This document shows positions 1 through 64,000 of a DNA stretch of 64,000 nt, piece after piece (within the stretch, counting starts at the first letter, position 1; every line of letters starts with the position of its first letter). Source of the stretch: Conchocele bisecta (lineage: Eukaryota; Mollusca; Bivalvia; Lucinida; Thyasiridae); contig CM055266.1 of assembly GCA_029237695.1 (NCBI GenBank), positions 108,083,370 to 108,147,369 on the forward strand, written 5' to 3'. The notes beneath the pieces are model-generated. The model was not told where the DNA came from, ran no database searches, and saw only the letters and a list, made by a program, of their open reading frames with translations. The position numbers and the translations under genes are program-made.

Positions 1-2527
1 CCTACATTTCCTCTTGAATTACTTAGTTAATTCCCCTTGGTTAAGGTTTTTAGTCAAGCTTGTAGATGGAATAATCCTGGCCCTACACCAACCATACTTG
101 GACAACTTCATCTCCTAGTGATGTACATCAACAACCCCTTATCTATATTTGACCTTGACCTACATTTCCTCTTCAATTACTTAGTTAATTCCCTTTTGTT
201 AAGGTTTTTAGTCAACCTTGGTTAATGTTTTTAGTCAAGCTTGTAGATGGAATACTATTGTGAATACAGACACCATACTTGGACAACCTTTTCTCATAGT
301 GATGTACATCAATAACCCCTGATCTATATTTGACCGTGACCTACATTTCCTCTTGAATTACTTAGCTAATTCTCCTTGGTTAAGGTTTTTAGTCAAGCTT
401 GTAGATGGAATACTCCTGGCCCTACACCAACCATACTTGGACAACTTCATCTCCTAGTGATGTACATCAACAACCCCTGACCTATATTTGACCTTGACCT
501 ACATTTAACCTTGAATTACTTAGTTAATTCCCTTGGTTAAGGTTTTTAGTCAACCTTGGTTAAGTTTTTTAGTCAAGCTTGTAGATGGAATACTATTGTG
601 CATACAGACAGCATACTTTGATAACTTTTTCTCATAGGGATGTACATCAATAACCCCTGAGCTATATTTTACCTTCGCCTACATTTAACCTTGAATTACT
701 TACTTATTTCCACTTGGTTAAGGTTTGTACTCAAACTTGGTTAATGTTTATAGTCAAGCTTGTATATGAAATACTCCTGGGGCTACAGCAACCACACTTG
801 GACAACTTCATCTCCTAGTGATGTATATCAATAATCCCTGACCTATATTTGACCTTGACCTACTTTTATCCTTGGATTACTTAGTTATTTCCCCTTGGTT
901 AAGGTTTTTAGTCAAGCTTGTATATGGAATACTCCTGGGCCTACAGCAACCATACTTGGAAAACTTCATCTCCTAGTGATGTACATCAATAACCCCTGAC
1001 ATATATCTGACATTGACTTACGTTTAACCTTGAATTACTTACTTAATTTCCCTTGGTTAAGGTTTTTAGTCAACCTTGGTTAAGGTTTTTAGCTCGACTA
1101 TTCGAAGAATAAGTAGAGCTTATGTTGTCACCCACCCATCGGCGTCGGCGTCGGCGTCACCGTCACGCCTTGGTTAAGGTTTTTAGTCAACCTTGTATAT
1201 GGAATACTACTGGCCCTACACCCACCATACTTGGACAACTTCATCTCCTAGTGATGTACATCAATAACCCCTGATCTATATTTTACCTTGACCTACATTT
1301 TCTCTTGAATTACTTAGTTAATTCCCCTTGGTTAAGGTTTTTAGTCAACCTTGGTTAAGGTTTTTAGTCAAGCTTGTACATGGAATACTATTGTGCATAC
1401 AGACACCATACTTGGACAACCTTTTCTCATAGGGATGTACATCAATAACCCCTGATCTATTTTTGACCTTGACCTACATTTCCTCTTCAATTACTTACTT
1501 AATTCCTTTTGGTTAAGGTTTTTAGTCAACCTTCTATATGGAATACTACTGGCCCTACACCCATCATACTTGGACAACTTCATCTCCTAGTGATGTACAT
1601 CAACAACCCCTGATCTATATTTGACCTTGAGTTACATTTCCTCTTGAATTACTTACTTAATTCCCCTTGGTAAACGTTTTTAGTCAAGCTTGTAGATGGA
1701 ATACTCCTGGCCCCACACCAACCATACTTGGACAACTTCATCTCCTAGTGATGTACATCAACAACCCCTGACCTATATTTGACCTTGACCTACATTTAAC
1801 CTTGAATTACTTAGTTAATTCCCCTTGGTTAAGGTTTTTACTCGACCTTTGTTAAGCTTTTTACTCAAGCTTGTACATGGAATACTATTGTGCATACAGA
1901 CACCATACTTGGACAACCTTTTCTCATAGTGATGTACATCAATAACCCCTGATCTATATTTGACCTTGACCTACATTTAACCTTAAATTACTTACTTAAT
2001 TCCCCTTGGTTAATGTTTTTACTCAACCTTGGTTAAGGTTTTTAGTCAAGCTTGTAGATGGAATACTATTGTGCATACAGAAACCATACTTGCATAACTT
2101 TTTCTCATAGGGATGTACATCAATAACCCCTGACCTTTATTTTACCTTCACCTACATTTAACCTTGAATTACTTGGTTAATGTTTATAGTCAAGCTTGTA
2201 TATGGAATACTTCTGGGCCTACATCAACCATACTTGGACAACTTCATCTCCTAGTGATGTACATCAATAATCCCGGACCTATATTTGACCTTGACCTACA
2301 TTTATCCTTGGATTACTTAGTTATCTCCCCTTGGTTACGAGTTTTAGTAAAGCTTGTATATGGAATACTCCTGGGCCTACAGCAACCATACTTGGAAAAC
2401 GTTATCTCCTAGTGATGTACATCAATAACCCCTGACCTATATCTGACATTGACCTACATTTAACCTTGAATTACTTACTTAATTTCCCTTGGTTAATGTT
2501 TTTAGTCAACCTTGGTTAAGGTTTTTA
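1..2527. repeat. Satellite-like tandem array, about 160-bp unit
   Basis: The phrase TTGTAGATGGAATACT recurs at about 61, 241, 402, 583, 764 and 921 and onward to the end of the array. Spacing alternates between about 160 bp and about 181 bp. The longer form arises where the segment GGTTAAGGTTTTTAGTCAA is doubled. Each unit also carries GTGATGTACATCAA and TGACCTTGACCTACA. The array is cut off by the window's left edge. Open frames of 60-80 codons in it are by-products of the periodicity. It may be the core of a larger bivalve rolling-circle element, but no terminus is visible. Confidence 0.9.
1091..1169. repeat. Foreign insert with GGCGTC microsatellite inside the array
   Basis: About 79 bp beginning AGCTCGACTATTCGAAGAAT and ending in a short GGCGTC run interrupts the 160-bp units, which resume at once on the far side. 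The layout of short inverted repeat followed by GC-rich microsatellite resembles the 5' end of the rolling-circle-like elements elsewhere in the window. Confidence 0.55.
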
Positions 2528-2704
2528 TGCAGGCCGCAGCCACCTTCTTTGTCAAGCTATGTGTACATCGACAACCCTCGTAGTCGAGCTATGCTGTTCT
2601 CCTACAGCTCTTGTTATGCAGGCCGCGGCCACCTTGTTTGTCAAGCTATGTGTACATCGACAACCCTCGTAGTTGAGCTGTGCTGTTCTCCTACAGCTCT
2701 TGTT
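2526..2704. repeat. Two tandem copies of an 89-bp unit
   Basis: TGCAGGCCGC starts at 2528 and again at 2617. The following text (CCACCTT, GTCAAGCTATGTGTACATCG, CTACAGCTCTTGTTA) is repeated with few changes. It abuts the end of the large array. Confidence 0.85.
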
Positions 2705-2721
2705 AACTTATTCTACATTTT

Positions 2722-3005
2722 TCTATACAATTATATATACGGTACATAGTTTGTGTACACAACTCCTCTGAAACCGTTCGGTCGATCGATCTGAAACTAT
2801 ACACATGTCTTCTACACATATTGAAGATGTGCACCTTGGTGTTTTTATGCTGAAGAAATATTTTTTAACAAAAATATCACCTTTTTAACTTAGCTATTTG
2901 TTATACATTTGTGTATACAATTCTATGTAGGGTACAGAGTTTGTGTACACAACTCCTCTGAATCCGTTCAGTCGATCGATCTGAAACTATACACACGTCT
3001 TCGAG
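2722..3005. repeat. Direct repeat pair, offset 190 bp
   Basis: GGTACATAGTTTGTGTACAC at 2741 and GGTACAGAGTTTGTGTACAC at 2931 are each followed by CTCCTCTGAA, GGTCGATCGATCTGAAACT or close variants, and ACACATGTCTTC. Nothing coding is recognised. Confidence 0.75.
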
Positions 3006-3201
3006 ATGAAGAACTAATGCTATACAGTTTCAAATTCTCATTAATGTTTCTTGTCTTGGTGACAGCTACACATTTCTGCATCTTCGCTGTCTGGCCCATA
3101 TTCGACGGGCGTATTTTGTGACTTACGGCACTCTTGTTGTACGATTATTTCTCACTTAGAGTTTGAATACTGCCTTTTCCAATATGAACTTATTAGTGGA
3201 T

Positions 3202-3360
3202 GTGGCTAGAGAAAGTGGGCTTATGGGATTTCTGACCAATGTTGATCCAGATCAGGTAACACAGTCCTGCAGCCTGATAGCAATCTATATTGATTGTTAG
3301 CAGCATGACAGGTGATTAATCGATGGAATGGCGAACAGCACTGGTTGCAAATCACATTAC
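3202..3360 (+). mobile_element. M1 foldback MITE, diverged copy
   Basis: M1 is a dispersed family defined here. It opens with a form of GTGGCTGTGACTGGAGAAAT and closes with the reverse complement, ATTTCTCCAGTCACAGCCAC. Between them lie GACCAGTGTAGATCCAGATC and CATTCCATCAATG or their complements. This copy keeps GGGCTTATGGGATT, GATCCAGATCAGG, AGCAGCATGACAGG and ATGGAATGGCGAACAG. Confidence 0.65.
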
Positions 3361-4292
3361 CACTTTAAAGAACGTTGTGGGGGAGATGAGCTCCTCTTTA
3401 TTACATGTATATATTCTCTATTTCTCATTGTGACTGAGACGTGAACGCCATGAAATCAGTAATTATACAGTGAATAATTTACTATAGTTCACCTATTTAT
3501 TATCTAGTTCTCACTGTGATTGAGATGTGAACATCATAGCACCAGTGATAATTGACAAGTGCTGATGTAAGTCGCCGAAGCAAGTTTGACCCAGATTGCT
3601 ACAAGATCACAAAATGCCAAAGACCAGGATTAGAGCATCATCAGAAGTCAAAGTGCTTTATTTGATGTCCAGGAACAGTAAGAACAGTAATTAAAGGTCA
3701 CATTACAAACTCTCACTTATTTTCTTCAAAACGCGCTAGAAACAACAACGGCGACCCTAATAACCGATTTCCGGTTCGTTGGTATTTTTCGTGATATTGA
3801 GATTTCTCATATCGCACCTTATCTGACATCTATACAGAGCCATGCAATGAATTGGTGTTCGCTTATCTCTCCTGTTACTGCGACCTACTGGCGCCAGGTG
3901 GCGCTGTAAAAATAACCGTTATGACGTAGCAGTAGAACAGCTTACCTATTGGTGGATGAAGGTTTCTTATAATATCGTTTAGATTTACGGACATCATGTA
4001 TTTGTTGCATAATTTCGTCGTTTTTGTCGTTTAATATATACGTTAATCGTTATTTTTCCTTCGCCTAGTTATACTTGCAATCACCGGCGACGACTATCTG
4101 TGCGGAAGTCAGTTGTAATTCACGGTCAAACAGACATCAGAGCCAGAATCAGAAAAAAATGTGAAATTAAATGTTATATTTCTATTTATTTTTTACAAAA
4201 TGCTAATCTCCGACATTTCGTAAATTGATTCTGTAATGCTTTGCAGAATGTTACTTCAGCATACTTGTGCTTTGACAATTTCGAGTTGAAAT
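3361..4292. other. Unique-looking intergenic sequence, no gene seen
   Basis: I see no exon with credible splice sites, no RNA gene and no clear repeat. Two short related stretches occur near 3420 (TTCTCATTGTGACTGAGACG) and 3510 (TTCTCACTGTGATTGAGATG). Confidence 0.5.
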
Positions 4293-4596
4293 AATCAGTG
4301 ACACGCGTGTGTAGCTATGTTCCAACGGATGCCGCCGGAGGTCAATAGCAAACAACTTCTCCGATGATTTGACCGCAGGCAAATAGAGAAGTGGATCTTG
4401 GGACAGGTGTATTCTGAATTCAATGAAGCCACACCTATTCTATGCTGATTGGTTAAATCCATTTTGTCTGTCCTCGTCAGTGACATACGTGTGAAGCTAC
4501 GTTCACACGGATGTCAACAATAATGCGGCAGGCCATCCGCGAGGCCATACCTATGCCAAGCTGATTGGTTGAGTCCAATTTGACAGACATGGTAGA
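4293..4596. repeat. Diverged direct duplication of about 185 bp with inverted CCAAT boxes
   Basis: AGTGACACGCGTGTGTAGC near 4299 matches AGTGACATACGTGTGAAGC near 4479. The block ending CTGATTGGTTAAAT near 4446 matches CTGATTGGTTGAGT near 4560. Both copies carry ATTGGTT, an inverted CCAAT/Y-box core. No attached promoter or gene is visible. Confidence 0.6.
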
Positions 4597-4946
4597 ATAG
4601 ATACACTGTGCACATCAGGGTGCTTTCTACAGTTCCGAAAATCCAATCTTGATGTGTTTGTTTTTATACATGGATGAATGTTATATTGCAGGACTAAAAT
4701 TGTGTAACTTGAATGTCCACTCGCTTCCGCAAATACTGTTTTCGAATACTAAAATATAACTAAATCACATATTTTGTTCGTTGACAGATAAAAATAATTA
4801 AAAGTATAATATATTCAATTTTCACAGGTACAGTAAATTCTTTACTATTTCTAATTTATTTTCGTACTGACTTGTTTCAAATAAATAGAAAATGCTTGAA
4901 TCGTTGTTTTGTCAAATGGGGGTTACGTCGAAGCTAGGTCCTATAT

Positions 4947-5165
4947 GTGGCTGTGACTGGAGAAATGGGGTTTGTGTGATTTGTGACTAGTGTAGGTCCT
5001 AATCAAATATAACACTCCTGTAGTCTAAATACGATCTACATTGCATGTTAGTGTGTTTTATTGAAGGAATGCCGAAAAGTGCAGATCCTGTTCGGACTGT
5101 GCGAATGTACATGTTGAACTGGATCTACACTGGTCGCAAACACCCTATAAGCCCCGTATTGTGTT
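4947..5165 (+). mobile_element. M1 foldback MITE
   Basis: It opens with GTGGCTGTGACTGGAGAAAT and carries ATTGAAGGAATGCCGAAAAG, GTGCAGATCCTG and CTGGATCTACACTGGTCGC. The right end is degraded near CCCTATAAGCCCCG. Confidence 0.75.
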
Positions 5166-5730
5166 TGGCTTTTTGCACCTTCTCAGTCGCAGTGTACAGT
5201 GGATGTTGACACAATCTTCAAACAACACCCCACCCCCGTGGCAATTAGAGCAACTAATTTTCCCACTGCTGTCACCCCGGGCTTTCCTTAAATGACCCCA
5301 TGTACAGTATTGTTTCTTTGTAAGTGGACAATGTCCGGGAGGGGGGCGGGGGGATTTTGTCCGTATCCCATTTTGTCACCCACTGTCGCATTTCAGTATG
5401 TAGTCTGTAGCTAGGTCATTCTTATATTTTTACAGTACAGTCCCATTTATATCAGCGGTCTAATAAACTGGAGTTTTAAGTAGTCTGTTGATAAGTAGTC
5501 TGTTAATAATCATATTATGCATACATTTCGGATGTTCTACTGATACGTCATATACCCATGTGACCGCGAAGTTAGTCATGCAGTGACGGCTGGAAAAACT
5601 TGTTGTCCGGAATATGAAATCCGTAAAATAACGGCACATACTGATCGGATTACTGTAAAAAAAATTTTATTTGATATACAATTGATGAATACATAAGCGT
5701 ATCGCGAAAACAGAAGCTTGTTATATCTGG
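5166..5730. other. No gene seen
   Basis: Intergenic sequence with a G-run at 5339-5352 and an AT-rich stretch. No exon, RNA gene or recognised repeat could be supported. Confidence 0.4.
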
Positions 5731-5745
5731 GGGTGGGGGGGGGGG

Positions 5746-5808
<63 letters not shown>

Positions 5809-5824
5809 GGGGGGTGGGGGGTGT
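5731..5824. repeat. Very long G homopolymer tract
   Basis: About 90 bases are nearly pure G on the plus strand, with a few A or T interruptions only near the edges. On the minus strand it reads as a poly-proline frame, which I regard as spurious. Tracts this long form G-quadruplexes and are unreliable in sequencing and assembly, so the true length may differ. Confidence 0.9.
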
Positions 5825-6256
5825 AGAAGGAGAGAGATAAGTTAAACCCAAAAAAGTCAGCGGCTGAAATTCAGACCAACAACAACAACAACAATGGAGG
5901 GAGGCGCCAGATTGAAATTAGTTTCCACTTACAGATCTACAAGAAAATACAATCCTTACAGAGTTTCAAGGGTAAAAACGGCTACATATTTAATAAAGCG
6001 ATGTGTCGTTTCAATAATCACATAATTGTAACGCGAAGCGCAGATTCACGACATGTAATGATGTATTTCCAATTATTTAGTGTGTCAGATCAAAATACTT
6101 AAATAGATAGATCAAAATACTTCCAAAAAAGATACCAACTGGCAGGAGGTGCCCATTTTGTTACAGTGTAACGGTGTAACATTGTGATGAATGATATGTT
6201 CCCATGTAACTGACATATACTATTGATTTCTTGTGTTTTATTGATTATTTAAAAAA

Positions 6257-6445
6257 AAAAATGGACATGTTTTCCAGGGGACCGTAACAATGCGAAAGTG
6301 TGTAACATAAGGGGCATGTATGGGGAAATAGTGTAACAGAGTTGTATTTTAAAATGTCCTGCATTTCTTCATCGTTACACTAATAGTGTAACGACAGGCC
6401 ACCCAAAAGATTGGACATGTTTTCTAGGGGACCGTAACAAATTTA
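6257..6445. repeat. Direct repeat pair around GGACCGTAACAA
   Basis: GGACATGTTTTCCAGGGGAC near 6262 recurs as GGACATGTTTTCTAGGGGAC near 6413, both followed by CGTAACAA. GTGTAAC repeats several times between and upstream (6165-6390). No coding content is recognised. Confidence 0.6.
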
Positions 6446-6611
6446 TGCTAAAATGTCGGTAACTGGAATTACCGGAAAACCATTTTTTACCGACAACCAC
6501 CGAAATACCGGAAACCCCTGTAAATCACTATATAATAACATAAATATGTGTTTGTTGTGTGATAAATGGTTTGTTTACTATATTATAAGATTAATGCAAT
6601 ATTTACAAATA

Positions 6612-6863
6612 TTAACTCTTTGCATGCTGGGAAACTTGTGGGCTATAAACAGTTCAAAACTAGCAGACAAAAAAATCATCATATTTTCTTTTATTTCTCC
6701 TTGTAAATATCATGAATATGTCTTGGAATTTCATTAGAGGACTCAATTCTAATGAAATTCCAAGACATATTTACACAGAAATGAGAGAAATAAAACGGTT
6801 TAACCTATAAATACTGCTAATTTGTTTGGCGGATATTTTCACCGCTAGCATGCAAAGAGTTAA
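6612..6863. mobile_element. M2 foldback MITE with TTAA ends
   Basis: It starts TTAACTCTTTGCATGCTGGG and ends with the inverted AGCATGCAAAGAGTTAA. The centre is a palindrome around AATTCTAATGAAATTCCAAG. TTAA at both ends suggests a TTAA-targeting (piggyBac-like) parent. It is present again in opposite orientation at 10601-10834. Confidence 0.85.
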
Positions 6864-7084
6864 TGCACATTTTAGTTATCCTTCAGTGGACTGTCATCCA
6901 GTGTGTAGCTGACATAACTGGTATCAAAGTATAGCCAATAGTAAAGTAATAAATAAAAAAACACAGTAGTTGTTTACTTCAGTGTTGTTGTATGTCTGTA
7001 ATTCAGGCGCTTATTTTTCGCCTCAATCTCTCTACAGCCAGAAAGACTGCACGAGCTTTGTTTGATTGTTTCGACTGCTCAACT

Positions 7085-7495
7085 TGATTGTATGTAATTT
7101 AGCAACACGTGTAGAAATAAGAACTGTAACAGTGAGACAGTTCAAATGATCCATCACAATATGTGGAGAAATAAGAACTGCTGTAACAGTGACTGTGTGA
7201 GACGGTTCAAATGGTGGTACAATATGTGAAGAAATAAGAACTGCTGTAGCAGTGAGACAATTCAAATGATCGTCACAGTATGTGGAGGAATAAGAGCTAA
7301 CTGTGAGATGGTTCAAGTGGTGGTCGCAATATGTGGAGAAATAAGAACTGCTGTAACAGTGAGACTGTTCAAATGATCGTTACAGTATGTGAAGAAATAA
7401 GAACTGCTGTAACAGTGAGACGGTTCAAATGATCGTTATTATATGTGGAGAAATAAGAACTGCTGTAACAGTGAGACGGTTCAAATGATCGCAAC
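7085..7495. repeat. Minisatellite, about 55-60-bp unit, about 7 copies
   Basis: ATAAGAACTGCTGTAACAGT recurs at about 7117, 7171, 7233, 7290, 7341, 7397 and 7452, each time with GTGAGAC, GTTCAAATGATCG and ATATGTGGAGAA. Open frames across it reflect the repeat. Confidence 0.88.
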
Positions 7496-7683
7496 GTATG
7501 GAGAATAGTCTACAGGCATACAAAATATTCTACTAGCATCTACAATAGGGCACAAGGGCACAAACTCTAGTCTACTCATCTACAAGTAGACTATCAAGTG
7601 TTTACAAGTTCATCATACCAATTAAATACATGTATGTCCATTTTCTGGGTCAAATCTGTGGCTGATATCTCTGTTTATTTTCC

Positions 7684-7995
7684 TGACTGTCATTTATGGC
7701 CCCACAGACTCCCTGTGGTATGTATGAGAAAACGGGTATTGATTCATTTGTGAGCGTGAAGCATGACTGGTGTTTCATTGATGGAATGACGAAAAGTGCA
7801 GATCCTGATCAGACTGCTCTGGCTGCAAAACCCATTAACTCCATTTCTGCAGACACAGCCACATTTATCAAAAACATTGGTAGTTTCTGTAACTTGTCTA
7901 TTTTTCCCATTGTTTTTTTTGCCGACTGATTTATGTCTCCCATTGATTCCCTGTGCAGTGGTATGTATGAGAAAACATGTATTGTTAAATTAGTG
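7684..7995. repeat. Dispersed M1-related repeat
   Basis: GGTATGTATGAGAAAA occurs at 7718 and 7961, with GTGAGCGTGAAGCATGAC, TTCATTGATGGAATGACG and GTGCAGATCCTGATCAGAC between. A related block occurs at 9640-9800 and an inverted one at 10200-10550. It is M1-like in its middle but has different flanks. Confidence 0.55.
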
Positions 7996-8490
7996 AGCTT
8001 TGTAGACCCAATATAAGACTACATCTGGCATCAGTAAAACTGATGAGAGAAGATAGATTCAGTCAATCACTCAGTCGGGCAATTGGTTAGTATATACCGT
8101 AAAGATTCTAATAGACGCCCATGCTCTAATAGACGCCCACTTTTTACGTTGAATATGGCCAATTTTTTGGCTGATTTTCACGAAATTAGTGCCTCAAATA
8201 AACGCCCAGTTCTAACTTGAAACAAAATCTCATCGGCAGTAGCTATTTGCACGGACACAGGGCGGTCAGAATTTACACGCTTACGGAGACGTTCCAAAGC
8301 ATCTTAAACCCATCTCGTATAATATGGGTGAAATTGACATCATGTTGGATTGTTGGCCGATATTTCCAAGGAGATGAGCACAAATAAATATGTCTTGTTC
8401 TGGACATAGCCGTGGGCCGAAATTAATCGCACTGATCCATGGTCCGAAACAGTGACAGTCCGAAACGTTCATGGGCGTAAATCTGATCAG

Positions 8491-9205
8491 CATTAAAGGT
8501 ACATGCCCACGCAGTAGGCACAAAACGTTCTTTATAGGAATTAAATAAGTGTATAATTATGTCACTATTCCACCAGTTCTAAAAATTACGAGTGCCCGCT
8601 ATGCAAATATAATCATTTATTAATTATCAATTTACTGTTAGCGACGCGCGGCGGTAACAGTCTATTTTGATAATGTGCGGGGACGACGACTTTCACATCA
8701 TGGCTTGCAGTGCGCATGCGCAGTATACTACGCGCGCCAGTAGGCTTCCCAATATGTAAACAAGAACATCAACATGTCGAAACGTCCAGGACGGAAATTA
8801 TATGAAACGGCGTCGGCCAAAAAAAAGGCGAAATGTCTGAGGGACGGGCAAGTACAGAGAGAGAGAGAGAGAGTGGTTAATATTGGCGACCAGATCACCA
8901 AATGGAAAGAGTTACGTGGAGATTTAGATTTGGACTCGAACAGAGATTTTTCTTCTCAACTTCCGATACTTCACTGCGCATGTCAAAGATGTGATATGAT
9001 TGACCGTGTCACGTGACGCAATAGCACGAGGTCGGAAAATACCCTTTCTGGTCGCGGCATATAAAATGCGATTTAACACCAATTAACACGCGCCGTAATT
9101 AAAAATAACTCGTTAGTGGGTAGACAAATGGCTCGTATAAGGCATGACAGAAAATGAAAAGTAGTAGTACAGTGTAACCTGCTGCGTGGGCATGTACCTT
9201 TAATG
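8491..9205. mobile_element. TIR element (family X) carrying a coding fragment
   Basis: CATTAAAGGTACATGCCCAC starts at 8491 and its perfect inverse GTGGGCATGTACCTTTAATG ends at 9205. The 24-bp inverted repeat continues as GCAG/CTGC. Deleted relatives occur at 53750-54188 and split around 33013-33064/35610-35690. No transposase is recognised. Confidence 0.8.
8774..9016 (+). pseudogene. N-terminal fragment of a transposon-type protein, 80 codons
   Basis: ATG at 8774 opens a very basic start (KRPGRK, AKKKAK) followed by RERERVVNIGDQITKWKELR and GDLDLDSNRDF. The pattern of GD, a basic/aromatic stretch KWKELR, then L-x-L and a DF is similar to an N-terminal module I recall from predicted proteins of invertebrate and fish transposons, where the segment reads like RWRELRE-x-LNLKTDADF. 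A short frame after that ends in TGA at 9014, so only the module remains. The GAGAGAGAG run codes for the RERER part. The whole frame lies inside the TIR element 8491-9205, which explains its mobility. Family assignment is from memory and unconfirmed; expression is unknown. Confidence 0.4.
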
Positions 9206-9537
9206 ATTGACGCTGTCTTGATATATACATTAATACCAGTATTTTAACATTTTTACCGAGTGTACCATAATGACCAAAGTGGGCCTAAACGTCTTGGTCC
9301 AAAATTTCCATAAACTGACAGACAGTAAAATCAAGTCCGTCAGACGTTTGAGAGTAACGTTCCTTTGTTATGTTTTTGTTCAGATAGTAGAAAATCTTAT
9401 ATTTTTTTTATAATTTTCCCTTTGCTGTATAACACTTGCCTCTTTAAACACCCACCCAGGACTTCGGAGCCAGTGGTGATTCCCGGGCATCTATTATTAT
9501 CTTTACGGTACGTGTAGCACCTGATCTATTTACCATT

Positions 9538-9620
9538 TGTGGCTGTGTCTGGAGAAATGAGGTTTATTGTATTTGTCACCAGTGTATATCCTCATCAAAT
9601 AGCACATTACATCATGTCTA
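9538..9620 (+). mobile_element. M1 left-end fragment
   Basis: TGTGGCTGTGTCTGGAGAAA is followed by GTCACCAGTGTATATCCTCA and ATCAAATAGCACA. The right half is missing or replaced by the dispersed block at 9640-9800. Confidence 0.6.
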
Positions 9621-9849
9621 TAGCACTTACATATCTTCTAATTAAGAATTGTGTATTTTTCTGACTGGTTTATGGCCTCCGCTGACTCTCTGGGTATGTA
9701 TGAGAAAATATGTATTGTTATGTTTGTGAGCGTGAAGAATGACGGGTGTTTCAATGATGGAATGGCGAAGAGTGCGGATCCACATTGGCCGCAAAACCGA
9801 TAATCCCAATGTCTCCCATCACATCCACATTTACCATTGTTATTTTATG

Positions 9850-9966
9850 AGACAATATATTTTGTCATCCCGCGTCTGTCCGTTTGTAAGATTTGCATTA
9901 AAGGTTTTATTTGTCGGTCCATGTGGCGGCTGGTGGCATCCGTGAGCCTTTGCTCACTTGCTCTAG
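9850..9966 (+). mobile_element. Rolling-circle-like element, 3' end
   Basis: The hairpin GTGAGCCTTTGCTCAC is followed by TTGCT and CTAG at 9963-9966, then T. The upstream text GTCTGTCCGTTTGTAAGATT also occurs in the element at 54273-54696 and in a fragment at 49729. The 5' end is missing. Confidence 0.65.
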
Positions 9967-10119
9967 TTTCTTATTATGCAAGGGAATTGGAGTCCGGTCA
10001 TAAATCACGGGAAAACAAAAGTAGGTTGAACCCAATGGAAAAAATAGACAACTTATAGAAATGGACATTCTGCTCAAAATATATTGTCTCGTAAACTACC
10101 AACGGTTTTGGTAAATGGT

Positions 10120-10560
10120 AAATAGATCATCTATACTATCCAATAGCCAGACGGAGTGTAGACCTGTCTTCACTCATCTTCTTATTCCAGATGTAGTCTT
10201 ATTATTATATTGGGTCTACAGCGCTCACAAATGTAAAAACAATACCGGTTTTCTCATACAACTGCACAGGGAGTCTGGGAGCTATAAATCAGTCAGAAAA
10301 AGCCACACACTTCTTCTAAGTTAGAACAATGGGAAAAATGTACAATGGCCATTCATCTCGATGTATCTTTTTCTCATAAACTACAAACGGTTTTCGACAA
10401 ATGTGTCTGTGACTGCAGAAATGGAGCTTACGGGTTTTGGGGCCAGTGTAAATCCAGATCGGCCTGTGCATCCACATGGTCTGATCAGAATTCACACTGT
10501 TCGTCATTCCATCAATAAAACGCCCGTCATGCTTCACGCTCCCAATTTAAGAAAACAAAT
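10120..10560 (-). repeat. Dispersed M1-related repeat, inverted
   Basis: GTGTCTGTGACTGCAGAAAT, CCAGTGTAAATCCAGATCGG, GTCTGATCAGAATTC and CATTCCATCAATAAAACG correspond to M1. The outer parts (ATTGGGTCTACAGCGCTCAC, CAGGGAGTCTGGGAGC) correspond to 7684-7995 in reverse. Confidence 0.55.
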
Positions 10561-10600
10561 TATTCTCTATCAAAGGACACACACATTTGGAGAAATCTAT

Positions 10601-10834
10601 TTAACTCTTTGCATGCTAGCGCCGCCAAGCGAATTAGGAGTATATGTTTTATTTCTCTCTGTAAATATGTCTTGAAATTTCATTAGAATTGTGTCCTCCG
10701 AACACAATTCTAATGAAATTCCAAGACATATTCATGACATTTATAATGAGAAATGAAAGAAAATATAATGAATTGCCATCTGCTATTTTTGAACTATTTA
10801 TAGCCCACAAATTTCCCAGCATGCAAAGAGTTAA
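10601..10834. mobile_element. M2 foldback MITE, second copy
   Basis: TTAACTCTTTGCATGCTAGC at the left and CCCAGCATGCAAAGAGTTAA at the right. The arms are swapped relative to 6612-6863, so this copy is inverted. Confidence 0.85.
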
Positions 10835-11015
10835 ATCTCCAAGCTAAGTAAATATGATACAAATATATATACATGTATGTTATTCACTCGGTGTAATTTT
10901 CTTTTATCATTCAACCCCCATGTCATGAATGATCTGCATCTTTTGCACATAGAATTTTACAATGTTGACTTGTAAGTAACTGTTAACCCCTAATACCTAA
11001 TTGGACACTTCACAG

Positions 11016-11105
11016 GCGCAGTCTGATCAGGGCCTATACATTTTTGGCATTAGGTCACTGAAGGAGGACTCAAACTTGACTGTGAACATGCAAGAGGGTG
11101 GTACG
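11016..11105 (+). CDS. Candidate upstream exon of the ADP-ribosylglycohydrolase gene
   Basis: An open frame runs from an acceptor-like CACTTCACAG (ending 11015) to ACG followed by the consensus donor GTAAGT at 11106. It ends in phase 0, matching the next exon at 11242. Read from 11016 it gives 30 residues ending NLTVNMQEGGT. The in-frame ATG at 11088 could instead be the start codon, leaving a 6-residue first coding exon. The short intron (136 bp) is acceptable. The first bases resemble the M1 motif CAGTCTGATCAGG, so part of this could be repeat-derived. Without a transcript I cannot choose between a start exon, an internal exon and no exon. Confidence 0.4.
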
Positions 11106-11241
11106 GTAAGTCACTTATTGCAAATATAGTACAGTGTTACTCGTTAATATACTAAAGTCCCGTTTTACGTAACAAATGTTGACTGTGTGTTCCCATTTCT
11201 TGGCTTCACCCAACATGTATGTGGCTTGTTTTCCATGTCAG

Positions 11242-11361
11242 ATTCCGCGTCGAGAAGTCCACCGGACGTATGACCGGATATACGCGGCATTATACGGCCA
11301 CTGTGTCGGCGATGCCATTGGTCTGCTCACGGAGGGCCTCACACGAGATGAGGTGAAAAAG
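11242..11361 (+). CDS. ADP-ribosylglycohydrolase, exon with first family motif
   Basis: The acceptor is TTTTCCATGTCAG ending at 11241 and the donor is AAG followed by GTAAGTAAC. It is 40 codons long, phase 0 at both ends. It encodes IPRREVHRTYDRIYAALYGH followed by CVGDAIGLLTEGLTRDEVKK. The G-x(3)-G-D-A-x-G-x(3)-E arrangement (G19, G23, D24, E31 counting from this exon) is the N-terminal signature of ARH/DraG proteins. It lies at the start of the all-helical fold, near the metal site. The next exon is 12.7 kb downstream, past a large transposon-like insertion. Confidence 0.88.
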
Positions 11362-11373
11362 GTAAGTAACAAA

Positions 11374-11430
11374 TTAGGGGCCCCATTTCACTAAAGTTTG
11401 TTCAATAAAATGTTTGTACAAATGCAATTA
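11374..11430 (+). repeat. M5-like left-end fragment
   Basis: GGGGCCCCATTTCACTAAAG followed by TTTGTTCAATAAAATGTTTG resembles the left arm of M5 (see 62162-62407). It starts only 12 bp after the exon donor. The matching right arm may be the one at 12515-12664. Confidence 0.45.
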
Positions 11431-12272
11431 GTTTGAATTAGCGACAATTTGATGTAACGAAAATTCGACGTAACAGTAGGCAGTTACATTGAAAATAATA
11501 ACAAGACTTTGACACAAATTCGACATAACGAGGGAATTCGACTAGAAACATAATTGCCACCCGCTCCATACCTTTCGCGAGGGTAGCAATTTAACCCCAT
11601 CTCTTTAATGTAACACATGGAAGAGTGATTTTTGCAATCGGTTATCCGGCATGTTTAATATGTTAGCGATATAAAACTATCAATAAATTATTAATAAAGA
11701 ACATACACATGCAGAAATTGGTTATTTTACCATGTCGCGTTTATCGGACATTTACATGTATATCTTTTAAATTTGAAAGCTTCATTTCGTTATCTTGAAT
11801 GTTGAACAACAACTAGAGAAAAGATGGCTTCCATGGGAAAGTGATTTTCCTGTTCTATTAATTTTGGCAATTTACTAGTTCTACATCAAAGATTATTTGT
11901 TTAAAGGTATAACATACATTGTATAGTTGACTAAATTTTGACCTACATGCAACAGGTTTGGGTATGCACTTCGGTTGCTCACATTTTTTGAATGGGTCAA
12001 ATTGTAGCCGTATATAACATATCAGAGGTGAATTATTGTAGCTAGAATTTGATGTGACCGACTTTGAGTAAACGGATGTGGACTGTATATTTTACAATTT
12101 TAGTGAAAGCAAGCAGAAAAATTAAACTTGAAACAATATTTTGTAAATTGGTAGGTAATGACCCTACAAACCACCTGATGCAGAAAATCCCATCCAAAAA
12201 TTATAATCCGATCATGTTATTTCATAACTACATTTTATGCAAATTTATGCAAAAACAATTTCTAACCAAACT
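11431..12272. other. AT-rich intron sequence, nothing recognised
   Basis: No exon, RNA gene or family-level repeat is supported. A few short echoes occur (GACGTAACAG, GACATAACGA, GATGTGACCG). Confidence 0.45.
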
Positions 12273-12485
12273 TTAACCCTTTCAACACCACAGACCTCTA
12301 TAGAGACAATGTTTGTAAACAGTGCAGATCCAGATGAGGATCTCCACTGTTTGTTAATAATTTTAAACGTCGTACAGATTACCCTTTTAGAAGAATGGGA
12401 TAATTTGAATGAACAAAATTAATGAAATAGCGTGAAACATTGGCATGGAACATCCTATTAAGTTAATTGGTGTTGAAAGGGTTAA
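12273..12485. mobile_element. M3 foldback MITE with TTAA ends
   Basis: It starts TTAACCCTTTCAACACCA and ends TGGTGTTGAAAGGGTTAA, a near-perfect inverse. It holds GTGCAGATCCAGATGAGG, the M3 marker. Other copies are at 55220-55465, 59878-60122 and, partial, 62563-62690. Confidence 0.82.
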
Positions 12486-12514
12486 CAATCGCAATCTGTC
12501 TCGTCCAGATGGAA

Positions 12515-12664
12515 AATTCACTCGTCAATGCAGCCTATGCTTAATAAATGTAAATGCAATACTAGTTTACAAGAAAACATTGTTAATATAAAATTTACAG
12601 ACTCATAATTTTGCACTTACATGTACGAACATTTTAGTCGTACAAAGTTTAGTGAAACGGCCCC
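12515..12664. mobile_element. M5 foldback MITE, right half
   Basis: It contains CCTATGCTTAATAAATGTAA, ACAGACTCATAATTTTGCAC, CGAACATTTTAGTCGTAC and AAAGTTTAGTGAAACGGCCC. These are the right arm of the family seen complete at 62162-62407. It directly abuts the M4 element. Confidence 0.72.
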
Positions 12665-12973
12665 CAGTAGCCGATTTCATCAAAATTGCAAAGTATACTT
12701 TTCTAGCAAAGTATACTTTGAGGGAGTAATCATTTATTTTTCCTGAAATGCATTATTTCATATAGAACTAACAAATGCATATATTTCATGATTAAAAGTA
12801 TGCAGAATTATTATACTGAATTTATTACATTATCACAGCCAAATTGGCTGTGATAATGTAATAAATTCAGTATAATAAAAATTAATAAATTTATCATCTA
12901 ATTGAAAATTTCTCCCTCAAAGTATACTTTGCTACTAAAGTATACTTTGCAATGTTGATGAAATAGGCTACTG
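12665..12973. mobile_element. M4 long-palindrome MITE, copy 1
   Basis: The ends are CAGTAGCCGATTTCATCAAA and its inverse TTTGATGAAATCGGCTACTG with few changes. The subterminal AAAGTATACTTT occurs twice in each arm. The centre is a very close palindrome: TTTATTACATTATCACAGCC meeting GGCTGTGATAATGTAATAAA. Other copies: 36093-36401, 52358-52646, 56101-56406, and one split at 62932-62973/63943-64000. Confidence 0.92.
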
Positions 12974-13003
12974 GTGTCGCTGTACTGAAATTGACGGCAC
13001 ACA

Positions 13004-13205
13004 CAGGGCTCCAGATAAGGAATTAGTAATTGAGTATTGTTACTCCATCATTTCTGAAGCAATTGGGTATTTCAAAATTTTAATTGGGTAAAATAAAATT
13101 ACACTATTGTTTACAAATCAGCAGACACAATTATTGAATAGTTTGCTTCTAAATGAAAACATGTCCTGGCATTTCATTGGAGACACTTCTAATGAAATAC
13201 CAACA
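13004..13205 (+). mobile_element. M6 hAT-like foldback, left part of a split copy
   Basis: It begins CAGGGCTCCAGATAAGGAAT and carries GAGTATTGTTACTCCATCAT and AAGCAATTGGGTATTTCAAA. The full family copy is at 23242-23643 in the other orientation. The matching right end is 7.7 kb away at 20878-20942. The 8 bases before 13004 (GGCACACA) nearly equal the 8 after 20942 (CGCACACA), as expected for a hAT target-site duplication. Confidence 0.7.
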
Positions 13206-13384
13206 GTCTCCGCGAAAGTCGTCGGACATGTCCGTTAAAATTGGAAGTCGCCGGACCGAATGTTTGTTTTTTTTTACTTTTTTATTCTAAGCTTCAATGA
13301 AATCACCTTCCTTGGTATGCGCTTCTTAAATATCACACAAAATCAATTTTATTTTTTGTAAATTCTTTTCGGTCTGTTACGGTA
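13206..13384. other. Unassigned sequence between M6 and the inverted repeat
   Basis: It starts TCTCCGCGAAAGTCGTCGG, not part of M6. It may be the true left end of the large inserted element, since the outer limit of its inverted repeat is not resolved. Confidence 0.3.
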
Positions 13385-13560
13385 AACAAAAATTGATAAC
13401 ACGCTGAACATTTCAGGATATGTTCAGAATCATGTCTACATTATCAGAAAAAAAGTCCCCGTAAATCAACCTTGTGCCAACTTGGCAATTCAAGATGGCG
13501 TCCAAGATGGCCGTCATTTTGAGTTTTTACTTATATCGTCGTATTCAGCTATGATAAATA
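13385..13560 (+). repeat. Left inverted repeat of the candidate transposon
   Basis: Core at 13451-13520, containing CAAGATGGCGTCCAAGATGG. Its partner is 18300-18475 on the opposite strand. ATTCAAAATGGCCACC at 13639 also echoes the interior of the right arm near 18185-18215. Confidence 0.75.
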
Positions 13561-14394
13561 TACATAAAAACCATCAGAACATACATAAGTATATAAATAT
13601 ACCAAAATGAAGTATATGTAGATAATATTCATAATCACCATTCAAAATGGCCACCAAAATATATCAACAAATAGCACCAAAGCGTCTAGCATTAAAATGT
13701 TGAAGGTCAAAATTATTTTTGACACGCCTAAATGGCTTTCCAGATGTTGAGTATGATTTTTCAATGTATACTAGAAACGGATTAGTTGTCACATGCTAAA
13801 TATGATAAATCTAAATCAAATATGGCTTCAAAACCCTTCCGTGACAACGCAATATTAATTAGCCACGCCCTCGTTGTATTGAAATCCGTATGAAATTTTC
13901 AGAGCATAGTCGCGTGCCATGTCGAAAGTCAGTCAGAATGAACTACATGTACCGGTACATGCATTTGGATTGATACAAGATAATATAGAAATTAAATGTC
14001 TAAAACCAGAATGGTGTTTTAAATCTTAAAAATCATGTGAAAAGTTCGTGAATTTGCGTTGAGATGTGATCTTTTGAACATATGATGTCACGGATAACGT
14101 CTAACATTGATGTTTTGGTTGTTGCGCTTAACGACGTCGCGTAAAACGTCCCGCCTAACATAGTTTTAGACCATGTCATTGATTAAATTCAGTCACCTGA
14201 CTCATTAATATTAATGAGGTCTCATGAATATTGATAAGATGGTCCGTTGGAGAATTTGATTTTCTTTCAGCAATTTCTCTCAAATTCAGGTTAGTTAGCC
14301 ATATTAGATAATAATTAAACATTTAATTAAGAATTTAATTCTTAAGTCTAGAGATCAGAAAGGGAAAAGTTCTACAATAAATAGGAGAACTACC
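13561..14394. other. 5' noncoding part of the candidate transposon
   Basis: AT-rich, with ATGGCCACC and ATTAATATTAATGAGG motifs and GACGTCGCGTAAAACGTC near 14131. It would hold the promoter of the coding region, but no element is identifiable. I found no frame related to the downstream protein before about 14395. Confidence 0.4.
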
Positions 14395-17300
14395 ACAATA
14401 GCTCATGCCATAATTTCTTCATGTCGTCCAATGTCATTCATTTCACCACTGTTGCTATACATAGAAAATCTGGTTCCCGTGAACTGGTAGATCTTCTGAG
14501 CATATTAAATTTCTCGGATGATTACAGAGAAGTGTAAAGGTTGGAGGCTGCACTTGTATCACACAATAAACCACTCGATATCTTCCGTGGTTTCACCCAA
14601 TTTGTGTATGATAATGCAGACTTCAATGTAGCTACAGTGACTGGTCACAATACCTTCCACAGTATGGGAGGTATAGTTTGTGTTACACCACAGGGTACTG
14701 TTGATGAAGTGCCTGTAAAGCGCACAGTCTGTGTACCATAACGTTCCCATAAAGACATATAGCAAACCTGCTGTTCCTGGTCTAAAGTCTGTTATTATCG
14801 GACCAATGAAAGCACCTGAAAAGGAACCTACATATGTCATCTCTTCCAAGGCTTTAGACACACTCTGGGTTGCAGGTTATGTGCTTGAACTTTCCCCCTG
14901 TCCACCATGGAGTGGCTTCATGAAAGTATCACATCAAAATTAAAATGTTGACAAAACTAGAATTGAAGTACTTCCCTTCATCAACTTCGACCCGGGAAAT
15001 CTGAGTACAAGCTATACAGCATTATCGTTTGCCCAAGACCAGTGTCAGAAACATGGTCTTGGCATATGTCCAGTTACATTTGACCAACCGTTGTACTTAA
15101 AGGCGGTTGAAATAGTGACTGCAACAAATGATCTAAACAAAGTCATTGTTTGACTTGGTGGCTTCCATCTACTCATGTCTTACCTAGGCAGCATTGGGTA
15201 CATCATGACTGATAGCGGACTGGCAGATCTGTGGGAAACGGTGTATGCCAAAGGATCTGTTGTGCATATGCTGACAGGTCATGCATACTCACGTGCACAC
15301 TGAGCCCACATGCTGACGTCAGCGTCCCTTATCTGTGTGCTATTAAATGATAATCCAAACTGTCTGGATGACATTGACAAAGATCATTTGAAAACCCTCC
15401 ATCAGATGAGCTTGCAAGGTGTTCATCCTGCTGATGTTGCCGATGATGTACAGCTATTAAATTGCATAATATCACAACTCATTATAGCTGTGGCAAACAA
15501 AAGCAGAACTGGCAAGTTGTGGGTACAGTACCTTGACCAGGTCGTCCTCCTGCGTCTGTTCATACGTGCTGAGAGAATGGGCAATTGGGATCTTCATATC
15601 CACTGTGTTGAGACAATGATTCCATACTTTCATGCTGCTGGGCATCTCCACTATGCCAAGTCTGCCCGATTGTATCTTCAGCAGATGTGGTCCTTGGAAA
15701 AAGTGAATATGCCAAAGTCACGGAACAGGGTCACGGCAACTTTTCTGACCAAACGATAGAACAGGTCCCAATGCGAATGTTAAAAACATCCGGCGGTATG
15801 ACACATGGTAGGGCAGGGTTCATGTTTGAGGGCGACATGGGCGAAGTGGTCGCTTTTTTTCTGGACAAGTCGCCTTATTTTTCCCGTAGGGGGAAGTCAA
15901 GTCGCCCTGGACTAGGGGCATCACAGACAGTACATTGACAAAATGACAAAGTGGGTGTGTGCAATGCCCGGTTGTTTGCATATGTGTAGCCAACTGGAGA
16001 AATTCACATCAGTACACACATCTACCTCTGAACAGCACAACGACCTGAGGGTAAGCACCCACTCAAGAGATACCAAAGACATTGGTCTCTTTGTGGATTG
16101 GCTGCACACATATTCACCATTTTGTGAATTGTGACCAAGCAGTCGACATTGGTACCGCCGCAGCTGCAAAAATGACAGGTAAGTGTTTCACAGAGATCAC
16201 TCTTCACAGAAAATATAAGGTTAAGACAATCAGTAGTATGCACAAAACTGTCAAAGTCCGAGGACATGATATGGCAGTTAACCCCACTCTGTTGTTTAAT
16301 AGGATCACATGTGTTCTCAATGATAGTACTGAAATGAAAACATTCCTAACACACGAACTGTCACCGCAACCGCCAGCACTATTCATTGATGGTCTAATGC
16401 GGAAGCCCATGAAAATTACACTGGGTGTATTGTTGAAGTCATTCGTTACACAACAACCAACTGTCCCAGACAATGCAATATTTGTGGTGGACGGAGGGCA
16501 CCTACTACACACAGTTGTATGGCCAAAGGTATCTACAGATCATGACGTGTTCCAGTCATATATCGCATACACACTAAAACATTTTGGTGTTGGGACAGTT
16601 GTTATATTTGATGGCTATAATGTCACCTCAACCAAAGTCATGGAGCAGAACAGAAGGGCTAGCAAGGTAACATCACGTACCATCATATTTGATGTAAATA
16701 TGAAAATCACGACTGCACAATCAGCATTCTTGTCAAACAGTAGCAATTAACGTCGATTTATTGACTTGCTGAGTAAGAGATGCAAGCCGCAGGCTTAAGA
16801 GTGAAACAGTCAGAGGCAGAGGCAGATGCAGATTTCCTGATAGTTTCAATAGCCTTAACACTGGTTGATGATGCCGAGAAGCCAGTGGTGGTTGTTGGAA
16901 CTGACACTGACTTACTGGTGATGCTTGTTGCACTAGCGGTTACTTCGGTGGAAATATATATGCTTTGCCGTAGTAACCCAGTGACCCTTTACAACATCCA
17001 GGATCTTCAGCATGCTATAGGAAACACCAAAAAACACTTGTTGTTTAAGCATGTTGTAAGGCTTTGTGATTCAGTATCTGCACCTTATAGACAGGGAAAA
17101 CGCAATACTGTACACCATCAGCAGGACAAGCATTTGCTAGAAATAGTGAAAGCACACATAGCGATATAGAACATGCCGGTGAACAGTTCTTACTCAAATT
17201 GTATGGAGCTGGTCAAGTAAAGACACTTGATAAATACAGACACATTGCATACAAAAAAGGCAATTGGTAGGTCCTCCCTTAGCTCATCATTTCAGCTTGC

Positions 17301-17622
17301 GTGTCTCCCACCGACAAGTGCTGTGGCCAAATACCATTCATATCGTACATATTTGGCTGTTCAACAATGGATGGGTAACTCAATGCCTCCAATAGAATGG
17401 GGATGGCGATTGCAAGATGATGTTCTGTTACCCATGGAGACTGACCTCCCAGTTGCACCAGATAAGCTAATGAAAATGGTTTCATGTGGCTGTAAGACTG
17501 GATGTGGAAAGTCATGTGGGTGCAGGAAGCTTGGGTTATTTTGCCCTGAGATGTGCAGCCAATGTATGGGGCAAACATGTACATGTAATAATACTACGCC
17601 CGTACCAGTTGACCAAATGTAA
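14395..17622 (+). pseudogene. Decayed intronless nuclease-CXC family protein
   Basis: I recognise an uncharacterised protein family, multi-copy in many invertebrates, broken here by frameshifts and stops. In order: CRPMSFISPLLL (about 14412); SGSRELVDLL then a stop at 14536; YDNADFNVATVTGHNTFHSM (from about 14607); a frameshift near 14740; LPFINFDPGN (about 14971); LGGFHLLMSYLGSIG after a TGA at 15151; TGHAYSRAH then TGA at 15301; an intact block 15310-15700; SDQTIEQVPM; a roughly 100-bp insertion near 15812-15915; EKFTSVHTSTSEQHNDLR; then a long frame 16140-16750. That frame has VVDGGHLLH and VVIFDGYN, followed by EAEADADFLIV and VVGTDTDLLVML after another stop and shift. The acidic DGG, DAD and DTD motifs fit a PIN/FEN-like (asteroid-type) nuclease. 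The end has PPIEWGW and a Cys-rich CXC segment. There are no introns. Its present product, if any, is nonfunctional. Confidence 0.82.
17457..17622 (+). pseudogene. CXC (tesmin/TSO1-like) Cys-rich tail of the nuclease-CXC protein
   Basis: The last frame reads VSCGCKTGCGKSCGCRKLGL and then FCPEMCSQCMGQTCTC, with at least eleven Cys in about 37 residues. The spacing C-x-C-x(3)-C-x(3)-C-x-C, then C-x(3)-C-x(2)-C-x(4)-C-x-C, matches a CXC DNA-binding motif with bound zinc. It follows PPIEWGWRLQDDVLLPM, a conserved lead-in of the family. It stops at TAA 17620-17622. A DNA-binding tail on a nuclease-like protein is what a transposase-like protein would need; that link is inference. Confidence 0.75.
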
Positions 17623-18299
17623 TTCATACTGCAGCAAACGCAATAGCCCGGGGTTTTATTCCTTAAATACAAATGATAACTGTGTGACCACTGTCAAACA
17701 TTACAATGTGTATCACCAATGATGCATATAAATACAAGAAAGTGATTTGAAAGATAAACATGACTTATTTAAGTTGTGGCGAGTCTAATACACTTATCTA
17801 GTCTGAGTGAATGACATAACATTCATAAAAAAGTACATAGAAGTGTCTACCATGGTATCAAATGCCATAATTCTTAATCCACAAGTCACATTTTATGTAT
17901 GATCGTACAATGTTATTGCTATATTGATGATGCTGTAGTGGTAAAGTGGTAAACATGTATGTTTACTTACAGGACTGTCACTATTCATAATTATACGAGA
18001 CACGAGTGCATATCAATCTGTATATACCATGAATAGTGATAATGAATGCATTTCCAATGTCCAATGTATTATGTATTAAGTACTGCTTGTCATATATTGA
18101 TATATGCATTAAATTGAAAATATTGCTATCTACCTCGCGTTTTTTCTTACAAAATATCCTAAAATCCATCAATTTGGCAGTTTTGGCGGCCATATTGGCG
18201 GCCATCTTGAATTGTATAATTTCAGAAATAACAAAACTGCTTTAAAAATGTATATCTGAGATAATCCAGGTAAGAGTATAAAAAATCAGCACTTTTTTA
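17623..18299. other. 3' noncoding part of the candidate transposon
   Basis: AT-rich, with GGCGGCCATATTGGCGGCCA near 18186 matching the inner part of the left inverted repeat. No coding frame is recognised. Confidence 0.4.
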
Positions 18300-18475
18300 T
18301 GCCTATTTGCCCATATAGCTGAACATTAAAAGATAATGAAAAAATGGCGGCCATCTTGGACGCCATCTTGAATTCCCAAGTTGGCACCAGCTGGATTTGC
18401 GGGGACTTTTAGTATGTTATTCTACATACATTTATACAACTTTCCTAAAAAATTCAGGTTGTTAACAATTTATTT
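18300..18475 (-). repeat. Right inverted repeat of the candidate transposon
   Basis: AAAATGGCGGCCATCTTGGA, CGCCATCTTGAATTCCCAAG and GCGGGGACTTTTAG are the inverse of 13451-13520. It runs to within 15 bp of the next mobile element. Confidence 0.75.
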
Positions 18476-18490
18476 TGGGGTTTGGTATGT

Positions 18491-20856
18491 TTAGCTCACC
18501 TGAGCAAAGCTCATGTGAGCTATTGTTATGGCAAAGTGTTTGTCGTCCGTCCGTGAACATTTTCAATCATCTTCTTCTCCCGAACTGCTGAGCCGATATT
18601 GGTTAAACTTCACAGGGATAATATATGGGTGATGCCATTTCAGATTTGTTAAAATGGAGGTCATCAACAATCCAAGATGGCCGCCATGGAAAAGTAGGTC
18701 AAATTCTTAAAAAATCTTCTTCTCACGAACCGCCAGGCCGATTTCGACGATACTTGGTATGAATGATCGATAGTTAGCGCTGTTTCAGATTTGTTCATAT
18801 GGTGGCCCGTGGGTCAAAAATGGGCGTCGCCCGAGGGGTCAAATAGGGGTCAAATTTTATTTTTAACCGAATATAGTCATGTAATATATCAAATCGAAGG
18901 TATTGACGAGACAATCACTCTGGAACATTTTTTGCTAAATCATATGATTACGTCATCCAAGATGGCCACCGATAGTTCAAATGGTCATTCTTTTACTAAA
19001 GATTTCAAATGTCTTTTTCTTGTAAACTGCTTGGCCGATATTGGCCAAACTTAACTGTAATGGTCTGTGGTTGAAGCCTGTTCATTTTTGTTAAAATGGA
19101 GGTCATCACCAAATCCAAGATGGCCGCCGTTGAGAAGTAGGTCAAATTCTTAAAAAATCTTCTTCTCACGAACCGCCAGGCCCAGGCCGATTTCGACGAT
19201 ACTGGGTATGAATGATCGATAGTTAGCGCTGTTTCAGATTTGTTCATATGGTGGCCCCTGGGTCAAAAATGGGCGTCGCCCGAGGGGTCAAATAGGGGTA
19301 AATTTTATTTTTAACCGAATATAGTCGTATAATATATCAAATCGAAGGTATTGACGAGACGATCACTCTGGATAATTTTTTGTCTAAATCAGATGCTTAC
19401 GTCATCCAAGATGGCCACTGATAGTTCAAAAGGTCATTCTTTTACTAAAGATTTCAAACGTCTTTTTCTTGTGAACTGCTTGGCCGATATTGGCCAAACT
19501 TAACTGTAATGGTCTGTGGGTGAAGCCTGTTCATTTTTGTTAAAATGGAGGTCATCACCAAATCCAAGATGGCCGCCATTGAGAAGTAGGTCAAATTGTC
19601 AGAAAATCTTCTTCTCACAAACCTCCAGGCCGATATCGACGAAACTTGGTAAGAATGATTGATAGTTACCGCTGTTTCAGATTTGTTCATATGGTGGCCC
19701 CTGGGTCAAAAATGGGTGTGGCCCGAGGGGTCAAATGGGGGTCAAATTTTATTTTTTGACAGAATATGGCCATATAGTATATCGGATCGAATATATATAG
19801 TATATCGGATCGAATGTATCGACGGGACGATCACTCTACAGCATGTTTTGTCTAAATCAGATGATTTTGTCATCCAAGATGGCCACCGAAAGGTAAAAAA
19901 GTTGTCCTTTTACTAAAGATTTCAAACGTATTCTTCTTGTGAACTGCTTGGCCGATATTGGCCAAACTTAACTGTAATGGTCTGTGGGTGAAGCCTGTCC
20001 ATTTTTGTTAAAATGGAGGTCATCACCAAATCCAAGATGTCCGCCGTTGAAAAGTAGGTCAAATTGTCCAAAAAATCTTCTTCTCACAAACCTCCAGGCT
20101 CATTTCGACGAAACTTGGTGTGAATGATTGATATTTAACGCTGTTTCAGATTTGTTCATATGGTGGTACCTGGGTCAAAAATGGGCGTGGCCCGAGGGGT
20201 CAACTAGGGGTCAAATTATATTTTTGACCGAATATGGTCATATAATATATCCAATCCAAGGTATCGACGAGACGATCACTCTGGAGCATGTTTTGCCAAA
20301 ATCAGATGATTACGTCATCCAAGATGGCCACCGACAGGTCAAAAGGTTGTTCTTTTACTAAAGATTTCAAAGGACTTCTTCTTGTGAACTGCTTGGCCGA
20401 TATTGACCAAACTTAACTGAAATGGTTTGTTGGTGAAGCTTGTTCATTTTTGTCAAAATGGAGGTCATCACCAAATCCAAGATGTCCGCCGTTGAAAAGT
20501 AGGTCAAATTGTCAAAAAATCTTCTTCTCACAAACCGCCAGGCCGATTTCGACGAAACTTTGTATGAATGATCGATAGTTAACGCTGATTCAGATTTGTT
20601 CATATGGTGGCCTCTGGGTCAAAAATGGTCATGGCCCTAGGGGTCAAATTTTATTTTTGACCGAATATGGTCATTTTATATATCAAATCGAATTTATAGC
20701 AGTAAATCACATGCACATTCGCAATATATGTTAGATCAGAAGGTACCAACAAATTCTGTGGAACATTTGAAGTTGTAAGTGAAGAGTCTTTGTGAAATCA
20801 AGATGACCACTATGGAGGCTTTTAGGTGAGCGATACAGGCCCATTTGGGCCTCTTG
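18491..20856 (+). mobile_element. Helentron/HINE-like element, family G, copy 1
   Basis: It starts TTAGCTCACCTGAGC, then GTCCGTCCGTG. The core is about 4.5 tandem units of roughly 435-480 bp, marked by CTTCTTCTCACGAACCGCCA at about 18716, 19158, 19607, 20087 and 20521. Each unit has CCAAGATGGCCGCC and TGGGTCAAAAATGGGCG. The 3' end is the hairpin AGGCCCATTTGGGCCT followed by CTTG, then T. The repeated minus-strand frames in each unit (starting MNKSE) are repeat by-products. It lies next to the inverted repeat 18300-18475. Confidence 0.8.
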
Positions 20857-20877
20857 TTTACACCTAATACTCCTGGG

Positions 20878-20942
20878 CTAATTGGGTTTTTGGCAATTTT
20901 AATTGGGTATTTAAGCAAATACACACCTTATCTGGAGTTCTG
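20878..20942 (-). mobile_element. M6 hAT-like foldback, right end of a split copy
   Basis: TAATTGGGTTTTTGGCAATT, then GGGTATTTAAGC and CACACCTTATCTGGAGTTCT. It is the inverse of the start of the full copy at 23242. It pairs with 13004-13205. Confidence 0.7.
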
Positions 20943-21345
20943 CGCACACATGAGATTCAGTGCACTGCCAGCATATAATCAAAACATCAAGGTCGGATGT
21001 ATCACAAAAACATATTTACTGCGAGTACCATCACTGACAGACAAGTACGTCCTTGATATCGGAAAGTAGTTACAAAGTGGCATTTCCTTCTGACTGATAT
21101 GACGATATACAACATACATGTACTTAACCGGGTGTGACCCAAGTTTGAAGATTGGTGTTTGTTTATAGAGTGGAGTGGATTATCGAAAGAGCACATGCGA
21201 TATATGCCATTATAGACATTTGCAATTGTGAAAAATATACATACTGCAATACTAAGAATAACATGAACACTGTTGAATAAGATCTTTGTCTTCTATTCTG
21301 CATTCAACCCCCCTCCCCCCCCCCCACTCCCACCCACCCCCACCA
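20943..21345. other. Intron sequence, nothing recognised
   Basis: No exon or family repeat is supported. It ends with a C-run around 21309-21345. Confidence 0.4.
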
Positions 21346-21870
21346 ATTTATTTATTGGGGGGATTATGTTTTACCCCTGTCCGTCTGCATCCGTAAGGCA
21401 AATGTGTTTACGTTTGCAATAACTTCTTCACCAATTTCAATAATATTTGCCCACAATGTCTGTCTAGGGGTGGTGCTTTCTTTTAACATACGACCCAAGC
21501 CTGAACACCCAAGGCCAAGGTCACTGGGGACTTATGTTCATCTTGTTAAGGCAAATGCGTTTTTAATGTTTTCTCAACAACCTTCATCAATTTCAATAAT
21601 ATTTGCCCCACAATGTCTGTCTATGGATGGTGCTTTGTTTTGCATACACCAATGCCCGAACACCCAAGGTCACGGTCACTGGGGACTTATGTTCACCTTG
21701 TTTGTAAGACAAATGCGTTTAAGTTTTTCTCAATAACTGCTTAACTCCTTCACCAATTTCAATAATATTTGCCCACAATGTATGTCTAGGGATTAGCTTC
21801 ATAATAATGATGCCCGTTTGCTATCAGGGCTGCCTGTGGGGCATCCGTGTTCTATGAGCACATTTTCTAG
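21346..21870 (+). mobile_element. Rolling-circle-like element, family B
   Basis: The 5' region has TTATTGGGGGGATTATGTTT then TACCCCTGTCCGTCTGC. The core is three units of about 170-180 bp containing TTCACCAATTTCAATAATAT, GCCCACAATGTCTGTCTA and AAGGTCACTGGGGACTTATG. The 3' hairpin is GTGTTCTATGAGCAC, then ATTTTCTAG and T. Confidence 0.75.
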
Positions 21871-21930
21871 TTCTCATAAAAAAACTTGCTTTGGCAGTAC
21901 TTTGGAATCCTTCAGTGCAGTTAAGCCTTT

Positions 21931-22365
21931 TTATGCGCCCGCCACCGAATGGTGATGGAGGCATATAATCTCGCCTGCGTCCGTCCGTCCGTCCACCCAG
22001 AAACCTTAACACTTTTGTAAATGTCTTATAATTTTTGTTTCCTTACATGGATCTGCTTGCTATTTCACACACACGTTGGTCTAATGGTCCTCTACCACCC
22101 ATTGACAAATCCACGATCGTCCTGCCCCCGTTAAGCACAGGTCAAGGTCACATACAATGTATCTTGTGCGTTTGAAACTCGGGTAAGTGTCTTATAATGT
22201 CTGTTTCCTTGTATGGATTTGCTTGATATTTCACACATCCATTTCTCTGATGGTCTGCTTTCATGCTGTGACAAATCCACGCTTCTCTGGCCCTGCTTTC
22301 AAATGTGCCTCGTTTTCTTTGGCTGCCAGCGAGGCCATTCATTCGTCGACAGGCCACATTTCTAC
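21931..22365 (+). mobile_element. Rolling-circle-like element, family A, short copy
   Basis: It starts TTATGCGCCCGCCACCGAAT with inverted GGAGGCATA, then GTCCGTCCGTCC. About two core units have CAGGTCAAGGTCACATAC. The end has TTTGGCTGCCAGCGAGG and GTCGACAGGCCACATTTCTA, where the final CTAG has become CTAC. Confidence 0.75.
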
Positions 22366-22456
22366 TCTTTTATTGAGAAGCAAGGCAAATATAAAGCAAC
22401 AACAGACAACAATTTTCGTGTCCAGCATTCTAAGGGTTAAACATTCAATCCTTACC

Positions 22457-22664
22457 TTAACCCTTAGACCGCTACACACAACAATTGTCATCTGCTGTTG
22501 CTTTTATATCTTACCTTATTTCTCAATAAAAACATGGTTTGACTGTCAAAGCATGTTGTAAATTATTCTAATGTGCTGTCAAAGCATGTTTTTGATGATA
22601 AAAATGGAAAATAGAAAATAAACAGCAGACGACAAAAAATTTAGATAGCGGTGTAAGGGTAAAG
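22457..22664. mobile_element. M7 foldback MITE with TTAA end
   Basis: TTAACCCTTAGACCGCTA at the left; TAGCGGTGTAAGGGTAAA at the right is its decayed inverse. It carries CAAAGCATGTTTTTGATGAT and ACAGCAGACGACAAAAA. The full copy is at 52973-53222. Confidence 0.78.
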
Positions 22665-22776
22665 TGGGAAAAATCTTGGCCTGAAAATAAAATACTCTCG
22701 TAATATTGCCTAACCAGTGGATGAGACTTGAACCAAGGTTTCGTCACTGTATGACCTTAGCCGTTGCTGGGATGTT

Positions 22777-22948
22777 AAACCTTATAATGCGAAAAACGTA
22801 AATTGTCGTCTGCTCTTGTGTTATATGTTTGCGATTTTTCAATAATAACATGGTTTGACAGCACTTTAGAATCATTTCCATTGAAAATGATTCTGAAGTG
22901 TTGTCAAACCATGTTTATGATGAGAAAAATGGAAGTTAAAAATAAACA
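22777..22948. mobile_element. M7-related foldback fragment
   Basis: ATGGTTTGACAGCACTTTAG and GTGTTGTCAAACCATG are inverted around ATTTCCATTGAAAATGATTC. AATTGTCGTCTGCTCTTG matches the M7 subterminal region. Confidence 0.6.
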
Positions 22949-23241
22949 CCCACGCTTCCAATGTGTCGGCCCAATGCCTTTATCAAGCAAAGGGGCATCC
23001 ATTTTAGGTTTCACCAAGTATGTTTATTCACCACTTCATGACAATAACTTACACATTGCGAAATATAAAATGGATGCCACTTAGCGAATAGTACTAGTAG
23101 ACACTAATTCCTTGATAAAGGCCTTTGGCTGAAAGATTGGAATAGTAGGTTTGCAGCTAATGAAGTATTGTTCAACATATTGTATTAATGTGGAAAGCTT
23201 GTCGAACTTAACATCGAACGCCAAAATTTAATTCAGCTCTA

Positions 23242-23643
23242 CAGAGCTCCAGATAAGGTGCGTATTTGCGTAAATATCCGATTAAAATTGCCAAAAATCC
23301 AATTGAAATCAGAAGTAGTGAGTATCAAAAAGCAATGAAAAATTTGTGGTATCTTTATCATGCTACAGAAAGCAATAAACAGACTACAAATATAGCATAT
23401 TTTCTTATTTTTTCATGAAAACACATCTTGATATTTCATTAAAATTGTCTCCAAGGAGACAATTCTAATGAAATACCAAGATGTGTTTCCATTTAGAAGC
23501 AAACTATTCAATTAAGTGCTGTCTGCTGATGTGTAAACAGTAGTGTGATTTTATTTTACACAATTAAACTTTTGAAATACCCAATTGCTTCAGAAATGAT
23601 GGAGTGACAATACTCAATTACTAATTCCTTATCTGGAGCCCTG
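23242..23643. mobile_element. M6 hAT-like foldback, complete copy
   Basis: It starts CAGAGCTCCAGATAAGGTGC and ends TTCCTTATCTGGAGCCCTG. The middle has an inner palindrome around ATTGTCTCCAAGGAGACAAT. A CAG start and CTG end fit hAT-type non-autonomous elements. Confidence 0.75.
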
Positions 23644-23701
23644 GCTGTATAAGGTTCAAACCGTTTCACTTCTGTCTGTGAGACAGAGTCGTGCCGGCAC
23701 A

Positions 23702-24060
23702 TTAACAGAGCTCCAGATTAGCTGCGTATTTTACACACTTATTTTAGCAGAATATTGATTATAAAAAGTGGCAGTGCAAAATACTCACAGCAATGTGAAA
23801 ATACACATTGATTTTCAAATTGAGTAGTGAAAATACTGTAATATAGTTTAAAATTTACATAGTTGAGCTGCAAAAAGCAAATTTGCGGCTCAAATACATG
23901 TAGGTGAATTTTTTAATTTGTTTTATTTTTTATTGTTTGTTCCCTATTTAATATTAAGGAAGCAAATGAATAATACATTTGTAAAAGTGAAATATGCATT
24001 GAATTTGAAATCTGGGGGTATATTACTCTTTAGATACAAAACTTATCTGGAGCAACGACA
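23702..24060. mobile_element. M6-related foldback, ending close to an exon
   Basis: CAGAGCTCCAGATTAGCTGC at the left, CAAAACTTATCTGGAGCAAC at the right. It ends about 30 bp before the exon acceptor at 24089, so the branch-point region lies just outside it. A related half is at 36402-36560. Confidence 0.6.
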
Positions 24061-24089
24061 TTAAGTCCTTTCACTTGTGTCCCCTGCAG

Positions 24090-24239
24090 CATTACCGGGA
24101 GGTGTATCAGCGCCTGGAGCTTGTCCATAAGAAGGTGTTCCCGGACGCCCATCGTCGACGATGGAAGGAGGCAGACTGGACGGACGAGACGGACCAACTC
24201 ATTCTCATACTGCAGTCTGTGATACACAACAAAGCCATG
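24090..24239 (+). CDS. ADP-ribosylglycohydrolase, exon with DWTDETDQ motif
   Basis: The acceptor CTTGTGTCCCCTGCAG ends at 24089; the donor is ATG followed by GTATAG. It has 50 codons, phase 0 both ends. It encodes HYREVYQRLELVHKKVFPDA then HRRRWKEADWTDETDQ and a helix LILILQSVIHNKAM. DWTD-x-TDQ is the ARH/DraG metal-binding loop. In ARH3 the ligands are Thr76, Asp77 and Asp78; here they align with T71, D72 and E73, so the third is Glu in place of Asp. The GAG codon is unambiguous. Confidence 0.92.
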
Positions 24240-24255
24240 GTATAGTCAGGCCTGC

Positions 24256-24583
24256 AGGGGCACCGTTTGACTAAACTTTGTACGACTAAAATGTCCGTAC
24301 GTGCAAAATTTTGATAGTCTATAAATGTCACATTAACAATGTTTTCTTGTTGATTATTGGATTTACATTACCGCTATCATAATTTTTTGTCGTCTGCTGT
24401 TTATTTTCTATTTTCCATTTTTATCATCAAAAACATGCTTTCGCATCACTTTAGAACAATTTACAACATGCTTTGACAGTCAAACCATGCTCAATAAATG
24501 TAAATCCATCAATTGAAATTTCCAGACGATCCCAAATTTGCACTTACGAACATTTTAGTCGTACAAAGTTTAGTGAAATGGCC
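24256..24583. mobile_element. M5 foldback MITE interrupted by an M7 piece
   Basis: The left arm ACTTTGTACGACTAAAATGT starts near 24275. The right arm CGAACATTTTAGTCGTACAA and AGTTTAGTGAAATGGCCCC ends at 24583. Between 24372 and 24490 lies foreign text (TTTTTTGTCGTCTGCTGTTT, ACATGCTTTGACAGTC) belonging to M7. The left end follows the exon donor by only 16 bp. Confidence 0.68.
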
Positions 24584-25020
24584 CCAAGATCTAGGTTCGC
24601 GCTACTCGTAGTGGCTACTAATATTTCAGAAATGTACATTATGTCTACTCAAAATTTCAGAAATAATTTGAAAAAGTAGTGTCTTTTTACAAATATTGGA
24701 GCAAATGTAAAATCGTCTTTTTTTGTGTTATCAGTTTATTTTGGCTACTGATTTAAAAAGTCCTAGCACCAGCCTAGCTACAGATATACCATAATATCCC
24801 TAGTATTGGAACATCACTGGAGGGTGGAAGGGTAATGCGTTTATTAACGATGAGTCCATTATTTAGGATCGCTAAATGCGGGTCGTGGCCATCTAAACTA
24901 ATGCTGAAATGTCAATGCTGATTTGGACTCCATCAGATCTATTTCAGTGCTTGAATTTCAATGCTGAGTTACCCCCAGAATATGCTTACATGCATATAAA
25001 GCCCTATCTTCCATTTGCAG
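24584..25020. other. Short intron remainder, nothing recognised
   Basis: AT-rich intron ending in the acceptor CTTCCATTTGCAG. No repeat family is recognised. Confidence 0.4.
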
Positions 25021-25164
25021 ATCGAGCCTGTGGACTTTGCGAAGCGGTTGATGTGCTGGTCGGAGCAGGGCTTCCCGGAGCTGGGGGACGAGAGCAGCCC
25101 GGGCGTCTGCTCCCAGGTCCGCAACATCATCGCACACCCGCAGTTCTCAGAGACTCCTCTTCGG
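25021..25164 (+). CDS. ADP-ribosylglycohydrolase, central exon
   Basis: The acceptor CTTCCATTTGCAG ends at 25020; the donor is CGG followed by GTACGC. It has 48 codons, phase 0 both ends: IEPVDFAKRLMCWSEQGFPE followed by LGDESSPGVCSQVRNIIAHP and QFSETPLR. In ARH/DraG proteins this segment follows the DDT loop and carries the D-x(2)-D/F-A-x-R-L helix and a loop over the substrate site. GC content is clearly above the surrounding intron. An M1 MITE begins about 20 bp after the donor. Confidence 0.88.
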
Positions 25165-25179
25165 GTACGCCGCTGTATA

Positions 25180-25475
25180 TGTGACTGTGACTGGAGAAAT
25201 GTGACTTATGGGATTTGTGACCAGTGTAGTTACCTGTCCCTATATGTCATTAGCTGTTGTTGGGACATTAAACCCCATTCATTTCATAGTGTAATTACAT
25301 TACAAATAGCCCACTCTTGTAGCCTGATTATAGTTCTTGTTAGTAGCATGACGGGTGTTTCATTGGTGGTATGGTGAACAGTGTAGATCCTGATCAGCCT
25401 GTGCGGATGCACAGGCTAATCTGGATCTACACTGGTCACAAAATCCATAAACTCCCTTTCTCCAGTCAGGGCCAC
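25180..25475 (+). mobile_element. M1 foldback MITE beside an exon donor
   Basis: GTGACTGTGACTGGAGAAAT at the left, TTTCTCCAGTCAGGGCCACA at the right. The interior has GTTGTTGGGACATTAAACCC and GATCCTGATCAGCCTGTGCG. It starts within the 5' end of the 1185-bp intron. Confidence 0.8.
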
Positions 25476-25604
25476 ACATGATAGTGGGCTAGTGTCGCTG
25501 GATGTCCGGTTTATCAGGCAAGGCTAGTAAACATGTAAGGAATCCTACTTCAAGGTGTATGATCACGTGGTACTAACAACAACAAGTACCGATTCAAAGT
25601 ATTT

Positions 25605-25700
25605 TCGCTCAAACTTCTGTCGTTTTTGCGATGAATCGATTTCCATGTCTCTAACACGGAAATCGATTCTTCGCAAAAACGACATACGTCTGAGCCAAAC
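25605..25700. repeat. Short palindrome
   Basis: TGTCGTTTTTGCGATGAATC and GATTTCCATG face GGAAATCGATTCTTCGCAA and AAACGACATACGTC. The arms are about 35 bp with a small loop. No other copy is noticed. Confidence 0.7.
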
Positions 25701-26349
25701 TCCCTAGACCACCAAATGCAGCTCATGAAGACGCGTTTGCTGTTCCATATTTCATCAAAATCTGTTGCATATTAAGAAAAATATCAAATAATACTTACTT
25801 TGGAGTGGGCAACATTGTTGTTGTTGTAACCATGCACCTTGTACATGTATGAGCGATTCGCTTGAAACTTCATATGCATGCTTATAATCATCCATGCTCC
25901 CCCCATGCATTTCTCTATTCTCATATAACTTGTTTACCATATCAATGTTTGGCTTTAGACTGTATGGACATGTTTATGATCCAGCCACCACAGCGATGGG
26001 ATACTTTGTGGCGTTCTTGTGTATCTGTTGCAATTCGTTAAATATTGATTTTAATGCGAAATTCTATGGGATTTTAACATGGAAATTAAATTTTTAAAAA
26101 TAATTTTAATATTTGTGGACCAGTTTTCAAAATTTAACTTTTGTTTTCTTAGTTGAATGGTCACAAAACCTAAATCAATCAAGTGGTCTTGACCTTCATG
26201 TATATCTTTTCCTGAAATCTTTATTACTGCTTGATTTTTTTGTCTTTTATGGAAAAATATAGTTCTTTTTCCAAATCATCATTATCACATGAAAAATTGT
26301 GGTGTGATAAGGGAGGTAATTACAGATCGTAGTCCATTTGTCTTTTTAG
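25701..26349. other. Intron remainder, nothing recognised
   Basis: AT-rich. It contains bivalve-repeat-like phrases such as TTGAAACTTCATATGCATGC near 25862, related to the 37.5- and 40.8-kb repeats. It ends in the acceptor TGTCTTTTTAG. Confidence 0.4.
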
Positions 26350-26504
26350 GCCTCAGAGATGGTATGGCGAGACTCGGGTAAATTCATCGCCAGTAACAGC
26401 GCCGTGGCCCGGACGGCTATACTCGGTGTACATCAGTATGCAACACTAGGACAGGTCATCAAAAACACCTTAGACATGTGCAAGGTCACACACTTCGACC
26501 CCAG
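26350..26504 (+). CDS. ADP-ribosylglycohydrolase, exon ending in THFDPR
   Basis: The acceptor GTCTTTTTAG ends at 26349; the donor is CCCCAG followed by GTAAGG. It has 51 codons plus two bases (phase 2). It encodes ASEMVWRDSGKFIASNSAVA followed by RTAILGVHQYATLGQVIKNT and LDMCKVTHFDP, with the Arg codon split across the intron. S-N-x-A-x-x-R and T-H-x-D-P-R are family motifs that build the ADP-ribose pocket. The next exon supplies the last base of AGA and continues CQASCVAVV, which proves this donor is the one that keeps the frame. The last 15 bases of the exon plus the donor are the source of the downstream 25-bp minisatellite. Confidence 0.93.
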
Positions 26505-27375
26505 GTAAGGTCACCCACTTCGACCCCAGGTAAGGTTACACTCTTCGACCCCAGATATCGTCACACACTTCGACCACAGGTAAGGTCACACACTTCGACC
26601 CCAGGTAAGGTCATACACTCGACCCCAGGTAAGGTTACACTCTTCAACCCCAGATATCGTCACACACTTCGACCACAGGTAAGGTCATGTACTTCGACCC
26701 CAGCTAAGGTCACACATTTCGACCCCAGGTAAGGTTATGCACTTCAACCCTGGTAAGGTCACACACTTTTACCCCAGGTAAGGTCATGCACTACGACCCT
26801 AGGTAAGGTCATGCACTTCGACCCCAGGTAAGGTCACATACTTCGACCCCAGGTAAGGTCACACACTTCTACCCCAGGTAAGGTCACACACTTCGACCCC
26901 AGGTAAGGTCACACACTTCGACCCCAGGTAAGGTCACGCACTTCCACCCCAGGTAAGGTCACACACTTCGACCCCAGGTAAGGTCACACACTTTTACCCC
27001 AGGTAAGGTCACACACTTCGACCCCAGGTAAGGTTACACACTTCAACCCCAGATATGGTGACACTCTTCGACCCCAGATATCGTCACACACTTCGACCAC
27101 AGGTAAGGTCACACACTTCGACCCCAGGTAAGGTCATACACTCGACCCCAGGTAAGGTTACACACTTCAACCCCAGATATGGTTACACAGTTCAACCCCA
27201 GGTAAGGTCATTCACTTCAAACCTGGTAAGGTCACGCTTTGACCCCAGGTAAGGTCATGCACTACAACCCTAGGTAAGGTTATGCACTTCGACCCCAGGT
27301 ACGGTCACGCACTTCCACCCCAGGTAAGGTCACGCTCTTCAACCTCAGGTAAGGTCATGCACTTCGACCCCAAGT
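26490..27375 (+). repeat. 25-bp minisatellite made of exon end plus splice donor
   Basis: Unit: AAGGTCACACACTTCGACCC followed by CAGGT, roughly 35 units with small changes (some 24-26 bp). The first unit is the exon's own end (codons for KVTHFDP and R) and its GTAAGGT donor. Every good unit therefore repeats CCCCAG/GTAAGGT, a consensus 5' splice site. A unit of 25 bp shifts the frame by one per copy. Units also hold AGGTCAC half-sites. Confidence 0.95.
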
Positions 27376-27711
27376 AAGGTAGCGCAATTTTACCACATCG
27401 GCAACATATTTTAACACCAGTTGGACACTTGATGTAATAAAACATGGAACTTCATTTGAAGATTATATGCTACCCATTATGCAACTCCATGGCAAAAAGA
27501 GACTTCGTATTTCGCACTGGAGTCGTACAGTTCCTTGAATATTTGAATATTGAACGCTATTGAAAACCCTACGATTATTTTCATGATGGGGTGCGTATTA
27601 TTATCAGGTAATTTCCTATGCATTGACCAAATAGATTCTGACTGATAACAAATTGTATCCTGCATTGATCACCACAACTACTTTCTGTCGTTGCATTGAT
27701 CAAACAGCATT
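27376..27711. other. Intron remainder, nothing recognised
   Basis: AT-rich sequence without exon signals or recognised repeats. Confidence 0.4.
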
Positions 27712-27958
27712 ATATGTGGCAGTGACAGGAGAAATGGGGCTTATGGCATTTAAGACCAGTGTAGCTCCAGATCAAATAGCACACTCTTGTAGCCTGAAAA
27801 CGATCTAGTGTTTGTTAGAAGCATGACTGGTGTTTAATTGTTGGAATGGCGACCAGTGTAGTTGCCGATGAGACTGTGCAGCTGCACTGGCTGATCTGGA
27901 TCTACACTGGTCAAAAAACACATAAGCCTGATTTCTCCAGTCACAATTGCATATTGTA
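27712..27958 (+). mobile_element. M1 foldback MITE
   Basis: TGTGGCAGTGACAGGAGAAA at the left and TTTCTCCAGTCACAATTGCA at the right. It has CCAGTGTAGCTCCAGATCAA, AGCATGACTGGTG and CTGGATCTACACTGGTC. Confidence 0.82.
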
Positions 27959-28102
27959 TTACTGAATGACGTTAGTGTCTTGACGTAATGTAACAAGTCC
28001 ACTTTCTTTATTTGCCCATTCTCTAGCATAAAACGTTACAACGGAATTCCTTGACGAGCCTCGGAATGTGTTTCCTAGCCGTGTCTGATAAATCAAACGA
28101 CA

Positions 28103-29017
28103 CTACTGTCTGTTCCATGTTTTGCTGCTGACGAACATTTGGCTATTAAACGCATTAAATCTAAAAAAATATTAAAATGTATCATCGATAACAAAAATCA
28201 CTCTCCACACATTTTTTTATTTGATGAAATTCCGTCAAATGTTGTTTTTATTGCGAACAAAATATTTTCCTATGTGGCAAAAAGGAGGTGTAGAGTGAGG
28301 GTAGAAAAATGAAAAAAAAATTGGAAAGTGACTCCAAAACCTGCTTAGATAGTTTGGTAATGATGTAACTAAAAAATAAGTCCTCAAATTGAAAATTTCA
28401 CAAATTCAATTTTTAGCCCCTCTGTTAAATTCCCTTAGAAAAATTATATTTTTATGCCTCACCACAATAGTGGAGGAGGCATTTTATAGTGTTACCGTTG
28501 TCCGTCCGTCATCAACCTTGTAAGTCGTAAAACTTTTAAACAGTACTATCTACAGACTTGAAACTTGGTATGTAGCTTCCTTATGATGAGTAGATGCGCA
28601 ACATTTATGATTTATTTCAATTTTTTATTTGACCCCCGGGTCATGGATTATCTCCCCCTTTGCGACTTATAATTTGGCAATTTTGCCTTGTAACTTTTAA
28701 AACTTTCAAACCGTAATAGCTACAGACCTGAAACTTGGTATGTAGTTTCCTTGTGATGAGTAGAGTTTAGTTTATTTTGACCTTTGGACTTGGAATTTTG
28801 CCTCGTTTATTATCAAAGCGGTATGTGGGGCATCTGTGTTCTATGAACACGTTTTCTAATCCCTATAAAATCAATATTTTTTGGAATTTCATCATTTAAC
28901 AAATTTGGAGGGTGACTTGTTATTGATAAAAAAGTACTTACGTTTAAATATTGCTTACATTTAATGTGTTTAATAGCCAAAAGTTTGTCGGCAGCAAAAC
29001 ATGGAACAGACAAGTAG
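28103..29017. mobile_element. Family Y TIR element, ending at an exon
   Basis: CTACTGTCTGTTCCATGTTT then TGCTGCTGACGAACATTTGG at the left face CCAAAAGTTTGTCGGCAGCA then AAACATGGAACAGACAAG at the right; the arms are about 50 bp. It is related to 61136-61674. A rolling-circle-like element is nested inside. The right end lies about 21 bp before the exon at 29039, so its tip supplies the upstream side of the acceptor. Confidence 0.72.
28452..28859 (+). mobile_element. Rolling-circle-like element, family B, nested in family Y
   Basis: It starts TTATGCCTCACCACAATAGT with inverted GGAGGAGGCAT, then GTCCGTCCGTC. Two core units have ACAGACTTGAAACTTGGTAT and GTAGCTTCCTTATGATGAGT. The 3' hairpin is GTGTTCTATGAACAC, then GTTTTCTAA (CTAG decayed to CTAA). 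Confidence 0.78.
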
Positions 29018-29038
29018 CATGGTATTCTCCATTTACAG

Positions 29039-29192
29039 ATGCCAGGCGTCGTGTGTTGCCGTGGTGACGGCCATTGCACTCATGTTACAGAAGGGAGATA
29101 AGCATGTCAAAAAGAACGGCAACTTCAACGTAGAATCTGTGATAGACGAATGTTTCACATACTCGTCGCGACTACTGGAGACATTAAAGGAG
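29039..29192 (+). CDS. ADP-ribosylglycohydrolase, exon after the THFDPR motif
   Basis: The acceptor TCTCCATTTACAG ends at 29038; the donor is GAG followed by GTACAG. It is one base (completing Arg) plus 51 codons. It encodes CQASCVAVVTAIALMLQKGD followed by KHVKKNGNFNVESVIDECFT and YSSRLLETLKE. In the family the DPR-x-x-A-S-C-x-A-V-x-x-A stretch is a long helix lining the active site. The phase match with the exon ending at 26504 fixes both splice sites. The polypyrimidine tract is short, and a family Y element ends just upstream. Confidence 0.9.
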
Positions 29193-29470
29193 GTACAGAA
29201 ATCATTGAATATTTGTATCTATGGATGCACACTGACTGTTTCACTTACATAATAGCGTGTGCATTTGTTCTGAGTACATAGCATTACATAAGCGTTATGA
29301 CAGAGTTGTATTTCTAAATTTGAATTTGAAGCACTCTTTGTTTACTTTTATTTCGTGGAGAGAGTGACCTAATATTTTGTGCCAATATTTGCTTTATTAT
29401 GTGAGTTTATGATACTATTTTTGTCTCATATTGTAGAATTGTTTCTCTCAATAACAATATAGCATAAGTA

Positions 29471-30977
29471 CAGTCGAACCTGTGTTAACGACCACCTGTG
29501 AATAGCGACCACCTGTCCACAACGGCCAGTTAAAACCCCCCCGTCCAATTTGTTATTTAAAAGACCTTGGAATAACGACTACCTCCGAACAACAACCAGC
29601 GACCAGCGATTTTCGTTCCCACGCGGCATTTTTGACTGCAAACAGCGACCATTAGTGACCAAGTCATTTTTGTCGGCAAAAAAAAATAACATCGCAATCG
29701 CCGAATTTCCTTTCATCACAAAACTCGGCAACACGGGGAAAAGTTGCCGACAGATTGCGACAGAAATGAAAACATTTACCTTGCCCGATATGGTCGGTGT
29801 CATTTTGGCGACATTAAACATTTTCAATGAAAAATATTGCATAACTCCATTAACGGTAATTCCCGATATGTATTCCGTGTCGTGTATTCCAATAGGCATA
29901 ATGCAATTCCGCGCAAGTCCTAAAACTCGATCATTAGCTGGCAAACTGTGTTTACGCGATGCTGATTCGTCTACAGTGAAAAGACTAAGACTTCAAACAC
30001 ACTGCGCGTGTCAAGTGTAAATTTCACACCGCAGGGCACAAGGCCATATCAAAGATCAATACACGCGGTTGCTGACAACAGTCACGTAGTCCACACTAGA
30101 CTGGTACCCTGTCGGATGCGCAGCATAGCGTTATTCCTAGCGACCGGGAACCAGTCTAAAGTGACACGACAAACGTGTTTATATGAATTGGGTCTCGATC
30201 TCCGACAAATCCCGGCTTATTGCATTAGACCAGACCAGGCAGTGGATTCGCATTGTCTGTCCATGGTTTACATGGTTTACAATGCTCGCGAATCTCTAAT
30301 TAAAAACATCAGTAATTACGTCAGCGGACATGGACCAGGATAGTATACAGTACATTGGACAGAAAGCAAATAAGCCTGGTGTTCTCTCCTGATTTGGACA
30401 CCTAGTTCGTGTGGGTTTTACTCGACTTGACGCATTCAATGAAATATTTTTGTTACAAAAAAACTCGCGGTTTTCACAGGCCGCACCACATAGGCTATCG
30501 TTTTAATACAGACTATATGACCGTTATTAATTTCAACTGGTGGTGTGAAATACTAATGGTCATGCTAAATTAAACCACTTACATGTAATTACGACAAGCT
30601 ATTAAATGGTGCACCAAAGCAAGCCGCGGGATATACTTATCGTGAAGATAATTACTCCCCTTTGTATATAATTTCCAAAGCGAGGCTGGGTTCAGAACAC
30701 TAACAACAAGATGACAAAACAAAATAAATTGACTATTTTAGCCATTTTCGTGCAATTTTTAATTGATGAAAAGCAGATACACTCCACGATCGTGCAATAG
30801 CGAATCGTCAGGTGGAAGTGTATACAGCCAAGACATTTTCTATGCATGCATATTGATTACAATAGAATGCTAAATACATGGCCAACTTTGTTGTGAAACC
30901 GGGAAAATGTTCGACCCTTGGAACAACGACCACTTTGGCCACTTCCCTTTGCCGGTCGTTGTTCACAGGTTCGACTG
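29471..30977 (+). mobile_element. pogo/Tigger-like element T1
   Basis: CAGTCGAACCTGTGTTAACG at the left and GTTGTTCACAGGTTCGACTG at the right are inverse. TA flanks both ends (29469-29470 and 30978-30979). CAGT-x-x-AACCT ends with TA targets are typical of Tigger-type elements. The internal frames (one of about 150 codons from 29550) show no transposase signature; the subterminal AACGACCACC repeats are translated in them. A second copy lies inverted at 34071-35509. Confidence 0.82.
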
Positions 30978-31205
30978 TATATAAGTATGAACGTCAATGC
31001 CCTGCAGATTATTGCTGTATTTTCGTGCGCAAATGGAAACATTATTCTGCAAATTTATACTGTTGGTGTCGTGATATAATGTAACCTATTGCCTATAAAT
31101 CGGAAAACGTGCAGCTACAGATACATATGCTTTTCCGGATCTACACAGGCCACAGACACTAAATGTGGTTGCTAGTATACAGAGTGTTCCATAAGACAGG
31201 TATCA

Positions 31206-32075
31206 TTATACCCCCGCAAACAAAGTTTGTTGGGGGTATATAGGAGTCTGACAGCTTATCGGTCGGTCGGTCGGTCTGTTGGAAATTCCCTTCCGCTCTA
31301 TATCTTCTACACCGATGCATGGATTATCAAATGGCTTGGCACAAATGTTTCTCATGATGAGAAGGTGTGTCGCGATCAATAACCACGCACCTACGTCCAA
31401 GGTCAAGGTCACAGTTGAAGGTCAAAGGTCAAACCTATCGGAATTCCATTCCGCTCTATATCTTCTACAACCGATGCATGGATTATCAAATGGCATTGGC
31501 ACAAATGTCTCATAATGAGAAGGTGTGTCGCGATCAATAACCACGCACCTACGTCCAAGGTCAAGGTCACAGTTGAAGGTCAAAGGTCAAACCTATTGAA
31601 ATTCCCTTCCGCTCTATATCTTCTACACCGATGCATGGATTATCAAATGGCTTGGCACAAATGTTTCTCATGATGAGAAGGTGTGTCGCGATCAATAACC
31701 ACGCACCTACGTCCAAGGTCACAGTTGAAGGTCAAAGGTCAAACCTATTGAAATTCCCTTCCGCTCTATATCTTCTACACCGATGCATGGATTATCAAAT
31801 GCCTTGGCACAAATGTTTCTCATGATGAGAAGGTATGTCACGATCAATAACCACGCACCTACGCCCAAGGTCAAGGTCACAGTTGAAGGTCAAAGGTCAA
31901 ACCTATTGAAATTCCCTTCCGCTCTATATCTTCTGCACCGATGCATAGATTATCACACTATGCCCAGGGTCAAGGTCACAGACTTGATGCGTTTGAAATG
32001 GCTTATAATAAAAAATGCCTCGTTTTCTTTGGCTGCCAGTGAGAGTATTCGTGTGCCGACAGGCCACATTTCTAG
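31206..32075 (+). mobile_element. Rolling-circle-like element with DR1-bearing core
   Basis: It starts TTATACCCCCGCAAACAAAG with inverted GGGGGTATA, then a GGTC run. The core is about 4.5 units of roughly 166 bp with ACCGATGCATGGATTATCAA, GTCAAGGTCACAGTTGAAGG and TCAAAGGTCAAACC. The end is GTGTGCCGACAGGCCACATT followed by TCTAG. Confidence 0.85.
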
Positions 32076-32089
32076 TTTTCATTTGCTCA

Positions 32090-32262
32090 CATGTGGCTGT
32101 GACCGGAGAAATGTTGCTTCTGGGATTTGGGACCTAATCAAATAGCACACTCCTGTAGCCTGATAACAATATATATGTTGCTTTTTAGAAGCATGGAACG
32201 TGTTTCATTGATGGAATGGTGAACTGTGCAGATCCTGATCAGACTGTGTGGATCTCAAGCCT
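32090..32262 (+). mobile_element. M1 left part
   Basis: TGTGGCTGTGACCGGAGAAA, TAATCAAATAGCACACTCCT, AGAAGCATGGAACG and TTCATTGATGGAATGGTGAA. The right arm is absent. Confidence 0.68.
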
Positions 32263-32456
32263 ATAATTCCAGCACAAAAATATTTACACAATTCCCTAAC
32301 ATTTGATCGGCTAGTAGCAAGTCTCTGTCCAAAATTTATATCCCAGTAAACTCCCACGCCGAACTACTTTCCGTAACCGTGAGGCGCAGTTAAAATAATT
32401 CTTAAGAAAACGGAAAATAAACACATTTTCTTGATGAATTTATTTCAAATGCTGGA

Positions 32457-32664
32457 ATTATAAGGAGTGAATGGCCTTTTTGTGGAATTTATCGGGGATA
32501 TAAACTTGGAAAAGTCGCGGGAATACTGGACGAGGCCTTAAAAAATTACAATTTTCGAAAAAAAAAAAAAATTGTAATTTTTTATCGCTTCGTACAGTAT
32601 TCCCGCGACTTTTCCAAGTTTATACTCCGATAAATTCCACGAAAAGGCCATTCATTCCTATAAT
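32457..32664. repeat. Long palindrome with A-rich centre
   Basis: AACTTGGAAAAGTCGCGGGA and ATACT face AGTATTCCCGCGACTTTTCC and AAGTTT. The arms extend outward through TTTATCGG, AAAGGCC and GAATGG. The centre AAATTACAATTTTCG resembles that of M8 at 54310-54461. Confidence 0.78.
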
Positions 32665-33012
32665 AAGATTGGGAATCATGTTGGTAGATTATTACAATAA
32701 TATGGAATATCTGATTACTTTATTGTGCCACCACCAAGATAGTTGTCGCAGTCGTATAGTGCTCACCCTGTGTCCGTAGACAATTTTCGTCTCCGTGCGA
32801 TACCTCTACTACCGTCTAATCTTTGTACGATACTTCACATGTACATGTACATTTCAACCATGGGAAAAATCTCTTCGAGGTCAAGGTCACGGATGCTAAA
32901 AATAGATTGTTTATTAAGCATATCTTTTGTTTCTGTGCTATAACTCAACTACATGCTATCCGATCTTTGCGATACTTCACATGTACATTCATATTATGGT
33001 TGGGGTCCCGTT
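32665..33012. other. Diverged repeat remnants
   Basis: TTTGTACGATACTTCACATG and TCTTTGCGATACTTCACATG form a direct pair 129 bp apart, with GAGGTCAAGGTCACGG between. This looks like worn core units of a rolling-circle-like element. Confidence 0.45.
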
Positions 33013-33064
33013 GATTGGCACAAAATGTTCTTTGTAATTATATAAGTGTCTAATTGTGTAACTA
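33013..33064 (+). mobile_element. Family X fragment, left of a Tigger insertion
   Basis: TTGGCACAAAATGTTCTTTG and AAGTGTCTAATTGTGTAAC correspond to 8516-8565. The sequence resumes at 35610 with TTCCACCAGTTTTAACAATT. Confidence 0.68.
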
Positions 33065-33339
33065 CAGTCAAACTTGCATTAAGCGAACACCCAAGGGAGA
33101 CACCAAAAATGGTCGCTTAGCACAATGGTCTCTTAACACAAAAACGAAAAACAACTGGAAATCTGGGTACTGGTATGTCCGGTTATATGGTTTGATATTC
33201 GGAATCAGGAAATCGCTAATATTAGCATAGAAATAAATAGATTAGAATACTACCGGTAATGTTTACTGTGCACTTTTCTGAATTATTAAGGCTTTATTTT
33301 ATCAAAATAGATGAAAAAGTGAAAGTGAATGGAAAAGGG

Positions 33340-33490
33340 TCATATAGAGACGGGACCACAGTTTAAAGTCTCATCCGAAAGACCAGTGGGATGGAAATAA
33401 TATGAAAGTATTTTAGATGCTCTAGGCGAGGTTCGAACCCACAACCTCCGGATTGAAAGTGTTCTAACCCTTTGGCCACAGTCCACCCCC
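33340..33490 (-). mobile_element. tRNA-derived SINE
   Basis: On the minus strand the head reads TGGCCAAAGGGTTAGAAC (A-box-like) and then GTGGGTTCGAACCTCGCC (B box GGTTCGAACCT). It is followed by GGTCTTTCGGATGAGACTTT, a conserved body phrase of metazoan tRNA SINEs. It is not a functional tRNA gene, since the cloverleaf arms are not paired. Confidence 0.72.
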
Positions 33491-34070
33491 CAAAATAAAT
33501 GAAAGAATTTGAATTTTATTGCGAAATAAAATCGCCCAGCTGAAATCGCAAATAGGCAGTAGTGACTGCGATCACTTCGGATCAGATATGTTACAACTAA
33601 ACCAGCTGATAGAATAATGATTTATTAGCGCAGTGTTCGGTATATACCAGTATCGTTACGCGTCAATAAAATTGGAATTTGGTGAAATAATAATGCTTAC
33701 GTATTCTGTACACAACAAAAACAATTATTTGTTTTAAGTGAGTGAAATACGCAGATGCTTTCCCATGTGCTAAGCGACAAGTCCTGTTGTTCCCATGTGC
33801 TAAGCGACAATGAGTTAATTCCCTTTAGTAATCACTAAGGAAATGAGCGAATCAGAACGAGGTTTCAGGTCAATAATCATAAACAATGCACCATTCGCAC
33901 TTTGACAGTGACAGGGGATTTGTTTCCTTTGTTTGTCACACGCTTGAGGCTAATTTCACCTGGAGAAAGTGACATCCTGTTAATTAATGGTTGTTAAATA
34001 CAAACAACCATTTCTATTAGTTACAAAATATGTGGCCGGTGGTCGTGTTAAGAGAAAGTCGTTTAATATA

Positions 34071-35509
34071 CTGTCGAACCTGTGAACAACGACCAGCAAA
34101 GGGAAGTGGCCAAAGTGGTCGTTGTTGACAGGTGGTCGTTGTTCCAAGGGTCGAACATTTTCCCGGTTTCACAACAAAGTCGGCCATGTATTTAGCATTC
34201 TATTGTAATATATATGCATGCATAGAAAACGTCTTGGCTGTATAAACTTCCACCTGATGATTCGCTATTGCACGATCGTGGAGTGTATCTGCTTTTCATC
34301 AATTAAAAATTGCACGAAAATAGTCAATTTATTTTGTTTTGTCATCTTGTTGTTAGTATTCTGAACCCAGCCTCGCTTTGGAAATTATATACAAAGGGGA
34401 GTAATTATCTTCACGATAAGTATATCCCGCAGCTTGCTTTGGTGCACCATTTAATAGCTTGTCGTAACTACATGTAAGTGGTTTAATTTAGCATGACCAT
34501 TAGTATTTCACACCACCAGTTGAAATTAATAACGGTCATATAGTCTGTATTAAAACGATAGCCTATGTAGCGCGGCCTGTGAAAACCGCGAGTTTTTTTG
34601 TAACAAAAATATTTCATTGAATGCGTCAAGTCTAGTAACCCACACGAGCTAGGTGTCCAAATCAGGAGAGAACACCAGGCTTATTTGCTTTCTGTCCAAT
34701 GTACTGTATACTATCCTGGTCAAGCCCGAATATTTAAGCAGCCTATGACGAATTGGCAATGTCCGCTGACGTAATTACTGATGTTTTTAATTAGAGATTC
34801 GCGAGCATTGTAAACCATGTAAACCATGGGCAGACTACGCGAATCCACTGCCTAGTCTGGTCGCTAATGCAATAAGCCGGGATTTGTCGGAGATCGAGAC
34901 CCAATTCATATAAACACGTTTGTCGTGTCACTTTAGACTGGTTCCCGGTCGCTAGGAATAACGCTATGCTGCGCATCCGACAGGGTACCAGTCTAGTGCG
35001 GACTACGTGACTGGTGTCAGCAACCGCGTGTATTGATCTTTGATATGGCCTTGTGCCCTGCGGTGTGAAATTTACACTTGACACACGCGGTGTGTTTGAA
35101 GTCTTAGTTTTGTCACTGTAGATGAATCAGCATCGTCTAAACACAGTTTGCCAGCTAATGATCAAGTTTTATGACTTGCGCGGAATTGCATTATGCCTAT
35201 TGGAATACACGACACGGAATACATATCGGGAATTACCATTAATGGAGTTATGCAATATTTTGCTGAAAGGAAAATCGGCGATTGCGATGTTATTTTTTTT
35301 TGGCCGACAAAACATGTCTTGGTCTCTAATGGTCGCTGTTTGCAGTCAAAAATGCCGCGTTGGAACGAAAATCGCCGGTCGCTGGTCGTTGTTCGGCGGT
35401 GGTCGTTATTCCAAGGTATTTTAAAGAACAAATTGAACGGGGGGGTTTAACTGGCCGTTGTGGACAGGTGGTCGCTATTCACAGGTGGTTGTTAACACAG
35501 GTTCGACTG
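34071..35509 (-). mobile_element. pogo/Tigger-like element T3, nested and inverted to T1
   Basis: CTGTCGAACCTGTGAACAAC at the left and TTAACACAGGTTCGACTG at the right, TA flanks. Its sequence is the reverse complement of T1 over nearly all its length (for example GACCCAATTCATATAAACAC here matches GTGTTTATATGAATTGGGTC at 30174). No transposase signature. Confidence 0.82.
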
Positions 35510-35609
35510 TACTATCATTATATAGGCCAAATGCTCGGGGTGGAATTGAAAGTGGTCGCATAAGACAAAAGTTGCTTAATGCACGTGGTCGCTTGTGCAA
35601 GTTTGACTG

Positions 35610-35690
35610 TATTCCACCAGTTTTAACAATTACAAGTGCCCGCTACACAGATATAATCAGTTTAATAGTGATCTTAAATTTACTGATAGA
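35610..35690 (+). mobile_element. Family X fragment, right of the Tigger insertion
   Basis: TTCCACCAGTTTTAACAATT followed by ACAAGTGCCCGCTAC and AGATATAATCAGTTT corresponds to 8569-8620. Confidence 0.65.
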
Positions 35691-35767
35691 GAAGCACTTT
35701 TGTATCGCAAAACCCATAAGCCTTATTTGCCCAGTCACAGCCCCAGCAATGAGAGACTGTGTTGTAG

Positions 35768-35926
35768 GTGAAGGAGTTGAAGTGGTACCTGTACTGTACG
35801 TCCCTGAAGGAGCTGTGTCTAGATGAGGCGGGCCGCACCAGCCACACGTACAAGGCCCTCGGGGCGGGATTCTGGGCCCTCAAACAGAAGGACTTCCGTC
35901 GGGCCATTCAGGACATCGTTCTACAG
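35768..35926 (+). CDS. ADP-ribosylglycohydrolase, penultimate-region exon
   Basis: The acceptor GACTGTGTTGTAG ends at 35767; the donor is CTACAG followed by GTAACG. It has 53 codons, phase 0 both ends. It encodes VKELKWYLYCTSLKELCLDE, then AGRTSHTYKALGAGFWALKQ and KDFRRAIQDIVLQ. The TYKALGAGFWAL helix and DFRRAI-x-x-IV segment precede the GGD-x-D metal motif in ARH/DraG proteins, and the next exon begins exactly with GGD. Codons are GC-rich against an AT-rich background. Confidence 0.93.
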
Positions 35927-36092
35927 GTAACGTGTCTCGGCCAGCCGCGATCTTAACCCATTACAGGTTGAATATTCACTTCGGATTTTCCCTCATCCAT
36001 ACAGGTGAACTGGGAAATTCCAGACATCGTTCTACATGTACCATGTCTTGGCCAGCCGCAATTGTACCTCATTTCATGCAGAATATTCACTT
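35927..36092. repeat. Short direct duplication of the exon end region
   Basis: GACATCGTTCTACAGGTAAC at 35912 (exon end and donor) is echoed by GACATCGTTCTACATGTACC at about 36024, each followed by TGTCTyGGCCAGCCGCrAT. So an exon-donor stretch of about 45 bp is repeated 113 bp downstream. In the copy the donor is changed from CAGGTAAC to CATGTACC. Confidence 0.8.
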
Positions 36093-36401
36093 CAGTAGCC
36101 TATTTCATCAAAATTGCAAAGTATACTTATCTAGCAAAGTATACTTTGATGGAGAAATTTTCAATTTAAGGAGAAATTTATTAATTTTTATTATACTAAA
36201 TTTATTACATTATCACAGCCATTTTGGCTGTGATAATGTAATAAATTCAGTATAATAAATCTGCATACTTTTAATCATCAAATATATGCAGTTGTTAGTT
36301 TTATATGAAATAATGCATTTCAGGAAAAATAAATGATTACTCCCTCAAAGTATACTTTGCTAGAAAAGTATACTTTGCAATTTTGATGAAATCGGCTACT
36401 G
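36093..36401. mobile_element. M4 long-palindrome MITE, copy 2
   Basis: CAGTAGCCTATTTCATCAAA at the left, TTTGATGAAATCGGCTACTG at the right, AAAGTATACTTT-type subterminal pairs and the central TGTGATAATGTAATAAATTC palindrome. Confidence 0.92.
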
Positions 36402-36560
36402 ATAAGTTTTGTATCTAAAGAATATTATATCCCCAGATTTCAAATTCAATGCATATTTACTTTTACAAATGTACAATTGATATTCTGATTTTCTTATTTA
36501 TTAAATAGGGAACAAATGATGAGAAAATAAAAAAAAGTCACTTATTTGAGCTGCTAAAAG
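36402..36560. mobile_element. M6-related half element
   Basis: AAGTTTTGTATCTAAAGAAT, CCCAGATTTCAAATTCAATG and TTATTTGAGCTGCTAAAAGC are the reverse complement of 23870-24050. Confidence 0.62.
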
Positions 36561-36564
36561 CAAA

Positions 36565-37085
36565 CTACAGTCGAGCACCAGCACTTCGAAGTCGAAGGGA
36601 GATCATCCATATAGTCGAGATAGGACTGGGTTCGAGATAGCGATGAAGTGACATGGTCGAATATTTTTCGCGAAAAATATGAAATCATTTTAGCCAATAC
36701 ACCATGAGTAAACAATCACAAATTAACTAATGACCAAAGGTATTATTAAGCTAATCAATTACAAGGTGGCGTAACGACTCTCAGTGACTTGCGTAAATGA
36801 CCAGCTCGATATGCTTAATGAATCGTGACAAACACTGAAATATATCCAGGTAGACTAATTAAGCACACAACCTGAGGTAGTTGTGAATTTATTTTGTTTT
36901 GTTTGATACTATGTTTGGAAAATTAGTGTCAATCAAATCGATCTTGGCAGCCAGGCACTTATGCGATTTATCCAAGCGTTTATGTGATCGAGATAGCGAT
37001 GAGATTTTTAACTTATTTTATACGGAGGGGACAGAATGAACAGTCGAGATAGAGAAAATATACGAGATATATGAGTATTTTGTAC
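36565..37085. mobile_element. Possible Tigger-like remnant
   Basis: ACAGTCGAGCACCAGCACTT opens after a TA, and TCGAGATAGCGATGA recurs at 36640 and 36995. The right end, near GAACAGTCGAGATAGAG, is not a clear inverse, so the limits are guesses. Confidence 0.35.
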
Positions 37086-37339
37086 TCCCATTTTTGATAA
37101 TCAATGCATAATCTGCTAAAATAAGTGTGTAAAAGTTTGATATATCTAACCACTATCGAGTAAACCAATATTATTGATAAATACCATTTTCAAAAATTAA
37201 AATGGCCGTCAAAATACCAAGACGGCAGCAAACAAAATGACAACGCAATGACTGAAGAACCCTATGTAACTAAAAATCCATATTTGCAAAAATCTACCCT
37301 AAAGGTCCACTAATGTTGACATTATGCCATAATGGTATA

Positions 37340-37895
37340 TATTATCCCATCACATAGCGAAAATGAGATATAGGGATGCAAAAGTCATCCTTCTGTCTGT
37401 CACATTTTCCATTCTGCCATAACTATGTTACCGTACTGATTGGCTTGAAACTCCAAGTGCATGTTTACTATCATTCATTCATTGGTGTGAAACTTCATGT
37501 GTATGTGTATTATCATCAATACAACTTAGAAATTTGCGTCCTGTATATGTGCGCACATTTCTCCATTCTCCTATAACTTCTTTACTGTAGACGAATTGGC
37601 TTGAAACTTCATGTGCATGTGTTTAGTACCGGTGTCACAGGAAATTCTCCACCCTGGAAATATCCCCCCCCCCTCTCTTAGATTAAATGAAGTAATGTAT
37701 GTCTGTTGGTGATGGGGGGACTTTCAGTATACTAGCCAAATTAAGGGGGGTGTGTGTGGTTTGTCCTAGTATAGGACGGGCTGCTAAAGCATGTTTTATT
37801 AAATGAAATAAAGACAATTTTGATAATGAGCATTCTAAGAGTTAATGTACATTTCACAATTATTGTTACTTTCAAATTTAGGTAGTGAATTGTTT
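37340..37895. repeat. Segmental duplication, copy 1, left part
   Basis: CATTCTGCCATAACTATGTT through GGTGTCACAGGAAATTCTCC matches 40670-40915. TTAGATTAAATGAAGTAATG through GGTAGTGAATTG matches 41238-41455. It continues after the family G insertion at 39928. Confidence 0.85.
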
Positions 37896-39927
37896 TTAGC
37901 TCACCTGAGCTCACCGCAATGTGTCCGTCGTCGTCCGTCGTCCGTGAACATTTTCAAACGTCTTCTCCTCGGTAACCATTGGGTCTATAGTCACCAAACT
38001 TCATGGTCGTGGTCCCTCGGTAGGGGGATTACAAAATTGTTAAAATGGCATCATTACGTAATCCAAGATGGCCGCCGTCTAAAAATAGCACAAATTCTTA
38101 AAAAAATCTTCTTCTCAAGAACCGCTAACCGGATTTCGACAAAACTTGGTAGGAATGATCGATGTACATTGCTCTTTCAAAGTTGTTAAAATGGTGACCC
38201 CGGGGTCAAAAATGGGCGTGGCCCGTGGGGTCAAATTAGGGTCAAATTTTATTTTTGACTGAATATGGTCATGTCATCTATCAAATTGAAGGTATCAATG
38301 AGGCGATCACTCTGGTGCATTTTTTGTCGAAATCGGATTGTTATGTCATCCAAGATGGCCGCCGAAAGGTCAAAAGGTCGTTCTTTTATTAGAGATTTCA
38401 AAATTCTTCTTCACATGAACCGCTTGGCCCATGGTAGCCAAACTTAAAAGTTATGGTCCATGGGTGAAGCCTTTTCAGATTTGTTAAAATGGAGGTCATC
38501 GCTAATCCAAGATGGCCGCCGTCTAAAAATAGCATAAATTCTTAAAAAATCTTCTTCTCATGAACCGCTAGCCGTATTTCGACGAAACTTGGCAGGAATC
38601 ATTGGTGTACATTGCTCTTTCAAAGTTGTTAAAATGGTGACCCCGGGGTCAAAAATGGGCGTGGCCCGTGGGGTCAAATTGGGGTCAAATTTTATTTTTG
38701 ACCGAATATGGTCATGTTATATATTAAATCGAAGGTATCAATGAGGCGATCACTTTGGTACATTTTTTGTCGAAATCGGATTGTTATGTCATCCAAGATG
38801 GCCGCGAAATGTCAAAAGGTTGTTCTTTTATTAGAGATTTATCAAAATTACTTCTTCACATGAACCGCTTGGCCCATGGTAGCCAAACTTAAAAGTTATG
38901 GTCCATGTGAAGCCTTTTTCAGATTTGTTAAAATGGAGGTCATCGCTAATCCAAGATGGCCGCCGTCTAAAAAATAGCATAAATTCTTTAAAAAATCTTC
39001 TTCTCATGAACCACTATCCGGATTTCGAGGAAACTTGTAGGAATGATCGATGTACAATGCTCTTTCAAAGTTGTTAAAATGGTGACCCCGGGGTGGTCAA
39101 AAATGGGCGTGGCCCGTGGGTCAAATTTTATTTTTGACCGAATATGGTCATGTTATATATCAAATCGAAGGTATCAATGAGGCGATCACTCTGGTACATT
39201 TTTTTGTCGAAATCGGATTGTTATGTCATCCAAGATGGCCGCCGAAATGTCAAAAGGTCGTTCTTTTATTAGAGATTTCAAAATTCTTCTTCACATGAAC
39301 CGCTTGGCCCATGGTAGCCAAACTTAAAAGTTATGGTCCATGGGTGAAGCCTTTTCAGATTTGTTAAAATGGAGGTCATCGCTAATCCAAGATGGCCGCC
39401 GTCTAAAAATAGCATAAATTCTTAAAAAATCTTCTCATGAACTGCTGGCCGGATTTCGATTAAACTTGGTAGGAATGATCTTTCAAAGTTGTGAAAATGG
39501 TGACCCCGGGGTCAAAAATGGGCATGGTCCGTGGGGTCAAATTGGGGTCAAATTTTATTTTTGACCGAATATGCTCATGCCATATATCAAATTGAAGGTA
39601 TCGATGAAGCGATTGCTCTGGTGCAATATTTGTCGGAATCGGATGATTATGTCATCCATGATGGCCACCAAAAGGTTCATTTATTCAAGATTTTGAACGT
39701 CTTTTTCTCAGGAACCACATGGCCGATGCTGGCCAAACTTCATAGGAAGTTAAGATCCTTGGGTGAAGCATTTTCAGATTTTGTAAAATGAGAGTCATCG
39801 CTTAATCCAAGATGACCGCCATCTAAAAATAGCACAATTTTTTTAAAACACATGAACTCAATGTCACATTCTCCTCTGGTGTTCATGGAGTCAGGTGAGC
39901 GAATTAGGGGCCATCATGGCCCTCTTG
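37896..39927 (+). mobile_element. Helentron/HINE-like element, family G, copy 2
   Basis: It starts TTAGCTCACCTGAGC, then GTCCGTCGTCGTCC. The core has about 4 units of roughly 440-450 bp, marked by CAAGATGGCCGCCG and GACCCCGGGGTCAAAAATGG. The 3' end is GGGGCCATCATGGCCCTCTT plus G. The empty site is preserved in the duplicate at 41448-41470: eight T there, against flanks that add up to eight T once TTAGC is assigned to the element. Confidence 0.88.
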
Positions 39928-40230
39928 TTTTTATATTGTCCTAGCATGGGACGGGGCCGTTAAACATTTATAATCAAAATAAAGACAATAATGATAATGA
40001 GCAGATGATGCATTTCTTTATTAGGTTTAATGTACATTTCCCAAGTTGTTATTTTCAAAGTTTGGTACAGCAATTGGGATGCTGTATACGTGTAAATGAC
40101 GATTTGGATGATAATAAGGGCTTGCTTGTCATCTATCAGCTTCGTACATTTTATGTATTGGTGGTGGGGTGGGGGGGATATTTCCTAGGAAAATCTCCAC
40201 CCCCCTCCCTAAATACATGCCAAATGCTAT
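39928..40230. repeat. Segmental duplication, copy 1, right part
   Basis: TTATATTGTCCTAGCATGGG through GTGTAAATGACGATTTGGAT matches 41460-41790. Confidence 0.85.
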
Positions 40231-40654
40231 CTGTTCTACACCAACATACATTTCATTTCATCAGAAATACTCCCCCAATCGTGAACACCAATAAACAAAC
40301 AAACAAACATTCACATCCACTTTGCATATGGTAGATGGTGGGGGGGGATATATTTCCTAGGAAAATCTCCCCCCCCCCCCCCCCCCAATACATGCCACAT
40401 GCTGTCTGTTCTACACCAACATACATTATTTTGTTTCATCAGAAATACTCCCCCAATCGTGGGCTATTCTTGTCTACAAAGAGTCGTCCACATCCACTAT
40501 GCATATGGTAGATGGTGGCGGGGGTGAATATTTCCTAGGAAAATCCCCCCCCCCCCAATACATGCCACATGCTATCTCTTCACCAACTTTCATTTCATTT
40601 CATCAGAAATACTCCCCCAATCACCTCCTATTCTTCTCCTTCTCTACAAAGAGA

Positions 40655-41790
40655 CATTTCACATTTTTTCCATTCTGCCATAACTATGTTACCATACTGA
40701 TTGGCTTGAAACTCCAAGTGCATGTTTACTGTCATTCATTCATTGGTGTGAAACTTCATGTGTATGTGTATTATCATCCATACAACTTAGAAATTTGCGT
40801 CCTGTATATGTGCACGCATTTCTCCATTCTCCTATAACTTCTTTACTGTAGACGAATTGGCTTGAAACTTCATGTGCATGTGTTTAGTACCGGTGTCACA
40901 GGAAATTCTCCCCCCTGGAAATATTCCCCCCCTCCCCACCCCCCCACCCCCCCCCCCCCCCGGGGAAGAATTTCCTAGGATATTTCCAGGCTCGACCCTA
41001 GCAAATTCTCCCACCCACCCTGAAAATTCTCCCCCCCACCCAAAGGTATGTGTTTGAATGCTACAAAGCAGAATTATTTCCCACCAAACATGTGCACATA
41101 GGCACAATGTATGTCATTTGGTAGTATAAGAAAGGGGAACATAAACAATCAGATTTTCATAGGAAATATCCCCCCCACCATATGCATAGACTTAGTGTAA
41201 GTAAGAAGAATAACTGGATATTGGGGGAAGTATCTCTTAGATTAAATGAAGTAATGTATGTCTGTTGGTGATGGGGGGACTTTCAGTATACTAGCCAAAT
41301 TAAGGGGGTGGGGGGTGTGTGGTTTGTCCTAGTATAGGACGGGCTGCTAAAACATGTTTTATTAAATGAAATAAAGACAGTTTTGATAATGAGCATTCTA
41401 AGAGTTAATGTACATTTCACAATTATTGTTACTTTCAAATTTAGGTAGTGAATTGTTTTTTTTATATTGTCCTAGCATGGGACGGGGCCGTTAAACATTT
41501 ATAATCAAAATAAAGACAATATTGATAATGAGCAGATGATGCATTTCTTTATTAGGTTTAATGTACATTTCCCAAGTTGTTATTTTCAAAGTTTGGTACA
41601 GCAATTGGGATGCTGTATACGTGTAAATGACGATTTGGATGATAATAAGGGCTTGTTTGTCATCTACCAGCTTCCTAAATTTTATGTATTGGTGGGGGGG
41701 GGATATTTCCTAGGAAAATCTCTGCCCCCCCTCCCCCCCCCCCCCCCCCCCCCCCTCCCTAAATACATGCCAAATGCTATCTGTTCTACA
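40655..41790. repeat. Segmental duplication, copy 2
   Basis: It matches 37340-37895 and 39928-40230 but lacks the family G element. It has an extra C-rich stretch at 40925-41230 containing GAAGAATTTCCTAGGATATT. It gives the unoccupied target site. Confidence 0.85.
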
Positions 41791-41915
41791 CCAACATACA
41801 TTTCATTTCATTTCATCAGAAATACTCCCCGAATCGTGGGCTATCGTCTACAAAGAGACATTCACATCCGCTATGCATATGGTAGATGGTTGGGGGTGGG
41901 GGGGGGGAATATTTG

Positions 41916-42165
41916 ATTATTCGTAATCCTATTTTAGGGGAAGGGGCCAAGTGACTTTGGTGTGGTATGGACCTGCCACCAGGTCAGGTTATTCTAATTT
42001 CAGGGCTGAATATATTGTTTCTCGATGTAAATATTCAGTTCTGATTTTGGAATTTTCCCCCCAATGCAGCAGGTTAAAACGGGATTGAACCCGTTTGCCC
42101 GGCCTTACATGACCTTAGCTGTTGATAGGCCGTTAAACACCAATAAACAAACAAACGAACATTCA
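41916..42165 (+). mobile_element. Retroposon-like 3' part with AAAC tail (family R)
   Basis: GATTATTCGTAATCCTATTT, GGTATGGACCTGCCACCAGG, ATTCAGTTCTGATTTTGG, TTGATAGGCCGTTAAACACC and AATAAACAAACAAACG. The same text is at 55700-55940. Interrupts the 160-bp array; the tail fuses with ACATTCACATCCACTTTGC. Confidence 0.72.
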
Positions 42166-43419
42166 CATCCACTTTGCATATGGTAGATGGTGGGGGGATA
42201 TTATTTCCTAGGAAAATCTCCCCCCCCCCCAATACATGCCACATGCTGTCTGTTCTACACCAACATACATTATTTTGTTTCATCAGAAATACTCCCCCAA
42301 TCGTGGGCTATTCTTGTCTACAAAGAGTCGTCCACATCCACTATGCATATGGTAGATGGTGGCGGGGTGAATATTTCCTAGGAATAAAATCTCCCCCCCC
42401 CCCCCCACCAATACATGCCACATGCTATCTCTTCACACCAACTTTCATTTCATTTCATCAGAAATACTCCCCCAATCACCTCCTATTCTTCTCCTTCTCT
42501 ACAAAGAGACATTCACATCCACTTTTCATATGGTAGATGGTGGGGGGGGGGGGATATTTCCTAGGAAAAATCTCCCCCCCCCCAATACATGCCACATGCT
42601 GTCTGTTCTACACCAACATACATTATTTTGTTTCTTCAGAAATACTCCCCCAATCGTGGGCTATTCTTGTCTACAAAGAGACGTCCATATCCACTATGCA
42701 TATGGTAGATGGTGGCGGGGGGGAATATTTCCTAGGAAAATCTCCCCCCCCCCCCACCAATACATGCCACATTCTATCTGTTCTACACCAACATACATTA
42801 TTTCATTTCACCAAAAATACTCCCCCCAATCGTGGGCTATTCTTGTCTACAAAGAAATGTCCATATCCACTATGCATATGGTAGATGGTGGTGGGGCAGA
42901 ATATTTCCCACCAATACATGCCACATGCTTGCTGTTCTACACAGATATACTGTTTTTATTTTCTAGACCCACCCCCCACCATGTGCTATACATTTATACC
43001 AATCATATGCAGCTATGGTAGAGATTTAACCAGCCAACTTACATAATAGTTATGGTACGGTAATGGGGAATTATTGCATATACCGGTAAATAGAATCTCT
43101 ACCGCCCCATCACCACTATATTGTCTATGTATGGATATTATACTAAATTGGATAGCTCTTTTATAGAAAATACTGCCTCGCCTATTCACATACTTCTCCA
43201 CAAGCAGACATACATTATGACTATGTTAGTTGGGTATACATGTAGGGATATTACGTCCTCTGTTACCAACAGACTGGTTCTAGCATGTGCATTTTGTATT
43301 GTATATGAAAATAAATTAAACAATTTGTGGACAGTGTCTGTGAAGGTGGTGATTGGGGGGAGGGGGGGGGGGGATATTTCCTAGGCTTAAGGGGGGGAAG
43401 ATTTCCTGTTACACCGGTA

Positions 43420-43790
43420 TCATCAATATTTTTATTTCACATCCCACCCATGCTCTCCATGCCCAATGTCAAATAATTTTTCAACTTAGAATTTTTTTAA
43501 TTTTGGCTTGTAAGAAGTAAAACATTTTAACCGTAATAGGTAGGGACTTGAAATTTGGTGTGCGCCTTCCTTATGGTGTGCAGATGCAGATAGTGAATTT
43601 CGATTTTAATTTGACCCTCTGTCATGGATTATCTCCTCCTATTTTACTTAGAATCTCCCAATTTTGCCTTGGAAGAAGTAAAACTTTTTAACCGTATAGT
43701 TAAATACGCAAAGTGAATTTCGATATTTGATTCCATCGCTGGTCATGGATTATCTCCCCCTTTTCTACTTAGCATTGGAAAAAGTATTGG
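43420..43790 (+). mobile_element. Rolling-circle-like core fragment, family B relative
   Basis: Two to three units with GTAAAACATTTTAACCGTAA, GACTTGAAATTTGGTGTG and TCATGGATTATCTCCTCC. They are similar to the core of 28452-28859. No clear termini. Confidence 0.6.
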
Positions 43791-44366
43791 GTATATTGCG
43801 ATGGCACGCCATCGACTGTGCTCAAGTTCTATGTTCATGCCCTGCCCCAGCCGTGCTTCCCTTGCCCAGCACTTCATGTACAGGTTTGTCATCATCCATA
43901 TTTTATTTCACACCGCAGCATGCTACCCATTTCCCCAGGTCATGGTCAAATAACTAATTTCCAGTTCAGTACATTCATTCTGCTATAACCTCTTTACCAT
44001 ATGAGCGATTCATATTTTCTTTCAGTAGACTCGTGCAACTTAACTTTGTCTATTCTTCTATAACTTCTATACCATATTAATATGCATGTTTGTGATACAG
44101 CGATGGGATACATGCCGTTGGCGGCGTTTTTGTAAAATGGAACCCCTCTAAACCAGACACCAATAAAACATCTGTGATCATAATTTCTGATTTCTTAAGT
44201 CATTTATCGAACGTGATAATGCATGTTTGTGATCGCATAGCACACAACTATGTCTCAGAATGATCAAATGCCTGATTTACAGTGAAATTTCTATAAACCA
44301 GACACCCTGATGACCTCCCAGGGTGTCCGGTTTAGAGAGTTTTCACTGTATTACAATATCCCTCAC
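43791..44366. other. Mixed repeat remnants
   Basis: TCTAAACCAGACACCAATAA at 44153 and AAACCAGACACC ... GGTGTCCGGTTTAGAG at 44293-44350 belong to the Tigger-like tip family at 58118-58320. GTCATGGTCAAATAAC and ATGCATGTTTGTGAT phrases are bivalve-type repeat text. No exon is supported. Confidence 0.45.
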
Positions 44367-44400
44367 ACCTGTGTTTGCCCCATGTAGACAGGGTGGAGTA
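44367..44400 (+). repeat. Duplicate of a splice-acceptor region
   Basis: ACCTGTGTTTGCCCCATGTA then GACAGGGTGGAGTA matches ACCTGTGTTTGCCCCATGTC then GACAGGGCGGAGAT at 49505-49538, which is the acceptor of the last confident exon. Only a few of 34 bases differ. The copy runs only about 10 bases into the exon. Confidence 0.85.
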
Positions 44401-44404
44401 CGTA

Positions 44405-44519
44405 AATGTGGCTGTGACTGGAGAAATGTGGCTGATGTGTTTTGCGACCAGTGTAGATCCAGATCAGCCTGTGCATCCACACAGTCTGATCAGGATCTGT
44501 ACCGTTCGCCATTCCATTA
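44405..44519 (+). mobile_element. M1 left half, cut by the following element
   Basis: TGTGGCTGTGACTGGAGAAA, CCAGTGTAGATCCAGATCAG, CACAGTCTGATCAGGATCTG, TTCGCCATTCCATTAT. It stops at the 5' end of family D. The right half was not found at 49500. Confidence 0.75.
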
Positions 44520-44568
44520 TTGTATCCCCCAGACTACCGTCGGGGGATACTATGGATTTGACAGCGCG

Positions 44569-44614
<46 letters not shown>

Positions 44615-45363
44615 CGTAGACACTTCTTGTCCGGAGCATAACTCGAACACCCTTTGGAATATTTTCATGAAACTTCACACATGCATAGACCACGACCCGA
44701 AGGTGTGTCGCGCACAAGAATGACAACTCTTGCATAGCTAATTTTTGAGTTATCTCCCTTTTTTGTTTCTCGCACTGATTTCGTGTCCGGAGCATAACTC
44801 CACCACCCTTTCGAATATTTTCATGAAACTTCACACATGCATAGACCACGACCCGAAGGTGTGTCGCGCACAAGAATGACAACTCTTGCATAGCTAATTT
44901 TTTAGTTATCTCCCTTTTTTGTTTCGCGCACTGATTGACCATAACTCAACCACCCTTTGGAATATTTTTATGAAACTTAACACATTCAATTAGACCACGA
45001 ACCGAAGGTGTGTCGTGCACAAGAATGACAACTCTTGCATAGCTAATTTTTGAGTTATCTCCCTTTTTTGTTTTCGCTCACTGATTTCCTGTCCGGAGCA
45101 TAACTCGACCACCCTTTGGAATATTTTCATGAAACTTCACACATGCATAGACCACGACCCGGAGGTGTGTCGCGCACAAGAATGACAACTCTTGCGTAGC
45201 TAATTTTTCAGTTATCTCCCTTTTTTGTTTTGCGCACTCTACAAACTGGACAATAATGCATGAAGACCTGTTTTCTCTCGTCTGCTCTGTATACCTTTTC
45301 TCGTGTGCTCTGTACACCTTACCTGTAGAGAGAACAATAGAAACTGGGAGAACCATGTGCTAA

Positions 45364-46100
45364 GCATGGGCTAGCATGTGCAGATGTCCACTGCTTGACC
45401 ACGGCTTGGACCACTGCTGACCAGGTAATTTATACAGGTAAATCACTACATTGGGTACTGTGTTGAAAATATTGTGGCATTATGTGGACCTCTGCAGATA
45501 TATGTAGATAAATATAGGACTATTAAAAAAAAATCTGGTCTCCAATAGCAAGCATTATTATTTTTAAACTTTTTTTTGTCATTTTTTTTTTTTTTTTTTT
45601 TCATTATTTTTTTTCATTTTTTTTTTCAAATTATTTTTCAATTTGACTGGAAAAAAAATCTGGGCTCCAGTAGCAAGCATTATTATTTTTAAACTTTTTT
45701 TTTACCCCATTTTTTTTTTTCATTTTTTTTTCTCAAATTATTTTTCAATTTTTGTCCAGTAGCAGAAGGTCGTAAGTGCTATATACAGACTATTCACCTG
45801 TACATGTGCTAGCATGTGCAACTGACCACTGACCACTTACAGGTAATTTATACAGGTAAATGATTATATTACATTTCCGTAAACTGTGTTGAAAATATTG
45901 TGGCATTATGTGGACCTGTGCAGATATATGTAGATAAATATAGGACTATTAAAAAAAATTCTGGGCTCCAGTAGCAAGCATTATTATTTTTAATTTTTAA
46001 ACTTTTTTCCATTTTTTTTTTTCATTTTTTTTTTCAAATTCTTTTTCAATTTTTGTCTAGTAGCATAAGGTCGTAAGTGCTATATACAGACTATTATCAT
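45364..46100. repeat. Duplicated block with long T-runs
   Basis: TACAGGTAAATCACTACATT and GTGTTGAAAATATTGTGGCA, then TAGCAAGCATTATTATTTTT and T-runs, appear at 45433-45620 and 45850-46050; a third partial is at 45665-45750. It lies inside the family D span. Confidence 0.75.
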
Positions 46101-46102
46101 AT

Positions 46103-46185
46103 AATAAAACAATTATTGACTAGTGAGCCATAGAATATAATCTGATATTCTATGGTTCACTAGTCAATAATTGTATAATATGTTC
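46103..46185. repeat. Palindrome
   Basis: CAATTATTGACTAGTGAGCC and ATAGAATAT face ATATTCTATGGTTCACTAGT and CAATAATTG. The arms are about 35 bp. Confidence 0.82.
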
Positions 46186-46321
46186 GGACCAGTGAAAATT
46201 GCTTTCGGGCCCAGGCTCGAGGTCAAGGCGGGACAAGGCGAGGCATCTGATTCCGCGGAATTCTTGTTTACTTATCTCCCTTTGTTGTTTCGTGCTCTGA
46301 TTTTGTATCCAAAGCATAACT

Positions 46322-47013
46322 CGAACACGCATATACGCATTGCTCTAATGGTCCTCTACCGCCCTGTGCCAAATCCACGTTCGTTCTGCCCCCGTCAAGC
46401 CCAGGGTCAAGGTCACATACTTAGTGCTTCAAAAAAAATTAACGCTTGGGTAAATATCTTATACTTTCTGTTTTCTTTCATGGATCATGGATCATCTTCA
46501 TATTTCATATACGCATTGCTCTAATGGTCCTCTACCGCCCTGTGCCAAATCCACGTTCGTCCTGCCCCACCAATCCCAGGGTCAAGGTCACATACTTGGT
46601 GCTTCAAAAACTTTAACGCTCAGGTAAATATCTTATAATTTTTAATTTTTATTTCCATTCACGGATCAACTTCATATTTCATATACGCGTTGCTCTAATG
46701 GTCGTCTACCGCCCTGTGCCAAATCCACGTTCGTCCTGCCCCCGCCAAGCCCAGGTCAAGGTCACATACTTAGTGCTTCAAAAACTTTTTTAACGCTCGG
46801 GTAAATATCTTATAATTTCTGTTTTCTTTCATGGATCATCTTCATATTTCATATACGCATTGCTCTAATGGTCCTCTACCGCCCTGTGCCAAATACACGT
46901 TCGTCCTGCCCCGCCAATCCCAGGGTCAAGTCACATACTTGGTGCTTCAAAAACTTTAATGCTCAGGTAAATATCTTATAATTTTTCTTTCCATTCACGG
47001 ATCAACTTCATAT
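46322..47013 (+). repeat. Family E tandem units, left block
   Basis: Units of about 165-185 bp: TACGCATTGCTCTAATGGTC, CCGCCCTGTGCCAAATCCAC, CAGGGTCAAGGTCACATACT and TGGTGCTTCAAAAACTTTAA. It resumes at 48754 after the family A insertion and ends at 49130 with GTGTTCTATGAACAC then ATTTTCTAG. No clear 5' end is visible at 46322, where family D text changes into it. Confidence 0.8.
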
Positions 47014-48753
47014 TTATGCCCCCGCCACTGAATGGTGAGGGGGGCATATAGTGTTACCGGCGTCCGTACTTCGTACGTACTTACGTACGTACGTACGTAC
47101 TTCGAAACGTCCCAAACCTTAAAACGCTGGGTAAATGGCTTATAATTTCTGTTTCCTTGCTCGGATCTGCTTCACATTTCACACAGCATTGCTCCAATGG
47201 TCCCTACGCTGTGACAAATCCACATTCGGTCCCGCCCCCGCTAAGCCCCAGGGTCAAGTCACAGACTTGGTGCATTCGAACCTTAACGCTGGGTAAATGG
47301 CTTATAATTCTGTTTCTTGCTCGGACTGCTTCACATTTCACACACTCGCATTGCTCCAATGGTCCTCTACCGCCCTGTGACAAATCCACATTCGTCCCGC
47401 CCCCGCTAAGCCCAGGGTCAAGGTCACAGACTTGGTGCATTCAAAAACCTTAACGCTGGTGGTTAAATGGCTTATAATTTCTGTTTCCTTGCTCGGATCT
47501 GCTTCACATTTCACACACGCATTGCTCCAATGGTCCTCTACGCCCTGTGACAAATCCACATTCGTCCCGCCCCGCTAAGCCCCAGGGTGAAGGTCACGAT
47601 TTGGTGCGTTCGAAACCTTAACGCTGGGTAAATGGCTTAATAAATTTTCTGTTTCCGTTCCCCCGCTCAGATCTGCTTCAACATTTCACACACGCATTGC
47701 TCCAATCGTCCCCTCCTACCGCCTGTGACAAACCTTCACATTCGTCCGCCCCCGCTAAGCCCAGGTCAAGGTCACAGGAACTTATTGCTTTGAAACCTTT
47801 AACGCTGGGTAAATGGCCTTATAATTTTCCTGTTTCCTTGCTCGATCTGCTTCACATTTCACACATGCATTGCTCCAATGGTCCTCTAACCGCCCTGTGA
47901 CAAATCCACATTCGTCCCGCCCCGCTAAAGCCCAGGGTCAAGGTCACAGACTTGGTGCATTCAAAACCTTAACGCTGGGTAAATGGCTTATATTTAATTT
48001 CTGTTTTCCCATAGCTCGGATCTGCTTCACATTTCATTCACATTTCACACACGCATTGCTCCAATGGTCCTCTACCGCCCTGTGACAAATCCACATTCGT
48101 CCCGCCTCCGCTAAGCCCAGGGTCAAGGTCACAGACTTGGTGTGTTCGAAACCTTAACGCTGGGTAAATGGCTTATAATTTCTGTTTCCTTGCTCGGATC
48201 TGGTTCACATTTCACACACGCATTGCTCCAATCGTCCTCTACCGCCCTGTGACAAATCCACATTCGTCCCGCCCCCGCTAAGCCCAGGGTCAAGCTCACA
48301 GACTTGGTGCGTTCGAAACCTTAACGCTGGGTAAATGGCTTATAATTTCTGTTTGCTTGCTCGGATCTGCTTCACATTTCACACACGCATTGCTCCAATG
48401 GTCCTCTACCGCCCTGTCACAAATCCACATTCGTCCCGCCCCCCCCCCGCTAAGCCCAGGGTCAAGGTCACAGACTTGGTGCGTTCGAAACCTTAACGCT
48501 CGGGTAAATGGCTTGTAATTTCTGTGTCCTTATTCGGATCTGCGTCACATTTCTCACACACATTGCTCCAATGCTCCTCTACCGCCCTGTGACAAATCCA
48601 CATTCATCCCGCCCCCGCTAAACCCAGGGTCAAGGTCACAGACTTGGTGCGTTCGAAACCTTAACGCTCGGGTAAATGACTTATAATCAAATATGCCTCG
48701 TTTTCTTTAGCTGCCAGCGGGGGCATTCGTGTGCCGACAGGCCACATTTCTAG
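47014..48753 (+). mobile_element. Rolling-circle-like element, family A, copy A1, nested in family E
   Basis: TTATGCCCCCGCCACTGAAT and inverted GGGGGGCATA, then an ACGT microsatellite. About 9-10 core units of roughly 165 bp have CACACGCATTGCTCCAATGG, GTGACAAATCCACATTCGTC and CAGGGTCAAGGTCACAGACT. The 3' end has GGGGGCATTCGTGTGCCGAC, AGGCCACATTTCTAG. The flanking text CTTCATAT and TTCATATATGCG rejoins into the family E unit, placing the insertion between two T. Confidence 0.88.
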
Positions 48754-49130
48754 TTCATATATGCGTTGCTCTAATGGTCCTCTACCGCCCTGTGCCAAAT
48801 CCACGTTCGTCCCGCCCCCGCCAAGCCCAGGGTTAACATCATATACTTAGTGCTTCAAAAACTTTAATGCTCAGGTAAATATCTTATAATTTCTGTTTTC
48901 TTTCACGGATCAGCTTCATATTTCATATATGCATTGCTCTAATGGTCCTCTACCGCCCTGTGCCAAATCCACGTTTGTCCTGCCCCCGCCAAGCCCAGGG
49001 TGAAGGTCACATACTTGGTGCTTCAAAAACTTTAACGCTCAGGTAAAAGAAAATTTTGACTTGCAATTTGGCCTCATTTATTATCAAAGCGATATGTGGG
49101 ACATCCGTGTTCTATGAACACATTTTCTAG
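48754..49130 (+). repeat. Family E tandem units, right block and 3' terminus
   Basis: TTGCTCTAATGGTCCTCTAC and CCTGTGCCAAATCCACG units, then CAATTTGGCCTCATTTATTA and the hairpin GTGTTCTATGAACAC with ATTTTCTAG. It is followed by family D core text (AAACTTCACACATGCATAG). Confidence 0.8.
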
Positions 49131-49529
49131 TTTATTAAACTTCACACATGCATAGAAGACGACCCAAAGGTGTGTCGCACGTAAGAATGACAACTCTTGC
49201 GTCGTTAATTTCTTAGTTATCTCCCTTTGTTGTTTCGTGCACTGATTTCGTGTCTGGAGCATAACTCGAACACCCTTTGGAATATTTTCATGAAACTTCA
49301 CACATGCATAGACCACGACCCTAAAGGTGTGTCCCGCAAGAATGACAACTCTTGCATCACCAATTCTTTAGTTATCTCCCTTTGTTTTTCCGTCACTGAT
49401 TTTGTCTCCGGAGCATAACTCGAACACCCTTTTTTCAAACTACTTGTGTATCTGGGGAGGGGGATACACATGCGCTTGTCGACAAGCGTCCATTTCTAGT
49501 TAATACCTGTGTTTGCCCCATGTCGACAG

Positions 49530-49660
49530 GGCGGAGATGCAGACGCGAACGGAGCGGTGGCGGGCGCCCTACTGGGGTGTAAGCTGGGCCTGGACGCGAT
49601 CCCGCGGTCCTGGGTGGAGAACCTCGCACACCGGGCCTGGCTCGACGACCTTGTAGACAG
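49530..49660 (+). CDS. ADP-ribosylglycohydrolase, exon with GGDADANG metal motif
   Basis: The acceptor TTTGCCCCATGTCGACAG ends at 49529; the donor is GACAG followed by GTGGGT. It has 43 codons plus two bases (phase 2). It encodes GGDADANGAVAGALLGCKLG then LDAIPRSWVENLAHRAWLDD and LVD plus a split Arg. GGD-x-D-T-x-x-x-x-x-A-G-A is the C-terminal metal loop of ARH/DraG. ARH3 uses Asp314, Asp316 and Thr317; here D297 and D299 are kept but the Thr position is Ala300 (GCG). The W-x-E-x-L segment is usual near the family's end, so only a short tail should follow. Confidence 0.93.
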
Positions 49661-49728
49661 GTGGGTGGGCACGGTCTGGGCATGGTGGGTTCATTATTAG
49701 ACCCCCGGCACATACTTAATAAATAAAT

Positions 49729-49821
49729 ATACCCCGGCATACGAAGTAGGTCGAGGGGTATATAGTATTTGTATTTCTGTCTGTCCGTAAGATTTGCATT
49801 AAAGTTCTTGTGTACTCATAG
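49729..49821 (+). mobile_element. Family C 5' fragment
   Basis: TACCCCGGCATACGAAGTAG, inverted GAGGGGTATATAG, then TCTGTCTGTCCGTAAGATTT. It matches the start of 54273-54696; the rest is missing. Confidence 0.7.
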
Positions 49822-50083
49822 TCGGTGATTGGTTGGGAGGATGCGAAGGGTAATTTAACGGTCGGCATTCATCCTTAATACCGGAATGCCGACTTGCATG
49901 GTTTGGCCCCCATGTACCTTTTTGGCCTTCTGAAACTTGAGAGATTTATCCTGTTATGCCCTATTAAAAAGTAATATGATTAGTGCTGATCATATTACTT
50001 TTGGGGTTGGAGCTAAGTGACTGTTGTGGAATGGACCTGGCACCAGGTCGGGGTATTCTTATTTCAGGGCTGAGTATACATTT
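49822..50083 (+). mobile_element. Family R retroposon-like copy, left part
   Basis: GGTTGGGAGGATGCGAAGGG, TTAACGGTCGGCATTCATCC, TGGTTTGGCCCCCATGTACC, GGAATGGACCTGGCACCAGG. It is interrupted by family A and continues at 51942 with CTGTAAATATTGAGTTCTGA. Confidence 0.7.
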
Positions 50084-51941
50084 TTATGCCCCCGCCACCG
50101 AATGGTGAGGGGGGCATATAGTGTTACCGGTGTCCGTACGTACGTACGTACGTACGTACGTACGTACGTCCCGAAACCTTAACGCTGGGTAAATGGCTTA
50201 TAATTTCTGTTTCCTTGCTCGGATCTGCTTCACATTTCACACACGCATTGCTCCAATGGTCCTCTACAGCCCTGTGACAAATCCACATTCGTCCCGCCCC
50301 CGATAAGCCCAGGGTCAAGGTCACAGACTTGGTGCTTTCGAACCTTAACGCTGGGTAAATGGCTTATAATTTCTGTTTCCTTGCTCAGATCTGCTTCACA
50401 TTTCACACACGCATTGCTCCAATGGTCCTCTACCGCCCTGTGACAAATCCATATTCGTCCCGCCCCCGATAAGCCCAGGGTCAAGGTCACAGACTTGGTG
50501 CTTTCGAAACCTTAACGCTGGGTAAATGGCTTATAATTTCTGTTTCCTTGCTCGGATCTGCTTCACATTTCACACACGCATTGCTCCAATGGGCCTCTAC
50601 AGCCCTGTGACAAATCCACATTCGTCCCGCCCCCGATAAGCCCAGGGTCAAGGTCACAGACTTGGTGCTTTCGAAACCTTAACGCTGGGTAAATGGCTTA
50701 TAATTTCTGTTTCCTTGCTCAGATCTGCTTCACATTTCACACACGCATTGCTCCAATGGTCCTCTACCGCCCTGTGACAAATCCACATTCGTCCCGCCCC
50801 CGATAAGCCCAGGGTCAAGGTCACAGACTTGGTGCTTTCGAAACCTTAACGCTGGGTAAATGGCTTATAATTTCTGTTTCCTTGCTCAGATCTGCTTCAC
50901 ATTTCACACACGCATTGCTCCAATGGTCCTCTACCGCCCTGTGACAAATCCACATTCGTCCCGCCCCCGATAAGCCCAGAGTCAAGGTCACAGACTTGGT
51001 GCTTTCGAAACCTTAACGCTGGGTAAATGGCTTATAATTTCTGTTTCCTTGCTCGGATCTGCTTCACATTTCACACACGCATTGCTCCAATGGTCCTCTA
51101 CAGCCCTGTGACAAATCCACATTCGTCCCGCCCCCGATAAGCCCAGGGTCAAGGTCACAGACTTGGTGCTTTCGAAACCTTAACGCTGGGTAAATGGCTT
51201 ATAATTTCTGTTTCCTTGCTCAGATCTGCTTCACATTTCACACACGCATTGCTCCAATGGTCCTCTACCGCCCTGTGACAAATCCACATTCGTCCCGCCC
51301 CGATAAGCCCAGGGTCAAGGTCACAGACTTGGTGCTTTCGAAACCTTAACGCTGGGTAAATGGCTTATAATTTCTGTTTCCTTGCTCGGATCTGCTTCAC
51401 ATTTCACACACGCATTGCTCCAATGGTCCGCTACCGCCCTCTGACAAATTCACATTTCGTCTCGCCCCCGCTAAGCCCAGGGTCAAGGTCACAGACTTGG
51501 TGCTTTTGAAACCTTAACGCTGGGTAAATGGCGTATAATTTCTGTTTCCTTGCTTAGATCTGCTTCACATTTCACACACACAGTGCTCCAATGGTCCTCT
51601 ACCATCCTGTGACAAATTCACATTTGTCCCGCCCCCGCTAAGCCCGGGGTCAAGGTCACAGACTTGGTGCATTTCAAACCTTAACGCTCGGGTAAATGGC
51701 TTGTATTTCCTGTTTCCTTGCTCGGATCTGCTTCACATTTCACACACGCATTGCTCCAATGCTCCTCTACCGCCCTGTGACAAATCAACATTTGTCCCGC
51801 CTCCGCTTTGCCCAGGGTCAAGCTCACAGACTTGGTGCGTTCAAAACCTTAACGCTTGGGTAAATGGCTTATAATCAAATATGCCTCGTTTTCTTTGGCT
51901 GCCAGCGGGGGCATTCGTGTGCCGACAGGCCACATTTCTAG
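50084..51941 (+). mobile_element. Rolling-circle-like element, family A, copy A2, nested in family R
   Basis: TTATGCCCCCGCCACCGAAT, GGGGGGCATATAGTGTTACC, then a pure ACGT run (50138-50169). About 10 very similar units of 167-169 bp follow (CAGATCTGCTTCACATTTCA, CCGATAAGCCCAGGGTCAAG), the last three more diverged. The end is GCCGACAGGCCACATTTCTA plus G. The flanks TACATTT and TCTGTAAAT rejoin to family R text, again between two T. Confidence 0.9.
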
Positions 51942-52012
51942 TCTGTAAATATTGAGTTCTGATTTTGGGAATTTCCCTCATTGTGGACAGATTAAATACA
52001 GGATCTCTTGTT
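51942..52012 (+). mobile_element. Family R copy, right part
   Basis: CTGTAAATATTGAGTTCTGA, TTTTGGGAATTTCCC. The AAAC tail is not preserved. Confidence 0.6.
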
Positions 52013-52016
52013 AGCA

Positions 52017-52258
52017 TATGTGGCTGGGACTGGAGAAATAGGGCTTACGGGTTTTGCAAGCAGTCTAGATCCAGATCAGCCTGTGCATCCAGCACAGTCT
52101 GATCAGGATCTGCTCAGTTCGCCGTTCCATCAATGAACACTCATCCTGCTTCTAACAACATAGATTGTCAACATGTTAAAAGAATGTGCTATTTGATTTA
52201 TAGGAGATACACAGGTCATTACTCCCATAAGCCCCCATTTCTCCAGTCACAGCCACAT
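52017..52258 (+). mobile_element. M1 foldback MITE
   Basis: TGTGGCTGGGACTGGAGAAA at the left, TTTCTCCAGTCACAGCCACA at the right. CAGTCTAGATCCAGATCAGC and CAGTCTGATCAGGATCTG lie inside. Confidence 0.85.
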
Positions 52259-52357
52259 ATAAGTAATCTAATATCCCTTGAAAAACCCTCGTGCTCACTC
52301 AGCTTATATAATTTTTCTTTTACTTATACATACATACTTTGGAAAGTAACACTATAA

Positions 52358-52646
52358 CAGTAGCCGATTTCATCAAAATTACAAAGTATACTTACCTAGC
52401 AAAGTATACTTTGAGGGAGTAATCATTTATTTTCCCCAAAATGCATTATTTCATATAGAACTAACAACAGCATATATTTGATGATTAAAAGTTGCAGATT
52501 TATTATTCTGAATTTATTTCATTATCACAGCCAAAATGGCTGTGATAATGTAATAAATTCAGTATAATAAAAATTAATAAATTTATCCTAAAATTGAAAA
52601 TTTCTCCCTCAAAGTATACTTTGCAATATTGGTGAAATCGGCTACA
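52358..52646. mobile_element. M4 long-palindrome MITE, copy 3
   Basis: CAGTAGCCGATTTCATCAAA at the left, TTGGTGAAATCGGCTAC at the right. The centre ATTATCACAGCCAAAATGGC, TGTGATAATG. The right arm lacks one AAAGTATACTTT unit. Confidence 0.9.
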
Positions 52647-52972
52647 GCTGTATGCAAAGTGTTATTTGTCCAAATATATCTGTGAATTGACACACATTGC
52701 TGGTTTCAGCTACTTCGATATGATGGAGAGAAAAAGAAACACTAAGGAGACGGTCGTATGAAGTGGAATGGATATGTATAAGGACAAATGGGGCTTACAG
52801 ACACGTAGTGGTGTCTAAAATAATGTCACAGCGAACAGTTGAGCATGGCATTTCCAACAGTTATACCAGCTGATGATGGCCGGGCCACAATGTGATGACC
52901 TGTGGGTTTCTGTCGTAAAGAATAGTCTTTCAACTTATACATACAAAGATTTTCGTTCATTCACTTATTTAT
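52647..52972. other. No gene seen
   Basis: Intergenic or intron sequence without recognised repeats or exon signals. Confidence 0.4.
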
Positions 52973-53222
52973 TTAACCCTTAGACCGCTATCTTATTCTT
53001 TTTGTCGTCTGCTGTTTATTTTCTATTTTCCATTTTTATCATCAAAAACATGCTTTGACATCACTTTAGAATAATTTACAACATGCTTTGACAGCACTTC
53101 AGAATCATTTCCATTGGAAATGATTCGGAAGTGCTGTCAAACCATGTTTTTATTGAGAAATAAGGCAAGATATAAAAGTAACAGCAGATGACAATTGTTG
53201 TGAGTAGCGGTCTAAGGGTTAA
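52973..53222. mobile_element. M7 foldback MITE, complete copy with TTAA ends
   Basis: TTAACCCTTAGACCGCTA at the left and TAGCGGTCTAAGGGTTAA at the right are perfect inverses. Inside, TTTTTGTCGTCTGCTGTTTA faces AACAGCAGATGACAATTG, around ATTTCCATTGGAAATGATTC. Confidence 0.88.
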
Positions 53223-53289
53223 TACAGGATTCAAATGTGTGTTTGTGCCCAACTAAAAAAGTGCAATATTAATTTGTTGGTCATGTCGT

Positions 53290-53565
53290 GTAGCACCTAA
53301 ACGCACTGACGCTGCACTCAGCATCGGCGTAAAATGTTTTGTGTCAAAAAAATGCACCAAGTTTCCTGTCAGATGAGATGTCACTCGCTCTGCTTAGACA
53401 TATCGCATAAACACATCTTTCGTCTAGTAGCAGGCGAAATTTCTTGTGCCAGTCACAAGACGAAAATGTGTTTATGCAGTATGTTCTGCATGTAGCTGAA
53501 TGTGAATTTGTCAGGCATCCAGCACCTATTTCAACGTAAAACATTTTTCACTGGTACGGGGTGCA
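53290..53565. repeat. Family Z foldback repeat, copy 1
   Basis: GCATCGGCGTAAAATGTTTT, ATGCACCAAGTTTCCTG, TTTCGTCTAGTAGCAGGCG, AAATTTCTTGTGCCAG and TATTTCAACGTAAAACAT. A matching copy is at 57487-57712. The ends are inverse (CGTAAAATGTTTT versus AACGTAAAACATTTT). Confidence 0.68.
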
Positions 53566-53749
53566 GCACCTGTAGAAAGGAGAAATAAATGTCACAAGTA
53601 CATGTTTCACACAGCTCGCTACATGTCAGTTGATATAATGGGCAGAGCTGGGATTGAGATGATGATTCCAAGTCTCGCAATGCAATATTATCCTGTAGAT
53701 ACGGCATACCAGGCTAGTGTCTTGGCATCCAGTTTATCAGGCAAGGAGT

Positions 53750-54188
53750 ATAATTGTGTCACTATTCCATCAGTTCTCTCAAAATTACGAAATGTAAATA
53801 ATAAACTTTCATTCACCAGTATCCCACTTATTGATTGGCATTATTCAACATTTTATGTCAGACGTAAATTTCCACACTGATATCAGGGGCGATAACCGTG
53901 TTCCTTAAAATGTTAATGGACATTCCTATTTATTGTCTGTATTTATTTTTTGATGTGCAATGATCATACTTCTGTCGAAAATATAAATAATAAAAAATTG
54001 TCATGCCTCATTTGGATTATACCACCGCGAGTCGCTATCATAATCAGTAAAGTATATATATTACTAAATGATAATATCTGTATAGCGGGCACTCGTAAAT
54101 TTTAGAACTGGTGGAATAGTGACACAATTATACACTTATTTAATGAAGAACATTTTGTACCTACCGAGTGGACATGCACCCTTAAATG
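53750..54188. mobile_element. Family X deletion derivative
   Basis: TGTGTCACTATTCCATCAGT at the left and ACTGGTGGAATAGTGACACA at 54105 are inverse, and GTGGACATGCACCCTTAAAT ends the right side. It resembles 8491-9205 without the coding fragment. Confidence 0.68.
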
Positions 54189-54272
54189 AATTGCATTATT
54201 GTGTGTCTGTTTATCCAGTGTTGTATATGTAGGTCAAAGTTGTTTCTTTAGACAGTGGTTACATTCACCTTG

Positions 54273-54696
54273 TTATACCCCTGGCATACAAATTATGTCG
54301 AGGGGTATACAGGGATTCCGCTGGGGAAAATAAAGAAATCGCCACTTCAAAAAAAATAAAACAATTGGCGATAAAAAATTACAATTTTCGAAAAAAAAAA
54401 TAAAAAAATTGTAATTTTTTATCACCAATTGCGAAAGTGGCGATCGCCAGCGGAATCCCTGGGTATATAGTTTTTGTATTTCCATCTGTCCGTAAGATTT
54501 GCATTAAAGTTTTTGGTATCCATTATCTCTGCAACCGCAAGTTGGATTGATTTGAAAATGAATATACTTCTTTAGCATCATCCATAAATTCATTCTATAG
54601 CCCATCCATGCGGCTTTCATGCCCATGATCAAGGCCAAATGACCAGGATCAGGAGTCTGCCACTGTTATCCGTGAGCCCCTGCTCACTTGCTCTAG
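54273..54696 (+). mobile_element. Rolling-circle-like element, family C, host of a MITE
   Basis: TTATACCCCTGGCATACAAA and inverted GAGGGGTATA at the 5' end. TCTGTCCGTAAGATTTGCAT follows the MITE. The 3' hairpin GTGAGCCCCTGCTCAC, TTGCT, CTAG. Confidence 0.82.
54310..54461. mobile_element. M8 palindromic MITE with a 6-bp target duplication
   Basis: CAGGGATTCCGCTGG at the left, CCAGCGGAATCCCTG at the right, and arms continuing GCGAT, CACTT. GGTATA at 54304-54309 is repeated at 54462-54467. Removing the element and one copy restores GAGGGGTATATAG, as seen at 49754. Confidence 0.9.
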
Positions 54697-54952
54697 TGTC
54701 TTGTGTGAGGGGATCTGCTTAAAGTAATGATGGCATTACCTGTTTTATGTATTGACGTTTTGTATCAATTACTTTTTTGCATTATTTTAATATTGCTGTA
54801 TTACTTGTATAGATAAGTATACGTTTAGAAATCAGAAAGTTTTGCAAGTGCACAGTATGGAAGAAAGTGGATTTTTACTGGTGTTTGTGTCAAAAATCAG
54901 TAACCACACACATTCAGTGAAACAAACTCTTCAACATTTGTTGATATCTGTA

Positions 54953-55172
54953 TATGTGGCTGTGACTGGAGACGTGGGGTTTATGGGTTTTGCGACCAGT
55001 GTACATCCCGATCAGTCTGTGCATCTGCACTGTTCGCCATTCCATCAACTACACACCCGTCATGCTTCTAACAAGCAATATAGATCGTTTTCAGCTACAG
55101 GAGTGCTATTTGATCAGGAGCTATACTGGTCACAAATCCCATAAGCCCCATTTTTCCAGCCACAGCCACAAA
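54953..55172 (+). mobile_element. M1 foldback MITE
   Basis: ATGTGGCTGTGACTGGAGAC at the left, CAGCCACAGCCACAAATATG at the right. CATGCTTCTAACAAGCAATA and AGGAGCTATACTGGTCACAA lie inside. Confidence 0.85.
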
Positions 55173-55219
55173 TATGCCCACTTACAAAACTTTCTGATCA
55201 CCCCTCGTAGAAATCAAGT

Positions 55220-55465
55220 TTGAACCCTTTCACCCCTAAGTAACTGGAATTGATTTTGATATGTTAATTTTGCAACCAATCCGACCATCACATAATGTTT
55301 TTCAGACTAGTCCATTTATAAAAAGAGGGTGTTTTTGTTCCCAAAAATATGAAAAATACTTGCAAAAAGTGCAGCTCCTGATGAGACGGCTCGTCACGAG
55401 CCGGCTCATCTGGATCTACACTTTTTGCCAATACCACTGTACAGGCCTGTAGGGTTGAAAGTGTT
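55220..55465. mobile_element. M3 foldback MITE
   Basis: TTGAACCCTTTCACCCCTAA at the left, GTAGGGTTGAAAGTGTT at the right. The inner hairpin is CTCCTGATGAGACGGCTCGT facing ACGAGCCGGCTCATCTGG. Confidence 0.8.
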
Positions 55466-55496
55466 ATGATTCACAATTTCTCCATTATCCATCCAC

Positions 55497-55943
55497 ATGT
55501 ACATATGCACAATCACAATAATTGACCACCACAATCTGATCAAACGTGTGGGTGGAAGGTGGGTGCAAGCGATGGGTAATTTAACGATCGGGGTTCATCC
55601 TTACCGGAATTTCGACTGGAGACCTGGTTTGGCCCTCACATACGTCTTTGGCATTTTGTATGTGACAGTTGAATCTGGTTATACCCCTTATGTGAGTATT
55701 ACGATTATTCGTAATCCTATTTTAGGGGAAGGAGCCAAGCGACTGTGGTGTGGTATGGACCTGCCACCACGTCAGGTTATTCTAATTTCAGGGCTGAATA
55801 TATTGTTTCTCGATGTAAATATTCAGTTCTGATTTTGGAATTTTCCCCCCAATGCAGCAGGTTAAAACGGGATCGAACCCGTTTGCCCGGCCTTACATGA
55901 CCTTAGCTGTTGATAGGCCGTTAAACACCAATAAACAAACTGA
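55497..55943 (+). mobile_element. Family R retroposon-like copy, fullest
   Basis: GTGTGGGTGGAAGGTGGGTG, TTAACGATCGGGGTTCATCC, TGGTTTGGCCCTCACATACG, GGTATGGACCTGCCACCACG, CGGGATCGAACCCGTTTGCC, TTGATAGGCCGTTAAACACC, AATAAACAAAC. The AAAC tail suggests a SINE or a LINE 3' end. A tRNA-like B box could be GGATCGAACCC, but no convincing A box is seen. Confidence 0.72.
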
Positions 55944-56029
55944 TCAAACATGGCTAACTTTGGCGGCAGGATATAGTCTGAGCAGTGTGAAAACTTCTTG
56001 ATTTTTTATGCCAACGTGGTAGCTTCCTT

Positions 56030-56510
56030 ATGATGTGGTTGTTGGTTGGGATCATGTGATGGGTAATTTAACGATCGGGAGTCGTCCTTACCGGACCCCT
56101 GTAGCCTATTTCACCAAAATTGCAAAGCATACTTTTCTAGCAAAGTATACTTTGAGGGAGTAATCATTTACTTTTCCCGAAATGCATTATTTCATACAGA
56201 ACTAACGACTGCATGTATTTGATGATTAAAAGGATGCAGAATTATTATACTGAATTTATTACATTATCACAGCCAAAATGGCTGTGATAATGTAATAGAT
56301 TCAGTACAATAAAAATTAATAAATTTATCCTAAAATTGAAAATTTCTCCCTCGAAGTATACTTTGCTAGAAAAGTATACTTTGCAATGTTGGTGAAATAA
56401 GCTACTGGTTTGACCCTCAGGTCTTGTATGTGAGAGTTGATGTGGAACCAAACCCGTTAGCCCAGCCTTAAAATGACCTTGCCTGATGATAGGCCTTTAA
56501 ACACAAATAA
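56030..56510 (+). mobile_element. Family R copy interrupted by M4
   Basis: TTGGTTGGGATCATGTGATG, TTAACGATCGGGAGTCGTCC, then M4 at 56101-56406, then GGTTTGACCCTCAGGTCTTG, GATGATAGGCCTTTAAACAC. Confidence 0.68.
56101..56406. mobile_element. M4 long-palindrome MITE, copy 4
   Basis: GTAGCCTATTTCACCAAAAT at the left, TTGGTGAAATAAGCTACTG at the right. Central ACATTATCACAGCCAAAATG, GCTGTGATAATGT. Confidence 0.92.
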
Positions 56511-56749
56511 TAGCTGTTGCTGAGACATGTGGCATATTTTCTATATTTACCAAGTGAAATAAATACCTGATATATGAAACTTAATACAAACCAAAAATGG
56601 AAATAAATTTTATAGAAGGTCTAGGAAGTGATATTTTGCATTTTTTATGTTGAATGACACTTAATAAACCACCAACCCACTGTTCCAACATTTCGCTCCA
56701 AACACCCTATAATCCACAAAGTGTCGATAGAAATTTGATTTGCCACTGC

Positions 56750-56809
56750 AGGAAAAGGCTATGGATGGAGCCGGATATGCTCTGGATGGTGACCGAATAT
56801 ACAGCAATT
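56750..56809 (+). other. Weak candidate for a terminal exon
   Basis: After TTTGCCACTGCAG (ending 56749) one frame reads EKAMDGAGYALDGDRIYSN then TAG. It is coding-like in composition, but the phase does not fit a direct join to the exon ending at 49660. The compatible frame reads KRLWMEPDMLWMV instead. An extra exon would be needed. I could not match either to a known ARH C-terminus. Confidence 0.15.
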
Positions 56810-56927
56810 AGGTCAGCCGGCGCTGTCGGAGCATATATGTGTATCTATAGACAAGTCTTATAAATAGGTTGCTGAACATGGAAAATGACGAGTAATTTCC
56901 TTGAACCTTCTTCCGGACGAGAAGCAT

Positions 56928-57096
56928 AGGTGGAAGACTCTGACCTAGGACCCAATACTTGGCTCATTTGGAAAACGTTACCCCACCCACCCATTTCCAT
57001 ACACTATACCTTACAGACTGTAAGGTATAGTGTATGGAAATGGGTGGGTGGGGTAACGTTTCCCAAATGAGCCAAGTAGGTCCGAGTCTTCCACCT
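56928..57096. repeat. GC-rich near-perfect palindrome, arms about 80 bp
   Basis: GGTGGAAGACTC, CTTGGCTCATTTGG, AACGTTACCCCACCCACCCA, TTTCCATACACTATACCTTA face TAAGGTATAGTGTATGGAAA, TGGGTGGGTGGGGTAACGTT, CCAAATGAGCCAAG, GAGTCTTCCACC. The loop is only a few bases. No other copy is seen in the window. Confidence 0.92.
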
Positions 57097-57486
57097 GTGG
57101 CTAGAAGTGGCGGAATTTGATGGTTTGACGTCACGTTACTTACTGTTTATACTTGTGATATTCCAAGTTTAGTTACCTATTTATAAGATTGGTCAATAGC
57201 TAGAACTGTCATTTTATCAGGGTCATTAATATGATTTATAACCATTTACATTTTATATGTTATATACTTGTATTCATATATTATCTAACTAGCTGTGATA
57301 CTCCTGCCATGTGTGTAATCTGTCCCTGTAAATATGTGTTGTCAATACCGTTGTCATGGTTACTATTTGCTTATTCCTGTCTGCTGGAATATACAGAGGA
57401 CAGCTACTGATGTTTGATTTCTTGAATATCTATAAAGAATACCAGGCTAGTGTCTTTTGATATCAAGTTTATCGGACAAGGCTAGA
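57097..57486. other. AT-rich, nothing recognised
   Basis: No exon or family repeat is supported, apart from CCAGGCTAGTGTCTTTTGAT near 57440, which echoes 53711 (CCAGGCTAGTGTCTTGGCAT). Confidence 0.4.
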
Positions 57487-57712
57487 CAACGTTGCACTCT
57501 GCATCAGCGTAAAATGTTTCGCATAAAAAATGCACCAGTTTCCTGATGAGGTGCCACTCAACTCAAATTAGAGGTATGAACACATTTTTCATCTAGTAAC
57601 CTGCGTAAATTTCTTGTGCCGGAGGACAATGTATTTGTGGGTGTAACTGAATGGAATTTATCAGGAATCCGGCGCCTATTTCGACGTGAAACAGTTTACG
57701 CCAGCGCAGCAC
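57487..57712. repeat. Family Z foldback repeat, copy 2
   Basis: GCATCAGCGTAAAATGTTTC, AATGCACCAGTTTCCTGATG, AAATTTCTTGTGCCGG, TATTTCGACGTGAAACAG. It matches 53290-53565. Confidence 0.68.
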
Positions 57713-57783
57713 GAGTGATTACACACTGCTGGAATTAGGTCTTGTGTATAACATTTGGAGGAATACATCGAGTGATCATTGAA

Positions 57784-58021
57784 TGTGGCTGTGACTCGAG
57801 AAATGGGGCTTATGGGTTTTGCAACCAGTGTAGATCCAGATCAGCCTGTGCATCTGCAGTTTGATCAGGACCTGCACTGTTCGCTATTCCATCAATGAAA
57901 TACCCGTCATGCTTCTAATAAGCAATATAGATCATTATCAGGCTACAGGAGTGTTCTATTTGATCAGGAGCTACACTGGCCACAAATCCCATAAGACCCA
58001 TTTCTTCAGTCACAGCCACAA
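57784..58021 (+). mobile_element. M1 foldback MITE, best-preserved copy
   Basis: TGTGGCTGTGACTCGAGAAA at the left, TTTCTTCAGTCACAGCCACA at the right. TTGCAACCAGTGTAGATCCA, GCATGCTTCTAATAAGCAA-type core, CAGGAGCTACACTGGCCACA. Confidence 0.88.
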
Positions 58022-58117
58022 ATGATCAATAAATATTGCAGTCAATGACATTGAAGTTAAATGAACATTCCATTAACGATGACCATTCCTTGTTGTGTAT
58101 GTTGTGTTTCCATTGTA

Positions 58118-58185
58118 CAGTGGAACCTCTCTAAACCGGACACCCTGGGAGGGCCCAGGGTGTCCGGTTTAGAGGGGTTCCACTG
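58118..58185. mobile_element. Tigger-like tip-to-tip palindrome with TA flanks
   Basis: CAGTGGAACCTCTCTAAACC and GGACACCCTGG face CCAGGGTGTCC and GGTTTAGAGGGGTTCCACTG. TA sits on both sides. It is a minimal derivative consisting of little more than the two ends. A related decayed one is at 58255-58322. Confidence 0.85.
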
Positions 58186-58254
58186 TAATTAAGCACTCGA
58201 TGGCCAATTGTTGTCATTTCCCGTTATGAACAGACAGGACAATGACATAAATGA

Positions 58255-58322
58255 CATTGGAACCGATCTAAATTAGACACAATAGGGTCCCCAGGGTGTT
58301 CGGTTTAGAGGGGTTCCACTGT
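58255..58322. mobile_element. Second Tigger-like tip pair, decayed
   Basis: TTGGAACCGATCTAAATTAG at the left and GGTTTAGAGGGGTTCCACTG then TA at the right. Confidence 0.65.
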
Positions 58323-58489
58323 ATAAAGCTCACTGTTCTGCCATAAGTCTAGCGAGACAGTTTAGCATATTTTAGCTGTGCATTTTCTATAAAAAAATAA
58401 TTACTTGTAAACCCGACTATTTAATCAAATGGGTATTGTAATAAATGAAGCATATATGATTGTGTATATCGTTACTATTTCGCAACTCC
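58323..58489. other. AT-rich, nothing recognised
   Basis: No feature supported. Confidence 0.35.
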
Positions 58490-58872
58490 TAAATGGACCG
58501 TTACGCCATATATGGTGGGTGGTTGGTCGGGCAAAAGCGATGGCGTAAAGTAAAGGTATTGGTTCCTCCTTATAGGAATCACGGTTTGGCCCTCGGGTAC
58601 GTTTTTATCTTTGGCTCTTTTGTTACCTGGGAGTTGAATTGGGTTATTGCCCATTATAAAAGTATTAATATTATTACTGATCCTACTGCTTTTGGGAGGG
58701 GGCCAAGTGATTCTGGTGTGGCGAGGACCTGGCATTAGATCATAATTATTCTGATTTCAGGGCTGAATATAGTTTTTTTTATTGTAAATATTCAGTTCTG
58801 ATTTTGGGATTTTTCTCCAATTTGTACATGTACATGTACTTGAACAACAAACAACTTGTACCAACAAACAAA
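58490..58872 (+). mobile_element. Family R retroposon-like copy
   Basis: GGTGGGTGGTTGGTCGGGCA, GGTTCCTCCTTATAGGAATC, TTTGGCCCTCGGGTACGTTT, AATTGGGTTATTGCCCATTA, GTGGCGAGGACCTGGCATTA, ATTCAGTTCTGATTTTGG, AACAAACAAACAA. Confidence 0.75.
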
Positions 58873-58889
58873 CAAAAACACCATAGATG

Positions 58890-58952
58890 ACCAGTGTAGC
58901 CCCCAGATCTATCAGACTGTGCAGTCTGATCAGGACCTACACTGACCACTAA
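58890..58952. mobile_element. M1 core fragment
   Basis: GACCAGTGTAGCCCCCAGAT, CAGTCTGATCAGGACCTACA and CTGACCACTAAATGG form a short palindrome of M1 inner text. Confidence 0.6.
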
Positions 58953-58954
58953 AT

Positions 58955-59180
58955 GGTGCTTTGCGGCCCATCTGTAGGAGGCAGGTGGGAGTATGTGAAG
59001 GGTAAATTTAGATGGGATTCATCCTTACTGGAATCGGATCCTGATATCCCAGGTTTGGCTCTCGTGTACATTTTATTTTTTGGCTTTCCTGTTACTCGAG
59101 AGTTGAATTTGGTTATACCCATTATAAAAGTAGTAGGATTAGTACTAATACTATTACTTTTCGGGAGTGGGACTAATTGA
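58955..59180 (+). mobile_element. Family R left part
   Basis: TAGGAGGCAGGTGGGAGTAT, GGTTTGGCTCTCGTGTACAT, CTGTTACTCGAGAGTTGAAT, GGTTATACCCATTATAAAAG. It runs directly into the next copy. Confidence 0.65.
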
Positions 59181-59642
59181 CTTGGTGGGTGGTGGTCGGG
59201 CGAACGAGACGGCGTAAATTAACGGTAGGGGTTCCTCCTTATAGGAATCGGAATCACGATTTGCCTGGTTTGGCCCTCGGGTACGTTTTTATCTTTGGCT
59301 CCTTTGTTACCTGGGAGTTGAATTGGGTTATTGCCCATTATAAAGTAGCAAGATTATTACTGATCCTACTGCTTTTGGGAGGGGCCAAGTGATTGTGGTG
59401 TGGCGAGGACCTGGCATCAGATCAGGATTATTCTGATTTCAGGACTGAATATAGTTTTGTTATTGTAAATATTCAGTTCTGATTTTGGGATTTTCCCCCC
59501 ATTTGTATAATATGTACTTGAACATGTACATGTACTTGTACAGGTAATATATGGGATTTAGTACTAAACCCATTGACCCGGACTTAAATGACCTTAGCTG
59601 TTGACAGGCCGTTAAACCCCAACAAACAAACAAACAAACAAA
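59181..59642 (+). mobile_element. Family R retroposon-like copy with AAAC tail
   Basis: GTGGGTGGTGGTCGGGCGAA, TTTGGCCCTCGGGTACGTTT, GGCGAGGACCTGGCATCAGA, TTGACAGGCCGTTAAACCCC, AACAAACAAACAAACAAAC. It is the clearest 3' tail in the window. Confidence 0.78.
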
Positions 59643-59765
59643 CTAATTGACTCGGGGGGGGGGGGGGTGTGGTGAGGACCTGGCATAAGGCCAGGATATT
59701 CTAATTTCAGGGCGGAATATATATTTTTCTGTAAATACTCTGTTATGATTGAACATAGAGATGAG
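59643..59765 (+). mobile_element. Family R middle fragment after a G-run
   Basis: GTGGTGAGGACCTGGCATAA, AATTTCAGGGCGGAATATAT, TTTTTCTGTAAATACTCTG. It shows the uninterrupted form of the family A2 target. Confidence 0.65.
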
Positions 59766-59877
59766 CCGTAAACCATCAATCGAACATTATGTATGCCTCT
59801 GAATCGCAGTTTTGATCAATCAGATTGTATAAGCAGACATGATGATCTACACTGGTCTGAAATTTATACTGAATTTG

Positions 59878-60122
59878 GTTAACCATTTCACCCATAAGTA
59901 ACTGGAATGGATTTTGATATGCTAATTCCCAAACAATACAATCGACACAAAACAATTTTCAGACTAGTCAATTTATAAACAGGGGATGTATTTTTTCTCT
60001 AAAAATATGAAAATTACTCACAAAAAGTGAAGATCCTGATGAGACGGCTCGTCACAAGCCAGCTCATCTGGATCTACACTTTGCAGACAGCGCCATAGAT
60101 GGCTGTAGTGTTGAAAGTGTTG
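59878..60122. mobile_element. M3 foldback MITE
   Basis: TTAACCATTTCACCCATAAG at the left, GTAGTGTTGAAAGTGTTGA at the right. Inner hairpin: CCTGATGAGACGGCTCGTC facing AAGCCAGCTCATCTGG. Confidence 0.78.
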
Positions 60123-60127
60123 AGATG

Positions 60128-60312
60128 TGGCAAGTAGCACTTGAGTTATTGAGTTCTTTGTCTTGCCGTGATAAATATGTAACCAAATTTGGTTACACTC
60201 CGTCAAAGTAGAACTCAAGTTATTGCATAAATAAATAGAGTTCTTTGTCTTGCCGTGATAAATATGCAACCATATTTGGTTACACTCCGTCAAGTACAAC
60301 TCGAGTTATTGC
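60128..60312. repeat. Tandem duplication of about 95 bp
   Basis: GAGTTCTTTGTCTTGCCGTG, ATAAATATGTAACCA and TTTGGTTACACTCCGTCAA occur at 60149 and 60239. Confidence 0.88.
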
Positions 60313-60714
60313 GCAGACAAGCTGTGTCGGACGCCGACCAACCATACAGGGTGAATACATAATACATCTACGGATGTATAAAAATTAATAAATAAACACG
60401 TAATAGGCACGAAAGAAATTAATGTCGGCTTATACCGGTACTATGCATTGGACATCGTAAATGAAACACAAAATCCATTTTTATTTGTGATCCCAGATTT
60501 TATTTATGTATTATTTTTTTTACAAAATAAGTAAAATAATATTCACAAAATACCACGCAAATTGATACCCATGTAAAATACTATAATGGATACTGATATG
60601 GAATTCTTCACGTTATAGGCAGGATAAACTTAATACGGTAACAAGTGTCAACAATGTACATTAACAAGTCGAATAAACACATAAAACACGCAATGATGGA
60701 TACATAGAGGATAT
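60313..60714. other. AT-rich, nothing recognised
   Basis: No exon, RNA gene or recognised repeat. Confidence 0.4.
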
Positions 60715-60897
60715 TCATATTTTTGCAACGAATATGACATATGTTCATCTCGTGGTGTGAAATGTCCATATTTCACGAGTGAAATATGGACATTTCACAC
60801 CACGAGATGAACATATATGTCAACGGCACTCGTGAAATATGGACATTTTACACCACCAGATGAACATATATGTTATATTCGTTGCAAAAATATGAAT
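60715..60897. repeat. Compound palindrome with a third partial arm
   Basis: TTCATATTTTTGCAACGAAT, CATCTCGTGGTGTGAAATGT and CCATATTTCACGAGTG face their inverses. GAAATATGGACATTTCACAC recurs once more as GAAATATGGACATTTTACAC. Outer ends: TTTTTGCAACGAATATGACA and ATATTCGTTGCAAAAATA. Confidence 0.85.
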
Positions 60898-61135
60898 TCT
60901 ATTTATTATATACTGCTCCATGGAAATTAGCAGTTTTTTAGGCTGTATACGGTAATGAATGTATTTGCAGCATATTTGCGCTGTTTTGTGCAGATGGCCG
61001 TTATGAATACAGATAGCGGAAATAGACGTATTTTCACCGAAAGTTGTTTATTTCATCGATGAGAACATATGACTTTTATTTACATCGTATAACTATGTAT
61101 TTGACAGTTTAACCTCTTTCAATACCAAATACCAG

Positions 61136-61674
61136 TCTACTGTCTGTTTCATGAAACCTGCCCAAATTTTACCACTATATAAATAATGCAAGAACAATGT
61201 TTTTCAACAATATTAAATTATAGCAAAATTTAAGAATGAGCCTACTTTTTATTTTGTGAAATTTGGTCCAATATTGATTTTATTGCGCAAAAACAATTTC
61301 CACATGTTAAATCCCCAAGATGGGTTTTAACATGGGGAAATTTTTCTAATTTCAGAAATGGACCGATTTTCAAAATGTAACTTCTTTTCTTAGATCATTT
61401 CCAAGCTATCTAACTACCGGTAGGTGTCCGAATCAATTTCTAATTTTTTTTCAACTTCTCAAGGTTCTCCACATTTTTTTCCCCCCATGTTAAATTCCCA
61501 TAGAGAACTAATTTTTCGTAATAAAATCAATATTTGAACAAATTTCACGAAAATAAATAAAAAACGGCTCATTCTTAAATATTGATAACATTTAATATTA
61601 TCGAGAAAAAAATAATTGTTTTTGCATTGTTTATATGGCCGTAAAATTTGGACAGGTATGAAACAGACAGTAGT
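61136..61674. mobile_element. Family Y TIR element, copy 2
   Basis: CTACTGTCTGTTTCATGAAA, CCTGCCCAAATTTTAC, AATGCAAGAACAATG face CATTGTTTATATGGCCG, GTAAAATTTGGACAGG, TATGAAACAGACAGTAG. It is related to 28103-29017. The middle has CATGTTAAATTCCC twice in inverted form. Confidence 0.75.
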
Positions 61675-61905
61675 GGATAAGGCATCCGCCTTGCAACTGG
61701 GAGGTCGAAGGTTCGAGCCTCCACTCGGACTGATGTGGCCGGTTGGTGAACCGCCAGCTAGTTAAACTTAATGGCAGCAATTGCCTTTCTGTCGGGTGCC
61801 TGGCATAAATGATAGGAATTTGGAAGTATTGGTTCTTCGATTGAGTGTCAAATAAGTAGAATATGACTGATTCCTTCAATATGGGTGACACTAAAATAAA
61901 CAAAC
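61662..61905 (+). mobile_element. tRNA-derived SINE adjoining family Y
   Basis: AGTAGTGGATAAGGCATCCG (A-box-like TAGTGGATAAGG) and GTCGAAGGTTCGAGCCTCCA (B box GGTTCGAGCC), 34 bp apart. They are followed by a body with GGCCGGTTGGTGAACCGCC and GTCGGGTGCCTGGCATAAAT, and a tail CACTAAAATAAACAAAC. The arms do not fold into a functional tRNA. Confidence 0.72.
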
Positions 61906-62161
61906 TTTTACCAAATACCATATTGCATTGCATTGCGAACAGTGTAGATCCAGATAAGCCGGCGTGTTACGATACAAGATTTTATTTCCAATTATGTGTC
62001 CATAAGACAAATAATTGCCTACTTTGATTATAATGATTTGAAAACATGTCCACAAAAAGAGCAACCTGAAACTGTGACTGTGAAATATGGATCGATTGTA
62101 CATGCAGATAGAAATATGTACCTGAATTAATAGCAGCAGTGGTGAACATGATCATGGGTCT
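61906..62161. other. M1-like trace, otherwise nothing
   Basis: GCGAACAGTGTAGATCCAGA at 61936 is M1/M3 text. No exon is supported. Confidence 0.4.
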
Positions 62162-62407
62162 GGGGCCAGTTTCACTAACCTTCGTGCGCCTAAAATGTTT
62201 GTAAGTGCAAAATTACTATAGTTCGTAAATTTCACATTATCAATATTTTTTTTTTAAACAATTTTTGTATTTACATTTATTGAGCATAGGCTGCATATGC
62301 AGCCTATGCTCAATAAATGTAAATACATCAATTGAAACTTACAGACGATCCTAAATTTGCACTTACGAACATTTTAGTCGTACGAAGTTTAGTGAAACGG
62401 GCCGCTG
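62162..62407. mobile_element. M5 foldback MITE, complete copy
   Basis: GGGGCCAGTTTCACTAACCT, CCTAAAATGTTTGTAAGTGC at the left face GCACTTACGAACATTTTAGT and AAGTTTAGTGAAACGGGCC. The centre ATTTATTGAGCATAGGCTGC facing GCAGCCTATGCTCAATAAAT is a perfect palindrome. Confidence 0.88.
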
Positions 62408-62559
62408 GTCAACAAGCGCAGCCAACTCATCTGCACTGTTTGAATACATGCAATAGAGATTTTCACACAATGGTGTTATTCCTTAAAATTAAAGAATTTA
62501 AATAATACCACATCATATGCATGCTGCATGAGAAGATAGATGGGTATGAAGTTAACCCT

Positions 62560-62690
62560 GAAGTTAACCCTTTCAAAACTAGAGACCAATTTTCTGATAA
62601 ATGCAAACAGTGTAGATCATGATGAGCTGGCTCATAATGAGCCGTCTCATCAAGATCTGCACCATTAATGGATAAAATTTCTTTTTTTTC
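62560..62690. mobile_element. M3 partial copy
   Basis: GTTAACCCTTTCAAAACTAG, AACAGTGTAGATCATGATGA, GCTGGCTCATAATGAGCCG, TCTCATCAAGATCTGCACC. The right end is missing. Confidence 0.7.
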
Positions 62691-62734
62691 AAAATGACCC
62701 TATATTTCTGCATAATGAAACGTCTCAAACTACA

Positions 62735-62853
62735 ATAAATGTAAATCCAATAATTGTTTATAAGAACACATTGTTAATGTGAAATTTACAGACTATCATA
62801 ATTTTGCACTTACGAACATTTTAGTCGTACAAAGTTTAGTGAAGCGGCCCCCA
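62735..62853. mobile_element. M5 right half
   Basis: CAATAAATGTAAATCCAATA, TTTACAGACTATCATAATTT, GCACTTACGAACATTTTAGT, CAAAGTTTAGTGAAGCGGCC. Confidence 0.75.
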
Positions 62854-62931
62854 GATGAATAGACAGCGGCTGTGATAATCTTGCTCATGGCCAGGTTATA
62901 CAAATTCTTTCAAAATATGAACTCAATTATT

Positions 62932-62973
62932 ATACTGAATGGCTGTGATAATGTAATAAATTCAGTGTAATAA
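62932..62973. mobile_element. M4 copy 5, left remnant
   Basis: TATTATACTGAAT then GGCTGTGATAATGTAATAAA, TTCAGTGTAATAA. The left arm is deleted. The right arm continues at 63943. Confidence 0.78.
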
Positions 62974-63942
62974 CAAGAAACGAGGCAAAGCCACGAAGGC
63001 CAGGTTTTTTCCAAGCATAGACAATTGGATAACATAATTATACCCCCTTTTTGTAGACTAGATGGCCGTGGCCTGCATGTCACGCCTTGGGGCGAGGCAT
63101 GGACACTAAAAAAAGAGATATAGTAGATGGAAAAACTTTAACCAAAAAACTTTAACCGGACGCACGGATGTACGGACGTACGTACGGACGTATGCCAAAA
63201 TGCCGACTATATCGCGCTTTCCGCAAGCGGGCGCGACAATGATGATAAACACCCATGTGAAGTATCAAGGTAATGGGTGAAGCAGTTGCAGAGATATAGT
63301 ACACGAAAAAAATTTAACAAAAAAAATCAAATTAATTTGACCTTGACATTGGGCACAGGAGCCGCATGGTTGGGGGGTAGAATGAAAATAGGATGATGAT
63401 AAACACCCATGTGAAGTTTCAAGGTAATGGGCGAAGCAGAGATATAGTATGACAAAAAACTTTTAACCAAAAAACTTTAACCAGACGTACGTTAAAAAGT
63501 TAACGTTGAAAATGGCTAAGTCAATTACGTAGATATAATAGGTCGAGGTAAAAAAAAAAGGTCACATGTTGGATAGTTGTATGTGGTGGGCACCCCTTGG
63601 TTATGAAGCTGTGAAAGTTTGGTGGTCCTAGGTGGTACAGTACCAAAGAAATGGACTTAAACACGAAAACTTAACATTGTAAACGCGAAAACTTAACATT
63701 GAAAATGGCTAAGTCGACTGCGCTGAAAAAATGGGTCAAGTTCAAAAAAAGATAACGTGTTGGATAGTGATATGTGGTGGGCACCCCTTGATTATGAAGC
63801 TGTGAAAGTTTGGTGGTCCTAGGTGGTACAGTAACAAAGAAATGGACTCAAACACGAAAACTTAACATTGATTGTGGACGTCGCCCGCCCGGCTTTCGCC
63901 AATCCAATAGCCTGGATTTTTCCCCAAAAAAAACCTGGCTAA
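62974..63942 (-). mobile_element. Helentron/HINE-like element, family F, inverted, nested in M4
   Basis: On the minus strand it starts TTAGCCAGG and ends GGCTTTGCCTCGTTTCTTG, then T. The core on the plus strand has units with TGATAAACACCCATGTGAAG (63243, 63397), then units with GGTGGTCCTAGGTGGTACAG (63620, 63814). An ACGTACGG microsatellite lies at 63165-63190. Joining the flanks gives GTGTAATAA-AAATTAATAA, the intact M4 text. Confidence 0.75.
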
Positions 63943-64000
63943 AAATTAATAAATTTGTCCTTAAATTGAATATGTCTCCCTCAAAGTATACTTAGCAAGA
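63943..64000. mobile_element. M4 copy 5, right remnant, cut by the window end
   Basis: AAATTAATAAATTTGTCCTT, TGTCTCCCTCAAAGTATACT. It is the right arm of the palindrome. Confidence 0.8.

Follow-up and report, generated by a model that had tools for sequence, protein, structure and literature searches.

How does a gene yield its protein when the end of one of its exons, splice donor included, is repeated dozens of times in tandem, and does the repetition do anything? The question arises in a 64,000-nt stretch of the Conchocele bisecta genome (the window), where a minisatellite leads out of an ADP-ribosylglycohydrolase exon into the following intron. We consider it likely that the array is a mirage, in essence neutral, from which the first donor is used.

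The host exon (26350..26504, + strand; 155 nt; PF03747) ends in ...THFDP plus AG, in phase 2. It is followed by a phase-2 intron of 2534 nt (26505..29038, +), whose donor and acceptor were read from the sequence and whose junction is open, and by a 154-nt exon (29039..29192, +; CQASCVAVV...LLETLKE). An earlier reading of the window from its letters (the sequence-only reading) had fixed the junction as THFDPR followed by CQASCVAVV; this is correct, as the two exons join in an open frame, and their joint peptide matches PF03747 (ADP-ribosylglycohydrolase) with E=7.1e-11. Two further matches to the family stand in the correct order around the array exons. The first (11284..11379, +) covers PF03747 positions 1-32 below the cut-off (19.3 bits, E=0.97), in a frame open up to AAAAAG/GTAAGT, and the second (49524..49607, +) covers positions 259-286 above it (30.1 bits). 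These are probably early and late exons of the host gene.

A protein search of the genome returned three matches: the two array-flanking exons and a 40% identical locus on the same contig (L011), a distant paralogue that is uninterrupted at the position of the array intron. In three homologous open reading frames from other sources (P0001, P0002 and P0003), taken as raw frames, coding ends at the same residue as in the host exon, with no unit following; the breaks read THFDPR/FVFC, THPDPR/WVCW and THADPR/YDF...CR/CQASC, and each may be taken for an intron. Since these frames break at the same residue without the unit, the intron position looks older than the array. P0001, the closest relative (88% identical exon over half of the query), has a Phe codon, not TAA, after the final R; thus, the array unit is absent right after the exon end there. 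Creation of a new intron by duplication (the Rogers model) was considered and rejected, as the three homologous frames break there without an array. The genome as a whole gave 38 PF03747 matches, 31 of them over the cut-off, with clusters on C10 (G000:C10:73929769-76908774) and C4 and further matches on C3 and C895. Many of these matches hold the whole domain in one frame and some contain stops; an expanded, intronless set of ADP-ribosylglycohydrolase sequences apparently exists alongside the multi-exon members.

Tandem Repeats Finder (TRF) reported one 25-bp array at 26482..27380 (+), with 36.2 copies of AAGGTCACACACTTCGACCCCAGGT, 83% matches and a score of 1182. The array begins within the host exon, bases 26482-26504 of unit 1 being exonic, and extends into the intron, so that its tandem unit spans the exon-intron boundary. 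The TRF array and the register of the units bear out the proposal that the minisatellite is made of an exon end and its splice donor. The unit had been described as the last 15 exon bases, the donor and a few intron bases, in an array starting at 26490. Its length of 25 bp stands, but the start is 26482 and, with the units aligned in register, each unit consists of the 23 last exon bases plus GT. Unit 1 is identical to the consensus, its first 23 bases being the last 23 of the exon. The word AAGGT is present in the exon (codons AAG GTC) and again past the donor GT, at a spacing of 25 bp; the AAGGT just past the first GT already opens unit 2 and matches that of the exon. A partial unit 37, again AAGGT (27376..27380, +), ends the array and was probably left over from the place where the intron originally began. 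Units recur in blocks at lags 21 and 19, with common changes and a common deletion: blocks inside units 3-14 resemble blocks inside units 23-33, a 1-bp deletion is common to both, and at lag 21 there are 12 shared derived states across 8 units. This internal block duplication is an indirect hint that array length may differ between alleles or tissues, as expected of a mirage. Within the limits of the search tool, we did not find the unit elsewhere in the genome, as all 10 matches to it lay within the host exon and the array.

The earlier estimate of about 35 copies was close, but not every copy restores CCCCAG/GTAAGGT, as had been claimed. According to the unit table, a GTA(A/C)GG donor is kept at 30 of 36 unit junctions, as CAGGTAAGG in 24 cases, CTGGTAAGG and TAGGTAAGG in two each, and CAGGTACGG and CAAGTAAGG in one each. 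GT is lost at the remaining six (five AGAT, one AGCT). The first donor, GTAAGG (26505..26510, +), is followed by 29 further strong donors at unit junctions within 26530..27379 (+), from a GT at 26530 to one at 27374 (CAAGTAAGG). The 64-kb window contains 25 copies of CAGGTAAGG, 24 of them inside the array, compared to a mean of 0.32 and a maximum of 2 in 100 dinucleotide shuffles. These 24 commonest donors are predicted to pair with the 5′ end of U1 at -11.5 kcal/mol; of the window's 3789 other + strand GTs, 0.1% pair as strongly. Thus, the array donors are strong and near-consensus, as the sequence-only reading had said.

Within the 35 intronic units, donor columns show 20 mismatches in 315 positions, while other columns show 68 in 560. 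Nine-column windows starting at columns 17, 18 and 22 are, at 18 mismatches each, as low as the donor columns; the column with the most variation holds the G of a CpG, and CpG decay accounts for part of the difference between donor and other columns. The mismatch pattern gives no clear sign of selection on the donors. RNA structure hiding donors was not seen in the 201 nt around the first donor (26440-26640; z = +1.17), where 184 of 200 shuffles folded at least as well as the real sequence.

The phase of the intron decides which donors can give protein. With the junction CCC AG/GTAAGG, any transcript continuing through the first donor has the codons AGG TAA, and this in-frame TAA (26506..26508, +), found as the 1 TAA in the genome match, closes the stop-to-stop frame 26350-26508. 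When each of the 30 strong donors was joined to exon 29039-29192, only 26505 gave an open frame; the other 29 led to a stop immediately after THFDPR. Nine of the 30, including the first, are in frame by length, and the other eight still stop. Beyond 26505, 67 GTs were tested, strong and weak alike, and each leads to a stop at residue 53. As had been proposed, every unit moves the frame by one, but later donors do not restore it after a suitable number of units, since all retain AGG TAA. For the same reason, this gene cannot give the suggested isoform ladder with its KVTHFDPR-like inserts, none of the 29 later donors being open.

We propose that a tandem duplication across the exon-intron boundary produced the minisatellite, that the short direct repeat AAGGT may have seeded the first duplication, and that unequal exchange would then have enlarged the array; this last step is suggested by unit blocks that recur with shared changes and a shared deletion. 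As the upstream exon copy stays, each duplication would add intron only, provided the first donor is used, and the exon end could expand without protein change. The main splice would join 26505 to 29039, use of the first donor being expected because only 26505 gives an open frame. Slips to later donors would meet the stop after THFDPR and end in decay or a second splicing; mis-spliced RNA may be spliced again because runs of units begin with GT and end with AG. Function is unnecessary to account for the array.

A survey of a 200 kb genome sample and the window (220 TRF rows) found at least three donor words only in the ADP-ribosylglycohydrolase array. This survey was too small, as a whole-genome pattern scan (1.89 Gb, 1196 contigs) for CAGGTAAG occurring three times at 10-40 nt spacing then revealed other donor-word arrays, and the idea that the array is the only one of its kind was rejected. 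The scan returned 404 + 343 matches, compared to 101 + 319 for the word read backwards, counts that are inflated by long arrays. By our own count, the 100 triplet places listed make up at least 11 arrays, two on C1, eight on C2 and one at the start of C3, and stretches were fetched at the 10 other than ours. Protein homology up to the donor places five of the 11 listed arrays at exon ends. Besides the ADP-ribosylglycohydrolase array these are four fetched arrays in which the frame leading to the donor can be matched with a known protein as far as its final residue or almost so: KDM1A/LSD1 (L052, G000:C3:13000000-13001500, donor at 1150; PDB E 6e-28), an oxysterol-binding protein relative (ORP; L049; PF01237 E 1.5e-13), a metabotropic glutamate receptor-like protein (mGluR-like; L051; PDB E 5e-12) and GTF3C1 (L047; PDB E 4.4e-6, with no match in Pfam or the protein database).

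The repeated unit takes in exon sequence at KDM1A (CATCTCACAG) and ORP (CTACGAATTAGACAG), as judged by eye, and at the mGluR-like gene (GTCTCATTCAC), as judged by alignment; at GTF3C1 it takes in just a few exon bases by eye. At the mGluR-like locus the TRF array starts 224 nt past the donor, and the gap consists of degenerate copies of the unit, beginning with exon bases (alignment score 153, compared to at most 22 in 300 shuffles). The first donors at KDM1A and GTF3C1 are GTAGG and GTGAG, not GTAAG. ORP resembles the ADP-ribosylglycohydrolase array in having phase 2 and an immediate stop, and stops follow 47 nt past the donor at the mGluR-like gene, 39 nt at GTF3C1 and 59 nt at L045. At the KDM1A-like locus, an exon ending in GSHLT passes directly into a 24-bp donor-bearing minisatellite; the phase is 1, the unit keeps the frame, and no stop is met over the 317 nt after the donor (about 13 units), so that an in-frame ladder is possible there on paper. 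Donor triplets with this unit are listed as far as C3:13004024.

The other six listed arrays are without homology confirmation. L045 and L048 have an open frame to the donor, yet no family or structure match; L043 and L050 gave no Pfam match; and the stretch fetched at L046 lies almost wholly within the array. L044, also with no Pfam match, has a flank whose opposite strand carries a long open frame, and its CAGGTAAG is therefore probably not a donor. At L048 (G000:C2:64825300-64827600, reverse strand), a 42-bp donor-bearing unit is repeated 29.6 times (939-2186) and the frame is open 128 nt past the first donor; a different frame, further on, is open for 314 residues of KTYHAVVMFADISG-like repeats. 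L045 (G000:C2:19186300-19188600) and L046 (C2:20000300-20003800), 0.8 Mb apart, have a nearly identical unit, GTGTTGTGTCTCTATACAG/GTAAGGCA, suggesting that donor-bearing units may also spread between loci.

Donor-bearing arrays thus recur in the genome; enrichment at donors is not claimed. Counted by eye among the matches listed on C1 and C2, there were at least 10 CAGGTAAG arrays (two on C1, eight on C2) and at least five arrays of the control word GAATGGAC (three and two), with no excess of CAGGTAAG on C1 (2 compared to 3). The 200 kb sample contains the two words about equally often (6 and 7 times). Four of the 10 listed CAGGTAAG arrays on C1 and C2 are confirmed exon ends; on the assumption that about a quarter of CAGGTAAG words are true donors, this fits even seeding. 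Minisatellites of period 10-200 take up 25.7 kb of the 200 kb sample, which holds 20 merged arrays with period 18-48 and at least three copies. In a genome so rich in minisatellites, some arrays must land on donors. For another word, CAGGTGAG, at least 12 arrays were counted by eye among the matches listed on C1, and triplets gave 365 + 428 matches, compared to 157 + 361 for the reversed word; at two places on C1, series of these triplets extend over about 29 kb (G000:C1:103071119-103100129) and about 11 kb (C1:162571752-162582703).

Mirages are known in amphioxus from Adh3, the globins BflGb6 and BflGb9, PGBD5 and troponin C (PMC3087553, PMC3902484), the last two genes added by PMC3902484, and the cited passages report that they do not disturb splicing. 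As described there, they resemble the present array in being minisatellite-like tandem duplications across an exon-intron boundary, with short units (10-72 bp in Adh3), many repeats carrying AG/GT splice signals, and several genes of one genome affected. The array described here differs in size, with about 36 copies and 30 strong donors compared to the 6 and 3 units given for BflGb6 haplotypes, in lying in an ADP-ribosylglycohydrolase gene, and in being known from genome sequence alone. The kind is not limited to lancelets, as human genes in segmental duplications carry repeats at exon-intron boundaries, with 27 intron modifications, 66% of which also have a supported alternative transcript in the cited account (PMC2812944). 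The human repeats are likewise minisatellite expansions, with an average unit of 30 bp, and can activate cryptic splice sites; they average about four units and come with transcript evidence of changed splicing or novel introns (PMC2812944), whereas our array has about 36 units at a shared, older intron position and is seen in genomic DNA only.

Intron gain by tandem duplication, described for ATP2A1, fission yeast SPOG_01682/SOCG_00815 and potato RdRp (PMC4974935, PMC3629103), is similar in that duplicated splice-site sequence lets units act as intron ends, and in fission yeast the tandem repeats, 24 nt long, likewise lie within introns. In those cases, as the cited passages have it, a new intron arises, whereas here the position is shared by array-free frames and the intron only grew. 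On oestrogen receptor pre-mRNA, HMGA1a is reported to trap U1 at a pseudo-5′ splice site (PMC6002489). The likeness is in extra U1-pairing sites near a real donor; however, that trapping is at an upstream pseudo-site, and the present array has 29 extra sites downstream, with predicted pairing only. Judged by title and the start of the abstract, the papers listed on minisatellites and splice donors and on recursive splicing and tandem repeats included nothing similar, and among the papers listed for bivalves or molluscs there was no report of a mollusc mirage. The kind is already published, and the present array is a long, donor-dense addition to it.

For the neutral reading we count the unit register, the single protein-giving donor, the block structure, the intron position common to unit-free relatives and the recurrence in other genes, together with the lack of shown donor conservation or RNA fold, the minisatellite-rich genome and the reportedly normal splicing of amphioxus mirages. 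Against it, that cells simply ignore up to 30 strong donors is not obvious. The cited report that human boundary repeats change splicing (PMC2812944) makes neutrality less safe to assume and lowered our confidence from high to somewhat less high. A C. elegans minisatellite is described as over-represented near multiple alternative splicing (PMC4039745), and factors are reported that can tip the choice between two competing donors towards the intron-proximal one (PMC5585400); in our array this would select the last donors, which are non-coding.

One rival reading is that the array is a tuned U1 trap for regulated unproductive splicing, which we hold to be improbable. Abundant U1 or its helpers would let later donors win, bringing the stop after THFDPR and a lower enzyme level, a scheme to which we give the same low standing. 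The number and predicted pairing strength of the donors (30, with 24 at -11.5 kcal/mol), the identical stop from all 29 later ones and the altered splicing at human boundary repeats (PMC2812944) fit such a trap. However, the donor columns are not uniquely conserved and GT is lost at six of 36 junctions, any phase-2 intron starting with GTAA gives a stop, so that the stop, also seen at ORP, is no evidence of design, and the splicing of amphioxus mirages is described as normal (PMC3087553). Nothing in the present analysis supports the donor trap put forward by the sequence-only reading. There is a similarly small chance that donor-seeded minisatellites form a large set in the genome and that some are used, with a ladder at KDM1A and expression dampers at phase-2 arrays. 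If so, the KDM1A-like locus could encode a chromatin enzyme in which GRVCPHLT-type inserts make up a graded ladder, phase-2 arrays such as that of the ADP-ribosylglycohydrolase gene would act as length-dependent dampers via unproductive splicing, and array length would be a heritable dial.

Less probable again is recursive or repeat splicing, in which the intron start would be removed stepwise or mis-spliced RNA mended by a second splicing. Most units read CCCCAG/GTAAGG, an acceptor followed immediately by a donor, and each of the five stretches that lead from the first donor to one of the next five begins with GT and ends with AG. The pyrimidine share before 12 array CAGs is 0.59-0.71, compared to 0.65 and 0.76 at two real acceptors, but this is a crude measure. 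Single 25-nt units are also too short to splice, and at least 2-3 units would be needed. It is very unlikely that the array matters as DNA, for instance through repeated AAGGTCA nuclear-receptor half-sites. The array does hold 24 of these, but the word is common, with 62 more in the window and 174 on both strands of the 200 kb sample, compared to about 24 expected if all bases were equally frequent, and the unit is already explained by coding sequence. An assembly artefact is more unlikely still: long tandem arrays are difficult to assemble, but many point changes and shared indels distinguish the units, similar arrays stand at other exon ends, and the junction structure would survive even a wrong copy number. 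We give almost no credence to a ladder of protein isoforms carrying repeated peptide inserts, conceivable on paper at the KDM1A-like array and possibly at L048 but excluded here by the sequence, with 0 of 29 later donors open.

With the neutral mirage as the favored reading, a known phenomenon gains a long, donor-dense case and recurs within one 1.89 Gb genome, where exons of conserved genes end (KDM1A, ORP, mGluR-like and GTF3C1). Such arrays, which vary in phase and unit length, place up to 30 near-identical donors in direct competition; as natural substrates they would let ordinary RNA data reveal how a 5′ splice site is chosen and how introns grow when exon ends are duplicated. The points of interest are the way in which the spliceosome handles 30 consecutive strong donors and whether in-frame arrays, KDM1A among them, put theirs to use; should 29 strong donors be ignored by cells, why this happens becomes a clean question, with exon size, first-come order, re-splicing and decay as candidates.

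The window contains other repeats. Two long arrays of period 167 lie at 46335-48687 and 50172-51875, with consensus units that share CGCATTGCTCCAATGGTCCTCTACCGCCCTG, and a 93-base, mostly-G run (91% matches to a G repeat) occupies 5729-5821.
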